NCBI RefSeq assembly: GCF_003574135.1
Contig: NZ_AP018341.1
Span: forward strand, 2,331,740-2,395,739
DNA from: a cyanobacterium endosymbiont of Rhopalodia gibberula
Lineage (GTDB): Bacteria > Cyanobacteriota > Cyanobacteriia > Cyanobacteriales > Microcystaceae
Length of the DNA stretch: 64,000 bases
Direction of reading: 5' to 3'
Shown: one piece after another, positions 1 to 64,000 of the stretch
Position numbering within the stretch: position 1 is the first letter of the stretch
How the letters are laid out: the number at the start of each line of letters is the position of its first letter
Notes under the pieces: generated by a model
Told to the model about the DNA's origin: nothing
The model's input: the letters and a program-made list of their open reading frames with translations, nothing else
Databases searched by the model: none
Made by a program: the position numbers and the translations under genes

Positions 1-1
1 T

Positions 2-571
2 TTCCGTTCTACTCCCGATGCTTGGGCGATTAATCAACTGTTTCCTATTATGCCCGTTCACCGTTTAAACGAAGAACCTACTCAACGAGGAACTTTAGCC
101 GACTTGACCTGTGATAGTGATGGTAGGATAGATCAATTTATTGATTTACGGAATAGCAAACCTGTTTTAGAATTACATCCGCTTCGGCAATCAAAAGTGA
201 ACAAAGATAATAATTTACTTCCCCTAAAGTTTTCTGATTCTGAATATTCCATGAAAGAACCTTACTATTTGGGAATATTTTTAGTAGGAGCATATCAAGA
301 AATTATGGGTAATTTTCACAATCTCTTTGGTAATCTAAATCAAGTTCATATTGTCACCAATTCAAAGGGATATAAGATTGATAATTTTGTTCAAGGGGAT
401 ACAATTGCCCATGTATTGAACTATGTTCAATACGACACGAATAAACTAAGCCAACAAATTCGTCAACGTACTGAGCAAGCTGTACAAGAGGGTCGGATTA
501 CACAAAAAGAATCTGAGATTTTATGGCGTAATTACAAAGAAAATCTTGATCTTTATACTTATTTAGGCTAA
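2..571 (+). CDS. speA: Biosynthetic arginine decarboxylase, C-terminal part (gene enters from the left edge)
   Basis: The reading frame is open from base 2 to the stop at 571, so about 189 codons of the 3' end are present and the true start lies outside the window. The enzyme is a PLP-dependent decarboxylase that turns arginine into agmatine, the first step of cyanobacterial polyamine synthesis. The visible part holds the conserved stretch with HRLNEEPTQRG and LADLTCDSDGRIDQF, which belongs to the C-terminal barrel of the SpeA family, followed by the helical tail. The PLP lysine lies upstream and cannot be checked. Family assignment is from recognised sequence; I see no damage in the visible part. 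Confidence 0.88.
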   Translation, partial: FRSTPDAWAINQLFPIMPVHRLNEEPTQRGTLADLTCDSDGRIDQFIDLRNSKPVLELHPLRQSKVNKDNNLLPLKFSDSEYSMKEPYYLGIFLVGAYQEIMGNFHNLFGNLNQVHIVTNSKGYKIDNFVQGDTIAHVLNYVQYDTNKLSQQIRQRTEQAVQEGRITQKESEILWRNYKENLDLYTYLG

Positions 572-732
572 TTAAGCATATGCGTGTAAATTTATTTTGA
601 GAGATTTTTATCCTAAAAATTGCCCTAGAATGCTTTTTTTTAAAAAAAAAGAAAAAAGTTACCTGATTGAGAATATTATGTTAAGATGAAGGGCAGTGAG
701 TTAGCTAAACTACACTAAGTGAAGTACATCTT

Positions 733-1038
733 GGGGGCGTGGCGGAATGGTAGACGCTACGGACTTAACAAAGTTGAGCCTTGTTAGAGAAATCTATCAA
801 GTGACCGCTCTCAAACTCAGGGAAACCTAAGTCTGAGATACAGATAAGGCAATCCTGAGCCAAGCCTCGGACTTTTCGAGGAAGGTGCAGAGACTCGACG
901 GGAGCTACCCTAACAGGTAAGGCTGAGGGTAAAGAGAGAGTCCAATTCTCAAAGCCTGTTTTGGCAGTAGCGAAAGCTATAAGAGAATGAAAATCCGTTG
1001 ACCGCAAGGTCGTGAGAGTTCAAGTCTCTCCGCCCCCA
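733..1038 (+). tRNA. trnL-UAA: tRNA-Leu(UAA) interrupted by a group I intron
   Basis: The 5' exon is 733-766 and the 3' exon 990-1038. They give a GGGGGCG/CGCCCCC acceptor stem, a GCG/CGC D stem, an ACGGA/TCCGT anticodon stem, a class II variable arm (GACC-GCAA-GGTC) and a GAGAG/CTCTC T stem with a TTCAAGT loop. The anticodon UAA is split after its first base, the classic insertion point. No CCA is encoded: the sequence after the discriminator A is TT. The D loop (AATGGTAGA) looks one base shorter than the usual AATTGGTAGA form. Confidence 0.96.
767..989 (+). ncRNA. Group I self-splicing intron in tRNA-Leu
   Basis: This 223-nt intron lies between the first and second anticodon bases and ends in G. 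Core elements can be read directly: a Q-like segment AATCCTGAGCCAAG, the R segment with GTGCAGAGACTCGACGGGAG, and the pairing S segment GAGAGAGTCC near the 3' end that closes P7. There is no room for a homing endonuclease. It is the old vertically inherited intron of cyanobacteria and plastids. Its core is intact, so it is probably still spliced. Confidence 0.94.
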
Positions 1039-1044
1039 TTAAGT

Positions 1045-1077
1045 TTGAATAAGAAAACGACTGATTCCATATCAGTC
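1045..1077 (-). terminator. Rho-independent terminator of trpE
   Basis: Read on the minus strand just after the trpE stop there is a GACTGAT / ATCAGTC stem (1059-1077, 5-base loop) followed by GTTTTCTTATTC. It also lies 20 bases beyond the plus-strand tRNA-Leu, so it may serve both. Confidence 0.7.
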
Positions 1078-1094
1078 TGGCTCTATCCGGTTAG

Positions 1095-2615
1095 TCAGCC
1101 CAGGCGACGAATCGCCTCTAACAACCCTCTGGCTTTGTTGATAGTTTCCTCGTACTCTGTTTCTGGGTCAGAATCAGCTACTAATCCTGCTCCTGCCTGG
1201 ACAGAGACAATATGCTGATCCTCACCCATAGGGCGGACGACCATTGTCCTAATCGCGATTGCAGTATTTAACTGTCCTTCAAAATCGTAGTAGCCATAGA
1301 CTCCCGAATACGGTCCCCTTCGTTCTGGTTCCAACTCATGGATAATTTCCATCGCTCGGATTTTTGGCGCACCGCTCACCGTTCCTGCGGGAAAACAAGC
1401 TTTAAGCAAGTCCCAAGCAGTCTTATCGGGAGCCAGCTCTCCTGTTGCGTTGCTCACAATGTGCATGACATGGGAATAGCGTTCAATCACCATCAATTCA
1501 TCAATAGTGACACTCCCTTTAACGCAAACCCGGCCTAAATCGTTACGTCCCAAGTCGACTAACATAACATGTTCGGCTATTTCTTTTGGATCTTCTAATA
1601 ATTCTTCAGCCAAGGCCCGATCCTCGATGGAAGTTTTTCCTCGTCGTCGAGTTCCAGCAATAGGTCGTAAGACAGCTTTGATCTTATTTTCAATGCGTTC
1701 AGCTTTAACCATCACCTCTGGACTTGAGCCAATAATTTGCCAGTCTCCAAAATTGTAATAAGCCATATAAGGGGAGGGATTAATCAACCGAAGAGAACGA
1801 TATAGATTGAAAGGATCATTATCATAAGTCGCGCTAAGGCGTTGGGAAACTACAACCTGAAAGATGTCCCCTGCACGGATGTATTCCTTCGCTCTGAGGA
1901 CATTTTTACAAAAACGTGACCGCCCCACGTTACTATCATATTCTGAAAGATCTGACTCGGCTAGTTTAGGATCTAATTCTAGAGCTTTAGCTTCCACGGG
2001 AAGAGGAAGTTTTAATTTTAGGACTAACCCAGTAACACGATCACAAGCTTTTTGGTAGGTCTCTTCTAAGTTAATGTTTTCTTGCCGTAAATCAGCATAG
2101 GCAATCGCCCAAATTTTCCGCTTTACCTGATCAAAAATCATCAGGTTATCCACTTGCATCCATACCCCATCGGGTAAGTCGTCTTCCATTAAAGGATAAA
2201 TAGGAACACGAGGTTCAATCCAATTAATCAACTCATAGCCCCAAAATCCAAACAATCCTCCGATGCCGGATGGCAGTTGAGGTAAGGTAACCGGACGAAT
2301 AGAAACTAAACATTGGGTTAGTATGTCAAATGGATTTCCTTCAAAGATCTTAACTGAATTATCTCGATGAATTTGAGTAGTTCTATTAGCCTTAGCTTCT
2401 AAAACCCAAACCGGATCACATCCCAAAAAACTATAGCGTCCGAGGTTTTCTCCCCCTTCTACTGACTCCAATAAAAAACTGTAGGGTTGACCGCCACAAA
2501 CCTTATACCAAGCTGATACAGGAGTTTCGAGATCTGCCCCCCACTCCTGATAGACTGGTACAAAATTGCCTTGTTGCGCTAAGGCGCAAAATTCTTCAAA
2601 ACCGGGGAGGATCAT
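1095..2615 (-). CDS. trpE: Anthranilate synthase component I
   Basis: Full-length 506-residue TrpE, which makes anthranilate from chorismate and ammonia supplied by TrpG, the first step of tryptophan synthesis. The N-terminal region has the LLESVEGGENLGRYSFLG segment expected at the tryptophan feedback site. The C-terminal chorismate-binding domain keeps SPYMAYYNFG, PIAGTRRRG, DLGRNDLGRV and the FPAGTVSGAPKIRAMEII motif. The ATG at 2615 gives the usual cyanobacterial N-terminus (MILPGFEEFC) but has only a weak ribosome site. In other cyanobacteria psaD sits directly upstream; here that position holds a dead psaD. No leader-peptide attenuator is visible. The gene looks intact, so tryptophan synthesis is probably still under selection. 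Confidence 0.96.
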   Translation of the reverse strand: MILPGFEEFCALAQQGNFVPVYQEWGADLETPVSAWYKVCGGQPYSFLLESVEGGENLGRYSFLGCDPVWVLEAKANRTTQIHRDNSVKIFEGNPFDILTQCLVSIRPVTLPQLPSGIGGLFGFWGYELINWIEPRVPIYPLMEDDLPDGVWMQVDNLMIFDQVKRKIWAIAYADLRQENINLEETYQKACDRVTGLVLKLKLPLPVEAKALELDPKLAESDLSEYDSNVGRSRFCKNVLRAKEYIRAGDIFQVVVSQRLSATYDNDPFNLYRSLRLINPSPYMAYYNFGDWQIIGSSPEVMVKAERIENKIKAVLRPIAGTRRRGKTSIEDRALAEELLEDPKEIAEHVMLVDLGRNDLGRVCVKGSVTIDELMVIERYSHVMHIVSNATGELAPDKTAWDLLKACFPAGTVSGAPKIRAMEIIHELEPERRGPYSGVYGYYDFEGQLNTAIAIRTMVVRPMGEDQHIVSVQAGAGLVADSDPETEYEETINKARGLLEAIRRLG

Positions 2616-2872
2616 GAGCTAGTCAGAAGTAAGAAATTATCCACGGATATTATATTGTAACCTAGGCACTGAAAACAACCGTCTATGAGTAGACATAATA
2701 CAAAAGGTTTAGATATGGTTACCTGTTATCTATTTATTGATCACTTGCACTAAATAATAATGTTGAAGTGTTAGATCTAAAAGCAATTTCTTTTGGTAGA
2801 TAATGACCACTAGTTCAACTTAACCTTATTATGATTTTGGTTTTGGAAAAACTGATTATTGGGAAGATATAA

Positions 2873-3298
2873 AACTTCGTAAGGAGCTTTTTCTGAAAAC
2901 TTCAGGGTTGCTGGTTCAAAGTGATCATTAATTTTTATGCCTTCTCTAATTGTTAAATTGCCGGACTTAATCGACTTTTTGTGGAAATAAACCATCAGCG
3001 GGCTGGAGATATTTTGCTTCTTTACTGAGATATATAAAGTATATTTTACAGTCTCTATTTTCTGGTTTAAACTTAGTTTTTAACTAAGTCTTAAAAGAGA
3101 AATAATGTTCTTTTTAAGCCAAAAATATAATGTATATTTATTTTTTAATATAGCCCTGTTGTCAGTAAGTATTTCAAAAACTTGCTCTTTTTTACGAATC
3201 TAAATAATCGCATATTTTTCTGTTAATTTTGTTTTTAAGACAAACCCGTCTGTGCTACCATCTTATTTAGGACGTTGTACTTCAAGTTCTTATACCAT
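2873..3298 (-). pseudogene. psaD: Relic of psaD, photosystem I subunit II
   Basis: Read from an ATG at 3298, the DNA can be followed for about 142 codons, the length of cyanobacterial PsaD (about 141). Matches to PsaD run in order: VQRPK then a stop then DGSTDGF (for QPPKFGGSTGG), LTEKYAI (REEKYAI), EQVFEILTDNRAIL (EQVFEMPTGGAAIM), [15 protein letters not shown] (LRTKFKPKIQDYKIY), [15 protein letters not shown] (QYLHPADGVFPEKVN) and FEPATLKFSEKAPYEV (PEPVTIKFSGKAPYEV). Several in-frame stops, at least one frameshift (in GTCGATTAAG) and loss of the normal stop rule out function. PsaD docks ferredoxin on photosystem I in the thylakoid. Its place directly upstream of trpE is the conserved cyanobacterial order. 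The reference sequence is from memory, but the colinear match is too long to be chance. Confidence 0.93.
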
Positions 3299-4146
3299 GG
3301 CAATTTTGTGTACCTAAATAAGGTGTTATATGGCATCCTATCGCTGAGTTTTGCTTTGTCACTTAGGTCTATCAAGAACAGTAAAATCTTTGGGGGTAAT
3401 TATGAAGTTCAATCGTTACAATTACTTATTGAATATGGGAAATCATCCCTTCAAAGATAATGCTTTTGAGGTCAGTATTTACTCCCAAATATCCCCTATT
3501 TTTGGACTAATAAACGATTCTAGACAGATGAATTAAAGATTTACTCAAAACGACAACACCGAATACCAGAGATAGTCTCGACTTATGAGATTTTTCCACC
3601 AAAGCAACTCTAACACTTGACTGTGGTGTAGCACTGGTAACTTTAATATACTGTTTAGCTTAAGCTCACAATAAAGTCCTACTGCAAAGTCTTACACGTG
3701 TGACAACTACTCTACTAACTTTTAAAGTTTTCTAAAATTGCCGCCGAAGGTATTGTCTATGATTAATCTATTTTCTTTGTCTAATAAATCCCTGATGTTT
3801 GATTCTAAATCCCCGAAAAAATAAACTTTACGATCTTTAAAAATTTTCTTTAATTTCTATTCGGTGAAAATGAAAAGAATAGAGGAGAGAATCTGAAAAT
3901 GTTTAGGTCCACGTCAAAATTCTTTTTTCTGGAATAATTTACTAATGGCTGCTCTCAAGGATAATCATACATGGTATAAGAATGACTAAAGCAAATATGA
4001 CACAATATAAAGTTCGATTGTAGACTTCGTGCCGACTCCTAATCAGTGACTTTCTTAAAAAAGAGGAGATGAATAACACACCACATAAAGAGTCAACTCA
4101 TCTTAATAATAAATAATGCGTTTGCAACTTAATTTTTCTGAAAAAT
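3299..4146. other. Non-coding, probably decayed DNA
   Basis: No gene is supported here. The stretch is less AT-rich than most spacers, so decay may be recent. Short open frames on the plus strand near 3350-3540 match no family I know. The region upstream of psaD should once have held its promoter; I cannot identify one. Confidence 0.5.
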
Positions 4147-6042
4147 TTAACTCCCTAACCAAAAAGGTTCTTCTGGAAAATGGGGAATTGAATTAATTAA
4201 CTTTCGAGTATAGTCCTTGGCAGGACTATTAACAATAGTGTCAGCCGATGCCAGTTCTTCTATTTTTCCTTGATTCATTACCATGATACGATCACTCATA
4301 AACCTTACCACACTTAGATCATGAGAAATAAAAATATAAGTTAATTGCAATTCGTGTTGCAAGTCTTTTAACAGATTTAATACTTGCGCTTGTACCGATA
4401 CATCCAAAGCCGATACAGACTCATCACATATTATAAACTCAGGATTAAGTGCTAATGCTCTGGCAATACAAACCCGTTGTCTTTGTCCCCCTGAAAATTC
4501 ATGGGGATAGCGGTTACGCCAATTAGCGTTTAAACCTACTTTATTCAAAAGATAAGCCACGCGTTCTTTTCTCTGGTTAGCATTTCCTCCAGTTTTATGA
4601 ATAACCATCGGTTCGCCTATAGCCTGACCAATAGTCAAACGAGGGTTAAGAGAATTATAGGGATTTTGGAAGACAATTTGCATTTCTCGACGTAAATGAC
4701 GTAACACTTTGCTACTGCTAGCATATTTATGAATGGGATGTTTTTTAAAGTGAATTTGTCCTTTTGTCATAGGAATTAACCGTAAAATTGTCCTTGCTAC
4801 AGTGGATTTTCCACAACCAGACTCCCCCACTAGTCCTAATGTTTCTCCTGGATAAACCTCAAAGCTAATGTCATTTACTGCTTTAAAACTATCTTTTTTT
4901 TGTCCAAAAAATCTATATTTACTGAACTCAACTGTTAGGTTATCAACTCTTAATAATGGTTCATTTTCTTGTAATAAGCCTACTAAACGTTGCTGTTTTT
5001 CTTCTGGAGAAATTATTCTATACTTTATTCTTTCGGGTTGATTATCTCCTTGAGAATCAGTCCTATAAGGTCTTAGAAAATCTCCGACAGTCGGTAATCG
5101 ATCTAATTGAGGTTCTAAACGGGGACGACAAGCTAATAACCCTTTTGTATATTCGTGTCGAGGATGATAGAAAATTTGATCTTTATAGCCTTGTTCAACA
5201 ATTTTTCCTTGGTACATTACTATGACTTTGTCAGCAATTTTATTTATAACACCTAAGTCGTGGGATATAAAAATCATTGACATATCTTGATGTTCTTCAC
5301 TTTTGCATAAATCTTTCAGTAATTTTAAAATTTCTGCTTGAACGGTAACATCAAGAGCTGTAGTCGGTTCATCGGCAATGAGAAGAGTTGGATTACAGGA
5401 AATTGCCATTGCAATCATCACCCGTTGTAGTTGTCCGCCTGATAATTCGTGGGGATAACGTTTTAGAAAAGCCTCTTTTTCCTGAGTAATATAATTACTT
5501 ATTTGTTTGTTAACTGAGCCAAATATATCTTTTTTTTTAGGAAAAATATTAGTTAAATATTTCTGCTCTAATCGTTCATCACTAGGGAAAACTTGAACTT
5601 TTTGCAAAAGGGCAATCGCCTGATTCTTTGCTTGTTGATTGGTAATCTTTTCTTGATGAAGTCGAATGGCTTCTATCAATTGATAACCAATAGTATAAAC
5701 CGGATTAAAAGAGCTCATAGGTTCTTGAAAAATCATAGCAATTTTTCCGCCCCGATAATCTTGCCATTTTTTAGCATCCCGTTTAAGTTCGCTAAGTTTT
5801 TCCGGAGTTTTAGCCGGATAAAAGTTAATTTCCCCCTTGATAATTTGACCAGGAGTAGGGATTAATCCCATAATTGCTAGAGAAGTGATAGATTTTCCCG
5901 AACCTGACTCCCCAACAATTCCTAAAATATCCCCCCGTTGTAGTTGAAAACTAATTCCATCTACAGCAACAACAGGGCCAGATTTTCCCTCTTGAGGAAA
6001 CTCAACACGAAGGTTACAAACGTTGAGGATAGTATTACTCAT
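4147..6042 (-). CDS. ABC transporter ATP-binding protein with two fused ATPase domains (peptide/nickel type)
   Basis: A 631-residue protein with two complete ATPase domains in tandem, the GsiA/YejF-like fusion of DppD- and DppF-type subunits. Domain 1 has Walker A GESGSGKS near residues 44-51, a Q-loop (FQEPMSSFNP), signature LSGGQLQR and Walker B LLIADEPTTALD. The oligopeptide C-terminal extension follows (LACRPRLEPQLDRLPTVG). Domain 2 has Walker A GESGCGKS, signature FSGGQRQR and Walker B FIICDESVSALD. Domain 1 carries an insertion of about 35 residues (FPKKKDIFGSVNKQISNYI) before its signature. It would power import of peptides or similar solutes through inner-membrane permeases. No permease or binding-protein gene is nearby, so partners must be elsewhere or lost. 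All catalytic motifs are intact. Confidence 0.9.
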   Translation of the reverse strand: MSNTILNVCNLRVEFPQEGKSGPVVAVDGISFQLQRGDILGIVGESGSGKSITSLAIMGLIPTPGQIIKGEINFYPAKTPEKLSELKRDAKKWQDYRGGKIAMIFQEPMSSFNPVYTIGYQLIEAIRLHQEKITNQQAKNQAIALLQKVQVFPSDERLEQKYLTNIFPKKKDIFGSVNKQISNYITQEKEAFLKRYPHELSGGQLQRVMIAMAISCNPTLLIADEPTTALDVTVQAEILKLLKDLCKSEEHQDMSMIFISHDLGVINKIADKVIVMYQGKIVEQGYKDQIFYHPRHEYTKGLLACRPRLEPQLDRLPTVGDFLRPYRTDSQGDNQPERIKYRIISPEEKQQRLVGLLQENEPLLRVDNLTVEFSKYRFFGQKKDSFKAVNDISFEVYPGETLGLVGESGCGKSTVARTILRLIPMTKGQIHFKKHPIHKYASSSKVLRHLRREMQIVFQNPYNSLNPRLTIGQAIGEPMVIHKTGGNANQRKERVAYLLNKVGLNANWRNRYPHEFSGGQRQRVCIARALALNPEFIICDESVSALDVSVQAQVLNLLKDLQHELQLTYIFISHDLSVVRFMSDRIMVMNQGKIEELASADTIVNSPAKDYTRKLINSIPHFPEEPFWLGS

Positions 6043-7397
6043 AATTCCTAGTCCATTAGGTTTAAAATTTATTGTAATGGATTCTTTCTTAAATGAGGTT
6101 TAATAATTAAGTTAGCTTTCATTAGGATTTAATTTAAAATTGAGCTTTTTAACTATAATTAAATGCTTTTTCGATAAAAATACTAGCAAGATTAAAGAAC
6201 TGGGGCATTATTAGTCACTTTGATAAAAATTAAGCTAACCGCTTTAAGCCTAAAAATCAGTAATTTTGTCGTTAGATAGCTAGCAGGATTAACTTACCGT
6301 TCATTGAACTTACTGTAAAATTCATTTTTCTATCAAAATAGATTATACTTAATATTATAATCGCAGAATTATATGAATATGGCTCACAACTATAAAAAGA
6401 TAATCATTTAAATTGAACAAACAAATAAATTAGCTAATCATCAAGTTTCGCTGAAATATATTTTAGGTGAATAAAAAACTAAAGCAGTCGAAAATAACAT
6501 CGATGCCTTACCTGTATGGCTTTTAAGCTACAAAACAGAGTTTAAATATAATTTATTTTATATAGCACGACACAAAAACGTTAGAATTTTTCTTGAAAGT
6601 AACTTTCAAATCTAGGGACTACACTTTAAGACCAATCTTTAAAATAAGCCTTTATTGCACGTCGCTAACAATTAGAGGTACAAAAATTATCCCTTTTTAA
6701 TAAAGAACTAATCTAACGATCTCTTTCTTTATTAGAATCCTAGGGCACAGCATCTCTGTCCTCCAGGACTGTAATCATATCATAGACAATTTTATTGATC
6801 GTCAAATTTTGCTTCGTCTAGATACCTCTGTCTATTTTTAGAAATTTTTTAGCAATTTATTCTAGTTTTTTTTGATATTGCTATGATTTATGTGTTATTA
6901 ACATTTGCAAGTTTTTTAGTCATTGCTTCTTTTTGGATCATCATTTTTATTTCTTGTTTTTATAAAATTAATTCCAGAGTGTGTTCTTTGAGAGAAGATT
7001 TAGTACTAGATGATCTTCTGTCTAGTTTATTACTCAATATGCTCTAAAACTTTTCTAGTGCAGCTTAAGCTTTCTAGTAAAAAGCCAGCGCTGGTAAAGT
7101 ACAGTTATTTTGATGTTCTTTTCTGTGAATTTACTTTAAATTATTAAGCTAACCTCTACCCTAGAACAAACAATATACACGACTTCATAATATGAATTTA
7201 TTCTCTTATTTACTAGCAATAATAATTATTTTTTTAACTATCTATTTAATAGATAAAATTACATTATTTATATGAATTTATTTGCAAGATTCGGCTTTAG
7301 TAAAAACTAAATAATTTCACTAAAAGTACGTAAGCAAATAGTATATGAGGGCATAGAGTTTGATAAACTTTCTATTTAATTTAACTTAACGAAAATA
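6043..7397. other. Non-coding AT-rich stretch of 1.35 kb
   Basis: Stops crowd all frames and I recognise no protein or RNA. This is where a cbiO ATPase gene would be expected downstream of cbiQ on the minus strand; I could not find a Walker motif or other trace. A slightly richer patch near 6740-6775 is unexplained. Confidence 0.5.
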
Positions 7398-8171
7398 CTA
7401 ATGTAAATATGGTAGTTGTCCTAGAAAAACAATAATTACCATTATAACAAAAGCCAATTTATCTTGTTTTTTATAAATAGGAGGAGTTGTCTTCGAAGAT
7501 GAACCTTGATATCCCCTAGCTAGCATTGCTTGATAGATCAGATTTCCTCGTTCATAGGTTCTAATAAATAAAGAACCTATGATATTCCCCGTAATTAGAC
7601 GAGTTGTTGTTACATTAACCATTAAATTACGAGAAAGAGCTGCTTGTCTCATGGTAGCAAATTCTCGCGCCAAAACGCCAATATAACGATACATTGAAGC
7701 CATAATGGCTACCAATAAGGGTGAGGTTCCCAAGGACAATAATCCCTCGAAAAGGTCGGGAATAGCTATTGTAAGGACAAGCAAATTAAGCGTCAATAAT
7801 GACAATAAAATCTTAAGGGTGACACTCCCTAATACTAGAACGCCTGTGGTGGTAATTTAAAATACTCTCCAAGACCAAATAACTTGGCCATCGTTTCGAA
7901 ATAAAGTCCCCACTAAAACGATACCAACAAAAGCAAATTCCGTGGTCACTCGTGATAATAGCCGAAACAAAGAAACCTGACTCAGTAAAATAACAATCAA
8001 GACACTGCTCCCATAAACTCCTCAGATTATCCATTGTCCGTTAGGGGTTAAGGCAATGGCAAAGATCAGAATCAATGCCGATAATAAGCAGGTTTGTGCG
8101 TTCAGGGAATGCCATGGAGTACAGGATTGATGTCCTTGATCTTTGACAAAATAATAAATGTGCAAAAGCAT
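7398..8171 (-). pseudogene. cbiQ: cbiQ pseudogene: cobalt/nickel ECF transporter permease with two in-frame stops
   Basis: From an ATG at 8171 a single frame runs 257 codons to the stop at 7398, the right length for CbiQ, the T component of ECF metal importers. It is broken by TGA at 8022-8024 and TAA at 7857-7859. Between and after the stops the protein still reads as CbiQ: WHSLNAQTCLLSALILIFAI, then QVSLFRLLSRVTTEFAF, then MASMYRYIGVLAREFATMRQ and the coupling region NIIGSLFIRTYERGNLIYQAMLARG. The TAA most likely arose from CAA (Gln). With no frameshift, decay looks recent. The last 135 codons are still open, but without the N-terminal helices the product could not work alone. Confidence 0.88.
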
Positions 8172-8278
8172 AATTGCATAATTATTGCTTAATTTATGTA
8201 AGTGTTCGAATTCCAGATTCAGGAATTAGAATTATTATTTATTGATTGTCTCGGAAGTATGTGTTTCCACTACCATAG

Positions 8279-8593
8279 TTAGAATCCCTCTTTGCGATTA
8301 ATTAATATTTTCCCTGCCCCCCAAGCAATACCGAAGGTTGCCAGAGTCCCAATTAAACCCGGTAGAGGAGTTGCTACAGTTTTGGGAAACCCACGTAGAG
8401 CATATTTTTCAAAAATGCTATGGAAAGGAAGCTTTTCAGCTAGTATATTCTCTGAAGCCTTATTGTTAAATTCTAAGTCTTGGGAGACTCTATCTAGTCC
8501 ATCAGGGTCAGAACTATCAAAAGGAGAGACAAAAATGATAATCATTAGTGCTACTCCTAATCCTATACGTTCAATTGAAGAATTATTAATCAT
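8279..8593 (-). CDS. PDGLE-domain membrane protein of the cobalt/nickel transport operon (CbiN-like)
   Basis: The open frame encodes about 104 residues from an ATG at 8593. It has one N-terminal membrane helix (GLGVALMIIIFVSPF), the diagnostic DPDGLDRVSQDLEF motif and a C-terminal helix (LIGTLATFGIAWGAG), the PDGLE family layout. These proteins replace or accompany CbiN between cbiM and cbiQ in many cyanobacteria and are thought to be a small accessory subunit of the metal importer. The frame is also open further upstream, but that part overlaps the 3' end of cbiM and does not resemble the family; a TTG at 8617 is another possible start. No clear ribosome site is seen. It is intact between two broken partners, so it is probably no longer useful. 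Confidence 0.72.
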   Translation of the reverse strand: MINNSSIERIGLGVALMIIIFVSPFDSSDPDGLDRVSQDLEFNNKASENILAEKLPFHSIFEKYALRGFPKTVATPLPGLIGTLATFGIAWGAGKILINRKEGF

Positions 8594-8636
8594 GGAAATG
8601 GGGAAATTGATAGACAACTTTAACTTAGAATAACTA

Positions 8637-9331
8637 TCAGAGATCTTGACGATAAGGACGGGGGGGATCGTAAAGTAGATCAGGACGTGATCGCCAAATA
8701 AAGCCAATGGTAAGCACAGTGATGATGGCCTCACCGAGCCCAATAAAAACATGCCAAAACACTAAAGCCCCCAGTCCTAGAGTCAACAAAACCGTTCCTG
8801 ATAAGGATAATTCAATGGCTGTAATGATAGCAGCGTTCACCAAGCAGCAACGGCGGTAGCAGTGTCCATCGCTGACCAACGTTGATGACCCAATATTAAA
8901 CGAATCGCTTTGTAGAGATAATAACCGCCATAAGTTCCGAACAGTCCCATATTCAAAATATTTGCGCCTAAAACTGTTATCCCATCATCTTGAAATAACA
9001 CAGCTTGTACAATAAAAACGACAGTCACTACTAAAGTTCCTCCCCACGGACCCAGGAGAATTCCAGCCAGGGTTCCACCAACAAGATGTCCTGATGTTCC
9101 TCCAGGGATAGGAAAGTTAATCATCTGGGCAGCAAAAATAAAGGCGGCACATACCCCCATTAAAGGGACTGCCTGTTCTTCAAGTTCGGCCTTTACTCGT
9201 CTAAGGGCAACAAATAACAAGATTAAAGTAATAATCCAGGTAAATAGACTCACAGGTAGGCTTAAAAAACCGTCGGGAATGTGTAGTGCCAGATATGAAG
9301 GTGACATGAGCAGTTGAACAAGTAATGACAT
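8637..9331 (-). pseudogene. cbiM: cbiM pseudogene: cobalt/nickel ECF transporter S component, one frameshift
   Basis: Translation from 9331 gives a clean CbiM N-terminal two thirds, with the metal-binding start (LALHIPDGFLS), INFPIPGGTSGHLVGGTLAG and LGANILNMGLFGTYGGYYLY. It stops at TGA after ATAVAAW. The rest (NAAIITAIELSLSGT, then ALVFWHVFIGLGEAIIT) continues in another frame to 8637. Loss of one base in the G run around 8839-8842 explains this: restoring one G gives a continuous W-V-N-A-A join. CbiM binds the metal in the ECF importer. A single frameshift alone could be a sequencing error, but the stop-broken cbiQ next door makes true decay more likely. Confidence 0.82.
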
Positions 9332-10777
9332 GTGAGATTATTTTGGAGTCTTCATAGTTTTTATTGCTGTCACATCTTTGTAAACTTTTTTATTCTATTA
9401 TGGGTATATCTTCATAATATTTTTAGATTGTCTGGATACTCTTAACTTATAGGACAAATATCGAACACTCCTATTCACAGTAAAAAAAAGATTAAATAAA
9501 AGTTTTTTATCTATAAAATAGACTATCTATTATTAATTACAATGGCTATTCTAAACTGAAGTATACTAACTTAGTATTTAAAAATCCCTCAAACTTTTAT
9601 TTCGTAAAAATTTTAAAGCGGGATTTTTTTTTCTTGTTATTTTATTACAGCCGTAGTACTATCTAAAGGTCATAGAAAAGTTTTGTAATCAGAGAGAAGT
9701 AATTTAATAGTTAAGTTGGCATTATTAATTGTACTAGTATCTCCATTGTTAATGTTTACGCGAAAAACAATTTAAAATTAAGTATAGTACTTTCACATTT
9801 ATTGTTTAAAACAATAAAATAGGAGATCGCATAGCAGTAACTTACAAATCAAAAAAAACATAATAAAGTCTAATATAGACAAAAATTAATTTTTTTACCA
9901 AGCGATTTAATGAATAAAACTCGAACAAAGATTGCTAAATTATGGGAAAATAAATCACTCAATAGAATGCTGAATTATAAGTATTAAAAATACTAAGTAA
10001 TTATAAAAAAAATACGTATATATAAAATTTAAGCTCAAATGAAAATTATTTATAAATAATATAAAAAATATCTATATAGTTCTAGTTCTAGAATAGAAAT
10101 ATGATTTATTTTAAAGTAAAAAACTGCTTATATTTTTTGAAAAAAGAGAGAATAGTTATTACTCATTTAACTATTAAAAAGGAGTGTAATAGAGATCAAT
10201 ATAAAGTTTATTTATCTCAAATTTTAATCTTCAATAGAGACAAGTGAATATTATTTTTTCTGAAAATGTTACCTTGCATAAGGAAGAATATTTTAGGTAA
10301 ATTTTAGAAAAATCTGAGTGTAAATTACGATTTTTTTAGATAAATCTTCCAACTAATAATTTAATTTTGTTCCTCTCTATAAGAGTAGATACACTAGTAA
10401 AAATTGATATTTATATAACGTGTTTGTAGGATGCTTTCTGGATATTAACTAAAGTAAAAATAGCTTTATTTATCTTTAAAATATTAGATTTAGTATCTTA
10501 GACTAAGTTTGGTAAATTGGAATCTAAATCCGATGATTTGTAAAACAAAAAAATCAGCTTTTATTTACTATTCTTTATTATAATTATACTGAAATAGTTG
10601 ATTTTATTTTGTAAAGTAGCAAAGAATCTACGATGCATAATCAATTAAGATAGCTTTAGTATTTGTCTATCATAAGTTTATGAAAACAGTAATTATTTGA
10701 GTATATTACTTCAATGATAGATAATTCAAAAATTAAGTTATACTTAAACTTAAGTCATTTAAGTTATTGTCTAATCA
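9332..10777. other. Non-coding AT-rich stretch of 1.45 kb
   Basis: No gene, RNA or recognisable relic. Sequence is dominated by A/T runs, and all frames are short. Confidence 0.55.
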
Positions 10778-12703
10778 ATGGACATTCCTCGTCTTCATCC
10801 TGACACCCTTGAAAAGGTAAAACAAATGGTTGACATTTATGATGTCATCTCAGATTATGTAGTTCTTAAAAAGAGAGGTAAAGACTATGTTGGGTTATGC
10901 CCTTTTCACGATGAAAAAACTCCTAGTTTTAGTGTTAGTATCCATAAACAACTTTATTATTGTTTTGGTTGTGGTGAAGGGGGGAATGCCATTAAATTCC
11001 TTATGGAAGTAGGGAAAGAATCTTTTAGTGATGTGGTTTTTGAGCTAGCAAAACGCTATCAAGTCCCCATCAAAACTCTTGAACCTGAACAACGTAAAGA
11101 ATTACAACGTCAGCTATCTTTAAGAGAACAACTCTATGAGATTCTCGCCCTAACGACTAGTTTTTATGAGCACGCACTTCATCAACCTCAAGGAGAAACT
11201 GCTCTTAATTATCTTGAACGTGAACGTCGATTAAATAAAGGAACGATACAGCAATTTAAGTTAGGATATGCCCCTGAAGGATGGGAAACTCTTTATTATT
11301 ACCTAATCGAACAAAAACGTTATCCAATCGCTTTAGTTGAGGAAGCAGGGTTAATTTCTTTACGTAAAAGCGGAAGCGGTTATTATGATCGATTCCGTAA
11401 TCGCCTGATTATTCCTATTACTGATCTTCAAGGAAGAGTAATTGGGTTTGGAAGTCGAACTTTAGGAGATGAACAGCCAAAATATCTTAATTCCCCTGAA
11501 ACCACTTTATTTAAAAAAAATAATACTTTATTTGCCCTAGATAAAGCTAAAAACACCATTCGTTCTTTAGATAAGGTGGTGGTAGTAGAAGGGTATTTTG
11601 ATGCAATTACCCTCCATACCGTGGGAATTACCAATACGGTAGCGTCCCTAGGAACTGCTTTAAGTAAAGCGCAATTAAAACAATTACTTAGATTTACTGA
11701 TTCTAAACAGATTATCTTGAATTTTGATTCAGATTCAGCTGGAGAAAAGGCAACACAACGGACAATTACTGATATTGAGTCATTAATTTATTCTGGACAA
11801 GTACAATTACGGGTTTTGAACTTTAGAGATGCTAAAGATGCTGATGAATTTTTAAAATCTAATCCAAATTCAGTTGAAACTTTCCATAAATTAATTGATA
11901 ATGCGCCCCTTTGGTTTGACTGGCAACTTCAACAATTATTAGTGAATAAAGATCTCAAAAAAGCAGAACATTTTGAACAAATTGCGCAAGAAATGGTTAA
12001 GTTATTGAGCCGCATTGAGAATAGTAATAAACAGACTTATTATATCCGTTACTGCGCTGAAATTTTGAGTCAAGGAGATACTCTATCGTTGCCGCTTTAC
12101 ATTAAAAATCTACAAAGACAAGTCAAAAAACCTAATTTGCCTTCCACGATCAAAAATTTCTCATCTTCAGTAATTAAAAAATTTCCTTATATTGAAGATA
12201 CCTCCCTCCAGCAAGCTGAAGCATTATTGTTAAGAATTTATTGTCACTGTCCTGAACACCGTCAAGGAATTTTCAATTTACTTAAAGAAAAGGAGCTAGT
12301 TTTTAGCGTATCTGAATATCGGTTTTTATGGGAGAAAATCTTGGAAATTGAAGGAGAGATAAACGATACATCTAATAATCTTATTTCCTTATTGCAAGAA
12401 AAAATTTTACAGGCTTCTCACTCGACAAACCAATTTAATCATATTTTTTATCTAAGTCAGAATCATCAAGAAAATATTCACCGTAGTCTTTTACAAATTC
12501 ACTGTGCCTTAATTTCTATGGAAAAAGCTAAACTAGAAAAGTATAGGAATTATTCCTATGAAGAATATAAAAAAATTGACCCTAATATTGATTCAGAAGC
12601 ACATCAATATTATATTAATGAATACTATATCAGTTTAATTAAAATCAAACGACTTGAATCCTCTCTGAGTTTTTCTAAACTAGAAATTTATGAGCAATAT
12701 TAA
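10778..12703 (+). CDS. dnaG: DNA primase
   Basis: 641-residue primase that lays down RNA primers for replication with the DnaB helicase. The N-terminal zinc ribbon is intact (CPFH at 41-44, CFGC at 62-65), followed by KTPSFSV and GNAIKFLMEVG. The catalytic TOPRIM domain has VVVEGYFDAI near residue 270 and NFDSDSAGEKA. The C-terminal helicase-binding region is present and, as usual, poorly conserved and rich in Lys/Gln. The start MDIPRLHPDTLEKVKQ fits cyanobacterial DnaG. It stands alone between two deserts of about 1.5 kb with its coding frame fully preserved. Confidence 0.96.
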   Translation: MDIPRLHPDTLEKVKQMVDIYDVISDYVVLKKRGKDYVGLCPFHDEKTPSFSVSIHKQLYYCFGCGEGGNAIKFLMEVGKESFSDVVFELAKRYQVPIKTLEPEQRKELQRQLSLREQLYEILALTTSFYEHALHQPQGETALNYLERERRLNKGTIQQFKLGYAPEGWETLYYYLIEQKRYPIALVEEAGLISLRKSGSGYYDRFRNRLIIPITDLQGRVIGFGSRTLGDEQPKYLNSPETTLFKKNNTLFALDKAKNTIRSLDKVVVVEGYFDAITLHTVGITNTVASLGTALSKAQLKQLLRFTDSKQIILNFDSDSAGEKATQRTITDIESLIYSGQVQLRVLNFRDAKDADEFLKSNPNSVETFHKLIDNAPLWFDWQLQQLLVNKDLKKAEHFEQIAQEMVKLLSRIENSNKQTYYIRYCAEILSQGDTLSLPLYIKNLQRQVKKPNLPSTIKNFSSSVIKKFPYIEDTSLQQAEALLLRIYCHCPEHRQGIFNLLKEKELVFSVSEYRFLWEKILEIEGEINDTSNNLISLLQEKILQASHSTNQFNHIFYLSQNHQENIHRSLLQIHCALISMEKAKLEKYRNYSYEEYKKIDPNIDSEAHQYYINEYYISLIKIKRLESSLSFSKLEIYEQY

Positions 12704-14220
12704 CTTAATTAAATAATTATATAAGCAAACTTTTTTTATAAAAAAAGTTATTTTAGATTTTTAAATTGCATTTATTACTAGAAACTTAATTAATTAAATT
12801 AAATATACAGGTTAATATTAATTAAGTTATAGAAAATGAATAATTTTAAAACTATTTTGTATGCAGATAAACTGTAGATTTATACTAAGGAATTTGAAAA
12901 TCTCTTATAATAAGAAGTTCAAATACAACTTGAAATCAATATAAATATTACACTATTTTTAAATCTAGATAAATAATATTTAGACTGTTATATTGAGTTT
13001 TATACTTAGTTTTTATTTTTTGTTATCTAGGTTTAAATTTTATAAAAAGTAATATATGAGTCTGTTCATTCTTAACTTATTAAAATATATGACAGTTTTC
13101 TAATTTTTTGCTCCATTGCTGATAACCTATTTTAGTAACTGTTTGGGCTTTACTCAACTTAAATAAAGTCCTTTTTTACTCTGTTTTTATAAGTCTTCTA
13201 AAACGAAGAAATGAAATTAATTCGTTAGAGTCTTTATGCTTAGCTCTATTAAAACATTTTGTAGTCTATTTTTAAAGATAATGACAATAATATTTAAAAT
13301 CATGACATACACTAACATGGTTCTACTTAATTTATGTGCAACTACTTGGAGTTGCTGCCGATTTAGGCTAATTTATTTGATTTTAGTCAAAATAAATTAT
13401 TTATCAGAGATATTTTATCATTTGTTTGATGACCAAAAAATAGGTTTTATATTAGGAATAGTTAAAAATAGATAAATCTCAATTTAAAAATGAGAGTATC
13501 AGTTGTTTAAATCATTAAAAATAAAAGAAAAATTGAAACAACAGTATATTTAAAATACTTTGAAAAAATCAAGATTATAAATAATATTTATGATCAATAA
13601 TGTCTAATTGTACTCTGCTAATATAATTAAAATTTAAACAAAGCTAGTAAGAGCTTATTTTTCTAATCAAAATATATCATTAATTTATTAACTATTACTA
13701 CTAGCTACTGCTGTAGTAATTATATGAAATTAACAAATTAACATTTAGAAAATATAAAGCGGTTGTAAGTGACTTTTTTAGTACTTTACAAATTTTTATA
13801 TAGTTAGAGTTAATCGGAGCTAAAGAGTTAATTAAAAATCAATTATAAGATTAAATGAAATTGTTTTTTTTACTATAAGTTGCTAGAAATCAAAGCGTTT
13901 AAAATTGTTAAATTTACTTTTTTTTTCGAATGATTACTTATCCCTATTTACCTGAAAAATCTTATCTATATTTTGAATTTTTAAAAAATAAGCAAGTTTT
14001 ACCTCCTACTATTTTTGATAGAAATTATAGTTTTTTTTGTTGATAAAGACTTGGAAGTTTGCTCCAGCGCCGATTAAATTGTTTGTTTAATGAAGTTTTA
14101 AACAAGTTGCGTATGTACTCAACTTAAGAAGTTTTTATTTATATGAGTGAATGTGAATTTAATTACAATGAAGTCCACTGTAATCGGTAAAAGTAGTTTA
14201 ACTTTTCTAAATGTCACTAA
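12704..14220. other. Non-coding AT-rich stretch of 1.5 kb
   Basis: No gene is supported. A short plus-strand open frame at 13236-13475 is low-complexity and matches nothing. A hairpin lies just behind dnaG (listed separately). Confidence 0.55.
12728..12749 (+). terminator. Possible dnaG terminator
   Basis: AACTTTTTTT-AT-AAAAAAAGTT, a 10-bp perfect stem 25 bases after the dnaG stop, followed by ATTTTAGATTTTT. It is very AT-rich, so the call is tentative. Confidence 0.35.
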
Positions 14221-15072
14221 TCAATTTTTACTATCAATTACCAATTGATCTAAATGCTGTTGCATCTGTGATCGAACTAACTCATAACAGGCATCAACGT
14301 AAAAGCGATCACTAGCTGCCTCTCTGCCATAGCGTTTAAAAATAATGGGAGGACAGACACGAGTATGAATAGCGACAGGAAGGGGAAAATTAGGAAGGGG
14401 TCCAATGCCAATGCCCCATGGCAACCCTAAATAGAGGGGAAACACTTCAGGATCAACATTAAATAACCAAGGTAATATTCCCCATTCGTTCATTTGCTTC
14501 GCTTGTTGATAACAATCCCCCAATATTATCAAAGTTTCATGTGCTCCTACAGAAATTACAGGGATAATAGGAGACTTTTCACGTAATGCTAATTTAAGGA
14601 AGCCTTTCCGTCCAGCTAACTCAATTTTATGGCGATTTGTATAGGGACGAAACACATCTTGCGCCCCCCCTGGATAGACTAAAACACTAGCCCCTCGTTT
14701 TAAAGCAGCAATTCCCATTCTAGAATGAGCGCGAACTGCTCCTACTTGCACGGCAAAATTGGCTGCTGATGGATTAATGGTCCAGATAGACTGGTGCATT
14801 AACCCGTAGGCAGGACGTTCAATGCCAAAACGGGAGAACCAATCATACATCATCATAGATGTATCAGGAGAAGCTAGCCCTCCATTATGGGATCCTACTA
14901 ATAATAAAGGACCCTTTTCGGGTATATGATGCCAACCGTCAGTCTTTACTCGAAAATAGTATTTATAAAACCATTTCCAATAGGGCATTAGTGAAGCTAT
15001 AAACTTTGGGTCACGCTCATCAAGTGACCAACCTTGTCTATATTGGGATTGGGTATTGTGTTTTGTATTCAT
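14221..15072 (-). CDS. Lysophospholipid/diacylglycerol acyltransferase family protein
   Basis: 283-residue PlsC-superfamily acyltransferase, transferring fatty acyl groups to a glycerolipid or alcohol acceptor at the membrane. The acceptor-site block reads LLLVGSHNGGLASPDT, the cyanobacterial variant of the HX4D region. It is followed by the FAVQVGAVRAHSRMG block, the substrate block VLVYPGGAQDVFRP and the proline block SPIIPVISVGAHET. These are also seen in the DGAT2/phytyl-ester-synthase-like group that includes Synechocystis slr2103, so neutral-lipid synthesis is possible. The exact acceptor cannot be read from sequence. The frame is full length, starts with ATG at 15072 and diverges from argJ across about 195 bases. 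Confidence 0.82.
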   Translation of the reverse strand: MNTKHNTQSQYRQGWSLDERDPKFIASLMPYWKWFYKYYFRVKTDGWHHIPEKGPLLLVGSHNGGLASPDTSMMMYDWFSRFGIERPAYGLMHQSIWTINPSAANFAVQVGAVRAHSRMGIAALKRGASVLVYPGGAQDVFRPYTNRHKIELAGRKGFLKLALREKSPIIPVISVGAHETLIILGDCYQQAKQMNEWGILPWLFNVDPEVFPLYLGLPWGIGIGPLPNFPLPVAIHTRVCPPIIFKRYGREAASDRFYVDACYELVRSQMQQHLDQLVIDSKN

Positions 15073-15266
15073 CTAGGAAAAATTTATTCAAATGCCGCCC
15101 ATTCTAGTCTAATGAGTTGCCGGACTTTCAACGTAATATTCCTAATTCATCAATGAGGTTAAAATAAATCTTCAAACTAATATTTTCAGATCGACTTAAA
15201 ATCTACTTGCTATAATCAGCTTTTGAACTAACCTCAACAATTAGGTAAAAAAAATAGGTAAATACT

Positions 15267-16508
15267 ATGACGGACTGGCAGGTAATTAGTGGCGGAATTA
15301 CCGCCCCCAAAGGCTTTAAAGCAGCAGGAATTGCGGCAGGGTTAAAACCATCGGGTACTCCCGATTTAGCTCTCATTGTCTCAGACACTGAGGCAATCGC
15401 AGCTGGTGTATTTACTACTTCCCAAGTTCACGCCGCTTGTGTGGACTACTGTCGTCAATGTCTCCAAGCCGAAGCCAGTAGTCGTGCCATTATGTGCAAT
15501 GCTGGACAAGCCAATGCTGCCACGGGGGAACAAGGGTGGCAAGATGTTCTAGAAAGTGCCAATCTCTTAGGAGATGCTCTCAATATTTCTCCTAACAAGA
15601 TTCTCTTAGCTTCCACAGGAGTGATTGGTCAGAATATTCGCATGGATCAAATGCGTCAAGGCATTCCAACTTTAGTTGGTGCTCTGTCCGACACTGGAGG
15701 AGATGCCGCCGCTGAAGCAATTATTACCACTGACTTAGTCCCTAAATCTATCGCCTTAGAAACCACTATTGATGGTCGTCCAGTCCGTATTGGTGGTATG
15801 GCTAAGGGCTCAGGAATGATTCATCCTAACATGGCGACTATGCTGTCGTTCATTACCTGTGACGGGTTAGTAGCCACCCCCCTCTGGCAAAAAATGATAA
15901 CTCAGGTCGCTAACGAAAGTTTTAATCAGATTACAGTAGATGGAGATACTAGTACAAATGATTGTTTTATTGCCCTAGCCAATGGTCAATCCCGCACTCC
16001 TACCATTACGGCAATGAGTAAAGATGCCGAGAAACTACAAGCCATGTTAAAGGCAGTCTGTCAGCATTTAGCTAAGGCGATAGCTAGAGATGGAGAAGGA
16101 GCAACTTGTTTGATTGAGGTGCAAGTTTCAGGCGCATCAGATGATGAAGGGGCGCGGCGTGTTGCCAAAACCATTGCCGGGTCATCATTAGTCAAATCAG
16201 CGATTTTTGGACGTGATCCGAACTGGGGACGTATCGTAGCGGCGGCAGGAAAAGCCGGGGTTGCCTTCCGTCAAAAAGATCTGCAAGTAAAATTAGGAAA
16301 TTTCTTGATGCTCGAGGGCGGTCAGCCTCTAGAATTTAACCGACAGGAGGCAAGCAATTACTTGAGACAAGCGGCCGCCGGAGCCTATCTTAAAGAAGAC
16401 ACGGTCTCGATCTCAGTGTGCATTGGGAATGGCTCTGGCAAGGGGACTGCCTGGGGTTGTGATTTAAGTTACGAGTACGTCAGAATCAACTCAGAGTATA
16501 CAACGTGA
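15267..16508 (+). CDS. argJ: Bifunctional ornithine acetyltransferase/N-acetylglutamate synthase
   Basis: 413 residues. ArgJ moves the acetyl group from N-acetylornithine to glutamate and so recycles it in arginine synthesis; some forms also use acetyl-CoA. The autoproteolysis site MIHPNMATML is intact, its Thr being both cleavage point and nucleophile. GVFTTSQVHAA, the oxyanion region STGVIGQN and the C-terminal GRDPNWGRIVAAAGKAG and GDGEGATCLIEV blocks are all present. The ATG at 15267 gives the expected MTDWQVISGGITAPKGF start. GC content is well above that of flanking spacers, as for other conserved genes here. Confidence 0.96.
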   Translation: MTDWQVISGGITAPKGFKAAGIAAGLKPSGTPDLALIVSDTEAIAAGVFTTSQVHAACVDYCRQCLQAEASSRAIMCNAGQANAATGEQGWQDVLESANLLGDALNISPNKILLASTGVIGQNIRMDQMRQGIPTLVGALSDTGGDAAAEAIITTDLVPKSIALETTIDGRPVRIGGMAKGSGMIHPNMATMLSFITCDGLVATPLWQKMITQVANESFNQITVDGDTSTNDCFIALANGQSRTPTITAMSKDAEKLQAMLKAVCQHLAKAIARDGEGATCLIEVQVSGASDDEGARRVAKTIAGSSLVKSAIFGRDPNWGRIVAAAGKAGVAFRQKDLQVKLGNFLMLEGGQPLEFNRQEASNYLRQAAAGAYLKEDTVSISVCIGNGSGKGTAWGCDLSYEYVRINSEYTT

Positions 16509-16602
16509 CTCCCCCCTGTTGAAAGTATACAAAGGACACACAATGCGGGCTTTAACTTAGGTTAATCAAAATATAATATCGCTGTTCTAGCAGTCCCTAT
16601 AC

Positions 16603-16663
16603 ATGGATGTACGAAGTACTTCTTATCCATTTACCCTGCACTTACCCTGTACCTACCCCGTTG
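16603..16663. repeat. Hairpin followed by three 11-bp tandem repeats
   Basis: ATGGAT (16603-16608) pairs with ATCCAT (16625-16630), with GTAC repeated inside. Three 11-mers follow directly: TTACCCTGCAC, TTACCCTGTAC and CTACCCCGTTG (16631-16663). The block lies between argJ and the 52-residue gene, downstream of the latter, in an unusually GC-rich patch. Function unknown. Confidence 0.6.
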
Positions 16664-16734
16664 GTGCCTGGTAAGACACGGAGATCTTCCGCGAAAGGCT
16701 AGACCAAACCACATTTTCAATTGTCAAATAGTTA

Positions 16735-16893
16735 CTACTTGGCCTTTTCGGTGGCAAAGGCTCGATTATTCCAGTGATTTTCCGTCGTACTATTCAAGGT
16801 CTGTACAGTACCCACGAACAACCGCACCCAGACGAAAAAGGTCGCTACAACAATCAACAGCTTTAGGGACTTGTGAGTCATGGTCATAGTCAT
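16735..16893 (-). CDS. Small single-pass membrane protein, 52 residues, uncharacterised
   Basis: A clean frame from ATG at 16893 to TAG at 16735. The product has a short basic start (THKSLK), one hydrophobic helix (LLIVVATFFVWVRLFVGTV, about residues 11-29) and a polar tail ending in ATEKAK, so it is probably anchored in the membrane. Three ATGs crowd the start (codons 1, 3 and 5). AGAGG abuts the first and sits 6 bases before the third codon, so codon 3 (16887) may be the real start. Base composition is near 47% GC against roughly 25% in the DNA around it, which suggests selection has kept it. I do not recognise the family. Confidence 0.65.
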   Translation of the reverse strand: MTMTMTHKSLKLLIVVATFFVWVRLFVGTVQTLNSTTENHWNNRAFATEKAK

Positions 16894-18630
16894 CCTCTAC
16901 TTCTGTTACGAAACCTACTTTACCTCATTTAATCAGACATAAGTCTTAATCAACCTCCCCTCAATAGATGAAGTTAATTTCATCCATTTGGAGGATGATT
17001 AATATGCAAAAATGGAAACTTTGGAATCTGTATAAAAATATGGAGAAAGAAATTTCTATTTCTTAGAGTTTTGACAAAACTTAAAAAATTTGTTGTAATT
17101 CTTAACATTTAAGTCAACACACTACAAGGTTAACGGCTAGATACAAACAGTGACCTTCAACAATCAAAACAACAACAATTGCAAAATCCTAGCCTATAAA
17201 TTAGGGTTGGTTTATTTTTTAAATCTGAATTTAGAAAAAGTTTTTTAGATAAATAAGTGTAAGCAACTAATTAAGTAAAAAGGTAAACAAAACAGTTATA
17301 AATACTGTAACTTCTCAAATGTTAAATTTGAGAGATATTTTAAAGTTGATCGTTAATCGTTTTAATCAAGAAAATTTTATAAAGTGAAATTATATTCAAT
17401 AGTTTGTCATAATGTGTAACGTTTACCTAAAACTATTTTTAATTTTTTTTGAAGTTAAATTATCTTTTTTCTAAGATTTAATTGTCATAAATTTAATTTA
17501 AAAATTCAATTACTTATTTATATTACTTAGATTATGAGCAATTTTTTAAGGTTTTTTATCGTATCTTGTAAGATGATAGTAGGCTTAAGTCTATTAATTT
17601 TTGATAAATTTCAGCTTAGTTATACTCTACCAATTAGATACGATTAACTAGTAAAATACCAGGTCAAAAAATTAAAAATTAAAAAAATCTTAAAACTAGA
17701 AGATACCCTCTCAATACTACTATAATTTACCATTAATATTTTCTAATGTTTATTAAATCGTTTCTACATTAAATTAAAAAGTAATTTATTTTTTAATTAT
17801 TTAAAACTAAATAACTAATTTTAAATAGTTGTAATTTTCGATTACATTTCTTTCTTTCAAAACTATTCTGTGAATATATTTACACATTAATTATACTTAA
17901 CTTGACGACAATTTATTTTTAAATAGGTTGAATAAAATAAAATATAAGTTACTGTTAAATCTATTTTTTTTTTAAAAATCACTGCTATATAATCTAAAAT
18001 ATGACAATAGGTAATGGTTAGTTATTTCATATTCATAATCTTATTTATTAGACTAAGTTGAGTGTTTTATTCTAAAGATCAGTAGAGATAAAACAGCATA
18101 TTAAAATAGTTATCTCTATAATAGGGATAACTATTGATTTAGTAGAATATTTAAAATTAATTACACAGCTTTCAAGAAAATTTATAGTAACTTTAATTTA
18201 CCTTTTAGCTTCGTTGCTTTTAAAATAAATACCTCACTACTTCTTAGTCTTTCCGATCAATAATTAACTCTGATGTTTCTAGATAAAAGTTTTTTCTGCA
18301 TGAAATCTATTTTTTTCTTATTCTATTTCTGGACTTAGAAGATAAACCTAGAAAAACTAGACTCTCTTATGTTGTGGATAACTATCTAAGTCAATAATGA
18401 CTTAGACTTCATAAATTTTAATATAAATTATTTTTAATTCTGGTAATATAAATCTATTAATAATTTTCTCTTTTTTAATCTATTTTACTAGTAAGTAGTT
18501 AAAAAAATTAGAAAATATATAGTTTTTATAGTTTATTTTTTTATTTAAACTAATCTGAAATAACCTATTATCATAGTATATATTCCATATAATTTAAATA
18601 ACATTTTTGTTTAATTTTTTTATAAAAGTT
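16894..18630. other. Non-coding AT-rich stretch of 1.7 kb
   Basis: No gene is supported. A hairpin AATAGTTATC / GATAACTATT lies at 18105-18135. A 20-codon frame at about 17004 with a good ribosome site is too short to call. Confidence 0.5.
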
Positions 18631-19251
18631 TTAATATTGTACTGGAACAGGATCAAGACTGCGCCATAAATACCAAGTTGCCATCGTCCTATAAGGTCTC
18701 CATTGTTCAGATAAGTCCATAATATTAGCTTTTGATAAAGATGATTTTTGGGCATAATAATAGTTAATTGCATTAATCAATGCTAAATCAGCAATGGGAA
18801 AAATATCAGGTCGATTTAAATAAAAAATTAGAAACATTTCAGTTGTCCACTGTCCAATTCCCTTGATAGAGATGAGCTGTTTATAAACCTCTTTATCACT
18901 CATATGTAACCCTAAATTAGGGGTGATAGTACCATCTTTAAAAGAGTTAGAAATATTAGTAATATAGTTAATTTTTTGACGAGATAATTCCTATTTTTTA
19001 AATTGAGTTTTGTCTATTTCTAAAATTATTTATGGAGAAAAAATTGGTATATTTAATTCTAGTCTTCGCCAAATATAGTCAGCTGCTTTAACAGATATTT
19101 GCTGTCCAATAATTGCACGTACTAAAGTATGAAAAGGATTATGATAACTAGTTACACTTTCATTGCGGTAAGTGGTAATTAATTGCGCCATAATCTTATC
19201 TTTATCAGACAAATAGATGATTGCATTTTTCCAGTAGGGAGGAGGATTCAT
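18631..19251 (-). pseudogene. alkA: alkA-like DNA-3-methyladenine glycosylase II pseudogene, two in-frame stops
   Basis: A single frame from 19251 to 18631 (about 206 codons) reads as an HhH-GPD glycosylase of the AlkA group, which removes alkylated bases. It has HNPFHTLVRAIIGQQISVKAA at the N-terminal side, the helix-hairpin-helix IKGIGQWTTEMFLIF, and the catalytic-Asp region FPIADLALINAI. It is cut by TAA at 19030-19032 and TAG at 18991-18993. The codons between and after the stops still look like the family (IDKTQFKK, stop, ELSRQKINYITNIS). There are no frameshifts, so inactivation seems recent. Loss of base-excision repair is common in reduced symbiont genomes. Confidence 0.88.
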
Positions 19252-20140
19252 AAACTTTTGTTTAAAAAATTAAAAATTGGTAATTTTTGGACAAATTAGA
19301 GTCTTTTTATAGAAGCTCTCTTATAAAGAGTCAAACTAAGTTTTTTGAAATAGATCAATTATATAGTAATTAAAAAATACTTTTATCAGTACAATTTTGA
19401 TACTCAGTAGTGAATATGCCAAAGTTTTACCTTATTGGAAGTTAATATAAGTATTATACTAAGTAGTCTTTTTCAAACTACTATATATGCATATTTTGGG
19501 TTTTATAACTTGAAAGTTGAACAATCTTTCGTCTTATCTAGCTTATTTGCATTATCCAGAATAGTATTTGGATCGAAGCTAATGAAGTATTTGTCACTCT
19601 TAATTGTAACCGTTGATAAAATTTAGTATTTGCACTACGAATAAACCTTAAAATTTTCCATTAACTTGTTTTTTATAAAAACTAAAATATTCGATTCTAT
19701 TCGAGTACTAGAAATAGCAGTTGTTATCTGAATTTTATTGTTTTTTAACATTACCATAAATATGAAATCCTGATTGTCTTTGAAAAAGAAATAGATTAGC
19801 TAAAATCAATATAACAATATTTATCAAACATTTTTATATTAGTACTCTTAACAGTTTTTCCTTCTATTTGTTTCTACTAGGGATATATTTAGTTAGTACT
19901 CTTAACTCACAGTCTGTTTATCTTCACTATTTTGAGGATCAACTAGTCGCGAGTAGTTTTTACTTTTTTAAAAATTTCAAGTCCATGGAGTGATTGGTGT
20001 AGTTATAGCTTAAATATAGTATATTTATACTATATTTAAGCTATCTATTTTTTTCTAGTATGTCAATTCATTATATGTTTATTACGTACTTGTCTGACAA
20101 CCCTCACAAGTAAAGAAACTAAAAAAAATAACAGCTTAAG
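19252..20140. other. Non-coding AT-rich stretch of 0.9 kb
   Basis: Apart from the 40-bp perfect palindrome at 20005-20044 I see no feature. The short frame at 19435-19626 is low-complexity and matches nothing. Confidence 0.5.
20005..20044. repeat. Perfect 19-bp inverted repeat with 2-base spacer
   Basis: ATAGCTTAAATATAGTATA, then TT, then its exact complement. On the plus strand it is followed by CTATTTTTTTCTAG, so it could terminate a plus transcript, but no plus-strand gene precedes it. On the minus strand it lies about 100 bases after the murG stop, without a T tract. Confidence 0.8.
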
Positions 20141-21199
20141 TTAGACATTAGGAATTATCATTTGTTTAACCATTTTAGCCAACTGTTGAGCACTGTCAAA
20201 AACTGCTAAAGTTCCTGCTTTATCTGCCATCTTTTGAAGTTGTTCGTAATTCCTTAATAATTTTAATACTGAGTTTTCTAATATCTCAGGCGTTAATTCT
20301 TCTTGACGATAAACCAACGCTGCACCTGCTTTCCCAACAATCTGAGCATTATAGGCTTGGTGATCTTCAGCCGCAAAAGGATAAGGAATTAAAATGGCTG
20401 GAGTTTGGGTTATAGCCAATTCCGTTAGCGTTCCCGCACCAGCTCTACTCACCGCTAAATTTGCCCTTTGTAATAACCCCGCCATGTTATCATAAAAATG
20501 TACAGGAAAATAGTGTGGGTGCTGTACATTTGAACTATCAGGATCATGTGTTCCTGTTAAATGAACGATGTATGCTCCTTCAGATAGCCAAGAGTGAGCG
20601 CACTGACGAACTAAGTTGTTAATGAAGACAGCTCCTTGAGATCCCCCTACCACTACAATTAAGAGGACATTGTCAGGAATTGGTAAGTCTAAGGGTTGGG
20701 GACTGTAAAATTGTGATCTAACAGGAGTGCTGACCCATACTGTCTTGTTCCTGGGTAAATACTGCGCCGTTTCTTCAAACCCCAAAGCTACGCCATCGCA
20801 AACTCGACTTAATAGACGAGTGACTTTTCCTGGAATGAAATTAGATTCATGGAGAATTGCCTTAATACCTGACAAACGAGCGGCTAAAATAGCAGGGGCA
20901 GCAATATATCCACCCGTCGTAAACACCATATTAATTTGATGTTCTTTAATCAATTTTTTTACCTGAAACACTGCCATCACCAGTCCAAATAAGACCTTTA
21001 AAGTTTTAATGGGATTACGACTTTGAAACCCTTCTACATCAATAGTATAGAGAGGATAGTGAGTACCGACCAGAGTTTGTTCTAATCGATCACGAACTCC
21101 TAACCATTCAATGTGACAATCGGGTAAGTATTCAGCCAAGGCCAATGCAGGAAATAGGTGACCTCCGGTTCCACTTGCAGCAATTAATAGACGAACCAT
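20141..21199 (-). CDS. murG: Undecaprenyl-PP-MurNAc-pentapeptide GlcNAc transferase
   Basis: 352-residue GT28 glycosyltransferase that adds GlcNAc to lipid I to make lipid II on the inner face of the membrane. The N-terminal glycine loop GTGGHLFPALALAE (residues 10-23), the second loop VVGGSQGAVFIN and the donor-binding block AGAGTLTELAITQTPAILIPYPFAAEDHQ are intact. It starts with ATG at 21199 and diverges from the NTF2-like gene. Together with uppS, murT, lysA and rlpA in this window it shows that peptidoglycan synthesis is kept. Confidence 0.96.
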   Translation of the reverse strand: MVRLLIAASGTGGHLFPALALAEYLPDCHIEWLGVRDRLEQTLVGTHYPLYTIDVEGFQSRNPIKTLKVLFGLVMAVFQVKKLIKEHQINMVFTTGGYIAAPAILAARLSGIKAILHESNFIPGKVTRLLSRVCDGVALGFEETAQYLPRNKTVWVSTPVRSQFYSPQPLDLPIPDNVLLIVVVGGSQGAVFINNLVRQCAHSWLSEGAYIVHLTGTHDPDSSNVQHPHYFPVHFYDNMAGLLQRANLAVSRAGAGTLTELAITQTPAILIPYPFAAEDHQAYNAQIVGKAGAALVYRQEELTPEILENSVLKLLRNYEQLQKMADKAGTLAVFDSAQQLAKMVKQMIIPNV

Positions 21200-21310
21200 A
21201 TTGGTGATGAGTTAGAGTTGGACAGAGAAACTACTATAAGTATAGATACGTTAGAATAAGACTGGCTCCTGTATTTTTCACAATAGGATGCCTGAAGGTA
21301 ATGTAGACAG

Positions 21311-22078
21311 ATGATTCAATTGCGTTGGTTCCTCTCTTTAATACTCGGCGTGGGATTAAGTTTAGGCAGTATCTATGTACCTCGTGCAGAAAGTGCCGAT
21401 TCAGTCCCTAATGCTTTGAAAAGTTTAATTGAAAAAATAAACACGGCGGCTAACAGTCGTGATAATCAAAAGTTGATGGCTTTATACGGCGATCAGTTTG
21501 CCACAACTGATGGGTTAACAGCCGAGTCTTTTTCCAAAGCACTAATATCTTTGTGGGAAAACTATCCTGATTTACAATACACTACCAAACTTCAGTCTTG
21601 GGATAAAACAGAAAAAGGATGGACAGCCAAAACCCTAACTATTATTGAAGGAAGTAGTGAAACATCGGGCCGAGTAATTCAACTTAAAGCTACTATTAAA
21701 GCACGTCAAACATTTCAAAATGGAAAATTATTGCACCAAGAAATTTTGACGGAACGGACAGAACTCAATTCTGGATCGAATCCTCCTAAAGTGAATATCA
21801 AACTACCCGATATAGTACAGGTAGGAGAAAAGTTTTATTTTGATGTCATTGTCCAAGAACCGCTTAATGAAGATCTCTTAGCCGGAACGGCTATTAGTGA
21901 AAGGGTAGATAGCAATCGTTATTTAGACCCCGGAGTAATGGAGTTGGAATTGTTGCAAGCTGGGGGATTATTTAAACAAATTAAAGCCTCAGAAAAACCG
22001 GAAAGCAGATGGCTTTCTGCCTTACTAGTACGCAAAGATGGTATAACTTTAGTGACTCAACGAGTTCGTTTTCAATAA
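21311..22078 (+). CDS. Secreted NTF2/SnoaL-like protein, function unknown
   Basis: 255 residues beginning with a signal peptide (MIQLRWFLSLILGVGLSLGS, cleavage probably after PRAESA). Residues about 35-150 have the helix-plus-sheet pattern of an NTF2-like fold: an ANSRDNQKLMALYGDQFATTDG opening typical of SnoaL-like domains and alternating polar strands. The C-terminal part (about 155-255) has strand-rich segments such as PDIVQVGEKFYFDVIVQEPL. I know it only as a conserved cyanobacterial hypothetical. No catalytic set is obvious. It is convergent with trxA across 53 bases. Confidence 0.7.
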   Translation: MIQLRWFLSLILGVGLSLGSIYVPRAESADSVPNALKSLIEKINTAANSRDNQKLMALYGDQFATTDGLTAESFSKALISLWENYPDLQYTTKLQSWDKTEKGWTAKTLTIIEGSSETSGRVIQLKATIKARQTFQNGKLLHQEILTERTELNSGSNPPKVNIKLPDIVQVGEKFYFDVIVQEPLNEDLLAGTAISERVDSNRYLDPGVMELELLQAGGLFKQIKASEKPESRWLSALLVRKDGITLVTQRVRFQ

Positions 22079-22089
22079 TAGAAAACACA

Positions 22090-22121
22090 GGAGGAAAAGA
22101 CATTACAATGTCTTTTCCCTC
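22090..22121. terminator. Shared hairpin between convergent genes
   Basis: GGAGGAAAAGACAT-TACA-ATGTCTTTTCCCTC forms a long stem in the 53-base gap between the plus-strand NTF2-like gene and minus-strand trxA. A T-rich run follows on the minus side (GTGTTTTCTATTATT), so it most likely ends trxA transcription. Confidence 0.65.
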
Positions 22122-22131
22122 TACAAATCTC

Positions 22132-22455
22132 TTAGAGATACTTTTCGATAGTGTTGGCTAAAGTCGTTTTGGGAACTGCTCCAACCACCATATCTACTCG
22201 TTGGCCATCCTTGAAAATCATTAGAGTGGGGATGCTACGAATGCCATACTGACTTGCAATTTGAGGGTTGTCGTCGGTATTGAGTTTGACGACTTTGACT
22301 TGACCCTCATACTGTTCAGCGATTTCTTCTACTACTGGAGCAACCATACGACAAGGCCCACACCAAGGAGCCCAAAAATCCACTAGAACCGGAATATCGC
22401 TGTCTAAAACGTCGTCTTTAAACTTCTCATCTGTAACTTCGGCTGGCTTTGACAT
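22132..22455 (-). CDS. trxA: Thioredoxin 1 (m-type)
   Basis: 107-residue thioredoxin with the active site WCGPC at residues 31-35, the buried Asp in VLVDFWAP, the cis-proline in RSIPTLMIF and GAVPKTTL near the end. It reduces protein disulphides in the cytoplasm using electrons from thioredoxin reductase. Length and motifs are standard. The gene follows the Yfr1 small RNA on the same strand, an arrangement found in many cyanobacteria. The upstream region carries direct CTAGAAT repeats near 22484-22504. Confidence 0.97.
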
Positions 22456-22637
22456 AATAAAGAATTCCTTTAATTGCTTGCGCCTCTCTAGAATACTCTA
22501 GAATTCTACCATAACAGAAACTATCTTGATTTATTTCAAACAAAGAGCCTTTTTAATTTTATAAATAATTTATTTCTTTGTGATTGAAAACTTAATATTT
22601 TTTGAAATGAAAGAACATCTCTCTGGCACCTTAGGCA

Positions 22638-22711
22638 AATAAGAAACCGCCCGAACAATGCTCGGGCGGAGTGTGGTGTGAGGAGTGAACGGAAACATTT
22701 GTCTCCGCTGC
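22638..22711 (-). ncRNA. yfr1: Yfr1 small regulatory RNA
   Basis: On the minus strand upstream of trxA lies the complete Yfr1 architecture. A 5' stem-loop (CGGAGAC / GTTTCCG) comes first, then the invariant single-stranded core ACTCCTCACAC (22676-22686). A strong terminator follows: CCGCCCGA / TCGGGCGG stem (22647-22669), then TTTCTTATTT. Yfr1 is known in nearly all cyanobacteria, often next to trxA, and base-pairs through its core with mRNA ribosome sites, for example of porin genes. The 5' end is estimated from the stem. Its GC-rich, perfectly paired form within AT-rich DNA shows it is maintained. Confidence 0.92.
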
Positions 22712-22715
22712 TTCT

Positions 22716-22721
22716 ATTGTA
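22716..22721 (-). promoter_or_regulatory. Probable -10 element of yfr1
   Basis: TACAAT on the minus strand, about 6 bases before the estimated Yfr1 5' end. No convincing -35 box was found. Confidence 0.4.
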
Positions 22722-22740
22722 GATGACAATTTGCATTTTG

Positions 22741-23923
22741 ATACAGCTTTTCTGGCATAGTTAAGGAATTTTTTAAGAATTAAAATATTACAATGGTACG
22801 GCTAAGAGTTGTGCATTGACAAATTACATTATATATGCACTATTTTGAATAGATAAATTGATTGCTGTAACATTGGACTAACTCAAAATCACTTAGATAA
22901 TAAACAAATATCTTAAGAAATAAGGGAACTAAATTTTAATTTCAATGTATTTACATATAAATACTCACAAAATAAAATTATGACTAATTTCAAGAGATAA
23001 TTTTTTCTGGATTTAATGCTAATTGGCAATGAACTTTTTTCCCTTTATCAGCTCTAACTTAAACATAATAAAAATTTACAAAAACTTAAAAAAGTCAATC
23101 AAAATGAACTCATATTTTTTAAGTCTAAATTTATAGATTCTACAGAACTGCTTTAGGAATCAATATTAAAAATTAATAACCTAATAAGTTATTTTCAAGT
23201 CAATCATTATACTTTTACTAACTTAAACTAAGTCATAGTTTTTTTCTAGAAAATCTAGAATACTAAAAAGCGTCATGTTTATATAAACAATTATTAAACT
23301 TTTATCTGTTTTTAGACCTTTAACCGACAGGTATTCTTATTTTTTATTTAAATCTTCTAATGTTTAACTATTCTTAGCATAAGAATTTTGACAAGATTAG
23401 TTAACATTAATCATTATTTAGATATATTTTTTTTATAAAATTAGTTTTTAACCAAGAAAAATTTGAATATAATAAAATAATCTGATTAGTTTATCTAAAA
23501 ATTTCATACTTATTATCTTATCCAAGATAATCAATAGATTACTTTGATTAGTTTTGCTATTAATTTTTAAAAAAAAAATGACTGTATTATCAATACTTGA
23601 GATTTCATTTACAAAGTTAATATATTATTGAATATAATTCAACAGTTTTATAATTTGATTATAACCAGAAACGGTTCACGATTTATGGAGGTATAAATTA
23701 CACTTAACTATCGATTTCCTTGTAAAAGTTTTAATAGATATCTATTTTTTTGAACATCTTCCCTATTTTATTCAGATAGCTTATATTTACGTTCATCTGT
23801 CAATACGAAACTCCTAAACAGGTAATTTCACATTAATTCAGAAATGATAATTGCTATTGTTTGATTTTAATAGAGTCTCTCAACTAAGATCTTTAATATA
23901 TACATCTCCTTAAATGTAACTCC
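22741..23923. other. Non-coding AT-rich stretch of 1.2 kb
   Basis: No gene, RNA or relic recognised between yfr1 and the helicase gene. In many cyanobacteria guaB lies on the other side of yfr1; no trace of it is visible here. Confidence 0.5.
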
Positions 23924-26254
23924 ATGACTGTTAATAATGACTTTCTTGCTCAACTTAATACCTCACAACGTCTAGCTGTTGAACACTTTTGCGGACCTTT
24001 ATTGGTGGCAGCTGGTGCTGGTTCAGGCAAAACTAGAGCCCTCACTTGTAGAATTGCTCATCTGATTAGTCATCATCATGTTGAACCAGACTCTATTCTA
24101 GCTGTTACCTTTACGAATAAAGCAGCTAGAGCAATGAAAGAACGAATTGAGAGATTATTTGCCCAGGAAATGGCTATTAAAAATCATAGACAACGGTTTG
24201 ATCTTCTCTCTGAATATGAACAAAAAAAACTTGTGTCACGAGTTTACAAAACAACTACTAAAAGGCTTTGGATTGGAACTTTTCATAGTTTATGTGCAAA
24301 AATTTTACGTTTTGACATCAATAAATATAAAGATGAACGGGGACGACAATGGCAGCGAAATTTTTCAATTTTTGATGAATCAGATGTACAAAGTTTAATC
24401 AAAAATATTGTAACTAAGCAATTAAATTTGGATGATAAAAAATTTGATCCTCGCTCAGTTCGCTATCAGATTAGTAACCTGAAAAATTTAGGATTATCTC
24501 CTGAAAAATATCTTAAACAAGACTCTTCCTATAAAAATCGTGTTATTGCTGAAGTTTATAATGAGTATCAATTACAATTAGCAACGAATAACGCCTTGGA
24601 CTTTGATGATTTAATCCTAGTTCCCGTTAGACTATTTCAACAAAATGAGTCTATTCTTGGCTATTGGCATAACCAATTTAAACATATTTTAGTTGATGAA
24701 TATCAAGATACTAATCAAATTCAATATGAATTAATTAGTTTATTAACAACTAATGGAGAAACTAGAAAAAGTGAATGGAATTGGCAAAATCGCTCTATTT
24801 TTGTTGTAGGTGATGCTGATCAATCTATTTATAGTTTTCGCATGGCAGACTTTACCATTCTGTTAAATTTTCAATCAGATTTTGGAGATGGTTTGCCCGA
24901 TGAAGATACCCGTACTATGGTTAAATTAGAAGAAAATTATCGTTCAAGAGAAAATATCTTACAAGCAGCTAATTATTTAATTGAAAATAATACTCAACGC
25001 ATTGATAAAATTTTGAAGGCTACACGGGGACTAGGAGAATATATTTATTGCTACAAGGCGGATAATGAACAAATAGAATCAAAAATAGTAATTGATAAAA
25101 TACAAAACTTAGTAAAAGAAACCCCTGAATTAAATTGGGGAGATTTTGCGATTCTTTATCGAATTAATGCTCAATCTCGTCCTTTTGAAGATTGCTTAAT
25201 TTATAATAATATTCCTTATAAAATTGTAGGAGGATTTAAATTTTATGATCGCCAAGAAATCAAAGATGCTTTGGCTTATTTACGCCTAATTGCTAATCCT
25301 GCAGATACCGTTAGTTTACTAAGGATTATTAATACACCCCGTCGAGGAATTGGCAAAACTTCTATAGAGTCTTTAGTTAAAGCAGCCCAAGAATTAGAAA
25401 TCCCTCTTTGGGAAATTATTTCTGATACGACTTCTGTTAATACTCTAGCAGGAAGAGCAGCAAGATCAATTAACAATTTTTCTAAAATGATTAAATATTT
25501 TCAAGAAAAAATAACTAGCCTATCAGGGGCAGAAATTTTAAATCAAATAATGGAAGTTTCTGGCTATATTGATAATTTAAAAGAAAAAGGGACTGAAGAA
25601 GCTGATAATCGCTTAGAAAATATTTCTGAGTTATATAATGCTATTTTACAGTTTCAAGAAGATGCAGAAGACATTAATTTACAGGGATTTTTATCTAATG
25701 TTTCCCTCTCGTCTGATTTTGATGATTTAAAAGAAGAAGAAAAAAAGGTGTCTTTAATGACTCTTCATTCAGCTAAAGGATTGGAATTTCCTGTAGTATT
25801 TTTAGTTGGTTTAGAACAAGGATTATTACCTCATATTCGTAGTTTGAACGATCCTCTATCTTTAGAAGAAGAACGTCGTTTGTGTTATGTTGGATTGACT
25901 CGCGCTCAGGAACAATTATTTTTAACCTATGCTAGAGAACGGTTTGTTTGGGGATCAAAAGAAACTAAAATTCCATCGCAATTTTTAAAAGAGCTACCTT
26001 CAGATTTAATCAAAAATGATCTTCCAAAAACTTTAAAATCTTATCATCAATCCAACATATCTCAATCTAAAACTTTTCAGATATATAATCAACAATGGTC
26101 AGTGGGAGATCGTCTAATTCATCCCAATTTTGGAATCGGAGAAGTTACTCATATTTTAGGATCAAGAAAAAAAATGAACTTAGCCGTTAAATTTTCAGGA
26201 TTTGGACAAAAAATCATTAATCCTAGAGTGACGTTGATAGAAAAGATTGATTAA
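23924..26254 (+). CDS. pcrA: UvrD/PcrA-type superfamily 1A DNA helicase
   Basis: 776 residues, the normal length for PcrA/UvrD, an ATP-driven 3'-5' helicase of excision and mismatch repair and replication upkeep. The Q motif LNTSQRLAVEH, Walker A AAGAGSGKT (residues 29-37), VTFTNKAARAMKERI, GTFHSLCAKILR, Walker B ILVDEYQDTNQIQYEL, VGDADQSIYSFRMAD, ENYRSRENIL, VSLMTLHSAKGLEFPVVFLVG and YVGLTRAQEQLFLTYA all appear in order. The C-terminal Tudor-like domain is present (GDRLIHPNFGIGEVTHI). The sequence is Lys/Asn/Ile-rich, reflecting the AT bias, but no motif is damaged. Confidence 0.94.
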   Translation: MTVNNDFLAQLNTSQRLAVEHFCGPLLVAAGAGSGKTRALTCRIAHLISHHHVEPDSILAVTFTNKAARAMKERIERLFAQEMAIKNHRQRFDLLSEYEQKKLVSRVYKTTTKRLWIGTFHSLCAKILRFDINKYKDERGRQWQRNFSIFDESDVQSLIKNIVTKQLNLDDKKFDPRSVRYQISNLKNLGLSPEKYLKQDSSYKNRVIAEVYNEYQLQLATNNALDFDDLILVPVRLFQQNESILGYWHNQFKHILVDEYQDTNQIQYELISLLTTNGETRKSEWNWQNRSIFVVGDADQSIYSFRMADFTILLNFQSDFGDGLPDEDTRTMVKLEENYRSRENILQAANYLIENNTQRIDKILKATRGLGEYIYCYKADNEQIESKIVIDKIQNLVKETPELNWGDFAILYRINAQSRPFEDCLIYNNIPYKIVGGFKFYDRQEIKDALAYLRLIANPADTVSLLRIINTPRRGIGKTSIESLVKAAQELEIPLWEIISDTTSVNTLAGRAARSINNFSKMIKYFQEKITSLSGAEILNQIMEVSGYIDNLKEKGTEEADNRLENISELYNAILQFQEDAEDINLQGFLSNVSLSSDFDDLKEEEKKVSLMTLHSAKGLEFPVVFLVGLEQGLLPHIRSLNDPLSLEEERRLCYVGLTRAQEQLFLTYARERFVWGSKETKIPSQFLKELPSDLIKNDLPKTLKSYHQSNISQSKTFQIYNQQWSVGDRLIHPNFGIGEVTHILGSRKKMNLAVKFSGFGQKIINPRVTLIEKID

Positions 26255-26319
26255 ACTAGTAATAAGCAAACACGATAATATTATTGATAACTTTAGTCCA
26301 TAATTGGAGTTAGTTTAAC

Positions 26320-26805
26320 TTGTCTTCCCAATCTCAACCCCAACTACCTCCCAACGCAGCGATCGCTCCTGAAAAAATCCTGCAAGCAACTACTGAGCAG
26401 TGGTTTGAGTATGCTGTACGGGTCCAACCTCATCATACCGACTATTCAGGAACAGTTTGGCATGGAACTTACTTAACTTGGATAGAAGAAGCTAGAGTTG
26501 AATATTTGCGCTCTATGGGCATTGATTTTGCAGAATTAGTAAAATTAGGTTTTTATCTTCCTGTAATTGAATTATCTCTTTGTTATCATCATTCTATACA
26601 GTTAGGACAGGAAGCAATCATTAAAACTCGGATAAACCAAATTACTGGAGTACAGATGAATTTTGATTGTAGGATGGAATCTCCAAATACACAGGAATGT
26701 TATGTCACTGGAGCGGTAACTTTAGTGGCGGTTGATCGTGAAAAAGGAAAAATAATGCGTCATCTTCCTCCTACAGTTAGAGATGCTTTAATTAATCTAA
26801 TTTAG
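26320..26805 (+). CDS. Hot-dog acyl-CoA thioesterase, possibly DHNA-CoA hydrolase
   Basis: 161-residue 4HBT/YbgC-like thioesterase. The active-site helix reads HHTDYSGTVWHGTYLTWIEEAR, with the catalytic Asp at 41 and His at 48. Synechocystis slr0204, a member of this group, hydrolyses 1,4-dihydroxy-2-naphthoyl-CoA in phylloquinone synthesis, so that role is possible; a broader acyl-CoA role cannot be excluded. Phylloquinone serves photosystem I, so its retention beside a lost psaD would be odd if that is its only job. The start is TTG at 26320 behind TTGGAG; the first 25 residues are a variable Pro/Gln-rich tail. A HIP1 palindrome (GCGATCGC) lies inside at 26359. Confidence 0.75.
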   Translation: MSSQSQPQLPPNAAIAPEKILQATTEQWFEYAVRVQPHHTDYSGTVWHGTYLTWIEEARVEYLRSMGIDFAELVKLGFYLPVIELSLCYHHSIQLGQEAIIKTRINQITGVQMNFDCRMESPNTQECYVTGAVTLVAVDREKGKIMRHLPPTVRDALINLI

Positions 26806-26989
26806 TGATTTTTGTTGCAGTTAACTTGAGTTACTGGTCAGTTAATGTAATGACTATCACTTCTAGAAAACAATATGGTCTTTCAAGAAAGTAGATTCTT
26901 AATCTTCGATTGATATAGAGTTAATTTTTTTGTTTGATGCCATCCTTGAGCCTATTGTTAATACTTGACTACTCTGAAACAGGTCCTAA

Positions 26990-27525
26990 TAAAAAGAACT
27001 CAGATATATAAACATTTGAGAGTATATTGATGGACAATACTAGATGAGAAGTATACGATAGCAATTGGCTCATGATGGGTTCTGGATTGGATTCATGTGA
27101 CCAGAAACCAGTAAGTTCCATGATCGGTAAGTTGTCACCTAACGGGGATCAATGTTATTCCAAACGGCTATAATACCAATACTGGTTAATGCTTTAGTCA
27201 GCAAAGATTTAGCCTGATGATGACAATAATTATGACTGTCTAACACCGCATGAATTCCCATACAGTTTTTAAGATATTCAAAATTGTTAGTCAGTTCATC
27301 TATAGTATTAGGTTGATCGGTAATATAGTCTCCAGTCAGTAGTGTTATATCAGGGTTATTGTGACTACTCAATGTGCTTATCTCAGTTAATAAGTCTTCA
27401 TATAAACGCAATTAGTCGTAGTGTAAGTCTGAAAACTAGGTCATCTGATTTTAGTTCTCACTAAGGATACGGGTAAATCAGTAATCGCAATATTTAAACG
27501 TTCTACTGTTAGGGGTTCAAGCAAA
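26990..27525 (-). pseudogene. Metallophosphoesterase relic (YkuE-like)
   Basis: Reading down the minus strand, pieces of a calcineurin-type phosphoesterase appear in order. An N-terminal EPLTVERLNIAI segment comes first. FSDLHYD, a stop, then LRLYEDLLTEI carries the first metal motif, followed by PDITLLTGDYITDQPNTI. ILDSH-type sequence (AVLDSHNYCHH) stands where GNHD should be. After a frameshift near 27130, PIMELTGFWSHESNPEPIM follows. Several stops and at least two frameshifts break it, and the GNHD and SGHTHGG motifs are lost. The 90 codons still open at 27139-27411 are a leftover, not a gene. Confidence 0.75.
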
Positions 27526-27771
27526 ATTGACTGTAACATTGTGTCAAAAATACCATAGAGAAGAAAAACATCGTCTATGAGATAACTGAAACATTTCCCA
27601 AAAACTAAAAATTTTTAGTTATGTGTGAACAATAGACAAACAATAGTCAATAATTTTGCTTGTAGAAATCTTTAAATTTACGGCAATTACAGTCAATTTT
27701 AGTTAATTTTTTAATTTCTTTTTATATTAAAAAGATAACTAAACTGCTATGTAATCAAACTATCGATATAA

Positions 27772-28599
27772 TTAATTTGTTTTGATTTTTCTTCTTATCC
27801 AAAGACCTAAAATTCCAAGAAAAAACAATCCCATTACTCCGGCAATAGGATTATTATCAATTCCTGTGATCCAAGGAGATACTTTCTCTGTATATTCTAA
27901 AAGTTGACCCACATTTAGGATATAATACCCCCACACTAATCCTCCATGTAAACCAATACAAATTCCTAAACGATTTCCATTACTACGTTTGGACCAAACT
28001 AAGATTAATCCTAACAACAATAAGGCAGGAAATTGTGGAAAAGTTCTAACAACTTCTGTCAACGGTTTAACGAAATGTAATCCAGCAAAAAGTAGAGAAT
28101 CAATCCACAACACAGTTAACGAAGTATAATTTCGGTTTAACTCTTCTAATAACCATCCCCGAAATAATAACTCCTCAGCAAATGCAATTCCTAAAGCACT
28201 TAATAATCCTTCAAAAATTACTTTAACAATTTTTAGAGAAGGGGTAGAAAAACTGACCCACCCTAAAATTGATTCAACAATAAATAAACCAAAAGTAAAT
28301 CCTAAGCCAAGACTTAATCCTTGGAAAAATTCGAATCCATTTTTTCTGCTTAAAACTAACCCATATTGTTTCCACCAATAAAAATTACGATAAATGTTTC
28401 TATTCCAGATAAATAACAGTCCAACAAACTCTAAATATAGTAATCCCATACTGATAATTGTTGTCAAGTTTGGGTCAGACCTAAGTGCCAAATAGATCGG
28501 AATTGCCACTGGAATCCACAGTGACAATAATATGACAACAAAAACTCCCAGCCTAATTGGTGCTGGGTAATGACTAATACGAGTAAGATCGGACTTCAA
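27772..28599 (-). CDS. CPBP family intramembrane metalloprotease
   Basis: 275 residues with about seven hydrophobic helices. The Abi/CAAX-protease motifs are intact: EELLFRGWLLEELNR (EExxxR), LLFAGLHFVKPL (FxxxH) and the later GICIGLHGGLVWGYY (HxxxW-like). Members are membrane proteases or protein-maturation factors related to Rce1; in cyanobacteria most have no assigned substrate. The start ATG at 28599 lies 29 bases beyond the clpS stop on the same strand, so the two genes are probably co-transcribed, clpS first. Confidence 0.85.
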   Translation of the reverse strand: MKSDLTRISHYPAPIRLGVFVVILLSLWIPVAIPIYLALRSDPNLTTIISMGLLYLEFVGLLFIWNRNIYRNFYWWKQYGLVLSRKNGFEFFQGLSLGLGFTFGLFIVESILGWVSFSTPSLKIVKVIFEGLLSALGIAFAEELLFRGWLLEELNRNYTSLTVLWIDSLLFAGLHFVKPLTEVVRTFPQFPALLLLGLILVWSKRSNGNRLGICIGLHGGLVWGYYILNVGQLLEYTEKVSPWITGIDNNPIAGVMGLFFLGILGLWIRRKIKTN

Positions 28600-28627
28600 G
28601 GGTTAAAATTTGCAATTACAAAGACAA

Positions 28628-28921
28628 TTAATCATCTGGTTCGATAGTGCTAGTTAACCCGTGATTTTTAAGAGTTTCACAATAAAACTCAGCGTGTTCT
28701 AAGGCACAGGTGATAACTAAAGCTATCCCATTATTGTGAGCTTCCATCATGATACCAACTGCTTGTGCTTGAGTCATCCCTGCCACCGTTTGCGTTAAAA
28801 TCTGAACGACGTACTCCATAGAGTTAAAGTCATCATTATGGAGTAAAACGCGATAGCGAGGGGCTGGTTTTCGAATACTTGTACTAAATGGTGATCGCCT
28901 TTCAATTACTTCAGTAGACAC
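28628..28921 (-). CDS. clpS: ATP-dependent Clp protease adaptor
   Basis: 97-residue ClpS, which hands N-degron substrates to a ClpC/ClpA unfoldase. The core is intact: RYRVLLHNDDFNSMEYVVQIL carries the substrate pocket residues and DDxN motif, followed by AVGIMMEAHNNGIALVITCALEHAEFYCETL. The start is GTG at 28921, supported by a strong AGGAGG ribosome site about 9 bases upstream. No clp ATPase gene is in the window. Confidence 0.94.
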   Translation of the reverse strand: MSTEVIERRSPFSTSIRKPAPRYRVLLHNDDFNSMEYVVQILTQTVAGMTQAQAVGIMMEAHNNGIALVITCALEHAEFYCETLKNHGLTSTIEPDD

Positions 28922-29388
28922 AGAGCTCCTCCTTTCTTTGAACTACCCTTTGAAAGCTCCCAATCATACAGGGCATCAGTCAATTTCACTATCTAGGAAT
29001 ATCAAGTATTAAGAACGAATTTAGATTCTAGTATACCTCACCCATCGAACAAATGCTATTGATAAATCAAAACGAGTCAGTTTCCTTACCTTTTGTAAGA
29101 TATTAATGATAATTTGATGCCATTAAAAATAGTAGTAAACTGATGATGTATCTATGCATAAGTCCAAAATTACAGAGCGTGAGGTAAAGTTTAAAGAAGT
29201 TAGATAATCTCAAATATTTGGCTCTAATTATACTCAAACTGATTCTAATTTAATTCTTTAATAAGATTAAAATGTAAAATTATCTTCTAAGCGATATAGA
29301 CTGTACCCTAAGATGTTCAAAAAAAAATAAGTTAATTCTCAAATTCAAGTTATACGTTAGAATAAGTTTGGAGAGCATTTTATAATTC
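28922..29388. other. Divergent spacer between clpS and nagB
   Basis: 467 bases, AT-rich, with the clpS ribosome site at its left edge. Otherwise I see nothing in it. Confidence 0.5.
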
Positions 29389-30159
29389 TTGATGAAATCT
29401 GAACATCAATTTAAGGTTGATACCCTTTCAGTTTATATTTCTAAAACTGAAAAAGACTTGGCTAAAAAATCGGCAGAGATCACTCAAAAACACTTATTGA
29501 AAGTATTAGAAGAAAAGGAGGAAGCGAGAGTAATATTGGCAACAGGGAACTCACAGTTACAATTTCTTGATGCCTTGATTGCTACTCAGAAAATAGATTG
29601 GAATCGTATAACCCTATTTCATCTAGATGAATATTTAGGCATTAACAAAAAACATCAGGCTAGTTTTTGCCACTATCTCCAAAATCGAGTAGAAAAACGA
29701 GTTTATCCGAAACAATTTCATTACATTCAAGGAAATACTCTAGAACCTGTTGAAGAATGTGATCGTTATACTGAACTATTACAAGAAAAACCAATTGATT
29801 TATGTTGTTTAGGAATTGGAATCAATGGACATTTAGCTTTTAATGAACCTGCTGTTGCTAGATTTGATGATTCTTATTGGGTTAAATTAGTTCGCTTAGA
29901 AGAGGAAACCCGTCAAGTACAAGTTAATCAAGGACATTTTTCTCACCTAAATGAAGTTCCCAAATATGCTATCACTCTAACTATTCCTATGATTTTATTA
30001 TCTCGCAAAATTATCTGTCTTGCACTTGGAAGAAATAAAGCAAAAATTGTTAAAACAATGCTTAAAAAGCATATAAATACCCATTGTCCTGCTTCAATTT
30101 TACGAAAACACTCGGATGCAGATTTATTTTTGGAGCGAAACTCGGCTCATTTACTTTAA
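29389..30159 (+). CDS. nagB: Glucosamine-6-phosphate deaminase
   Basis: 256 residues of the NagB/6-phosphogluconolactonase superfamily. It turns glucosamine-6-phosphate into fructose-6-phosphate and ammonia, linking amino-sugar recycling to glycolysis. The phosphate loop LATGNSQLQFLDAL, FHLDEYLG (catalytic Asp 80) and LGIGINGHLAFNEP (His 148, Glu 153) are present. Position 146 is Asn rather than the Asp of E. coli, as in Bacillus-type enzymes. The start is either TTG at 29389 or the ATG that follows at 29392; a GGAGAG lies 14-17 bases upstream, farther than ideal. A role in wall amino-sugar turnover would suit the other wall genes here. Confidence 0.88.
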   Translation: MMKSEHQFKVDTLSVYISKTEKDLAKKSAEITQKHLLKVLEEKEEARVILATGNSQLQFLDALIATQKIDWNRITLFHLDEYLGINKKHQASFCHYLQNRVEKRVYPKQFHYIQGNTLEPVEECDRYTELLQEKPIDLCCLGIGINGHLAFNEPAVARFDDSYWVKLVRLEEETRQVQVNQGHFSHLNEVPKYAITLTIPMILLSRKIICLALGRNKAKIVKTMLKKHINTHCPASILRKHSDADLFLERNSAHLL

Positions 30160-30202
30160 GAATAAATGATTCTAATTCTTCAAATAGTTCAGGTAATCAA
30201 AA

Positions 30203-30814
30203 CTACAATTCAAAGTTTTCGTTAAACCAATGACGAGTGATTGGTTGTTCGATTTCTATCCCTTCTCCCCCTAAAACTTCTAAAGGTTGCCCGTCTATTG
30301 TTAACCAAACTTTGGTGTTAGGATCAAGACTGGTGGATGTGTAGAGGATTTGAGCCAAACGGCCCGTCATGGATGCACTACCACCTCCCGTAATAAATTC
30401 TTGGGATAGATCAATTTTTACTCCTTCTTCATCTACAGTAAGATTTAATAGCTCGGTTCCTTGAGGAATTGTAGTAATTTGTTTAGGCTTTTTAGAACCT
30501 GCTAATAAATTTTCTAAGGCAGTTTTTAATACCTCTTGATTGTCACTTGATTTCTTGACAATCACTGGATTTGCTGACAATTCAAAACGGTTACCTTTAT
30601 CATTTAACCAATAAACTTGTCCCCGCTCTATCTTAATATTTTCTTTAGTTATTGAGCTTTCAGTAGAAATTTTGGTTGAGTCGTTGAATGTTTTTAAAGT
30701 GTTTATGGACCACCATGTTACTATGCTCCCAGTCGCTAAAATAGCAACTATGATTCCACCAATAAACCCAATAGATAAACGATTTTTTTCATGATTTTTA
30801 TGGCGATTATCCAT
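30203..30814 (-). CDS. GerMN-domain envelope protein
   Basis: 203 residues: a short basic N-terminus, one membrane anchor (IGFIGGIIVAILATGSIVTWW, residues 16-36) and a GerMN domain over roughly 55-190. The domain contains NPVIVKKSSDNQEVLKTALENLL and VDLSQEF-like and GGSASMTGRLAQILYTSTSL segments. GerMN domains occur in spore-germination and cell-wall-linked proteins and in many cyanobacterial hypotheticals. The product likely faces the periplasm. The precise role is unknown. It is on the same strand as the following DUF2993 gene, separated by 77 bases. Confidence 0.78.
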   Translation of the reverse strand: MDNRHKNHEKNRLSIGFIGGIIVAILATGSIVTWWSINTLKTFNDSTKISTESSITKENIKIERGQVYWLNDKGNRFELSANPVIVKKSSDNQEVLKTALENLLAGSKKPKQITTIPQGTELLNLTVDEEGVKIDLSQEFITGGGSASMTGRLAQILYTSTSLDPNTKVWLTIDGQPLEVLGGEGIEIEQPITRHWFNENFEL

Positions 30815-30891
30815 AGTTATCTCCTGTTATGATCTTTAATCAAAGTTTGCGATGTTTGGTAATCAGGTTACCATTCTTTAGATTCTCCCTT

Positions 30892-31680
30892 TTATTTTAA
30901 GGGTTCTAAGCGAATAAACGAGACAAGAGCGAGACTTTCCTCATCTACTTTTAATTTAAGGAGTCTAGTAACAATGCCTTGTCCTTCTAGAAAGGCTAAA
31001 TCAAATTGCTGAAAGCGACTTAAAAATTTTTTTGATAGAGTTTTGTTATTTAATTCACCCCTTGGATCAAGGACTTGGATTGATCGTCCATCTTTGACTT
31101 TAAATCCTGCCTCCAAATTCAGTGCTATAATCTCAGGGAAATTTTCTTCATTAAAATTTTTTAATTGCTGTAATTTTACTTTAATTCCTAAGCGATCTTT
31201 GGGTTTGAATTCAACACAAAGGGTTAATATCCTAAATTTAGGAACTTGTTCAGGAACTATACTATTAATGGTTTTTTGTAATGTTTCTCTAATTTTATCT
31301 GATTTTAGAGCTCGATTAATATCTCCTTCTTTAAGAATTAAACTTAATCCCCCTTGTAATGGTTTTCGTAAAGACTGTCTAATTCCTTGAATATTTTGGG
31401 TTTGTAAATTGTTTATATTAATATCAATGGAATCGGTTTCTAGTTCAAGAACTTCTATTCTAAAATCTTCAATTGGTTCTATGCCGCGACTGGCAATACG
31501 AACCCGATCAATTCTTCCTTGAGTTGATTGATAACTAGGAGTATTATCAATCCTAACTGCCAATTCTTCAACATCATTGACTTGAGAACGAATAGCATCA
31601 GCAACAACTGTATCAAGTACTAGACCAACAGGAGAAAAAACCATTAATAAGCTTGAAAAAAACACTGTAAAAAATTCCAT
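30892..31680 (-). CDS. DUF2993 (LmeA-like) lipid-binding protein
   Basis: 262 residues. A hydrophobic N-terminus (FFTVFFSSLLMVFSPVGLVL) is probably a signal or anchor. The rest is the DUF2993 repeat-like strand pattern, with RVRIASRGIEPIEDFRIEVLELETDSIDIN and the LSLILKEGDINRAL segment seen across cyanobacterial members. Actinobacterial LmeA of this family binds phospholipid in the periplasm and affects lipomannan elongation; that role cannot be carried over directly. ATG at 31680 is used. It is followed at 77 bases by the GerMN gene, probably in one transcript. Confidence 0.78.
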   Translation of the reverse strand: MEFFTVFFSSLLMVFSPVGLVLDTVVADAIRSQVNDVEELAVRIDNTPSYQSTQGRIDRVRIASRGIEPIEDFRIEVLELETDSIDININNLQTQNIQGIRQSLRKPLQGGLSLILKEGDINRALKSDKIRETLQKTINSIVPEQVPKFRILTLCVEFKPKDRLGIKVKLQQLKNFNEENFPEIIALNLEAGFKVKDGRSIQVLDPRGELNNKTLSKKFLSRFQQFDLAFLEGQGIVTRLLKLKVDEESLALVSFIRLEPLK

Positions 31681-32912
31681 ATTTTTTTATGATTGATTTT
31701 TTATAGATAAACGATTGACTTTTAAAATTTAAAGTTATAATCGTATTGCTACGAGTTGTTGACATTAACATTATGACGTATTTCCTTTCGGAAATAGAAA
31801 GGTAGTGCTTGCTTTCTAAACTAAGTTTACAGTCAAGATTTCCAGGAAGGACAGGTCTTTTTGTAAAAAAATACAGGACATTAGCCATAACCTCATTATA
31901 ATCTTAAGCAGTCATAAACTTGGAGAATTATAACTCTTCTAGACTAGCTGTGATTTAATCATAATCAATAAACACTACAGGTCTTGTTTCGCAAAACTTC
32001 AACAACTCTACAAGCTTAATTTTCATAGTTATTGAATGCAGTTACAACAAAGGTTTTGGAAGTTATTTGTTACTTACTTACCGTACTTTATCTGAGTAGT
32101 GGAAAAGAAAAAAATAGTATTATGTTAGTCAGTGAATGTTACATATTTAAAAGTAATCGCTATAAATAAACGCCAAGATATACTAACATAATTTTCCACA
32201 AAAACTCTAATAAACTTATTTTTTAACTAAAATTATTTTCTTGTTTTAGGGTGTTTTTAAAATCAAAGAGGAAAGGGGCTTTATTTCGAATGAAATAAAG
32301 CTTCTAAAATAACAAAGAATAAAGCTAGTAAAATTCGATTTTTAATAAAAGAGTAAGAGTAGAACGTAGAAAAAATTGCCATACATTTAAAATAGGCTTC
32401 CTTGACAGGTTTAAAAATAATTTATAAATGAAACAAATTTAAATCAATTAGATTTAATGCTCTAGTTACTTGTTAATTATGGTTTGCCTATTACCCAGAA
32501 TTGAGAACAAATCGCAAAATATCAAAGAGGATGAACATGTTTATATGGCAGTAATATAAACAATATAATTATGTCTAGAGATAGATGAGTAATAGAGACA
32601 GTTTTTATTCTGGTTTAGAAAATAAAAGAGATTAATCTACCAAAACTGAAAACATAAATTTAAATCTAATTAAATTAGACTAAAAATTAGTTTAGATTTA
32701 ACACTGATTAATACCTCTGTTAATTTTATTTTTTATGTATTTTTCTGAAAGTTCTCCATATAATGAGAATGTTTTTATTTGTGTCTAAATACTCATTTAT
32801 AAAAAAAAATTAACTGTTAATTAAGTAACCAGTTTCATCATGTTGAAGGCTAATTGATTTATAATAATTGATGTTACATTAGCGTAAATTTTAGAATTTA
32901 AGTGCAACCCCA
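31681..32912. other. Non-coding AT-rich stretch of 1.2 kb
   Basis: No gene is supported; the open frame at 31613-31888 overlaps the DUF2993 start and is not protein-like. A perfect 10-bp hairpin GCTTTATTTC-GAAT-GAAATAAAGC lies at 32278-32301 without a following T tract. Confidence 0.5.
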
Positions 32913-34202
32913 ATGGGTATAATTCAAGCAGTACCAGGAACACGAGATATAGTGCCAGCAGAGATTGGATACTGGCAATACGTAGAAACTGTCACCACGG
33001 AAATTCTTGGTAGAGCAATGTATCAGGAAATTCGTACCCCCCTTTTTGAGCAAACGTCGTTATTTGAACGAGGCATAGGAGAAGCTACCGACGTAGTGGG
33101 CAAAGAAATGTATACCTTTAAGGATAGGGGAGATCGTTCTTTAACTTTACGTCCAGAGGGAACGGCCGGCGTGGTGCGTGCTTTCTTACAAAACAATCTC
33201 TATGCGATAGGAGGGGTACAAAGGTTATGGTACAAAGGTCCAATGTTTCGCTATGAACGCCCTCAAGCTGGCCGTCAACGGCAATTCAATCAAATCGGTT
33301 TAGAATTATTCGGTAGTGGCGATCCTAGATCAGATGTAGAAGTGATTGCCTTAGCAACAGATATCCTCAAAACATTAGGACTACAAAATTTAAAATTAGA
33401 TCTAAATTCTGTCGGTGATCGCAATGATAGACAGAGCTATCGGGAAGCCTTAGTTAACTATTTTCTTTCTTACAAAGACGAATTGGATCTTGATTCCCAA
33501 AATCGTCTAGAAAAAAACCCTTTGCGCATTCTAGATAGTAAAAATCAACGGACAAAGGAAATCAGCCGAAGTGCCCCTAATATTATTGATTATTTGGGAG
33601 ATGAATCTCGGAAGCATTTTGACCAAGTTCAACAATTTCTAACGGATCTAAACATCAGTTATATACTAAATCCTTATTTAGTGAGGGGTTTAGATTACTA
33701 TACTCATACAGCCTTCGAAATTAAATCAGAGAATCTTGGCGCACAAGCGACAGTTTGTGGGGGAGGTCGCTATGATGGTTTAGTAGCTGAACTAGGGGGA
33801 CCCTACATCCCAGCCATAGGGTGGGCAATTGGAATGGAACGGCTAATCATCCTCCTAAAACAAATCCAGTATACTCCAAATACGTCTCCTGATTTATACA
33901 TTGTATCTAAAGGTGAAAAGGCCGAAAGCAAAGCCTTAATCATAGCCCAAAAGTTACGTCATGAAGGATTAACTGTAGAATTAGACCTCAGTTGCGGTGC
34001 TTTTGGGAAACAATTTAAGCGAGCTGATCGCAGTGGAGCGATTGCTTGTCTCATATTGGGAAATACAGAAGCTGAGACTCAAACCGTTCAACTTAAATGG
34101 TTAGCTAGCAAAGAACAGAGTACTTTAACCCAAGAAGAATTAATTAGTCAAGTTGGGGAACTTAAAGAACAGTTGGCCAGACAAATACAAACAAATGGGT
34201 AA
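32913..34202 (+). CDS. hisS: Histidyl-tRNA synthetase
   Basis: 429-residue class II synthetase that charges tRNA-His. Motif 1 lies around YQEIRTPLFEQTSLFERGIGE, motif 2 is FRYERPQAGRQRQFNQIGLE, and the histidine-binding RGLDYYTHTAFEI and CGGGRYDGLVAELGG follow. Motif 3 is AIGWAIGMERLIILL, and the C-terminal anticodon-binding domain (GAFGKQFKRADRSGA) is complete. The ATG at 32913 gives MGIIQAVPGTRDIVP. The next gene starts 20 bases after its stop. Confidence 0.96.
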   Translation: MGIIQAVPGTRDIVPAEIGYWQYVETVTTEILGRAMYQEIRTPLFEQTSLFERGIGEATDVVGKEMYTFKDRGDRSLTLRPEGTAGVVRAFLQNNLYAIGGVQRLWYKGPMFRYERPQAGRQRQFNQIGLELFGSGDPRSDVEVIALATDILKTLGLQNLKLDLNSVGDRNDRQSYREALVNYFLSYKDELDLDSQNRLEKNPLRILDSKNQRTKEISRSAPNIIDYLGDESRKHFDQVQQFLTDLNISYILNPYLVRGLDYYTHTAFEIKSENLGAQATVCGGGRYDGLVAELGGPYIPAIGWAIGMERLIILLKQIQYTPNTSPDLYIVSKGEKAESKALIIAQKLRHEGLTVELDLSCGAFGKQFKRADRSGAIACLILGNTEAETQTVQLKWLASKEQSTLTQEELISQVGELKEQLARQIQTNG

Positions 34203-34222
34203 CTATAATAGAGTAAGTTGCA

Positions 34223-35458
34223 ATGAAACCTTGGGAATTTCTGATTCAAAAAGAAGGCGATCATCAATGGGTTTCTATTCCCACATCAACCTTCGAAATC
34301 GAATCGGGTACTTATCGTCTTCTTGCTAATTCTAATCACCTTGATAGTGATATTGAAGTTCGCATTAGTCATCAAACCCCAACTGGCGAAGATTCTTCTC
34401 ATAATACTCAACATTATTCTCGTCATATCAATCTACAGGGGTTGGTAATGATTTTTTCATTTAGAGAATTATCTGCTGGGATTTGGGAAATACGCTGTCG
34501 TAACGATATCATGTCAGAATTACTTGGTGAAACTTGGCGGAAAACTCTGAAACTTCAGGTTTTAGATACTGTGACTAACCAAAATTTTTTTGATCCACAA
34601 ATAGACTGTTTAAGAGCTCCTATCAATGATATTTTTTTAGAAAAAGAAACAAAAAATTTATCTAGGTCTAATCATTCCAATAAATTGGAAATTTGCGGAA
34701 CTTCCTACATTAACGGCTCCTCTAATAAAACAGCCCAGTTTTATCTACATCAATTGGAGAAACTGGTACAGGAGAAAGTAGAGCCATTGATTGATAACTA
34801 TGGGAAAAATTATCAGCAGAGTTCAGAGAATTTTCTTGAATTATCTTCATCGGATAAAATGATAGCACCAACTCTTAAACTTATCCTAGAGCAAGATACA
34901 TTTCGAGGCAATCCAGATAAATCTATTACCATTTCAGGAAAAATTGAAGTGCAAAGTTCTGGAGAAGAATTAGCTTTAACCGCACAACTTTGCTATCAAT
35001 TAAAACACCCTTATACTGATGAGATTATTCTAAAAATAGATTGTACTCTTTCCGATAAGACCCTACCCTATACATTTAATCAAACATTAGTCGTTCCTGA
35101 GAAACTAGAAAATCTTCCGTATTTATCAGGAGAAGTTTTACTACAAACCATAACAGGAATTACTATTACCCACTGTCCATTTCAGATTTATAGTAGGGAA
35201 CACTACCCGGTTAATTATACTATTGAATTATTTAATACTGAACATAAGTTTTCTTATCAATTTGAATTCAAAGTTATAGAAAGGACTAAGACAGAATCTA
35301 CAGCTATTGAATTACCAATCACTGCTAAATACACTCAAATATTAACTGAGCCTTTATCTTCATATAATCGAGGCTTACCTCCTAAATTGAACTGTAATTC
35401 TAGATTATTAAAAGTAGAAACAAAGTCTTTAAACCTACCACCAGTTATCTTTAGTTAA
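34223..35458 (+). CDS. Uncharacterised cyanobacterial protein, 411 residues
   Basis: Not recognised as a known family. It begins MKPWEFLIQKEGDHQWVSIP and has no signal peptide or membrane helix. Residues 1-110 and about 205-330 are rich in alternating hydrophobic strands (TYRLLANS, SFRELSAGIWEIRCR, SGKIEVQSSGEELALTAQL, GEVLLQTITGITITHCPFQIY), consistent with two Ig-like or beta-sandwich units. They are joined by a polar linker with a helix (FYLHQLEKLVQEKVEPLID). The tail after 350 is low-complexity. It follows hisS by 20 bases and is probably co-transcribed. The frame is long and clean in a decaying genome, so it is likely still used. Confidence 0.65.
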   Translation: MKPWEFLIQKEGDHQWVSIPTSTFEIESGTYRLLANSNHLDSDIEVRISHQTPTGEDSSHNTQHYSRHINLQGLVMIFSFRELSAGIWEIRCRNDIMSELLGETWRKTLKLQVLDTVTNQNFFDPQIDCLRAPINDIFLEKETKNLSRSNHSNKLEICGTSYINGSSNKTAQFYLHQLEKLVQEKVEPLIDNYGKNYQQSSENFLELSSSDKMIAPTLKLILEQDTFRGNPDKSITISGKIEVQSSGEELALTAQLCYQLKHPYTDEIILKIDCTLSDKTLPYTFNQTLVVPEKLENLPYLSGEVLLQTITGITITHCPFQIYSREHYPVNYTIELFNTEHKFSYQFEFKVIERTKTESTAIELPITAKYTQILTEPLSSYNRGLPPKLNCNSRLLKVETKSLNLPPVIFS

Positions 35459-35952
35459 AGATAATTCAGTTCTTATTTTCTTTATTTAATAGAACTTTGA
35501 TTTCAACAAAAACCCTATATTTCATTGCAGATAACTCCTAGTCAAATTTAAATTAATTTAGTGTTTTTTATTTAAAAATTGCTTGATTAAAATCAATCTA
35601 TGGATTAATTTATACAGTATAAACACGTTTATGTTAAGAAACTATAAAAATAGTTAAATCATACATTTAATTTATGAATTAAATACTACTTCTTTTAAAA
35701 GATCTATAAATGTTCATTATAAAGATTTAGAATGGGAAGCTTACGCTGTTCAAACTCAGCCTAATGGTCTTAAGATGGTAGTATCTCTGACAAAAAGATA
35801 CTGTTGAACTGCTCTTCAATTGTTAAGATTTGAGTTGGTAAACGCTCAAGCTGTTTCAAGCTGTTTCAAGAAGTGTTTGAACAGCTTGAGCTTTTGTCTA
35901 TCTTCGTCTCTTATTGTTATCCCTTTTTGTATTTCTCGTTCCGTTGCTTCAA
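35459..35952. other. Spacer with a short relic-like frame and a hairpin
   Basis: AT-rich at its left end. Around 35720-35800 the plus strand reads HYKDLEWEAYAVQTQPNG then KMVVSL before a stop, a protein-like piece that I cannot assign and that may be a gene fragment. The tandem-repeat hairpin at 35844-35891 is listed separately. Confidence 0.4.
35844..35891 (+). terminator. Hairpin built on a 10-bp tandem repeat
   Basis: GCTCAAGCTGTTTCAA (35844-35859) pairs with TTGAACAGCTTGAGC (35877-35891), with one unpaired base. CTGTTTCAAG occurs twice in tandem (35851-35870). TTTTGTC follows on the plus strand, so it could end an upstream plus transcript, for example of the hisS pair, or act as a leader of tadA. 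Confidence 0.5.
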
Positions 35953-36435
35953 TTGATCACCCAAACTTCTTATCACACTCATCGTTACTGGATGGCAAAG
36001 GCATTCATCCTTAGCCAAGAGGCGGAAAAAATGGGAGAAGTTCCCGTAGGGGCTGTTATTGTTGATAGTCAGGGGAATTTGGTCGCCCAGACAGCTAATC
36101 GTAAAGAAACAGACCAAGATCCCACTGCTCATGCAGAAATTGTGGCTATCCGTATTGCTGCTCAAACATTGCATAGTTGGAACTTAAAGGACTGTACCCT
36201 CTACGTCACCCTTGAACCTTGTCCTATGTGTACTGGAGCAATTATTCAATCTCGCTTAGGATTACTAGTTTATGGATGTGACGATCCCAAGTCAGGGACC
36301 ATTCGGACAGTACTGAATTTGCCTGATAGTTACTGTTCTAACCATCGTTTAGCCGTTATTTCAGGTATCTATGAAGATGAATGTCGTCAACAGCTACAAA
36401 AATGGTTTACAAAACGACGACAACAAGTTCAGTAA
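35953..36435 (+). CDS. tadA: tRNA-specific adenosine deaminase
   Basis: TadA makes inosine at position 34 of tRNA-Arg(ACG). The zinc-deaminase motifs are intact: HAEI (His 60, catalytic Glu 62) and PCPMC (Cys 90, Cys 93), counted from TTG 35953. I chose this TTG, giving 160 residues starting ITQTSYHTHRYWMAKAF, because the family begins about there. The frame is open to an ATG at 35914, but that extra part (LSLFVFLVPLLQ) is hydrophobic and unlike TadA. The ATG at 35992 would cut into the first helix. No good ribosome site settles the choice. Confidence 0.9.
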   Translation: MITQTSYHTHRYWMAKAFILSQEAEKMGEVPVGAVIVDSQGNLVAQTANRKETDQDPTAHAEIVAIRIAAQTLHSWNLKDCTLYVTLEPCPMCTGAIIQSRLGLLVYGCDDPKSGTIRTVLNLPDSYCSNHRLAVISGIYEDECRQQLQKWFTKRRQQVQ

Positions 36436-36463
36436 AAGATAAGAAATTTACAATTAACAATGA

Positions 36464-36820
36464 TTATCTTAATCTATTCACTTTCTTTAAAAGCCAATTA
36501 GTAATTAATTTAGGGGTATTTTTATGAACCCAATAAAAGGCAATGAAGCGAAAGCCAGGTCTAGAAAACTTAGCAATTAGCTTCATCATTTGATTGAAGG
36601 GACAAATAGAAAACTTCTTATTGATTAAGTTTACTGAACCAAGATCGTAAAGACAATCAATAATCATCTTAAAAGTTGCCTCTTCTCTTTCTATTAAATT
36701 TTCTATTAAAAGTAGTATGTTTTTCTTCTGCTCAGCTTCTAATCGCTCAGATTCTGAGAGTTTAGAAAGATGTTTGATCGCTTCAATAGTATTTTGTTTA
36801 TACTGACGAGAGGTTAACAT
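36464..36820 (-). CDS. Uncharacterised conserved cyanobacterial protein, 118 residues
   Basis: Not assigned to a family. The first half is strongly helical and charged (SKLSESERLEAEQKKNILLLIENLIEREEATFKMIIDCLYDL). The second half is basic with aromatic patches (KLIAKFSRPGFRFIAFYWVHKNTPKLITNWLLKK), suggesting binding to membrane or nucleic acid. No membrane helix is certain. It starts with ATG at 36820, lies downstream of uppS on the same strand (83-base gap) and is convergent with tadA across 28 bases. A clean frame and normal composition support a real gene. Confidence 0.65.
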   Translation of the reverse strand: MLTSRQYKQNTIEAIKHLSKLSESERLEAEQKKNILLLIENLIEREEATFKMIIDCLYDLGSVNLINKKFSICPFNQMMKLIAKFSRPGFRFIAFYWVHKNTPKLITNWLLKKVNRLR

Positions 36821-36903
36821 AAGTAATTAAATAACGAACACCCTGCAGTTACTATAAACTAGATATCGTATTTTCACTAGAGATAAAACTTTTTTATCTC
36901 GAA

Positions 36904-37653
36904 CTAAACTTTCCCGAATCGTCGTTCCCTTTTTTGATAAGCTAATAAAGCTTTATAAAATTCTTCTCGATTAAAATCTGGCCAGAGGGTTTGAGTAACA
37001 TAAATTTCAGCATAAGCCAACTGCCAAAGAAGAAAATTACTAATTCGCATTTCCCCACTGGTACGAATTAAAAGATCAGGGTGAGTAATTCCCGAAGTAT
37101 ATAAGTGGCGTTCAAATAGAGATTCATCAATTTCTTCTGGTGCTAAAAGACCTTTTTGAATTTGAATAGCAATTGCCTGACAAGCCTGGATAATCTCTTG
37201 ACGGCCACCATAATTGGTGGCTACTGTAAATTGAATTCCTGTATTATCTTGAGTATCGTTCATAGAACGGGTGATTTCTAATTGCAAGGAAGGAGGAAGA
37301 ACTTCTAAATTTCCTACAAAAGAGATCCTAACATTTTCCTCCATCATTTCTCGTAGTTCACGACGTAACACCCGTTCAAATAGAGTCATCAAAAATTCTA
37401 CTTCTTCAAGAGGTCTTCCCCAATTTTCCGTCGAAAAAGCATAAGCAGTCAGTGCAGGGATTTTCCAGTCACGACAACAACGAAGTAAATCTTTAAGGGT
37501 ATCAACACCTCGTTGATGTCCCATCATACGAGGAAGTCCGCGACGCTTAGCCCAGCGTCCATTACCATCCATTATTATCGCTACGTGTTTAGGAAGACGG
37601 ACCTGATCGAGATCGGTGGGTAAATCTTTTGAGACAATGAGTTTAAGAGTCAT
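36904..37653 (-). CDS. uppS: Isoprenyl transferase (undecaprenyl diphosphate synthase)
   Basis: 249-residue cis-prenyltransferase that builds the C55 lipid carrier for peptidoglycan from FPP and IPP. The catalytic P-loop [17 protein letters not shown] carries Asp 29. [23 protein letters not shown] and the C-terminal [24 protein letters not shown] are present. In related cyanobacteria lysA, cdaA and uppS lie close together; here cdaA and uppS are on the same strand but 2.65 kb of empty DNA separates them. The ATG at 37653 gives a 20-residue leader typical of the family. Confidence 0.95.
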
Positions 37654-38234
37654 TATTATCTGGCAATTTGTTGTATGGGATTTTATTTCCTCGTACTTTG
37701 AAAAACCTTTTGAGGGGTGTGTCTACGTAATTTATATGGAAGAAGTTATTCTTTATTACCAATTTGCTTTCTGCCATATTGTCAACTATTTTGCTTTAAT
37801 CTATTTTTAGAGATTTACCATAATGGTAATGGCGATGATTTTAGACTAGTCCATGATGCTTTTCCATAGTATATTATCATAGTGGCTTAAGTTTTTTTGC
37901 TGACAAGTATGGTTATACTAAACTTATCATAATACAAATTACAAGTATAAAGACAAAGTTTGATTATAGACAATAGGCTTGTCAAAAGCCATAATTATTA
38001 TATACACAGTACTCTGATGGACTTTGTATTTTAATTGAGTTATGCTGAACTCAATATTTTTGCCTAATTTGTACTTAATCTAAGGCACCATATACTTAAC
38101 TTAATCTAATGAATAAAATTCTAAATTTAAAATGACTAATTGTTATTTATTTTAAGATTTTAAGTAGGATGTAGATAGTTTATTTTCCAAAAAAATAGAG
38201 TAAAAAAACTTATATTAATCATGTTTTAGCTGTT

Positions 38235-38265
38235 TAGTTAACTTTATTAAAAATAAAGTTAACTA
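38235..38265. repeat. Perfect 14-bp inverted repeat
   Basis: TAGTTAACTTTATT, three-base loop, exact complement. No gene is nearby for it to terminate. Confidence 0.7.
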
Positions 38266-38526
38266 TTAAATATTAACCTTAAATATTTGCTTAAATAAAG
38301 AAAGGAAAAAGAAAGATGTTCATATTGAAATTAATCGTTATTAAATCGAATGTAATCAATATTTACTAGATACCTAGAAGAGTAAAACTTTTTCAAAAAA
38401 ATACTAAAATATATAATATTAACAATATTAAGTAGTTCTTAAAAAGAGTTAGTATAGTAACTATATCAACAAAAATATCTAAAATAGCAATAATACTAAA
38501 TTTAATAGCCAAATCTTCACCTCACA

Positions 38527-38571
38527 AAAAGCTAAAAGTTTAACTTATTTTTAGTTAAGTTTTTAGCTTTT
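38527..38571. repeat. 19-bp inverted repeat with two mismatches
   Basis: AAAAGCTAAAAGTTTAACT pairs with AGTTAAGTTTTTAGCTTTT across a 7-base loop; T-rich sequence follows on the plus strand. It is terminator-like, but no plus-strand gene precedes it. Confidence 0.6.
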
Positions 38572-39691
38572 TAAAATTTTACTGAGGGCACTACGAAAAT
38601 TTACTGATAATTTTCTCATTGTATTAATTTTCATAAAAAACTTATGAATTCAAGGTTTATCTATTAATATTTATGATCTTTATACTAGCTCTATACTAGC
38701 TCTTCTTATAAAGAGTACTCTGGCTTATTTAGTAATTTTTAAAGATATTTTTAGCTAGATATTTATCGTTTAAATTAAGCTATTTTGTATTTACTATTAA
38801 TGTTTAACTTGATAACTTTTATTAAGTTAAACATTTGATTATACAATACATATATAACATCAATAAGATTAGTTTTATATAGCACTTAGTCATTATTAAA
38901 TGAAACTCTAAACTTTATTTTTAAATAAGTTTAAATCCAAGTTTAAGTCTTTTTAAAAAAACTTTTTTATACTTTTAAAAGTAAACCTTAATAAATCTTT
39001 ATTCTCCGATAATTTTTTTCTGTTTAACAAGCTACTTTTGACATTAGTCTATCTGTTAGAATTAATTTTAATTAATGGACTAATTCTTTAACCAGTTTAT
39101 AAATTAGAATTTATTTGTTATCTTTACTTAAAATTTTTATTCTTAAATTTTTCAACCACTTTTTCTCTCAAGTAATTATATTTTGTATTTTTTTACCATC
39201 AAAAAAGTTTATTACTACAAATAGCGCGCTATTCTAAAAATAGATTTTTAATTTTTTTGAAAAAAGTAATAATATAAATAATTTAATATTTGAAATGTAT
39301 TATATTATTTATATTATTTTATTCACCTTATAAGTAAGGTCAATTCTACAATTTAATTCAAACTAAAATAGCTAATATATTTAAAAGAGTTTTAACTAAA
39401 TTTAAAATAAATAATATATATTTTGATATATTTTCTAATCTTAGAGTTAATAAACCAATACCTTCAATTTAAGTAGTAGCGAATAAATTGCATTTAATAA
39501 AATTAATTAATACTAAATTAAGTAATAAAATAAAAACTCTTAAAAAATAAATCAAATAAACTATAAAAAATAGTTTATTTGAAATAAAAGTGAATATATT
39601 TTTTATAAAAAAAAGAAGGCTTAAGAAAATAACGAAAATTCGAATAAAACTAAGTGTACAAAAAACGTTACTAGTCCTCTCGATAATGGAC

Positions 39692-39734
39692 CAATACAAA
39701 GAAAAAATTTAAAACAAATTTTTTCTTTGTATTG
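39692..39734. repeat. Perfect 19-bp inverted repeat with 5-base loop
   Basis: CAATACAAAGAAAAAATTT, loop AAAAC, then the exact complement ending in TTTGTATTG. It lies about 570 bases beyond the cdaA stop. Confidence 0.75.
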
Positions 39735-40305
39735 AACATCAAGACTGTTGAGTGAGATTAGCTGATTGATATCAAAACGTCTCTTCCCTAGACAAAAAAT
39801 TGTAAAATGAAGCCATATGTTGGGTTTAAGAAATTGTCATCTATTTTGACAAGTAAAAAATTCAGGAAATAGTATTGTTTATTAACAACAAGTTAAATTG
39901 AAGTTAATTAAAAGAATAGCTTATATACTCAGAAAATTTATTTATCTTCAACTTCAATATTGTCTAACTTAGTATTTTACTGGTTGATTTTAAATCATAA
40001 ATTTGGTATAATCATAACTATTAAGTTTACATATTTAGGTATTAATGCTATATTAAGTTTGCTGATTTGTATCTATTAGTTAAAGTCTTACCAATTATTA
40101 GAAATGATTTTTGACTTAACTGAACTTTTAATGACAGCAAGCCATAAGATTACAACATAGTCTTATCTTACCTGTTAATAACAGGCAGACTTTTAGAAAC
40201 TTAAATAATTCCGGTATAAGGCTTTCAGGACGTTAGTATTAGGGCTTTATATAACAGGTTCTGTAGGGACTGATTGCTGGATGTTACTAACTTATATAGT
40301 TATCA

Positions 40306-41202
40306 TCACTTCCGATCATTTTGAGACCTCGAAGAAGCGAGCAAGTTCCGTATTTGTGAGCCAAGAGTACGACTAACAAGTCCCAAACCAGGTGCCACAG
40401 ACTCCCGCTCGACAAGTAGAGAAAATTTTTCTTCAAGAAGTTCTTTTAACTTACTACTAGTCAGGGGACGATCAAGCGTTCCACCTTGGGCTAAAGAAAT
40501 CGAGCCTGTTTCTTCAGAGACTACTACACATAAACAATTACCAACCCGTTCTGTGATGCCCATTGCTGATCGGTGTCGGGTCCCTAATTGTCGGTGGGCA
40601 GTTCGTTCGGATAGGGGTAAAATCACTCCTGCTGAGACAATACGCGAGCCGCGAATAAAAATGGCTCCATCGTGTAAGAGAGTTTTTGGCTGAAAAATTG
40701 TCTGAAGTAATTCTTTCGAGACTTCGCCATTGAGGGTAACCCCTGGATTCACAAATACTCTTGTATCCACAGAAGCGATTGTTTCTAACACCATTAATGC
40801 TCCTGTTCTATTTTGAGAGAGTTCTTTAACTGCATCAACAATTTCATCAACTACACTATCAGGCTTGGGAGTTGGACGTCGTCGTTGAAATAATTGCAGC
40901 ATTTGCCCGCGTCCCAATAATTCAAGAAATCGTCGGAATTCTCCCTGAAAAATTACTGCCATAGCGACGGCAGCCCCCAATACTAATTTATCCAGGACAA
41001 CTTCGAGCAGCCTAAGTTGGAGCCTTTGGCTGATCACTTGTGCCAGCATTAAAATAATTAACCCTCGCACTATCCAGAGAGTACGACGTTCCCCGATGGC
41101 GAGAAGAATTAAATAAGTCAGCAGTAGCACCAATGCAATATCAATGCCATTGTGGATTAGCCCAGAGGGTATCCAGTGAGGGCCAGGAGTATCACCCGAC
41201 AT
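40306..41202 (-). CDS. cdaA: Diadenylate cyclase (c-di-AMP synthase)
   Basis: 298 residues, the CdaA/DacA layout: about three N-terminal membrane helices (roughly 18-36, 42-57 and 73-87) and a cytoplasmic DAC domain. The two catalytic motifs are intact: DGA at 178-180 (LLHDGAIFIRG) and RHR at 209-211 (GTRHRSAMGITE). It condenses two ATP into c-di-AMP, a messenger for osmotic and wall control. lysA lies directly upstream on the same strand (57-base gap), so they are probably co-transcribed. Its retention pairs with a possible c-di-AMP riboswitch upstream of rlpA at 58.1-58.2 kb. Confidence 0.94.
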   Translation of the reverse strand: MSGDTPGPHWIPSGLIHNGIDIALVLLLTYLILLAIGERRTLWIVRGLIILMLAQVISQRLQLRLLEVVLDKLVLGAAVAMAVIFQGEFRRFLELLGRGQMLQLFQRRRPTPKPDSVVDEIVDAVKELSQNRTGALMVLETIASVDTRVFVNPGVTLNGEVSKELLQTIFQPKTLLHDGAIFIRGSRIVSAGVILPLSERTAHRQLGTRHRSAMGITERVGNCLCVVVSEETGSISLAQGGTLDRPLTSSKLKELLEEKFSLLVERESVAPGLGLVSRTLGSQIRNLLASSRSQNDRK

Positions 41203-41259
41203 GATGGAGGATGGTAGAGATTAAGGAGCAATCAAAATAACAAGCAATAAGGGACTTAA

Positions 41260-42684
41260 TTAAGACAGTAGCCTTTCAGGGAGGCGATCTTGACGAATTA
41301 GGTCATCATGGGTTTCTCGTTTGATCACTAGATTAGCTTCTCCATCTTTAACTAAGACAGCAGCTGGTCTAGGCAGACGATTGTAATTAGAAGCCATACT
41401 ATAGTTATAGGCTCCTGTTCCCATCACTACCAGAATATCCCCTGGTTGGGTTTGAGGCAACTGAGTATTTTTAATCAGAATATCCCCAGACTCACAATGT
41501 TTGCCCGCGATAGTGACAGTTTCCGTGCAGGGTTCTAATATTTTATTAGCTACCACCATACAATAGAGCGATTGGTAGGTAATGGGACGAGGATTATCAG
41601 ACATTCCACCATCTACAGCGATATAGGTTCGCAGTTGAGGAATTTCTTTCCGACTGCCTATAGTATAGCCAGTGACACAGGCTGATCCTACCAAAGAACG
41701 TCCAGGTTCAGCGATGAGTTTAGGGTAGGGTAATTGATAACTATCACAGGCTTTCATTACGGAGCGGCTCACTCCTTCAACCCATTGTTCTATGCTGGGG
41801 GGATTATCATCTTCCGTATAGCGAATGCCCAAACCTCCGCCAATATTTAATTCTTGCAAGACTAACCCATAACTTTGCGCTTTTTGAAGCAACTCCACCA
41901 TAACTTCTCCTAAGTCTTGATGAGGTTGTTCCTCGAAAATTTGAGAGCCAATATGGGCATGTAACCCCCGGCAATCAAGGCATGATTGCTGGCTAATATA
42001 GGTGAAAACGGCATCGAGTTGGCAGAGATCAAAACCAAATTTGCTGTCTAGATGTCCTGTACGAATATACTCATGCGTATGACATTCAATTCCTGGAGCT
42101 AAGCGTACGAGGATAGGAATACTCATGGAGGCATTTTGATTGCCTAGTTTAGTTAGAGTTTCTAATTCAAGCCAATTATCAACAACAATAGTGCAATTAA
42201 CCTCAAGAGCTAATTCTAGTTCTGCAAAAGACTTATTATTGCCATGAAAGTAAATTTGTTGGGCAATTTGTTCAGAGGTACGTCCCATCTTCTCCAAAGC
42301 GTTGAGGGTAGTATACAATTCTCCCCCCGATACAACATCAAAACCTAACCCTTCACTAGCAACAATACTGGCAATAGCTAGACAACTCCAAGCTTTGGAG
42401 GCATAAATGACTTGAGAAGATCCTTGATAGTGACGGTTAAAAGCTTCTCTATATTGACGACAGGCACTTCGGAGAGTTACTTCATCAAGAACATAAAGAG
42501 GAGAACCAAATTGTTTAACTAGGGTCTTAAGATCGCAACCGCCAATTTCTAAGCAATTATGATTATTAATATTGGCAGTTAGGGGGAACAATGACTGATT
42601 TGGTGATCGTTCACCCTGTTCTAGAGTTTCTTTCTCTAAATAGTCCCGCCCTGAATGGCTTTTCCTTTGTTCTGTCGATAACAT
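41260..42684 (-). CDS. lysA: Diaminopimelate decarboxylase
   Basis: 474-residue fold-III PLP enzyme that makes lysine from meso-diaminopimelate. The PLP lysine is Lys 97 in VIYASKAWSCLA. FDVVSGGELYT, HAHIGSQIFE, LNIGGGLGIRY, AEPGRSLVGSA and the C-terminal active-site CESGDIL and GTGAYNYSMASNYN blocks follow. The first 45 residues are an N-terminal extension, usual in cyanobacterial LysA. It is upstream of cdaA on the same strand. All functional motifs are intact. Confidence 0.95.
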   Translation of the reverse strand: MLSTEQRKSHSGRDYLEKETLEQGERSPNQSLFPLTANINNHNCLEIGGCDLKTLVKQFGSPLYVLDEVTLRSACRQYREAFNRHYQGSSQVIYASKAWSCLAIASIVASEGLGFDVVSGGELYTTLNALEKMGRTSEQIAQQIYFHGNNKSFAELELALEVNCTIVVDNWLELETLTKLGNQNASMSIPILVRLAPGIECHTHEYIRTGHLDSKFGFDLCQLDAVFTYISQQSCLDCRGLHAHIGSQIFEEQPHQDLGEVMVELLQKAQSYGLVLQELNIGGGLGIRYTEDDNPPSIEQWVEGVSRSVMKACDSYQLPYPKLIAEPGRSLVGSACVTGYTIGSRKEIPQLRTYIAVDGGMSDNPRPITYQSLYCMVVANKILEPCTETVTIAGKHCESGDILIKNTQLPQTQPGDILVVMGTGAYNYSMASNYNRLPRPAAVLVKDGEANLVIKRETHDDLIRQDRLPERLLS

Positions 42685-43427
42685 AGTTCACGATTGATCG
42701 ATGGGTATTAATATTTAAAGTCTAGTCTTAAGTAAGACTAAAGGAGAAAATTTAACAAGCGCCTTCTCACATAAAACCCCCAGAGGTTTATGATTTAATT
42801 AACGCTAAGGCTCCCTGTATCTAGTCTACAATTGAATCTCTCGTGTGGTTGTTGGGATTTTCTTAACTTCTTGCTATCTAGCCTCTTCGTAGGCTTTATC
42901 TTCTGTCTTCCCCAGTCATTAACTCCAAAAACTTTTCATTAGGTGTATTACAACACTACATCTACTTTGACTTTTAAGAGTAACGCAAAAATTGCCTTTA
43001 CTATGAAGGGATCTGCACCTCTTTTGGGATCAGCTAGTAAGAAGAAGAAAAGCCAGAACGTAGAAAATTATCTATACTTTAGACAAGACGAGAAGTACTC
43101 AATTAGAAGATTTGTTTTAACTTAGTTATTTTTGCATGGTCCATACTTAGCTCAATCGTCAAGCTTTGTGTCAATGTTGAGGATAACTCATCGATAAACG
43201 TATTTCATAAAACTTTAGAAAGTGCGTTTCATTGTCCTCATTTTGTATTAGGAATGGGGAACTTCCTAATACTGATTTTTGATATTGAAGATATAGAGTC
43301 AACTAACTGAATTAAAGAATTATGATGTTTTATCATAGTAGAGGGGTATCTTGAATGAAAAAACATGAGTAAAGAAATAAAGTAATGATGCAAAACAATC
43401 AGAAACCAAATTCTCTAGATATAGAAA

Positions 43428-43461
43428 ACAGGTTTTCGATAGTAATTAAACCTGTTTTTTT
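43428..43461. terminator. Terminator-like hairpin
   Basis: AACAGGTTT (43428-43436) pairs with AAACCTGTT (43448-43456), followed by a run of seven or more T on the plus strand. What plus-strand transcript it ends is unknown. On the minus strand it lies about 45 bases beyond queD. Confidence 0.65.
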
Positions 43462-43470
43462 ATAAGGCTG

Positions 43471-43497
43471 AACCAATTGGTAATTTAACTATTGGTT
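43471..43497 (-). terminator. Hairpin just after queD
   Basis: AACCAAT / ATTGGTT stem, 13-base loop, immediately beyond the queD stop on the minus strand. There is no strong T tract, so it may act together with the hairpin at 43428. Confidence 0.4.
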
Positions 43498-43500
43498 TAG

Positions 43501-43887
43501 TCAATTTTCTTTAGTGAATCTCGCTCCAGCAGTGCAAGTTTCTTTGATTTCTACGCCTTGCAGTCCTTGCAGTCCTGCCAATTCAAGTTTCTCAAAAATC
43601 CATTTAGCTATCACTTCGCAGGTGGGGTTTTCTAGTTCCATAGTTTCGTTAAGGTAGTAATGATCCAAAAACTGCTCCAATAGGGGGTTTAAATACTTCT
43701 TAATATCGTCAAAGTCAATAACCATACCCTGTTTAGCACCTTCTTGAATTAAGTTATCGCTTTTGACGTAAACCCGTCCTATCCAACTATGACCATGAAG
43801 ACGGCAGCATTTGCCACCGTGGTGGGGCAACCGATGAGCAGCCTCAAAGCGAAACTCTTTATAAATTAACCAATTATCAATATTCAT
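43501..43887 (-). CDS. queD: 6-carboxytetrahydropterin synthase
   Basis: 128-residue QueD/PTPS-family enzyme. It turns 7,8-dihydroneopterin triphosphate into 6-carboxytetrahydropterin, an early step of 7-deazaguanine (queuosine) synthesis. The zinc ligands are His 18 (FEAAHRLPHH), His 31 and His 33 (RLHGHSW), and the catalytic Cys is 27 or 28. The C-terminal VEIKETCTAGARF carries the substrate Glu. The ATG at 43887 gives MNIDNWLIYKEFRFEAAH. Retention with tadA suggests wobble-base modification is under selection. Confidence 0.9.
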   Translation of the reverse strand: MNIDNWLIYKEFRFEAAHRLPHHGGKCCRLHGHSWIGRVYVKSDNLIQEGAKQGMVIDFDDIKKYLNPLLEQFLDHYYLNETMELENPTCEVIAKWIFEKLELAGLQGLQGVEIKETCTAGARFTKEN

Positions 43888-44088
43888 ATCAATAGTGGGA
43901 CTTTCATTAACGTTGATTGTAAGGAATAAAAAAGCTCAAACTCTTGACGGACAAACTTTTACCTTGATTAAATTCAGATTAGACAATATAGTAGGTGTAA
44001 CAACTAAACTATCATTAACTTAGTGAAGAGCAATAATACTAGAAATAACTGATTCCTTCACTTTATCTGACTTATTAGCTTAGTCAAA

Positions 44089-44934
44089 ATGATTAGAGTC
44101 TTTTTTCGTCTCCATCGCTCCTGGGTTTACTCTTGTCTTTCTTTATTGGTGATAACCTTCGTTATTCTAACCAATATTCAACCAAGTTATAGTCAGTCTT
44201 GGTTAAATTTACTCTTTCAAGGAGTACAGGTAATTCAATTAACTACCATGTCTGACTCCCAAGAAGTAAAAATTGCCCAGCAAATTAATGATGAATTAAT
44301 TCGTTCTGGTCAGTTTCACATCTCCCAAAACCCTCAATTAAATCAAACTATTGAACGTATTGGACAGCGGTTAGCCCCTACGAGTGAACGTCCTAACCTT
44401 CCTTATACTTTTCAGGTAGTTGATGATATATCTATTAATGCTTTTGCGACAATGGGGGGGTTTGTTTATATTAATACTGGGTTAATTGCAACAGCAGAAA
44501 ACGAAGCCGAATTAGCTAGTGTAGTTGCCCATGAAGTTGCTCATATTACTGCTCGTCATTCTATCACTCAAATGCGCGATGTTGCTCTTTCTCAAGGGTT
44601 AATGTCAGCAGCTGGTTTAAGGGAAAATACGATTGTTCAATTGGGAGTGCAATTAGGGGTCAATCTTCCTCACAGTAGAGAGTCCGAATTAGAGGCGGAT
44701 AGATTAGGTTTAAGAAACTTAAGAAATGCCGGATATGCCTCCATTGGAATGGTCACTTTTATGCAGAAATTAATGCAAAAAAATGGTTCTTCTGTTCCTG
44801 ATTTTTTAAGTACCCATCCAGCTACATCAGATCGATTAAGAGCATTAAATCGAGCCGTTGATGATCAACGATCATATCAAGGAGATGGTCTAGACAATCA
44901 AGCCTATCAACAGAATGTTCGTAGTTTTTTGTAA
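44089..44934 (+). CDS. M48 family metallopeptidase
   Basis: 281 residues. An N-terminal hydrophobic segment (WVYSCLSLLVITFVILTNI, about 12-30) is a signal or anchor, so the protease acts in the periplasm or on the membrane. The zinc site is HEVAH at 148-152 (VVAHEVAHITARHS), and the third ligand is in ESELEADRLGLRNL. FATMGGFVYINTGLI and FLSTHPATSDRL are typical of the BepA/LoiP-like M48 subgroup that degrades or helps fold outer-membrane proteins. No TPR region follows, so it resembles the short cyanobacterial forms. Confidence 0.9.
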   Translation: MIRVFFRLHRSWVYSCLSLLVITFVILTNIQPSYSQSWLNLLFQGVQVIQLTTMSDSQEVKIAQQINDELIRSGQFHISQNPQLNQTIERIGQRLAPTSERPNLPYTFQVVDDISINAFATMGGFVYINTGLIATAENEAELASVVAHEVAHITARHSITQMRDVALSQGLMSAAGLRENTIVQLGVQLGVNLPHSRESELEADRLGLRNLRNAGYASIGMVTFMQKLMQKNGSSVPDFLSTHPATSDRLRALNRAVDDQRSYQGDGLDNQAYQQNVRSFL

Positions 44935-46506
44935 AAGTGTAGCTTGACTAAATAATTTAAGAAAATCATTAACTGCTTATTTGGTTCTATTATTTATTTT
45001 TTCAAGTTCCTTGAAGTTTACATGGACAGACTATGGATAGAGTAAATTATTGGCAAAACATAATAATTTTGTTAGCGTCTTAATCTGTTTCCTCATAGAA
45101 TCACTTTATAATGGAAAATTCTTTACCGCATCATTGCTAAAAATTTCTTACTTAACGAGATAACTTTGATTTTTGGTGGTAAGATCGATGATTCGAAGTT
45201 TGTATTCTCCTAAGATATTTGAGTTAGTTTGTGTGTCTCCTACACTCCCGTTAATATATTAATTCAAGTACGTCTACCTTTTTTTAAGTCCATTTATTTA
45301 TGTATAATAATCTTTACCAAAAAATATTTTTTAGTTGAGAAATCTATTAGTTTTAGTACTTAATATTTTTTGAACTCTTATCTTACAAACTAAACGATAT
45401 TGACTTAGAAAAATTAAATATAAATAGCCATAGATAAAATTAAATAACTTTCTAAACTCTTTTTATTATACTTATTAAATAATCCCATAATTATTTTGTT
45501 TCTTAAATAATTTATCTAAAAATTGTGGTCATACCCAACCAATAATATAGAATTAATTGAATTAAATACCATATCAATAAACTTCAGAGTTTAAACTTGA
45601 CAAAAATTATAATTTTACGGGCTTTCTTCTTAATTGACTTTAATTTATTACTAATATCTTCTACTATCTCTTGAGTTGTTTTTTTTTAAGATGGGCAATA
45701 ATTTCTCTTTATTAAATGCCTAACCTAATTATTTCATATCTTTTTATGTAAAGTAAATAAGTTTTTGACACTAATCAGCGATGTTCAATAGTCCCGATAT
45801 GTAGTTTAAGTTTGTTTAAATTGTTCTAAATTTTTATTCAAATAAATCAATCTCTTATCTACCTTATTTGAGCCTCATAATATTTTTTATTTTTGACCAG
45901 TCTTTGTAATTTTTTCACTTAACTTTATTTTTTTATCAATTTGTTCTGATAAGTAAATTTTATCGGCGGTAAACTTCTTTCTATTTTTAAAGTTTTGGTT
46001 GCCGTTAAAATGCCTTTTTCTTCTTGAGAAGTTATTGTAATTTTTATTTCTTATAAAAGATAACTATCACGTTTTTATTTAAAAAAAAATATTCTAGTGT
46101 TTTATTTGTAAACTCTATATAAGAATTATTAACATTTTTTACAAAATAGATAGAGTTAAACCTCTCTTGTTAAAATTACTAAGTAACATTTTTTAACAAA
46201 AAAGGAATATCATGGGATACATTATAGTTCTTAAGGCAAGTTAACTAAAAAGTTGACTTTCATCTCTAATAATTTTCTAAGCAAAGGTTAAATAATTAGT
46301 ATTTTAATCATATTTTATTAGAGTCATGCTCTAGTTTAGCTTAAGATAAATAGGATTGATTTTGCACTCACTTGTATCAAGATAGTAACAAACACATTCC
46401 ATCCTACAAATTAGGCTATAAAAATAAGATGAATTAAGTAAAACTTAATTTTTAAAAAACTAATATCCAAATTTTTATAAAAAAAACATAAGTTCAATTA
46501 ATTTAT
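44935..46506. other. Non-coding stretch of 1.6 kb with a decayed repeat
   Basis: AT-rich, with one copy of the degenerate element that also occurs at 48.1-48.5 kb. A gatD gene, the usual partner of murT, would be expected downstream of murT about here; none is visible. Confidence 0.5.
45581..46000. repeat. Decayed dispersed element, copy 1
   Basis: Aligned by eye with copy 2 (from 48111): shared blocks include ACTTC(A/G)GAG, TCTTCTTAAT, AATAATTTCTC / GATGATTTCTCC, CTAATT.TTTCATA and AAATAAGTTTTT.ACA.TAATCAGC, in the same order and spacing. On the minus strand fragments such as TTQEIVEDISNKLKSIKKKA read as protein-like. This suggests a dead transposase gene, but I cannot name the family. Boundaries are approximate. 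Confidence 0.6.
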
Positions 46507-47853
46507 TCAGAGAATTTGACGACCTATTAAGATGCCTCGTACTTCTAACATAGCAGAATAGGTAGGGATAATATGTAGAGTTCCATTAGAGGGAGTTAAG
46601 GTTAAAGCAGTTTGAATAGCTTCTTCCAAGTCCTCTTTTATAACTAATTGAACTGGATTTTGGTAATTAGTAAGAGTTTCTTTGCTATATTCTAATCTTA
46701 GCGCCATGTCATAGACACGATCTCCACTAACGATTAAAGTCCCTCCTAGATTAATTAATTTTTCCGTATCCACATCCCAAATCCAAGAAACATCAGTTCC
46801 ATCGGGGATGCGATCATTTAAGACCATTAGAGTTGTAGAAACCTTTCCCATTACTTTTAAGTCATTAACAACACGTATTGTCTCATTCATTCCTACAGGA
46901 TTTTTTGATAACAAAATGCGGATATTTTTGCCATCAATAGACAATTCTTCTGACCGTCCAAAAGCTGCTCTGAAGTTTTTAATACTGTCAAGAATATGTG
47001 CCATCTCAATTCCTAATTCCTGAGCAACTAATCCAGCTGCCAAAGTATTATATTTGTTGTAAACTCCAACCAGAATTTGTGGCCAAGCTTTGCTAGAAAA
47101 GACAGTTTTACTTTTTGTAAATCCACAACTAGGACAATTAAAATCTCCCAAATGAGAAAAGTAAATACCTCGATAATCAAGAGTACAACCACAATGAGGA
47201 CAGTAAATAGAATCAACAGCGTGGGGAATTTCTTTAAGATATAAATCTGGTTCACTTAAGCCAAAATAACGGATTTTCTGCGATAATTGCTGACCTAAAT
47301 AAGAGAGAGATGGATCATCCGCATTAAGGATAACAGTAGTGTTAGAAGGAAGGAGATCTAGTGCTGTAAGCCATCGTTGACTAATAGCATCAACTTCCCC
47401 ATAACGATCAAGTTGATCTCGAAACAAATTTAACCCTAAAATTATTCGAGGTTGACATTCTTTAAGTAATAAAGATACGATATTTTCATCAACTTCTAGA
47501 ATTGCATAGTCGACTATTAATTTACCAATTAAATTGGTATTTTTTAATAGAGCAGTAAGCAAGCCATTAATTAAATTAGCTCCAGTATCATTATGAGCAA
47601 CTTTGAACCCTTGGTTCTCAAGAATAGTTCGTAACAATAGAGAAGTGGTGGTTTTTCCATTAGTTCCTACTACCAAGATAATTCCTTGTTTGACCTGTTC
47701 ACACAACAAGGATAATAGTTTGGGATGAAAGCGACGGGCGATTGATCCAGGTAAAACGCTAGCTGCTCCTAAATTTAGCAAGCGAACTACGGCGGTGACC
47801 GTCTTAGCTACTGCCACTGCTAACCCTAAACGAATACGGTCAACTTGATTCAT
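46507..47853 (-). CDS. murT: Lipid II isoglutaminyl synthase, Mur-ligase subunit
   Basis: 448 residues, a Mur-ligase family protein with a C-terminal DUF1727 domain. The ATP loop VVGTNGKTTTSLLL, ILEVDE, LNLFRDQLDRYGE and LNADDPSLSYLG are Mur-ligase blocks. A four-Cys zinc ribbon is inserted (CPHCGCTLDYRG to CPSCGF), typical of MurT. With the glutaminase GatD it amidates D-Glu of lipid II to D-isoglutamine. gatD is normally next door but is not seen on either side; both flanks hold decayed copies of the same element. The frame is intact, so either gatD lies elsewhere or MurT works with free ammonia. Confidence 0.9.
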   Translation of the reverse strand: MNQVDRIRLGLAVAVAKTVTAVVRLLNLGAASVLPGSIARRFHPKLLSLLCEQVKQGIILVVGTNGKTTTSLLLRTILENQGFKVAHNDTGANLINGLLTALLKNTNLIGKLIVDYAILEVDENIVSLLLKECQPRIILGLNLFRDQLDRYGEVDAISQRWLTALDLLPSNTTVILNADDPSLSYLGQQLSQKIRYFGLSEPDLYLKEIPHAVDSIYCPHCGCTLDYRGIYFSHLGDFNCPSCGFTKSKTVFSSKAWPQILVGVYNKYNTLAAGLVAQELGIEMAHILDSIKNFRAAFGRSEELSIDGKNIRILLSKNPVGMNETIRVVNDLKVMGKVSTTLMVLNDRIPDGTDVSWIWDVDTEKLINLGGTLIVSGDRVYDMALRLEYSKETLTNYQNPVQLVIKEDLEEAIQTALTLTPSNGTLHIIPTYSAMLEVRGILIGRQIL

Positions 47854-48110
47854 CAGTCTTTTATGATTAGTATTTATCTGCTCTCTGAATTATGAACGAT
47901 TAGAGGAAGATTGTTAAGAGCATAGAAATTAAAACCTAATTTTAAATCTTGTGAACTTTTATAACACTCGGTCTTATGAGTTAAGATATTGATGCGTTTA
48001 CAAAACTTTGTAGTTTGGTACACTATCTATCTTACAGTCATATGATGATAATCTCTTCGTACTGATTTTTTGAAAAAACTCGTTATACCGAACTAGTTTT
48101 GAATTGGGAG

Positions 48111-48480
48111 ACTTCGGAGATAAGGCTTCACGTAATTTTTAATCTTATGAGTTCTCTTCTTAATCAACTTCGATTTATTATTAACTTCTTACTCTTACTA
48201 CTGTTTATTTTTTTTATTCAAAATAGACGATGATTTCTCCAGACTCAACACTTAATCTAATTGTTTCATAGCTTTTTAGCCGCAATAAATAAGTTTTTTT
48301 ACATTAATCAGCCGATTTTAATAAATCTGATAACCAGTCTAAATTTTAGTCAATAATTGTTTAAACTCTCTTTTTAAGGGATATATTTTTAAGAGGACTA
48401 GTAAAGTTTTATATGCTTATATTTAATTTTAACTTCTGTTTTTGCTCAAATTTACTTTGTTTTTTAGAAAATTTTTTACT
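48111..48480. repeat. Decayed dispersed element, copy 2
   Basis: Same orientation as copy 1 and offset by about 2.53 kb, so the two copies flank murT as direct repeats. The clearest match runs from ACTTCGGAG (48111) through TTTACATTAATCAGC near 48305. Beyond that the alignment weakens. Both copies are too eroded for an intact frame. Confidence 0.6.
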
Positions 48481-49094
48481 TTTATATAATCTAAAATTGA
48501 TATGATTTTTGCTTATTTATTAGTGCTTAAAATTTTGTAAAATTCTCGTTTAAACTTTTTTAAAGATTTGTTTAATTGAGTCTTAAATGATTTCAGAGAA
48601 TAAAATCTATCTGATATTATTTCAATTGGTGACATTAACATTAATTTATTCACAACATTCTTGTAGAGGTTTTCAAAACCTAGATTTTCTTTATACTAAA
48701 GCTCCAGCTATCCTACTATTTCTTCAGATTTCTTTGTGTGTATAGTGACTACACTTATTTCTTTATATAAATCAGCAGTATATAATAACCATTTCGATTT
48801 CTAATATTTTTATATTTATAATTATCAACCTAGATTTTTAATCATTATTTCTATTTCTTGTTCAATTACTTTATTATTTTTAACTATATTTCTTATTTTT
48901 GAGATAGCTTAACTTTTCTTTTGTTTATTTTTATATAAATTTCATAGAATGAGATTTAATTGAGTTTAAAGATAAATTACTTTCTTTATCTAAGAAAAAT
49001 ACCTAATAGTCAACTCATTATTACAACTAAGTTTTATATTGGTTAAATCAAAATAAATGTAAATTGTTGTTATGTCTATTTTTCTATAAATAGA

Positions 49095-49131
49095 ACTATT
49101 CCTATCTAATTTTAGATTAGATAGGAATAGT
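49095..49131. repeat. Perfect 16-bp inverted repeat
   Basis: ACTATTCCTATCTAAT, loop TTTAG, exact complement. It lies about 440 bases upstream of polA, with no T tract on the plus side. Confidence 0.75.
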
Positions 49132-49567
49132 GAGTACTACTTAATTTAAAATCTTATTCATTAAACTTAGTAGAATATTTGATGCCATAGATATAAATAA
49201 AATGTAGATATTGAGCCTAATATAGTTTAATTTAAATATAAAATATGCGATATTATTATTCGTCTAATAAATATAACTTTTGACTAACCTTTAATTGATA
49301 AATAAACTTTGTATTTATATTTTCAATTTTGACATAAAAGCTTTGCTAGTATCGATATACTATTGATTAATAAAATATTAAGTCTACCAAATTAAATCAA
49401 GATTTACTAATACAATTTAACTTAACTATAAGAGTTTAAATCAGTGAGTTATTTACTGATTTTTGCTAATTTTTACAGTTCTCAAGTACTACTAAGTTAA
49501 GCTAATAAAAATTATTCTGAAAAAGAAATACGTTAAAATTGAAGGAGACCAATCTACAATTTTTACA

Positions 49568-52492
49568 ATGCAGGCTCAGCAATCTTTACCACTTTTTATT
49601 CTTATTGATGGACATTCTCTAGCGTTTCGGGCTTATTATGCTTTTGCTAAAGCTAAACATGGTCCTCTACATACTTCTACGGGAATTCCTACCAGTGTTT
49701 GTTTTGGATTTTTAAATTCATTAATTCAAGTTATTATAGATCAAAAACCTCAATATCTAGCTATTGCTTTTGATCGACAAGAACCTACTTTCCGCCATAA
49801 AATTGATGCTAACTATAAAGCAAATCGTCAAGAAACTCCTGAAGATTTTATTCATGATATTGAAAATCTTCAAGAATTATTAATGGCTTTAAATATAACA
49901 ATTGTGACTTGTCCAGGTTATGAAGCGGATGATGTATTGGGAACCTTAGCAAATCAAGGGAGTAAATCAGGATATCAAGTTAAAATTCTAAGCGGTGATC
50001 GCGATCTTTTTCAATTGGTTGATGAAAGTAAAAATGTTAGTGTTTTGTATTTAGAAAAAAATGCGATAAAGAATCTATCATCTGAAGGTTATACAGAATT
50101 TGATTCTAAAGCTGTAGAAGTCAAACTAGGAGTGAAACCCACTCAGGTGATTGATTATAAGGCGCTATGTGGAGATAGATCAGATAATATTCCAGGAGTT
50201 AAGGGAATTGGAGACAAAACAGCTGTAAGATTTTTACAAAAATACGGTAATCTACAAGGAATTTATAGTAATCTAAATCAGATAAAGGGCGCGAATAATA
50301 AAAAATTAAGAGAGGGAATGAAAGATGCAGAGCACTCTCGTAACTTAGCTGAAATCATAACTAATATCCCGATTGAAATTGATTTAAGCCAGTGCCAGTT
50401 AAAAGGATTTGATCTATCTTCTTTACAGAGAATATTACACAAGCTAGAACTTAATAAGTTCTTAAAAGAAATTGATAAGATAAAAAATATTTTTGAAAGA
50501 AAAAATATTTTTCTTTCTCAAGAAAGTTTTCAAGAAACATACGGATGTGAACCCAGACAACTCTCTTTATTTCCTAGTAAAAAATTAGTTAAAAGTCCTG
50601 CTGAATTAATCATTAAAGACGATCTTAATTCGTCACAAATAAATCCTGAAATTATTACAAACTTAGAGCAGTTAAATAAATTAGTTAGCAGACTCAAACA
50701 ATATATAGGATCTCAACATTTTATTGCTTGGGATACTGAAACAACCTCATTAGAACCTAGAGATGCGGAATTAGTTGGAATTGGCTGTTGTTGGGGTCAT
50801 GCAATAACTGACATAGCTTATATTCCTACAGGACATACGAAAGGGACACAACTAAAAAAAAAGGTAATTTTAGACAAATTAAGACCAATTCTGGAGAACG
50901 ATCAATATGCTAAAGTTTTTCAAAATACGAAATTTGACCGTTTGGTTTTACATCATCAAGGAATTAAACTGACCGGTGTAGTGTTTGATACCATGTTAGC
51001 TAGTTATGTTTTGCATCCTGAAATGAGTCATAATTTGAGTGATTTATGTTATCGATATTTACCTGAAATCAGTCCTCAGAGTTACAAAGAATTAGGAATT
51101 ATTAAAGGGAAAACTATTGCCAGTTTAGATATTAAAATTGTTGCAAATTATTGTGGAATGGATGCTTATATTACTTATTTGTTAGTTAATCAATTAGAAA
51201 AAGAATTAAAGTCAATTGAAACTTTAAAAAAATTACTCATAGAAGTGGAACAACCCTTAGAATCTGTCTTGGCAGTTATGGAAAATACAGGGGTTCGTAT
51301 TGACACTAACTATTTACAGAAATTGTCTCAACAATTACAACAAGACTTAGAATTTATCGAACAACGAGCATACCAAGAAGCAGGGGAAAAATTTAATTTA
51401 AGCTCTCCTAAACAACTTGGAGAAGTTTTGTTTGAAAAACTAGATTTAAGTCGCAAGAAATCCCGAAAAACTAAACTTGGATATTCTACCGATCATGCTA
51501 CTTTGGAAAAACTACAAGGAGATCATCCGATTGTTGATTATATTTTAGAACATCGTACTTTATCTAAATTAAAATCAACCTATGTGGATGCTTTACCTGC
51601 ATTAGTTCGTGATGATACCCAACGAATTCATACTAACTTTAATCAAACGGTAACAGCAACTGGAAGGTTATCTTCTTCTAACCCTAACTTACAAAATATC
51701 CCCATTCGTTCTCAATTTTCTCGTAAGCTTCGTCAAGCGTTTATTCCGAAAGAAAATTGGTTATTAGTATCAGCAGATTATTCGCAAATCGAACTGAGAA
51801 TTCTAGCACATTTAAGTCAGGAGTCTGTATTATTAGAAGCATATAGAAATGGTCAGGATGTTCATACTGTAACTGCTAAGCTATTATTTAATAAGGAAAC
51901 TATTACACCAGAAGAAAGAAATCTAGGTAAAACAATTAATTTTGGGGTAATTTACGGAATGGGTGCTCAGAGGTTTGCCAGAGAAGCAGGAGTTACAGCA
52001 GCAGAAGGAAAAATATTTATTGATAAGTATCATCAGCGATATGCCAAGGTATTTGAGTTTTTAGAAAAGACAAAAAAAGAAGCAATTACTAGGGGATTTG
52101 TAACAACTATTTTGGGAAGAAGACGATACTTTAATTTTGTTACATACAGTTTGAAAAAGCTTAAAGGTACTAATCCAAAAAATATTAATTTAAACGAGTT
52201 ACATCTAAATTATACAGATGCTCAATTACTACGTGCTGCAGCTAATGCACCAATTCAAGGCTCAAGTGCTGATATTATTAAAGCTGCTATGATTAAAATA
52301 CAAGAAATTTTAAGTCATTATAAAGCAAATTTATTATTACAAGTTCATGATGAATTAGTTTTTGAAGTTCCTCTAGAGGAATGGGATGAATTACAAAAAA
52401 AAATCAAACAAACTATGGAAAATGCTATTATTTTAACAGTTCCTTTAGTGGTTGATATTTATTCAGGTAACAATTGGATGGAAGCAAAATAA
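49568..52492 (+). CDS. polA: DNA polymerase I
   Basis: 974 residues with all three domains. The 5'-3' exonuclease (about 1-300) has LIDGHSLAFRAYYAF, AIAFDRQEPTFRH, GYEADDVLGTLA and ALCGDRSDNIPGVKGIG. The 3'-5' exonuclease (about 370-560) has its metal motif AWDTETTSLEP and KVFQNTKFDRLVL, so proofreading looks possible. The polymerase domain has SADYSQIELRILAHLS (motif A), RNLGKTINFGVIYGMG (motif B) and LLQVHDELVFEVP (motif C). It fills gaps in repair and removes Okazaki primers. A GGAG lies about 20 bases before the ATG, farther than ideal. The frame is intact between two deserts of 1.7-1.8 kb. Confidence 0.96.
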   Translation: MQAQQSLPLFILIDGHSLAFRAYYAFAKAKHGPLHTSTGIPTSVCFGFLNSLIQVIIDQKPQYLAIAFDRQEPTFRHKIDANYKANRQETPEDFIHDIENLQELLMALNITIVTCPGYEADDVLGTLANQGSKSGYQVKILSGDRDLFQLVDESKNVSVLYLEKNAIKNLSSEGYTEFDSKAVEVKLGVKPTQVIDYKALCGDRSDNIPGVKGIGDKTAVRFLQKYGNLQGIYSNLNQIKGANNKKLREGMKDAEHSRNLAEIITNIPIEIDLSQCQLKGFDLSSLQRILHKLELNKFLKEIDKIKNIFERKNIFLSQESFQETYGCEPRQLSLFPSKKLVKSPAELIIKDDLNSSQINPEIITNLEQLNKLVSRLKQYIGSQHFIAWDTETTSLEPRDAELVGIGCCWGHAITDIAYIPTGHTKGTQLKKKVILDKLRPILENDQYAKVFQNTKFDRLVLHHQGIKLTGVVFDTMLASYVLHPEMSHNLSDLCYRYLPEISPQSYKELGIIKGKTIASLDIKIVANYCGMDAYITYLLVNQLEKELKSIETLKKLLIEVEQPLESVLAVMENTGVRIDTNYLQKLSQQLQQDLEFIEQRAYQEAGEKFNLSSPKQLGEVLFEKLDLSRKKSRKTKLGYSTDHATLEKLQGDHPIVDYILEHRTLSKLKSTYVDALPALVRDDTQRIHTNFNQTVTATGRLSSSNPNLQNIPIRSQFSRKLRQAFIPKENWLLVSADYSQIELRILAHLSQESVLLEAYRNGQDVHTVTAKLLFNKETITPEERNLGKTINFGVIYGMGAQRFAREAGVTAAEGKIFIDKYHQRYAKVFEFLEKTKKEAITRGFVTTILGRRRYFNFVTYSLKKLKGTNPKNINLNELHLNYTDAQLLRAAANAPIQGSSADIIKAAMIKIQEILSHYKANLLLQVHDELVFEVPLEEWDELQKKIKQTMENAIILTVPLVVDIYSGNNWMEAK

Positions 52493-54320
52493 ATATCATT
52501 GGCTATCACTGGCGATTATGATAATTTATTTTATAAAAAAATAAAGTCAATACATTTGTTTTAATTAAATAAACTGCGATATAAAAATTATTACTCTATT
52601 GAGGTGTAATTAAAATTTAATCTTACTTATTTTTATTAACTGATTGCAATTATTGTTCAATATTTACTACTTTAAGATAGTCCGTAGAAGATTGAATTTA
52701 ATAATTATATTTTTAGCAAAAAACTATTTATATATAAATAAATTTACTTTGTTCGATTTTAATTGCTTTTACTAACTTACAATTTTATTTATTGAATATC
52801 GTCTGTAGTTTTTTATTTTTGATACAATATGACTGCTTAATATATAGCTACTGAATATCGTTAATTTAGAATATTTAGATCTATCTACTTGTTTAATTAA
52901 TTTTTAATTTTTTTAAAAACTACTTAAAATATTTAGCTTATGCTCACCATGAGTTTAATTTAAAAAGTACTCTAAACGACCTATTATTGTGTTAATATAT
53001 AACTAATTGTTCTAATTTTTTTTTAAAAAATTAAACAAGTTACAGTTGATCTATAATTCATCTTAATTTAGTTTTTTTTAAAAAATCTTTCTTATTTCTT
53101 TATTATTAGTATTTTTTTATTAATTAAATAATTAACTTATTATTTTAAATAATGAGTTAATTAACTATACATTTTCTGCTTTGGAGTATTTTATGAAATA
53201 AAAGAAGAAATTACAGAAAATTTAGGCAATGATAATAAGTTAAATTTTCTCTACTTTGAGTAGCTGCTCTTTACTAGAAAAAATATAAATAACTATCATT
53301 TATAACTATGAAATAAACTTTTTTTTATGCAAATAAAATAAGCTTTTTTTTTTTAATTATCTGCTATAGAACATATGATTTTTACGATATTGAAAATTAA
53401 ATATTTTGTTTTTTAGTATATTAAAAATTAATTAAATAAAAAATTGTAAGTAAAATTATTAATTTATTTATTAGGTTTGTGATAGATTTTAATTAATTAT
53501 ATAATTATGGAAATATCTAATATTTTTTTATATAAAAATCTAGATAGTAACCATTGTTTTTTTGTATTTTTTGGAATATTTTTATAGTGTATTTACTATA
53601 AATTAAATGAATTATATTTGGTTTAGAGTAAACCATAGACAGACATTCTGCATTAAATAGAACTCCTCCTTTGAAGGATTATCTATAAAGGTATATTGTT
53701 AATGGTTTATATATTAAAAACTTGCAGTTTTACAAGGATAATCTCTAAGTATATAAATATAGTTTTTGATTGTAAAATAAACAAAATAATTTTTTTATAT
53801 TAAGTTTTAATAAAAATGATTTTTCCTCTATATCAAGAAACTATAAAACCTTTATTATTAAATAGTTTTTAAAAAATTAAATAACTTAAATATACTTTTT
53901 TATAAATTTTTTTAAAGACAAAAATTTTAGTAGTGAATTAAATTTATAAGATTTATTAAATAAATAATTAGGTAATTGTTTAATTTAATTAAATATTATA
54001 AATACGGAAAATAAGAGTTATTTTTATATCTTTAAATTTTAATTATTAATAATTATTCTAAAATAATAATCAGCAAAACATATAGTTATGACTTTAAAAT
54101 CTTATTGATTACTATCAATTTACTTAGTAATGTTTTTGTTGATAATTTTCTTAATGATAAGTAATATATAAATCTTACTTATATAAAAGTATTAAACTAG
54201 TATATATAGAGCAAAAAACTTTAAAATTTTTTTTAAAAGATTGAGTTTTTAGCATAAGTCGCTATTTGTTTATATTAAAAATAAGGTGTGTTAACTAAAT
54301 TAACGCACCTTAAGAAGTTT
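52493..54320. other. Non-coding AT-rich desert of 1.8 kb
   Basis: Convergent spacer between polA and ileS, among the most AT-rich parts of the window. No gene or relic recognised. A hairpin with one wobble lies near 53129-53160 (TTAACTTATTATT / AATAATGAGTTAA). The ileS terminator is at its right edge. Confidence 0.55.
54283..54311 (-). terminator. Rho-independent terminator of ileS
   Basis: On the minus strand AAGGTGCGTTAA-TTTAG-TTAACACACCTT is followed by ATTTTTAATAT, ten bases beyond the ileS stop. One G-T wobble. Confidence 0.75.
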
Positions 54321-57200
54321 CTAAAATTTACCCATTAATGCCGCATTACATCGTTCACAAATAGTAGGATTATCACCAAATTCTCCTACCTTTATTGAGT
54401 AGTTCCAACAGCGATCACATTTATGTCCATCTGCTTTAATTACCCCAACAGAAACTAATTCAGACTTACTTTGGTACTCTGTCTTTTGAAGATTTTCAAT
54501 ACTATCAACTAATTCTACTTGAGAAGCTAACAATAAATAGCGCAATTCATCTACTTGATTGCTCGTTGAAGTATTATTAGAGGTGAACAATCTTAAATGC
54601 TTTTTTAAGTCTTGGTCCGAGACATAAAGTAACACTTTTGCATCTAGAGAAGACCCCACTGCTTTCTCTTTTCTAGCTTGTTCTATTACTTGATTAACTT
54701 CACTACGGATTAGCCGTAATTTTTCCCAGTAATCTTTTAATTCTGGTCGTTTCCATTGTTCTTTTAGCTCTACCCATCCTGACTGAAAAACAGACTTGTA
54801 TAAAGTTTTATAGGGCAAGGATTGCCAGATATCTTCAGCCATGTGGCACAATACGGGAGCGATCACTTTAGCTAAATTTTCCAGGACGATTTTTAACACC
54901 GTTTGACAACTACGACGACGCAACGCATCAAAATGAGAAATATAGAGTCTATCTTTGGCAATATCCAGATAAAAATTAGATAGATCTATGACACAGAAAT
55001 TTTGAACTGTTTGAAAAAAACGAAAAAATTGAAACTTTTCAAACGCATCAGTTACCTCTGCAAAAACATCAGTGATGCGGTGTAGCATGTATTTATCTAA
55101 CTCTGGCAACTCTAAGTAAGTAACTGTATTCTTTTCTGGCTCAAAATCACTTAAATTACCTAACAGAAATCTGGTTGTATTACGTATTTTTCGGTAAGTA
55201 TCTGAAAGTTGTTTGATTATATTCTGACCAATAAGTACATCAGAGGAATAGTCGACAGATGATACCCATAACCGCAGTACATCAGCACCATAGGGAGGAT
55301 TTTCTTTCTGATCTTTACCTCCATTTATAATGATAAATGGATCAACGATATTTCCTAAAGACTTACTCATCTTATGTCCTTTTTCATCTAAGACAAAACC
55401 ATGGGTTAATACCGTTTTATAGGGAGCAATTCCATTAACAGCAACACTAGTCAATAAACTTGATTGAAACCACCCTCTATGTTGATCAGTTCCTTCTAAA
55501 TAAATATCTACTGGATACTTTAATTCTCCCCGTTGTTTTGTTACTGCTGCCCAAGAGGAACCAGAGTCAAACCAAACGTCCATTGTATCATTTCCTTTGC
55601 GATATTTATGAGCATCTTGACTATATTTCTTTGGCAGTAACTCCTCAACAGAAAGTTCCCACCAAGCATCAGAACCTTTTTCTAAAAAAATAGCTTGTAT
55701 ATGATTAATAGTTTCTTCTGTTAATAAAGGTTTGTTAGTTTCTTCGTCATAAAAAACAGGAATAGGAACTCCCCAATTACGCTGACGAGAAATACACCAA
55801 TCTGAGCGATCACCTACCATATGAGTAATGCGATTTTCTCCTTGTTGTGGAATCCAATTAACAGATTTTATTGCCTCTAAAGCGGATTTACGAAAACCTT
55901 CTACCGAGGCAAACCATTGTTCTGTAGCACGAAATATTGTTGGTTTTTTTGTCCTCCAATCATAAGGATATTTATGTAAATAAGGTTCTTCTTTAAGTAG
56001 AGATCCTCGATTTTTTAATTCATCAATAATAGCTTTATTAGCATCTTTTAAAACATTTAATCCTGCAAATTGTCCGGCTTCTTCTGTAAAGTTTCCCTGA
56101 TCGTCTACTGGAGATAAAACCTTTAAGCCATACCGTTGACCAACCATATAATCTTCTTGTCCATGACCAGGTGCGGTGTGAACTAAACCTGTCCCTGATT
56201 CTGTAGTAACATAGTCTCCTCCGATGACAATTTCACCTTCTCGATTATACAAAGGATGGCGATAAACAGTATGTTCTAAAGCCTTTCCTTGAAAAGTTGT
56301 TTTGACTTTTAGAAAAGTCCCAAAAGTTTCCGATAAACGTTCCACTAAATTAGCTGCAACAATGAGGTATTGATAGCTACAAAGATCAGAAGTTAGTTCA
56401 ACAACAGCATAAGTAAGGTCGGGATTAAGAGCAATAGCTAAATTACCAGGAAGAGTCCAAGGGGTAGTTGTCCAAATAGCAACTCCCAAATTATAGAGAA
56501 ATGGACTTAAAATCTCTTGAGCAATTTTTGAAGATTTAGTAACAGGAAATGCGGCAAAAACACTCTGGGAAATATGACCTTCAGGATATTCTAATTCTGC
56601 TTCAGCTAATGCAGTCCGAGAACTAGGACTCCAGTGAACTGGTTTGAGTCCTCGATATATATAGCCTTTAAGTGTCATTTCACCAAATACCCCAACCTGT
56701 GCGGCTTCGTATTCAGGAGTTAGGGTTAAATAAGGGTTTTTCCAGTCCCCCCAAATTCCATATCTTTGAAAACTTTCTGCCTGTTTTTGTTGAGTTTTAA
56801 GAGCAAAATCACGGGCTTTTTGGCGAAGTTTAAGAGGAGTTAAACTCTCCCGTTCTTTAGATTGCATACTTTGCAACACTTTCAATTCAATAGGGAGTCC
56901 GTGACAGTCCCACCCTGGAACATAGCGAACTTTATAACCCCGCAATAGCTTATATTTATTGATGATGTCCTTAAGGATTTTATTTAATGCATGACCCATA
57001 TGGAGAGAGCCATTAGCGTAGGGTGGACCATCATGGAGGATAAATAGGTCTCCTGAATTATTTAGTGACATCTGCTCATAAATTTTGTTTTCTGACCAAA
57101 ATCTTTGTAATTCAAGCTCACGCTTGACGGCGTTGGCGCGCATACTAAAGTCAGTCCGGGGTAAGTTTACGGTATCCTTGTAGCTTTTAGGTTCTATCAC
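54321..57200 (-). CDS. ileS: Isoleucyl-tRNA synthetase
   Basis: 959-residue class I synthetase. The HIGH signature is in DGPPYANGSLHMGHALNK (about residues 56-73). GWDCHGLPIE precedes the editing domain, which has TTPWTLPGNLA and the TAPGHGQEDYMVG block. KMSKSLGN is at about residue 610. The C-terminal zinc finger CDRCWNY and CERC is present, and DVWFDSGSSWAAV marks the catalytic core. It charges tRNA-Ile and edits Val-tRNA. Length and all motifs are standard. Start ATG at 57200. Confidence 0.97.
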   Translation of the reverse strand: MIEPKSYKDTVNLPRTDFSMRANAVKRELELQRFWSENKIYEQMSLNNSGDLFILHDGPPYANGSLHMGHALNKILKDIINKYKLLRGYKVRYVPGWDCHGLPIELKVLQSMQSKERESLTPLKLRQKARDFALKTQQKQAESFQRYGIWGDWKNPYLTLTPEYEAAQVGVFGEMTLKGYIYRGLKPVHWSPSSRTALAEAELEYPEGHISQSVFAAFPVTKSSKIAQEILSPFLYNLGVAIWTTTPWTLPGNLAIALNPDLTYAVVELTSDLCSYQYLIVAANLVERLSETFGTFLKVKTTFQGKALEHTVYRHPLYNREGEIVIGGDYVTTESGTGLVHTAPGHGQEDYMVGQRYGLKVLSPVDDQGNFTEEAGQFAGLNVLKDANKAIIDELKNRGSLLKEEPYLHKYPYDWRTKKPTIFRATEQWFASVEGFRKSALEAIKSVNWIPQQGENRITHMVGDRSDWCISRQRNWGVPIPVFYDEETNKPLLTEETINHIQAIFLEKGSDAWWELSVEELLPKKYSQDAHKYRKGNDTMDVWFDSGSSWAAVTKQRGELKYPVDIYLEGTDQHRGWFQSSLLTSVAVNGIAPYKTVLTHGFVLDEKGHKMSKSLGNIVDPFIIINGGKDQKENPPYGADVLRLWVSSVDYSSDVLIGQNIIKQLSDTYRKIRNTTRFLLGNLSDFEPEKNTVTYLELPELDKYMLHRITDVFAEVTDAFEKFQFFRFFQTVQNFCVIDLSNFYLDIAKDRLYISHFDALRRRSCQTVLKIVLENLAKVIAPVLCHMAEDIWQSLPYKTLYKSVFQSGWVELKEQWKRPELKDYWEKLRLIRSEVNQVIEQARKEKAVGSSLDAKVLLYVSDQDLKKHLRLFTSNNTSTSNQVDELRYLLLASQVELVDSIENLQKTEYQSKSELVSVGVIKADGHKCDRCWNYSIKVGEFGDNPTICERCNAALMGKF

Positions 57201-58130
57201 TGCGGTAATAACAATTTTTGTATTAGGTGGTTACTATCTCTAATGATATTACAAGGAAAAAGTTATCCATATTGATAAAACTTAATCCTTTAAGTTGTGG
57301 TAAGGCGTATATATCCTCTTAATAATTAAATCAATGCCTAATCCCTTCAATTAGACTCAACTCTATATATACAGCTTTTATTAGAGTCTATGGAATTAAA
57401 TAAAACAACAATTGTGTTTTGTCTATCCAAATAAAATACTTGTATTGTACATTTTTATACAAACAATTATCTCTATTCTCATCTTCATATTATTTTTTTA
57501 GTAAAAAAGTCTAAATCAACTTATAAATTTAGAAAAGATATTTAGACTTATTTAAGATAAAATATAGAAAATAAAACATTTTTTGTAGTAAAAACAATTT
57601 TATATTCATAAATATTCTTAATTTTACTTATTAAATACTTTTACTCCTAAAATTTACACTGCTTCTCTATTATGGAATAGTCTAGCCATAAAATAATTAA
57701 TAAAACACATAAAATTTAAAAATTATTTAACTTAAAGTAAGGCAATAAGATGATATCAATTTTCAAAAAAATGTTTACTGTTACCGTCTCAGTTACAGCT
57801 ATGATGAAAATCAATAATAAATCTAAGTAGTAGAAAATACAATTTTACAAAAAAAATATCAGCATCAATAAAATTTAATTGACAAAATAATAAAATAAAC
57901 TAACAGATTTTCAATTACTAATATCTAGGTTCAAATTAATACTTAATTTCTAGTAATTTATAAATAGTAAAAATTTTTATAAATTACATTTACTACTTAT
58001 ATTTTTTTTAAAAATTTATTAAAAATTCTAATTAAATACTCCAAGAGTTATTTTCTTCTTTGAAGATTAAATTAAATATATTGTGTATTTTTGTCTATAC
58101 ATATTATCTTGACATTTTTTATACTATACA

Positions 58131-58240
58131 TACAACGCTTATTGAATGAGTGGTCAAACTTTATCATTAGATTGTTCAACAATTAAGTAACAACTATCAT
58201 CGACAATGCCGAGTCAACTCGGTCAAGCTGACCATAATAA
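58131..58240 (+). promoter_or_regulatory. Structured rlpA leader, possible degenerate c-di-AMP (ydaO/yuaA) riboswitch
   Basis: An ACGCTTATTGAATGAGTGGTC segment near 58135 and GCCGAGTCAACTCGGTCAAG near 58208 resemble the start and the CCGAA..CCGNCAGCUAAC end block of the ydaO aptamer. Two mutually exclusive hairpins overlap: CCGAGT/ACTCGG (58209-58222) and GGTCA/TGACC (58221-58233). ydaO riboswitches are known to precede cell-wall hydrolase genes, and cdaA is intact in this window. The match is by eye and the core GGGGGACC is poor, so this is tentative. Confidence 0.3.
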
Positions 58241-58320
58241 TTGATGAAGTCGTTAGTATAAAAAACTATTGATAGAAATCTATATAACCAATTATAAGAA
58301 AACACTCTATAAAAAATTCG

Positions 58321-58335
58321 TGTTACCGTGTAACA
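58321..58335. promoter_or_regulatory. Inverted repeat TGTTAC-CGT-GTAACA before rlpA
   Basis: A perfect 6-bp inverted repeat about 40 bases before the rlpA start. It could be an operator or a small leader hairpin; no matching regulator is known to me. Confidence 0.35.
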
Positions 58336-58374
58336 GTTTAAATAAGTGTAAAGCAGTTCCGTAAGGAGTCGACA

Positions 58375-59397
58375 TTGCCCAATTCACTGAATCATAGAGA
58401 TTTCGAGGGATTACACTACTCACTTAACAAAACACCCATGATAAAAAAACCTTGGAAAGGAATAGCAGCAATAGTATTAGCTACCAGTTTAGGGACACCA
58501 CTCCTTTTATGCGGGTCCTTGAATAGCTCAGTGGCATCTTATTTTAGAGATAAAACTAATGACCAAAGAGAACTCCTAAGGGGAGAGACTATAACAACAA
58601 CAGAAAGTTCCGATAAAAGTGCGATAGTTACTCTCCATCCCCATCAGTGGAAATCTAAATTAGTTGTGACGCTCAGAGTACGAACAATACCTATTCTCAC
58701 TTTTATCGGTACAAAAGCCGAGCTCATCAAAATTAAAAACAGCGAAAACAGTTCTGAACAAATCCCAGCTGACACCGATGTTATGAACCGGGCTAAAGCT
58801 GTCGCTAAACGCTTAAACAAAGTTAGTCATAATAAACAATTTGACTCCAAGAATATCACTGTTAGTACAAACGCTAAAAATAAATCCTACACAATCAAAT
58901 TAAGTGATAAAGAACTTGTTACCATTGACGGTCAGACAATTTTATCAGACACTACGAACAATTTGGCGGTCGACGCGCTACAAGCTACAAATCGCCTACG
59001 TCGGTTGATGGGAGATGCACTCCCCTTAAATGCCATTGCTAATATTCCATCAGCTGCTCCAGAAATGGTAATAGTAGGAGCTAAAAAACAAGGAATTAGT
59101 CCTCGTAAAGGAATGGCATCTTGGTATGGTCCTGGATTTCACGGTCGCTTGACTGCTAATGGAGAACGGTACAATCAAAATGGTTTAACAGCAGCTCATA
59201 AAAATCTTCCTTTTGGAACGAGAGTTCGGGTGACTAACCTTAATAATGGTCGTTCAATAACCGTTCGTATCAATGATCGTGGTCCCTATGCCCACGGACG
59301 GATTATTGATTTATCAAAAGGCGCAGCCCGAGTTATCGGTTTGATGGGGAGCGGTGTAGCTCCAGTACAAATCGAAATTTTAGGACGTTTAAAATAA
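58375..59397 (+). CDS. rlpA: RlpA-like septal ring lytic transglycosylase/double-psi barrel protein
   Basis: 340 residues. The C-terminal 95 are a double-psi beta-barrel with the RlpA signature [36 protein letters not shown], then [16 protein letters not shown] with the catalytic Asp region. RlpA cleaves glycan strands stripped of stem peptides. I chose TTG at 58375 because AAGGAG lies exactly 6 bases before it. The ATG at 58438 ([20 protein letters not shown]) lacks a site but starts the signal peptide more typically. Residues about 30-240 are poorly conserved and polar. It is probably exported and acts at the division site. Confidence 0.87.
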
Positions 59398-59550
59398 TAA
59401 TTAGTAATGAGTGAATAAAAATTTTTCCAGTTACCGCAGCAGACATTAAGGTGTTTGACATCAGTAGAAGCAACACAACCCTTGGCGAAATTAACTTTTG
59501 CCCCCTACCTTATGCGTCCTAATCCATTCGTGACGACCCAATAAATAAAG

Positions 59551-61089
59551 ATGCGTATTTTTAAAACTGTAGCCGGGTTACGTGCCTATTTAAAAAATCA
59601 ACCCTTTGAGCGATCTTTGGGCTTAGTTCCCACGATGGGAGCTTTACATCCTGGACACATCAGTCTAATCTGTCGTGCTGTCACTGAAACTGATCTTGTG
59701 GTAGTTAGTATTTTTGTCAATCCTCTTCAGTTTGGACTCCATGAGGATTTAGAACAGTATCCTCGACAATGGGAGCAGGATTGTCAACTGTGCAAAGAAT
59801 TAGGAGTAAAGGTAGTATTTGCACCCACGCCCCAAGAGATGGGTATGAAGAATAATCTTCAGAAGCCCACCACTACAGTAATACCACCTCTGTCAATGAT
59901 CTCCTCTTTATGTGGAGCCTTTCGTCCTGGACACTTTGCAGGAGTTGCTACTATTGTCACGAAATTATTGATTATTGTGAATCCTGATGTTGCTTTTTTT
60001 GGAGAAAAAGATGCTCAACAACTCGCAATCATTCGGCAGTTAGTTAAAGACTTGAATTTACCAGTTACGATCAAAAGCTGTCCGATTGTCAGAGAACCGT
60101 CGGGACTGGCTTATAGTTCCCGTAATCAATACTTAAGTCAAGAAGGACGAGAACAAGCTCTAGCTTTATTTAAAGGACTCAAAAAAGTACAACAGGCTTT
60201 TGATGAGGGGGAACGTACTGCAAAACGACTGCTTAATATCGTTGAGCAAGAATTAGGATTAAATTCTGGGGTTAAGATGCAATATGTTTCTCTGGTAGAT
60301 CCTGATACCTTAACCATCCTAGACAAAATTGAAGATACTGGATTATTGGCGATAGCAGCTTATGTTGGCTCAACCCGTTTAATTGATAATGTCATTCTTC
60401 GGGTTCGTAAACCTATTATTGCCATTGATGGACCGGCTGGTGCCGGGAAATCTACCGTTACCCGTCTAGTGGCTAAAGCCTTGAATTTGCTTTATTTAGA
60501 CACGGGAGCTATGTATCGGGCAATTGCTTGGCTGGTGAAACGTTCAGGAGTTTCTCCCGACGCTCCTGAAGAGATTGCGGAATTAGTTTCTCAAGCCACC
60601 TTAGAATTTATCTGCACAACAGACGACACACTTCCTCGTCTTAAAATAAATGGTGAAGATGTCACAGAAGTGATTCGTACTCCCGAAGTAACTGCCTTAG
60701 TCTCTCAAGTTTCTGCACAATGGGCTGTACGAGATAAATTAGTTCGTTATCAGCAACAATTTGGAAAAAAAGGGGGTATAGTCGCAGAAGGACGGGATAT
60801 TGGAACTAATCTTTTTCCTGATGCCGACCTTAAAATTTTTTTAACAGCTTCAGTAGCCGAACGCGCCAGACGGCGTTGGCAAGACTTTCAAGATCAAGGA
60901 TACAATAGAATTACCTTAAAAGAACTTGAGCAAGAGATTGAAAAAAGGGATTATCGAGATAGTCATCGTTCTCTTGCTCCCTTACGTCAAGCTGCTGATG
61001 CTATTGCTATTAATACTGACGGACTGACAATAAAAGAAGTGACAGACAAAATCATTTATCTTTATCATCGTCACAAGACCTCATGTTGA
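59551..61089 (+). CDS. panC/cmk: Bifunctional pantoate-beta-alanine ligase/cytidylate kinase
   Basis: 512 residues in two enzymes, a fusion characteristic of cyanobacteria. Residues 1 to about 280 are PanC: VPTMGALHPGHISLI, FVNPLQFG, GHFAGVATIVTKLL, FFGEKDAQQLAIIRQLV and SSRNQYLS. It joins pantoate and beta-alanine to make pantothenate, the coenzyme A precursor. Residues about 287-512 are cytidylate kinase: Walker A IDGPAGAGKSTVTRLVA, LDTGAMYRAIAW, GRDIGTNLFPDADLKIFLTAS and the C-terminal RDYRDSHRSLAPLRQA block (reads KRDYRDSHRS). Both halves look intact. It is convergent with the LysR gene, stops 15 bases apart. Confidence 0.95.
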   Translation: MRIFKTVAGLRAYLKNQPFERSLGLVPTMGALHPGHISLICRAVTETDLVVVSIFVNPLQFGLHEDLEQYPRQWEQDCQLCKELGVKVVFAPTPQEMGMKNNLQKPTTTVIPPLSMISSLCGAFRPGHFAGVATIVTKLLIIVNPDVAFFGEKDAQQLAIIRQLVKDLNLPVTIKSCPIVREPSGLAYSSRNQYLSQEGREQALALFKGLKKVQQAFDEGERTAKRLLNIVEQELGLNSGVKMQYVSLVDPDTLTILDKIEDTGLLAIAAYVGSTRLIDNVILRVRKPIIAIDGPAGAGKSTVTRLVAKALNLLYLDTGAMYRAIAWLVKRSGVSPDAPEEIAELVSQATLEFICTTDDTLPRLKINGEDVTEVIRTPEVTALVSQVSAQWAVRDKLVRYQQQFGKKGGIVAEGRDIGTNLFPDADLKIFLTASVAERARRRWQDFQDQGYNRITLKELEQEIEKRDYRDSHRSLAPLRQAADAIAINTDGLTIKEVTDKIIYLYHRHKTSC

Positions 61090-61104
61090 TTGATTATCCC
61101 TAAA

Positions 61105-62103
61105 TCACATTTTAGAAACAGGTTCTTTTAACGAATTAGCCTCATTAGAAGGGGGGACAAGTTCGAAATCCAAGGTTTCTTTATAAGTGGAAAATTCTGG
61201 TAGTATCTCCGTAATGAATGCTTCGGCCGCTTTTGAACGGTAACGAGTTGGGTTGGTAATTACAGACAGAGTTCGCTGGACTTCTATATCTTTAATGCGG
61301 CCAACATGAAGTTCTTTCATTTCCAATTCTTTTTTAACGGCTGTAATAGAAACAAACGCGACACCTAATCCTGCTTGAACCGCATTTTTTATGGCTTCAA
61401 TCGAGTTAAGTTCCATCTCTATTTTGAGACGTTTGGTATCGATATTACAGCGATTTAACACTTTATCTATCACTTTGCGAATGGTAGACTGGGAGTCCAA
61501 TCCAATAAAATCAAGGCGGTATAAATCCTCTTTTTGAATAGTTTCTACCTTAGTCAAAGGATGAGAAACCGGCAAAATCAATGTTAATTCATCTTCAGCA
61601 TAAGGACAGATTTTTAAGATTTCTTGTAGTTCAGTCGGAACTTCTCCTCCAATAATCGCTAAATCTACCTGTCCGTTTGCCACCCCCCAAGAAGTCCGTC
61701 GGGTTGAATGAACCTGAAGTTGCACCGAAACATCGGGATATTTTCGGTGAAACAAGCCAATCATTCTAGGAAGAAGATAAGTTCCCGTGGTTTGGGATGC
61801 CCCTACAATTAAGGTCCCTCCTTGAAGATTTTGTAGATCTTCGATAACTCGGCAGGTCTCTTGACACAAAGTAATGATTTTTTCTCCATAAGATAGTAGA
61901 AGATGTCCAGCTTCTGTCAATCGTGCTTTGCGGCCACCTCGATCAAATAAGGGGACATTGAGTTGTTTTTCTAAATTTTGAACTTGGAGACTAACAGCCG
62001 GTTGAGAAACATATAAGGTGTCTGCCGCCCGTTTAAAACTCCCTTCAGAGGCGATAGCCTTAAGGATGCGGAGTTGATCTAATGTAAAGGGAATGTCTAC
62101 CAT
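61105..62103 (-). CDS. rbcR: RbcR-like LysR-family transcriptional regulator
   Basis: 332 residues. An N-terminal winged helix-turn-helix (about 8-67: [41 protein letters not shown]) is followed by a LysR effector domain ([22 protein letters not shown] and later ILPVSHPL). Sequence is that of the RbcR/Ycf30 group (Synechocystis sll0998-like), conserved in cyanobacteria and red-lineage plastids, which controls RuBisCO and carbon-fixation genes. The frame is intact. The assignment within LysR rests on recognised sequence, especially the [17 protein letters not shown] and [24 protein letters not shown] segments. Its retention in a lineage with dead psaD suggests other targets. Confidence 0.85.
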
Positions 62104-62308
62104 AGGTTTTTTAAAAAATAGGCAAGGAGTTAACCGAGAAAGCCATCTTAACTATTAACTTAATTTTGATGACGGGATATCCTCAATAGTGGACACTTAT
62201 CCCTACTGAAAATGACAGTAACATACGATGGGGATCAAAATCCTTTAGTATGGTTTTGACAGAGGTCCCAAACTTGACTGATTTTTTTAATCAAAAACAA
62301 AAATACTA

Positions 62309-63025
62309 ATGGCTTTACTAACCTGGTTAACACCAAGTCATGGAATTATTTTAGGATTACTCTTAGTATTTGCTATTGTTCATAGTGGACTAGCAGCATT
62401 GCGTCCTTGGGGAGAAAATAAAATTGGACCGAGACCTTATCGTGTTATGTTTGCCTTTATCAATATTCCCCTGGCGGTAATTTTAATTATTTACTTTTTC
62501 AATCATCGTTATGATGGTTTGGTTCTATGGCAATTTCAAAGAAATCATGGTGTTAAAGCTCTCGTTTGGCTTTTTAGTGCTATATCTTTTTTATTTTTGT
62601 ATCCAGCTACTTTTAATCTTCTGGAAATTGCAGCGATCTCTAAACCCCAAGTTCATCTTTATGAAACAGGTATTCTTCGAATTTGTCGCCATCCCCAAAT
62701 GGTTGGTCAAGTGATTTGGTGTATTACTCATACTCTATGGCTAGGAACTACCTTTACTTTGGTGACATCATTAGGGTTAGTTACTCATCATTTATTTGCC
62801 GTTTGGCATGGAGACTATCGTCTTGAAAAACACTATGGAGAGGCTTTTATTGACGTTAAAAAACGGACTTCTATTATTCCCTTCTTAGCTATTTTTGATG
62901 GTCGTCAAACTCTAAAATTACAGGAGTTTTTTAAACCAGCTTATCTAGGGATTCTCATTTTTATAGAGTTGTGCTGGTGGGGACATCCTTGGTTAATACA
63001 AGTAACTTCTCAAGTTGACTGGTAA
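62309..63025 (+). CDS. NnrU-family membrane protein (15-cis-zeta-carotene isomerase-like)
   Basis: 238 residues with about six membrane helices. NnrU-family blocks include AIVHSGLAALRPWGENKIGPRPYR, the helix ISFLFLYPATFNLLEI, LYETGILRICRHPQMVGQVIWC, and VTHHLFAVWHGDYRLEKHYG. The family includes plant Z-ISO, a heme b protein that isomerises 15-cis-zeta-carotene, and cyanobacterial relatives with the same proposed role. Conserved His residues in the first and late helices could ligate heme. It is divergent from the RbcR-like gene across about 205 bases. The carotenoid role is inferred, not shown. Confidence 0.75.
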   Translation: MALLTWLTPSHGIILGLLLVFAIVHSGLAALRPWGENKIGPRPYRVMFAFINIPLAVILIIYFFNHRYDGLVLWQFQRNHGVKALVWLFSAISFLFLYPATFNLLEIAAISKPQVHLYETGILRICRHPQMVGQVIWCITHTLWLGTTFTLVTSLGLVTHHLFAVWHGDYRLEKHYGEAFIDVKKRTSIIPFLAIFDGRQTLKLQEFFKPAYLGILIFIELCWWGHPWLIQVTSQVDW

Positions 63026-64000
63026 TTTCAGATTATCAGGGGCTAACTTAAAAGACTGTAATTTAAGTGATTTTTTCTTGATTAAAATTAAAATAAGTAA
63101 ATTAAAATTAAAAAAATATAATTAACGCCAACCTTAGGGGAGCATGTTCTCGGGTAAAAGATTATTTGTGGTCACAGAAAACTCACTTTATCAATCTTAA
63201 AGATAGAGACAAGAACCAATTTATTCAGACTAGATTTAAGATAAGGTGATTTAAATCATACCAATTTTGAAACATTTAATTTAATCTTAGCTAATTTAGA
63301 ATGAGAAAGTCTGAAAAAATACTTTTTAAACAAAGCTAAGTCTTGAAGAGACTAATCTTAAAGAAGTTATTGGATTAATAATAAAACAGATTAAATAAAT
63401 AAATTTTAGAAAAAAGCGATTTATTCTCTAGTTTTTAAAACTAATTGAGATTAGAGACTTCTATTAAGAGAAGGAAATAACTCGACCAGAAAAGATGATT
63501 TTTCCCGAATTTTTCTACCCACTAGTAACACTTATCAAAGATAAGGAAAATTTTTCTAAAAATCCAATTCTCAACTCATTCATCACGGCTAAAGCAGCTA
63601 TTTTGATGGTAACAAAAACCTATTAATTTAGACTTATCCCTTATGTAGAAACATTAGGGTAGGCTACAGCAGCCGCCTAGGCGACTTTATTATGATACCC
63701 AGGTTGAGTTAAATAAAAGTGGATCTTGGTCCAATTGATTTAACCATTGATTCAGAGCATGGGTACGACGACTGAGCAGGGGAATAACTCTCTTATCTTT
63801 ACAAGTTTTGACAAAAATATCATTCATCTGCGTATTTTTTCAGGGTTCCTCCTGCTTGGGCGATTACGATTTCGATAGCTTCCCGTGATCAAAGGAAATT
63901 AAAAGTTTTATTAAAGTAAAATTGACTATATTTGAACAAATTATTGAGTTATTATTTTATACACAGAAAAGCTTTATAAAGAAGAACTACCCAACATTCC
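63026..64000. other. Non-coding right end of the window
   Basis: Mostly AT-rich without a supported gene. A less eroded patch at 63690-63893 is listed as a relic. The stretch 63120-63160 is slightly richer in GC but unassigned. Confidence 0.5.
63690..63893 (-). pseudogene. Unidentified gene relic in two frames
   Basis: On the minus strand one frame reads SREAIEIVIAQAGGTLKKY then ADE and a stop. The next frame continues at once from ATG 63827 with MNDIFVKTCKDKRVIPLL and SRRTHALNQWLNQLDQDP to a stop at 63690. The two pieces join naturally across a one- or two-base frameshift and have protein-like, normal-GC sequence. I do not recognise the family. Nothing upstream to the window edge continues it. 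Confidence 0.45.

Follow-up and report, generated by a model that had tools for sequence, protein, structure and literature searches.

Yfr1 small RNA in a non-photosynthetic endosymbiont of Rhopalodia gibberula and its candidate pairing sites in envelope-gene leaders

The locus studied here raises the question of what the small RNA Yfr1 is kept for in a cyanobacterial endosymbiont that has lost photosynthesis. The window, the whole 64,000-nt stretch analysed, lies in the chromosome of the Rhopalodia gibberula spheroid body. The source genome (G000) consists of a single contig of 3,020,309 bp, the length published for NZ_AP018341.1, in which four ncRNAs were counted (PMC11131595). This symbiont is reported to have no functional photosystem genes (PMC5638926). 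It was compared with three other spheroid-body-type genomes: the Epithemia turgida symbiont (G037), the E. clementina symbiont (G040), and Cyanobacterium sp. uoEpiScrs1 (G041, record of 2,483,960 bp). The free-living Rippkaea orientalis PCC 8801 (G036) and strain SU2 (G038) were also included. G002 and G003, labelled UCYN-A-like, are genomes of 1.4–1.5 Mb from the same family, without PsbA/D and with intact PsaA/B. PsbA/D (PF00124) gave no match in G000, G041, G002, and G003; low-scoring fragments (20–42 bits, stops in 5 of 6) in G037 and G040; and full-length, stop-free matches in G036 and G038. PsaA/B (PF00223) was a broken remnant of three pieces in G000, two of them with stops. In G040 it was likewise broken, into four pieces with stops; G037 and G041 had none, and it was full-length and stop-free in G036, G038, G002, and G003.

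Yfr1 is defined by two stem-loops with an unpaired stretch of 16–20 nt between them (PMC2190773). The covariance-model search proposed in the initial annotation matched Rfam Yfr1 (RF01116) over the full model (1-59 of 59) at 22708-22645 on the minus strand, with 62.3 bits against a gathering score of 38 and an E of 5.9e-10. It was the one match in the whole genome (E 6.6e-12), and the gene is thus single-copy. The initial annotation had placed Yfr1 at 22638-22711 without a strand; its presence stands, and its position was refined to 22645..22708 on the minus strand, with the 5' end at 22708. The predicted fold had two hairpins around an unpaired linker, with −29.1 kcal/mol and z = −5.86 (none of 200 shuffles as stable). 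The alignment and the predicted fold placed a 5' hairpin of 8 pairs with a 4-nt loop at 22689..22708 (minus). The linker at 22670-22688 left 19 unpaired nt between the stems, in keeping with the definition. The core ACTCCTCACAC lies in this linker at 22676..22686 (minus), where the undecanucleotide ACUCCUCACAC, which marks membership of the family, occurs as an exact copy, and was invariant in 23 of 23 aligned loci. It was the sole match in the window with at most one mismatch. The core motif alone is not improbable (present in 26 of 100 shuffles); the whole model and the fold are. The 3' hairpin at 22647..22669 (minus) was terminator-like by fold and terminator scan and is followed by TTTCTTATTT (22646-22637). 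With its T-rich tail, it was one of three such sites detected between 22000 and 24000, where 0.6 were expected. The earlier claim of full structure, core, and terminator was therefore borne out. A 66-aa ORF (22536-22736, same strand) overlaps the locus and was taken as a chance frame. As an RNA, this Yfr1 is typical of its known family; what is unusual is the cell that carries it.

A −10-like box, TACAAT (22716..22721, minus), ends 7 nt before Yfr1 and was invariant in nine aligned genomes, as was the conserved upstream element ATCAAAAT (22735..22742, minus). The box did not appear among the hits of a consensus promoter scan and was therefore regarded as having no −35 match. The downstream neighbour is trxA (22132..22455, minus), a thioredoxin gene of 107 codons named by its sequence, with an intact ORF on the same strand as Yfr1 and 189 bases away, which agrees with the adjacency described before. 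The divergent neighbour (23924..26254, plus) is a UvrD/PcrA-type helicase gene, named by its sequence and by the order pcrA-yfr1-trxA (PMC2190773). Yfr1 was found beside trxA in 27 of 31 genomes (PMC2190773). Crocosphaera watsonii WH 8501 has the same order of divergent pcrA, yfr1, and trxA (PMC2190773), although it is a free-living photosynthetic relative and the source is an endosymbiont. The trxA leader, at about 22460-22515 (minus), contains a stretch TATGGTAGAAT..TCTAGAGTATTCTAGA..GCAATTAAAGGAAT that was largely kept in the nine aligned genomes and is probably the trxA promoter and leader.

Yfr1 was found in 49 of 50 genomes of the family, the source genome included. The sole genome without a match, under Infernal's stricter filters, was G025, a genome of genus g10 with about 4.3 Mb and 99% completeness, which has Cyano-1 matches. 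The aligned loci were 23 out of 30, from the 49 genomes with a match, and 99.7% of pair cells in their stems were standard. Changes on both sides of a stem occurred in 2 pairs; covariation is modest, since these pairs rest on 4 cells and 44 of 500 shuffles also reached 2 pairs. The mean pairwise identity in nine genomes was 0.934 for Yfr1, 0.824 for the trxA coding sequence, and 0.599 for the Yfr1-trxA spacer. Spheroid bodies are rich in pseudogenes, and the photosystem remnants of the source genome are still recognisable, as would be expected if the symbiosis were young and Yfr1 a neutral relic not yet decayed. That explanation is highly improbable. In the four spheroid-body-type genomes, Yfr1 had a mean identity of 0.974 (trxA, 0.937), against 0.897 for the spacer and 0.78 for the region 300–100 nt before the core; between G000 and the UCYN-A-like G002 the values were 0.906 for Yfr1 and 0.467 for the trxA spacer. 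The photosystem genes decayed over the same time as Yfr1 stayed intact, and its target sites were conserved too.

These sites were searched in the leaders of OprB porin genes (PF04966). Every spheroid-body-type and UCYN-A-like genome had three such genes, and PCC 8801 and SU2 gave five rows each; as two PCC 8801 rows are one gene, the total was 27 genes. An exact complement of 8–10 nt to the Yfr1 linker stood just before the start in 12 of 12 OprB genes of the four spheroid-body-type genomes and in 4 of 6 from the two UCYN-A-like genomes, in each of which the third porin had a partial site only. GTGTGAG was found within 50 nt upstream of 23 of the 27 porin starts, among them all 12 of the spheroid-body-type genomes; eight starts adjusted by eye bias this count in favour of sites. 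The four porins without it were the third of G002, the third of G003, and one each of PCC 8801 and SU2. As a control, 11 of 1667 ATGs in the window had at least 8 complementary nt within 50 nt upstream; one hit of 17 nt was taken as Yfr1's own antisense. The initial annotation had named loss of all predicted target sites as evidence against its reading; all three OprB genes of the source genome carry the complement ahead of the start codon. It had also argued from survival without photosystems to porin targets. PsbA/D is indeed lost and PsaA/B broken while Yfr1 is intact, but survival alone is insufficient: porins are supported as targets because the leader sites are conserved, not because Yfr1 survives.

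The leader GGTGTGAGG might instead act as a strong element for ribosome binding or translation and be conserved for that role, with its complementarity to Yfr1 no longer used in the symbiont. The GAGG in the leaders is Shine-Dalgarno-like and at a suitable distance from the start, and at the second porin, porinB, a block of 27 bases (AAGGTGTGAGGAAAAGCTGAAAATGCT) was identical across 8 of 8 genomes and extends beyond the Yfr1 complement through the start codon. However, the 5' half GGTGT was conserved too, and ribosome binding leaves it unexplained. With GAGG assumed in 20% of 1848 genes, composition alone would place GTGT in front of it in about 1.1 cases, whereas 6 were seen (P about 0.001); with 30% assumed, P was about 0.007. 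This estimate is rough; in the window, 0 of 32 ORFs had GAGG by the longest start. With Yfr1 itself intact, this alternative is unlikely, and regulation by pairing is the preferred reading.

Further candidate sites were sought in whole genomes. The bare 8-mer GTGTGAGG showed no excess over its reversed form in the source genome (22 against 24) and a deficit in PCC 8801 (50:81); the other six genomes gave 24:15, 24:24, 19:13, 65:25, 10:5, and 12:5. The 11-mer with at most one mismatch gave 31:27 in the source genome, and the series for six genomes was 31:27, 27:13, 37:27, 23:14, 84:67, and 107:31. Since there was no clear excess of the 11-mer in the source genome, sites linked to start codons were considered. 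GTGTGAGG with an ATG 4–18 nt downstream occurred 11 times in the source genome and its reversed form 4 times; the latter is a rough control, as GAGG ahead of the ATG is not preserved in it. The corresponding counts were 9:2 in G037, 12:1 in G040, 8:1 in G041, 15:8 in G036, 26:3 in G038, 3:0 in G002, and 4:0 in G003, places with two ATGs being counted twice in G037, G040, and G038. The 11 places in the source genome comprised two Yfr2, three without a long ORF, and six envelope-related genes. These six were porinA, porinB, and the genes of GlmM (TIGR01455, 608 bits), HpnJ (TIGR03471, 794 bits), a SpoIID/LytB protein (TIGR02669, 249 bits), and a member of the squalene/phytoene-synthase family (PF00494, under every equivalog cut-off). 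Two of the six, glmM and the synthase-family gene, were assumed to be envelope genes.

Orthologous sites were present for GlmM in 6 of 6 genus genomes examined, for SpoIID/LytB in 5 of 6 (none listed in G041), and for the squalene/phytoene-synthase-family gene in 4 of 6 (none listed in G041 and G036). G041:1432000-1434000 contained no site. The HpnJ site was found in 4 of 4 spheroid-body-type and 2 of 2 UCYN-A-like genomes; it was not listed in PCC 8801 and was one base off in SU2. hpnJ as an ancient cyanobacterial target was rejected. GTGTGAGG lay within 40 nt in only 4 of 41 cyanobacterial loci and 0 of 37 others, a split made by hand from record titles after two partial loci of 80 were dropped, and three of the 4 were spheroid-type genomes counted elsewhere. 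At murC, the complement GGTGTG-TC-AGGAG is interrupted by two bases, and murC may be a Yfr1 target. A second exact-core sRNA of the Yfr10 type, with the core in a hairpin loop, was not among the four places of the source genome with the exact core or complement, which were Yfr1, two Yfr2/Cyano-1 copies, and one leader; the search covered exact cores. GTGTGAGG stands ahead of two other kinds of gene as well (L171, L191, L196, and L302). One is an HpnI-like glycosyltransferase gene, scored in G041 (303 bits, cut-off 310) and assigned from sequence similarity in G036; the other is an AMIN/Amidase_3 gene of G036, with a counterpart assigned from similarity in G038. L158 (G036:C3:142285-142307) is an exact 11-nt complement before a gene with a weak match (24.3 bits, cut-off 22.3) to PF11924, the inverse-autotransporter beta-domain.

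Duplexes of the Yfr1 linker were modelled with positions −60 to +20 of the three porins, glmM, hpnJ, the SpoIID/LytB and squalene/phytoene-synthase-family genes, and murC. The predicted energies of these eight candidates were −17.7 to −26.4 kcal/mol, and none of 31 window ORFs was as low. Shuffled targets reached the observed energies in 0–4 of 300 cases and shuffled linkers in 0–25 of 300, so the energies support the pairing and do not decide it. Cyano-1 (RF01701), which we take to be Yfr2, had four matches in the source genome, three above the cut-off, and matches in 14 of 14 genomes searched. Two of these four copies contained an exact 11-nt complement to the Yfr1 core, and a third had one mismatch. 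In the two UCYN-A-like genomes, the four copies lacked GTGTGAGG, and their modelled pairing was still −17.8 to −23.4 kcal/mol. In Prochlorococcus, pairing of Yfr1 with ppa is inhibited by Yfr2 (PMC6778093).

Non-photosynthetic Yfr1 targets, porins among them, are not new: they are known in Prochlorococcus and Nostoc (PMC6778093, PMC6974561), and the porin result of Richter 2010 is cited in both articles. In an E. coli reporter, the Nostoc Yfr1 repressed ten leaders and activated one through its core (PMC6974561). Mutation of the core to AAAA strongly weakened the effect, compensating changes for mraY and murC gave partial rescue, and 9 of 11 predicted interactions lay just upstream of the start codon (PMC6974561). 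Yfr1 of Prochlorococcus MED4 (PMC6778093) and Nostoc PCC 7120 (PMC6974561) shares with that of the symbiont its sequence, fold, core, trxA position, and porin and murC leader sites. In contrast to both, the present cell is a non-photosynthetic endosymbiont, and mraY, a validated target in Nostoc (PMC6974561), was rejected here, with no site and −10.5 kcal/mol, an energy that 3 of 31 window ORFs also reached. The symbiont has sites at hpnJ, glmM, SpoIID/LytB, and squalene/phytoene synthase. Hopanoids, squalene, phosphoglucosamine, SpoIID, and radical SAM are not mentioned in the Nostoc main text (PMC6974561), nor are hopanoids and squalene in that on Prochlorococcus (PMC6778093). In the main texts of the open-licence literature, no earlier report of Yfr1 in spheroid bodies or UCYN-A was found, which is weak evidence of absence. 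No link between Yfr1 and hopanoids was found in that literature, and Yfr1 and porin were both absent from the open-licence genome papers on these symbionts that were examined.

Since the arrangement of sites is the same as in Nostoc, translational repression of envelope genes is the likeliest function of Yfr1, the direction of the effect being taken from that system. It is quite probable that Yfr1 still represses envelope genes through the predicted pairing, by covering ribosome-binding sites, and was kept under selection after photosynthesis was lost. The single gene would have been inherited from free-living ancestors, probably transcribed from its own promoter and stopped at its own terminator. 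The two hairpins would keep the ACUCCUCACAC core single-stranded, and this core may pair with (G)GUGUGAG(G), overlapping the ribosome-binding site in the mRNAs of the three OprB porins, glmM, the SpoIID/LytB gene, hpnJ, the squalene/phytoene-synthase-family gene, and perhaps murC. Ribosome entry would be hindered and translation of these mRNAs would fall, while the retained Yfr2 copies, with the same complement, could titrate Yfr1. Pairing, repression, and titration in the symbiont are inferred from experiments in other cyanobacteria. MicF/MicC-type sRNAs of enterobacteria cover the ribosome-binding site of porin mRNAs; they are alike in the way porins are repressed, an analogy with no claim of homology.

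Yfr1 might also be kept for another target or role, with the porin sites secondary. Its targets in Prochlorococcus include ppa, argJ, and pgm, and the Yfr1/Yfr10/Yfr2 network is reported to involve hundreds of genes (PMC6778093). However, 6 of 6 long ORFs behind GTGTGAGG-ATG in the source genome were envelope-related by family, and this explanation is quite unlikely. The locus separates Yfr1 from photosynthesis: the RNA, its presumed antagonist, and the envelope sites persist in a lineage that lost its photosystems independently, which suggests that selection maintains envelope control. Exchange with the host takes place across the symbiont envelope, and the candidate leaders form a short, testable list; a role of Yfr1 at the host interface is a guess. 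More tentatively, and with doubt, Yfr1-Yfr2 could be a core surviving post-transcriptional circuit in diazotrophic endosymbionts becoming organelles (spheroid bodies, UCYN-A). It would co-regulate outer-membrane permeability (porins), hopanoid-linked genes (hpnJ and the squalene/phytoene-synthase-family gene), and peptidoglycan supply (glmM, murC, and SpoIID/LytB), and the hpnJ site, which both symbiont lineages have and the examined SU2 and Crocosphaera loci lack, would have joined the regulon by convergence.

Elsewhere in the window, the default tRNA scan reported no tRNA. With introns allowed, ARAGORN gave a tRNA-Leu(UAA) gene at 732-1039 (plus), split by a group I intron (RF00028) at 757-964 with 92.8 bits.
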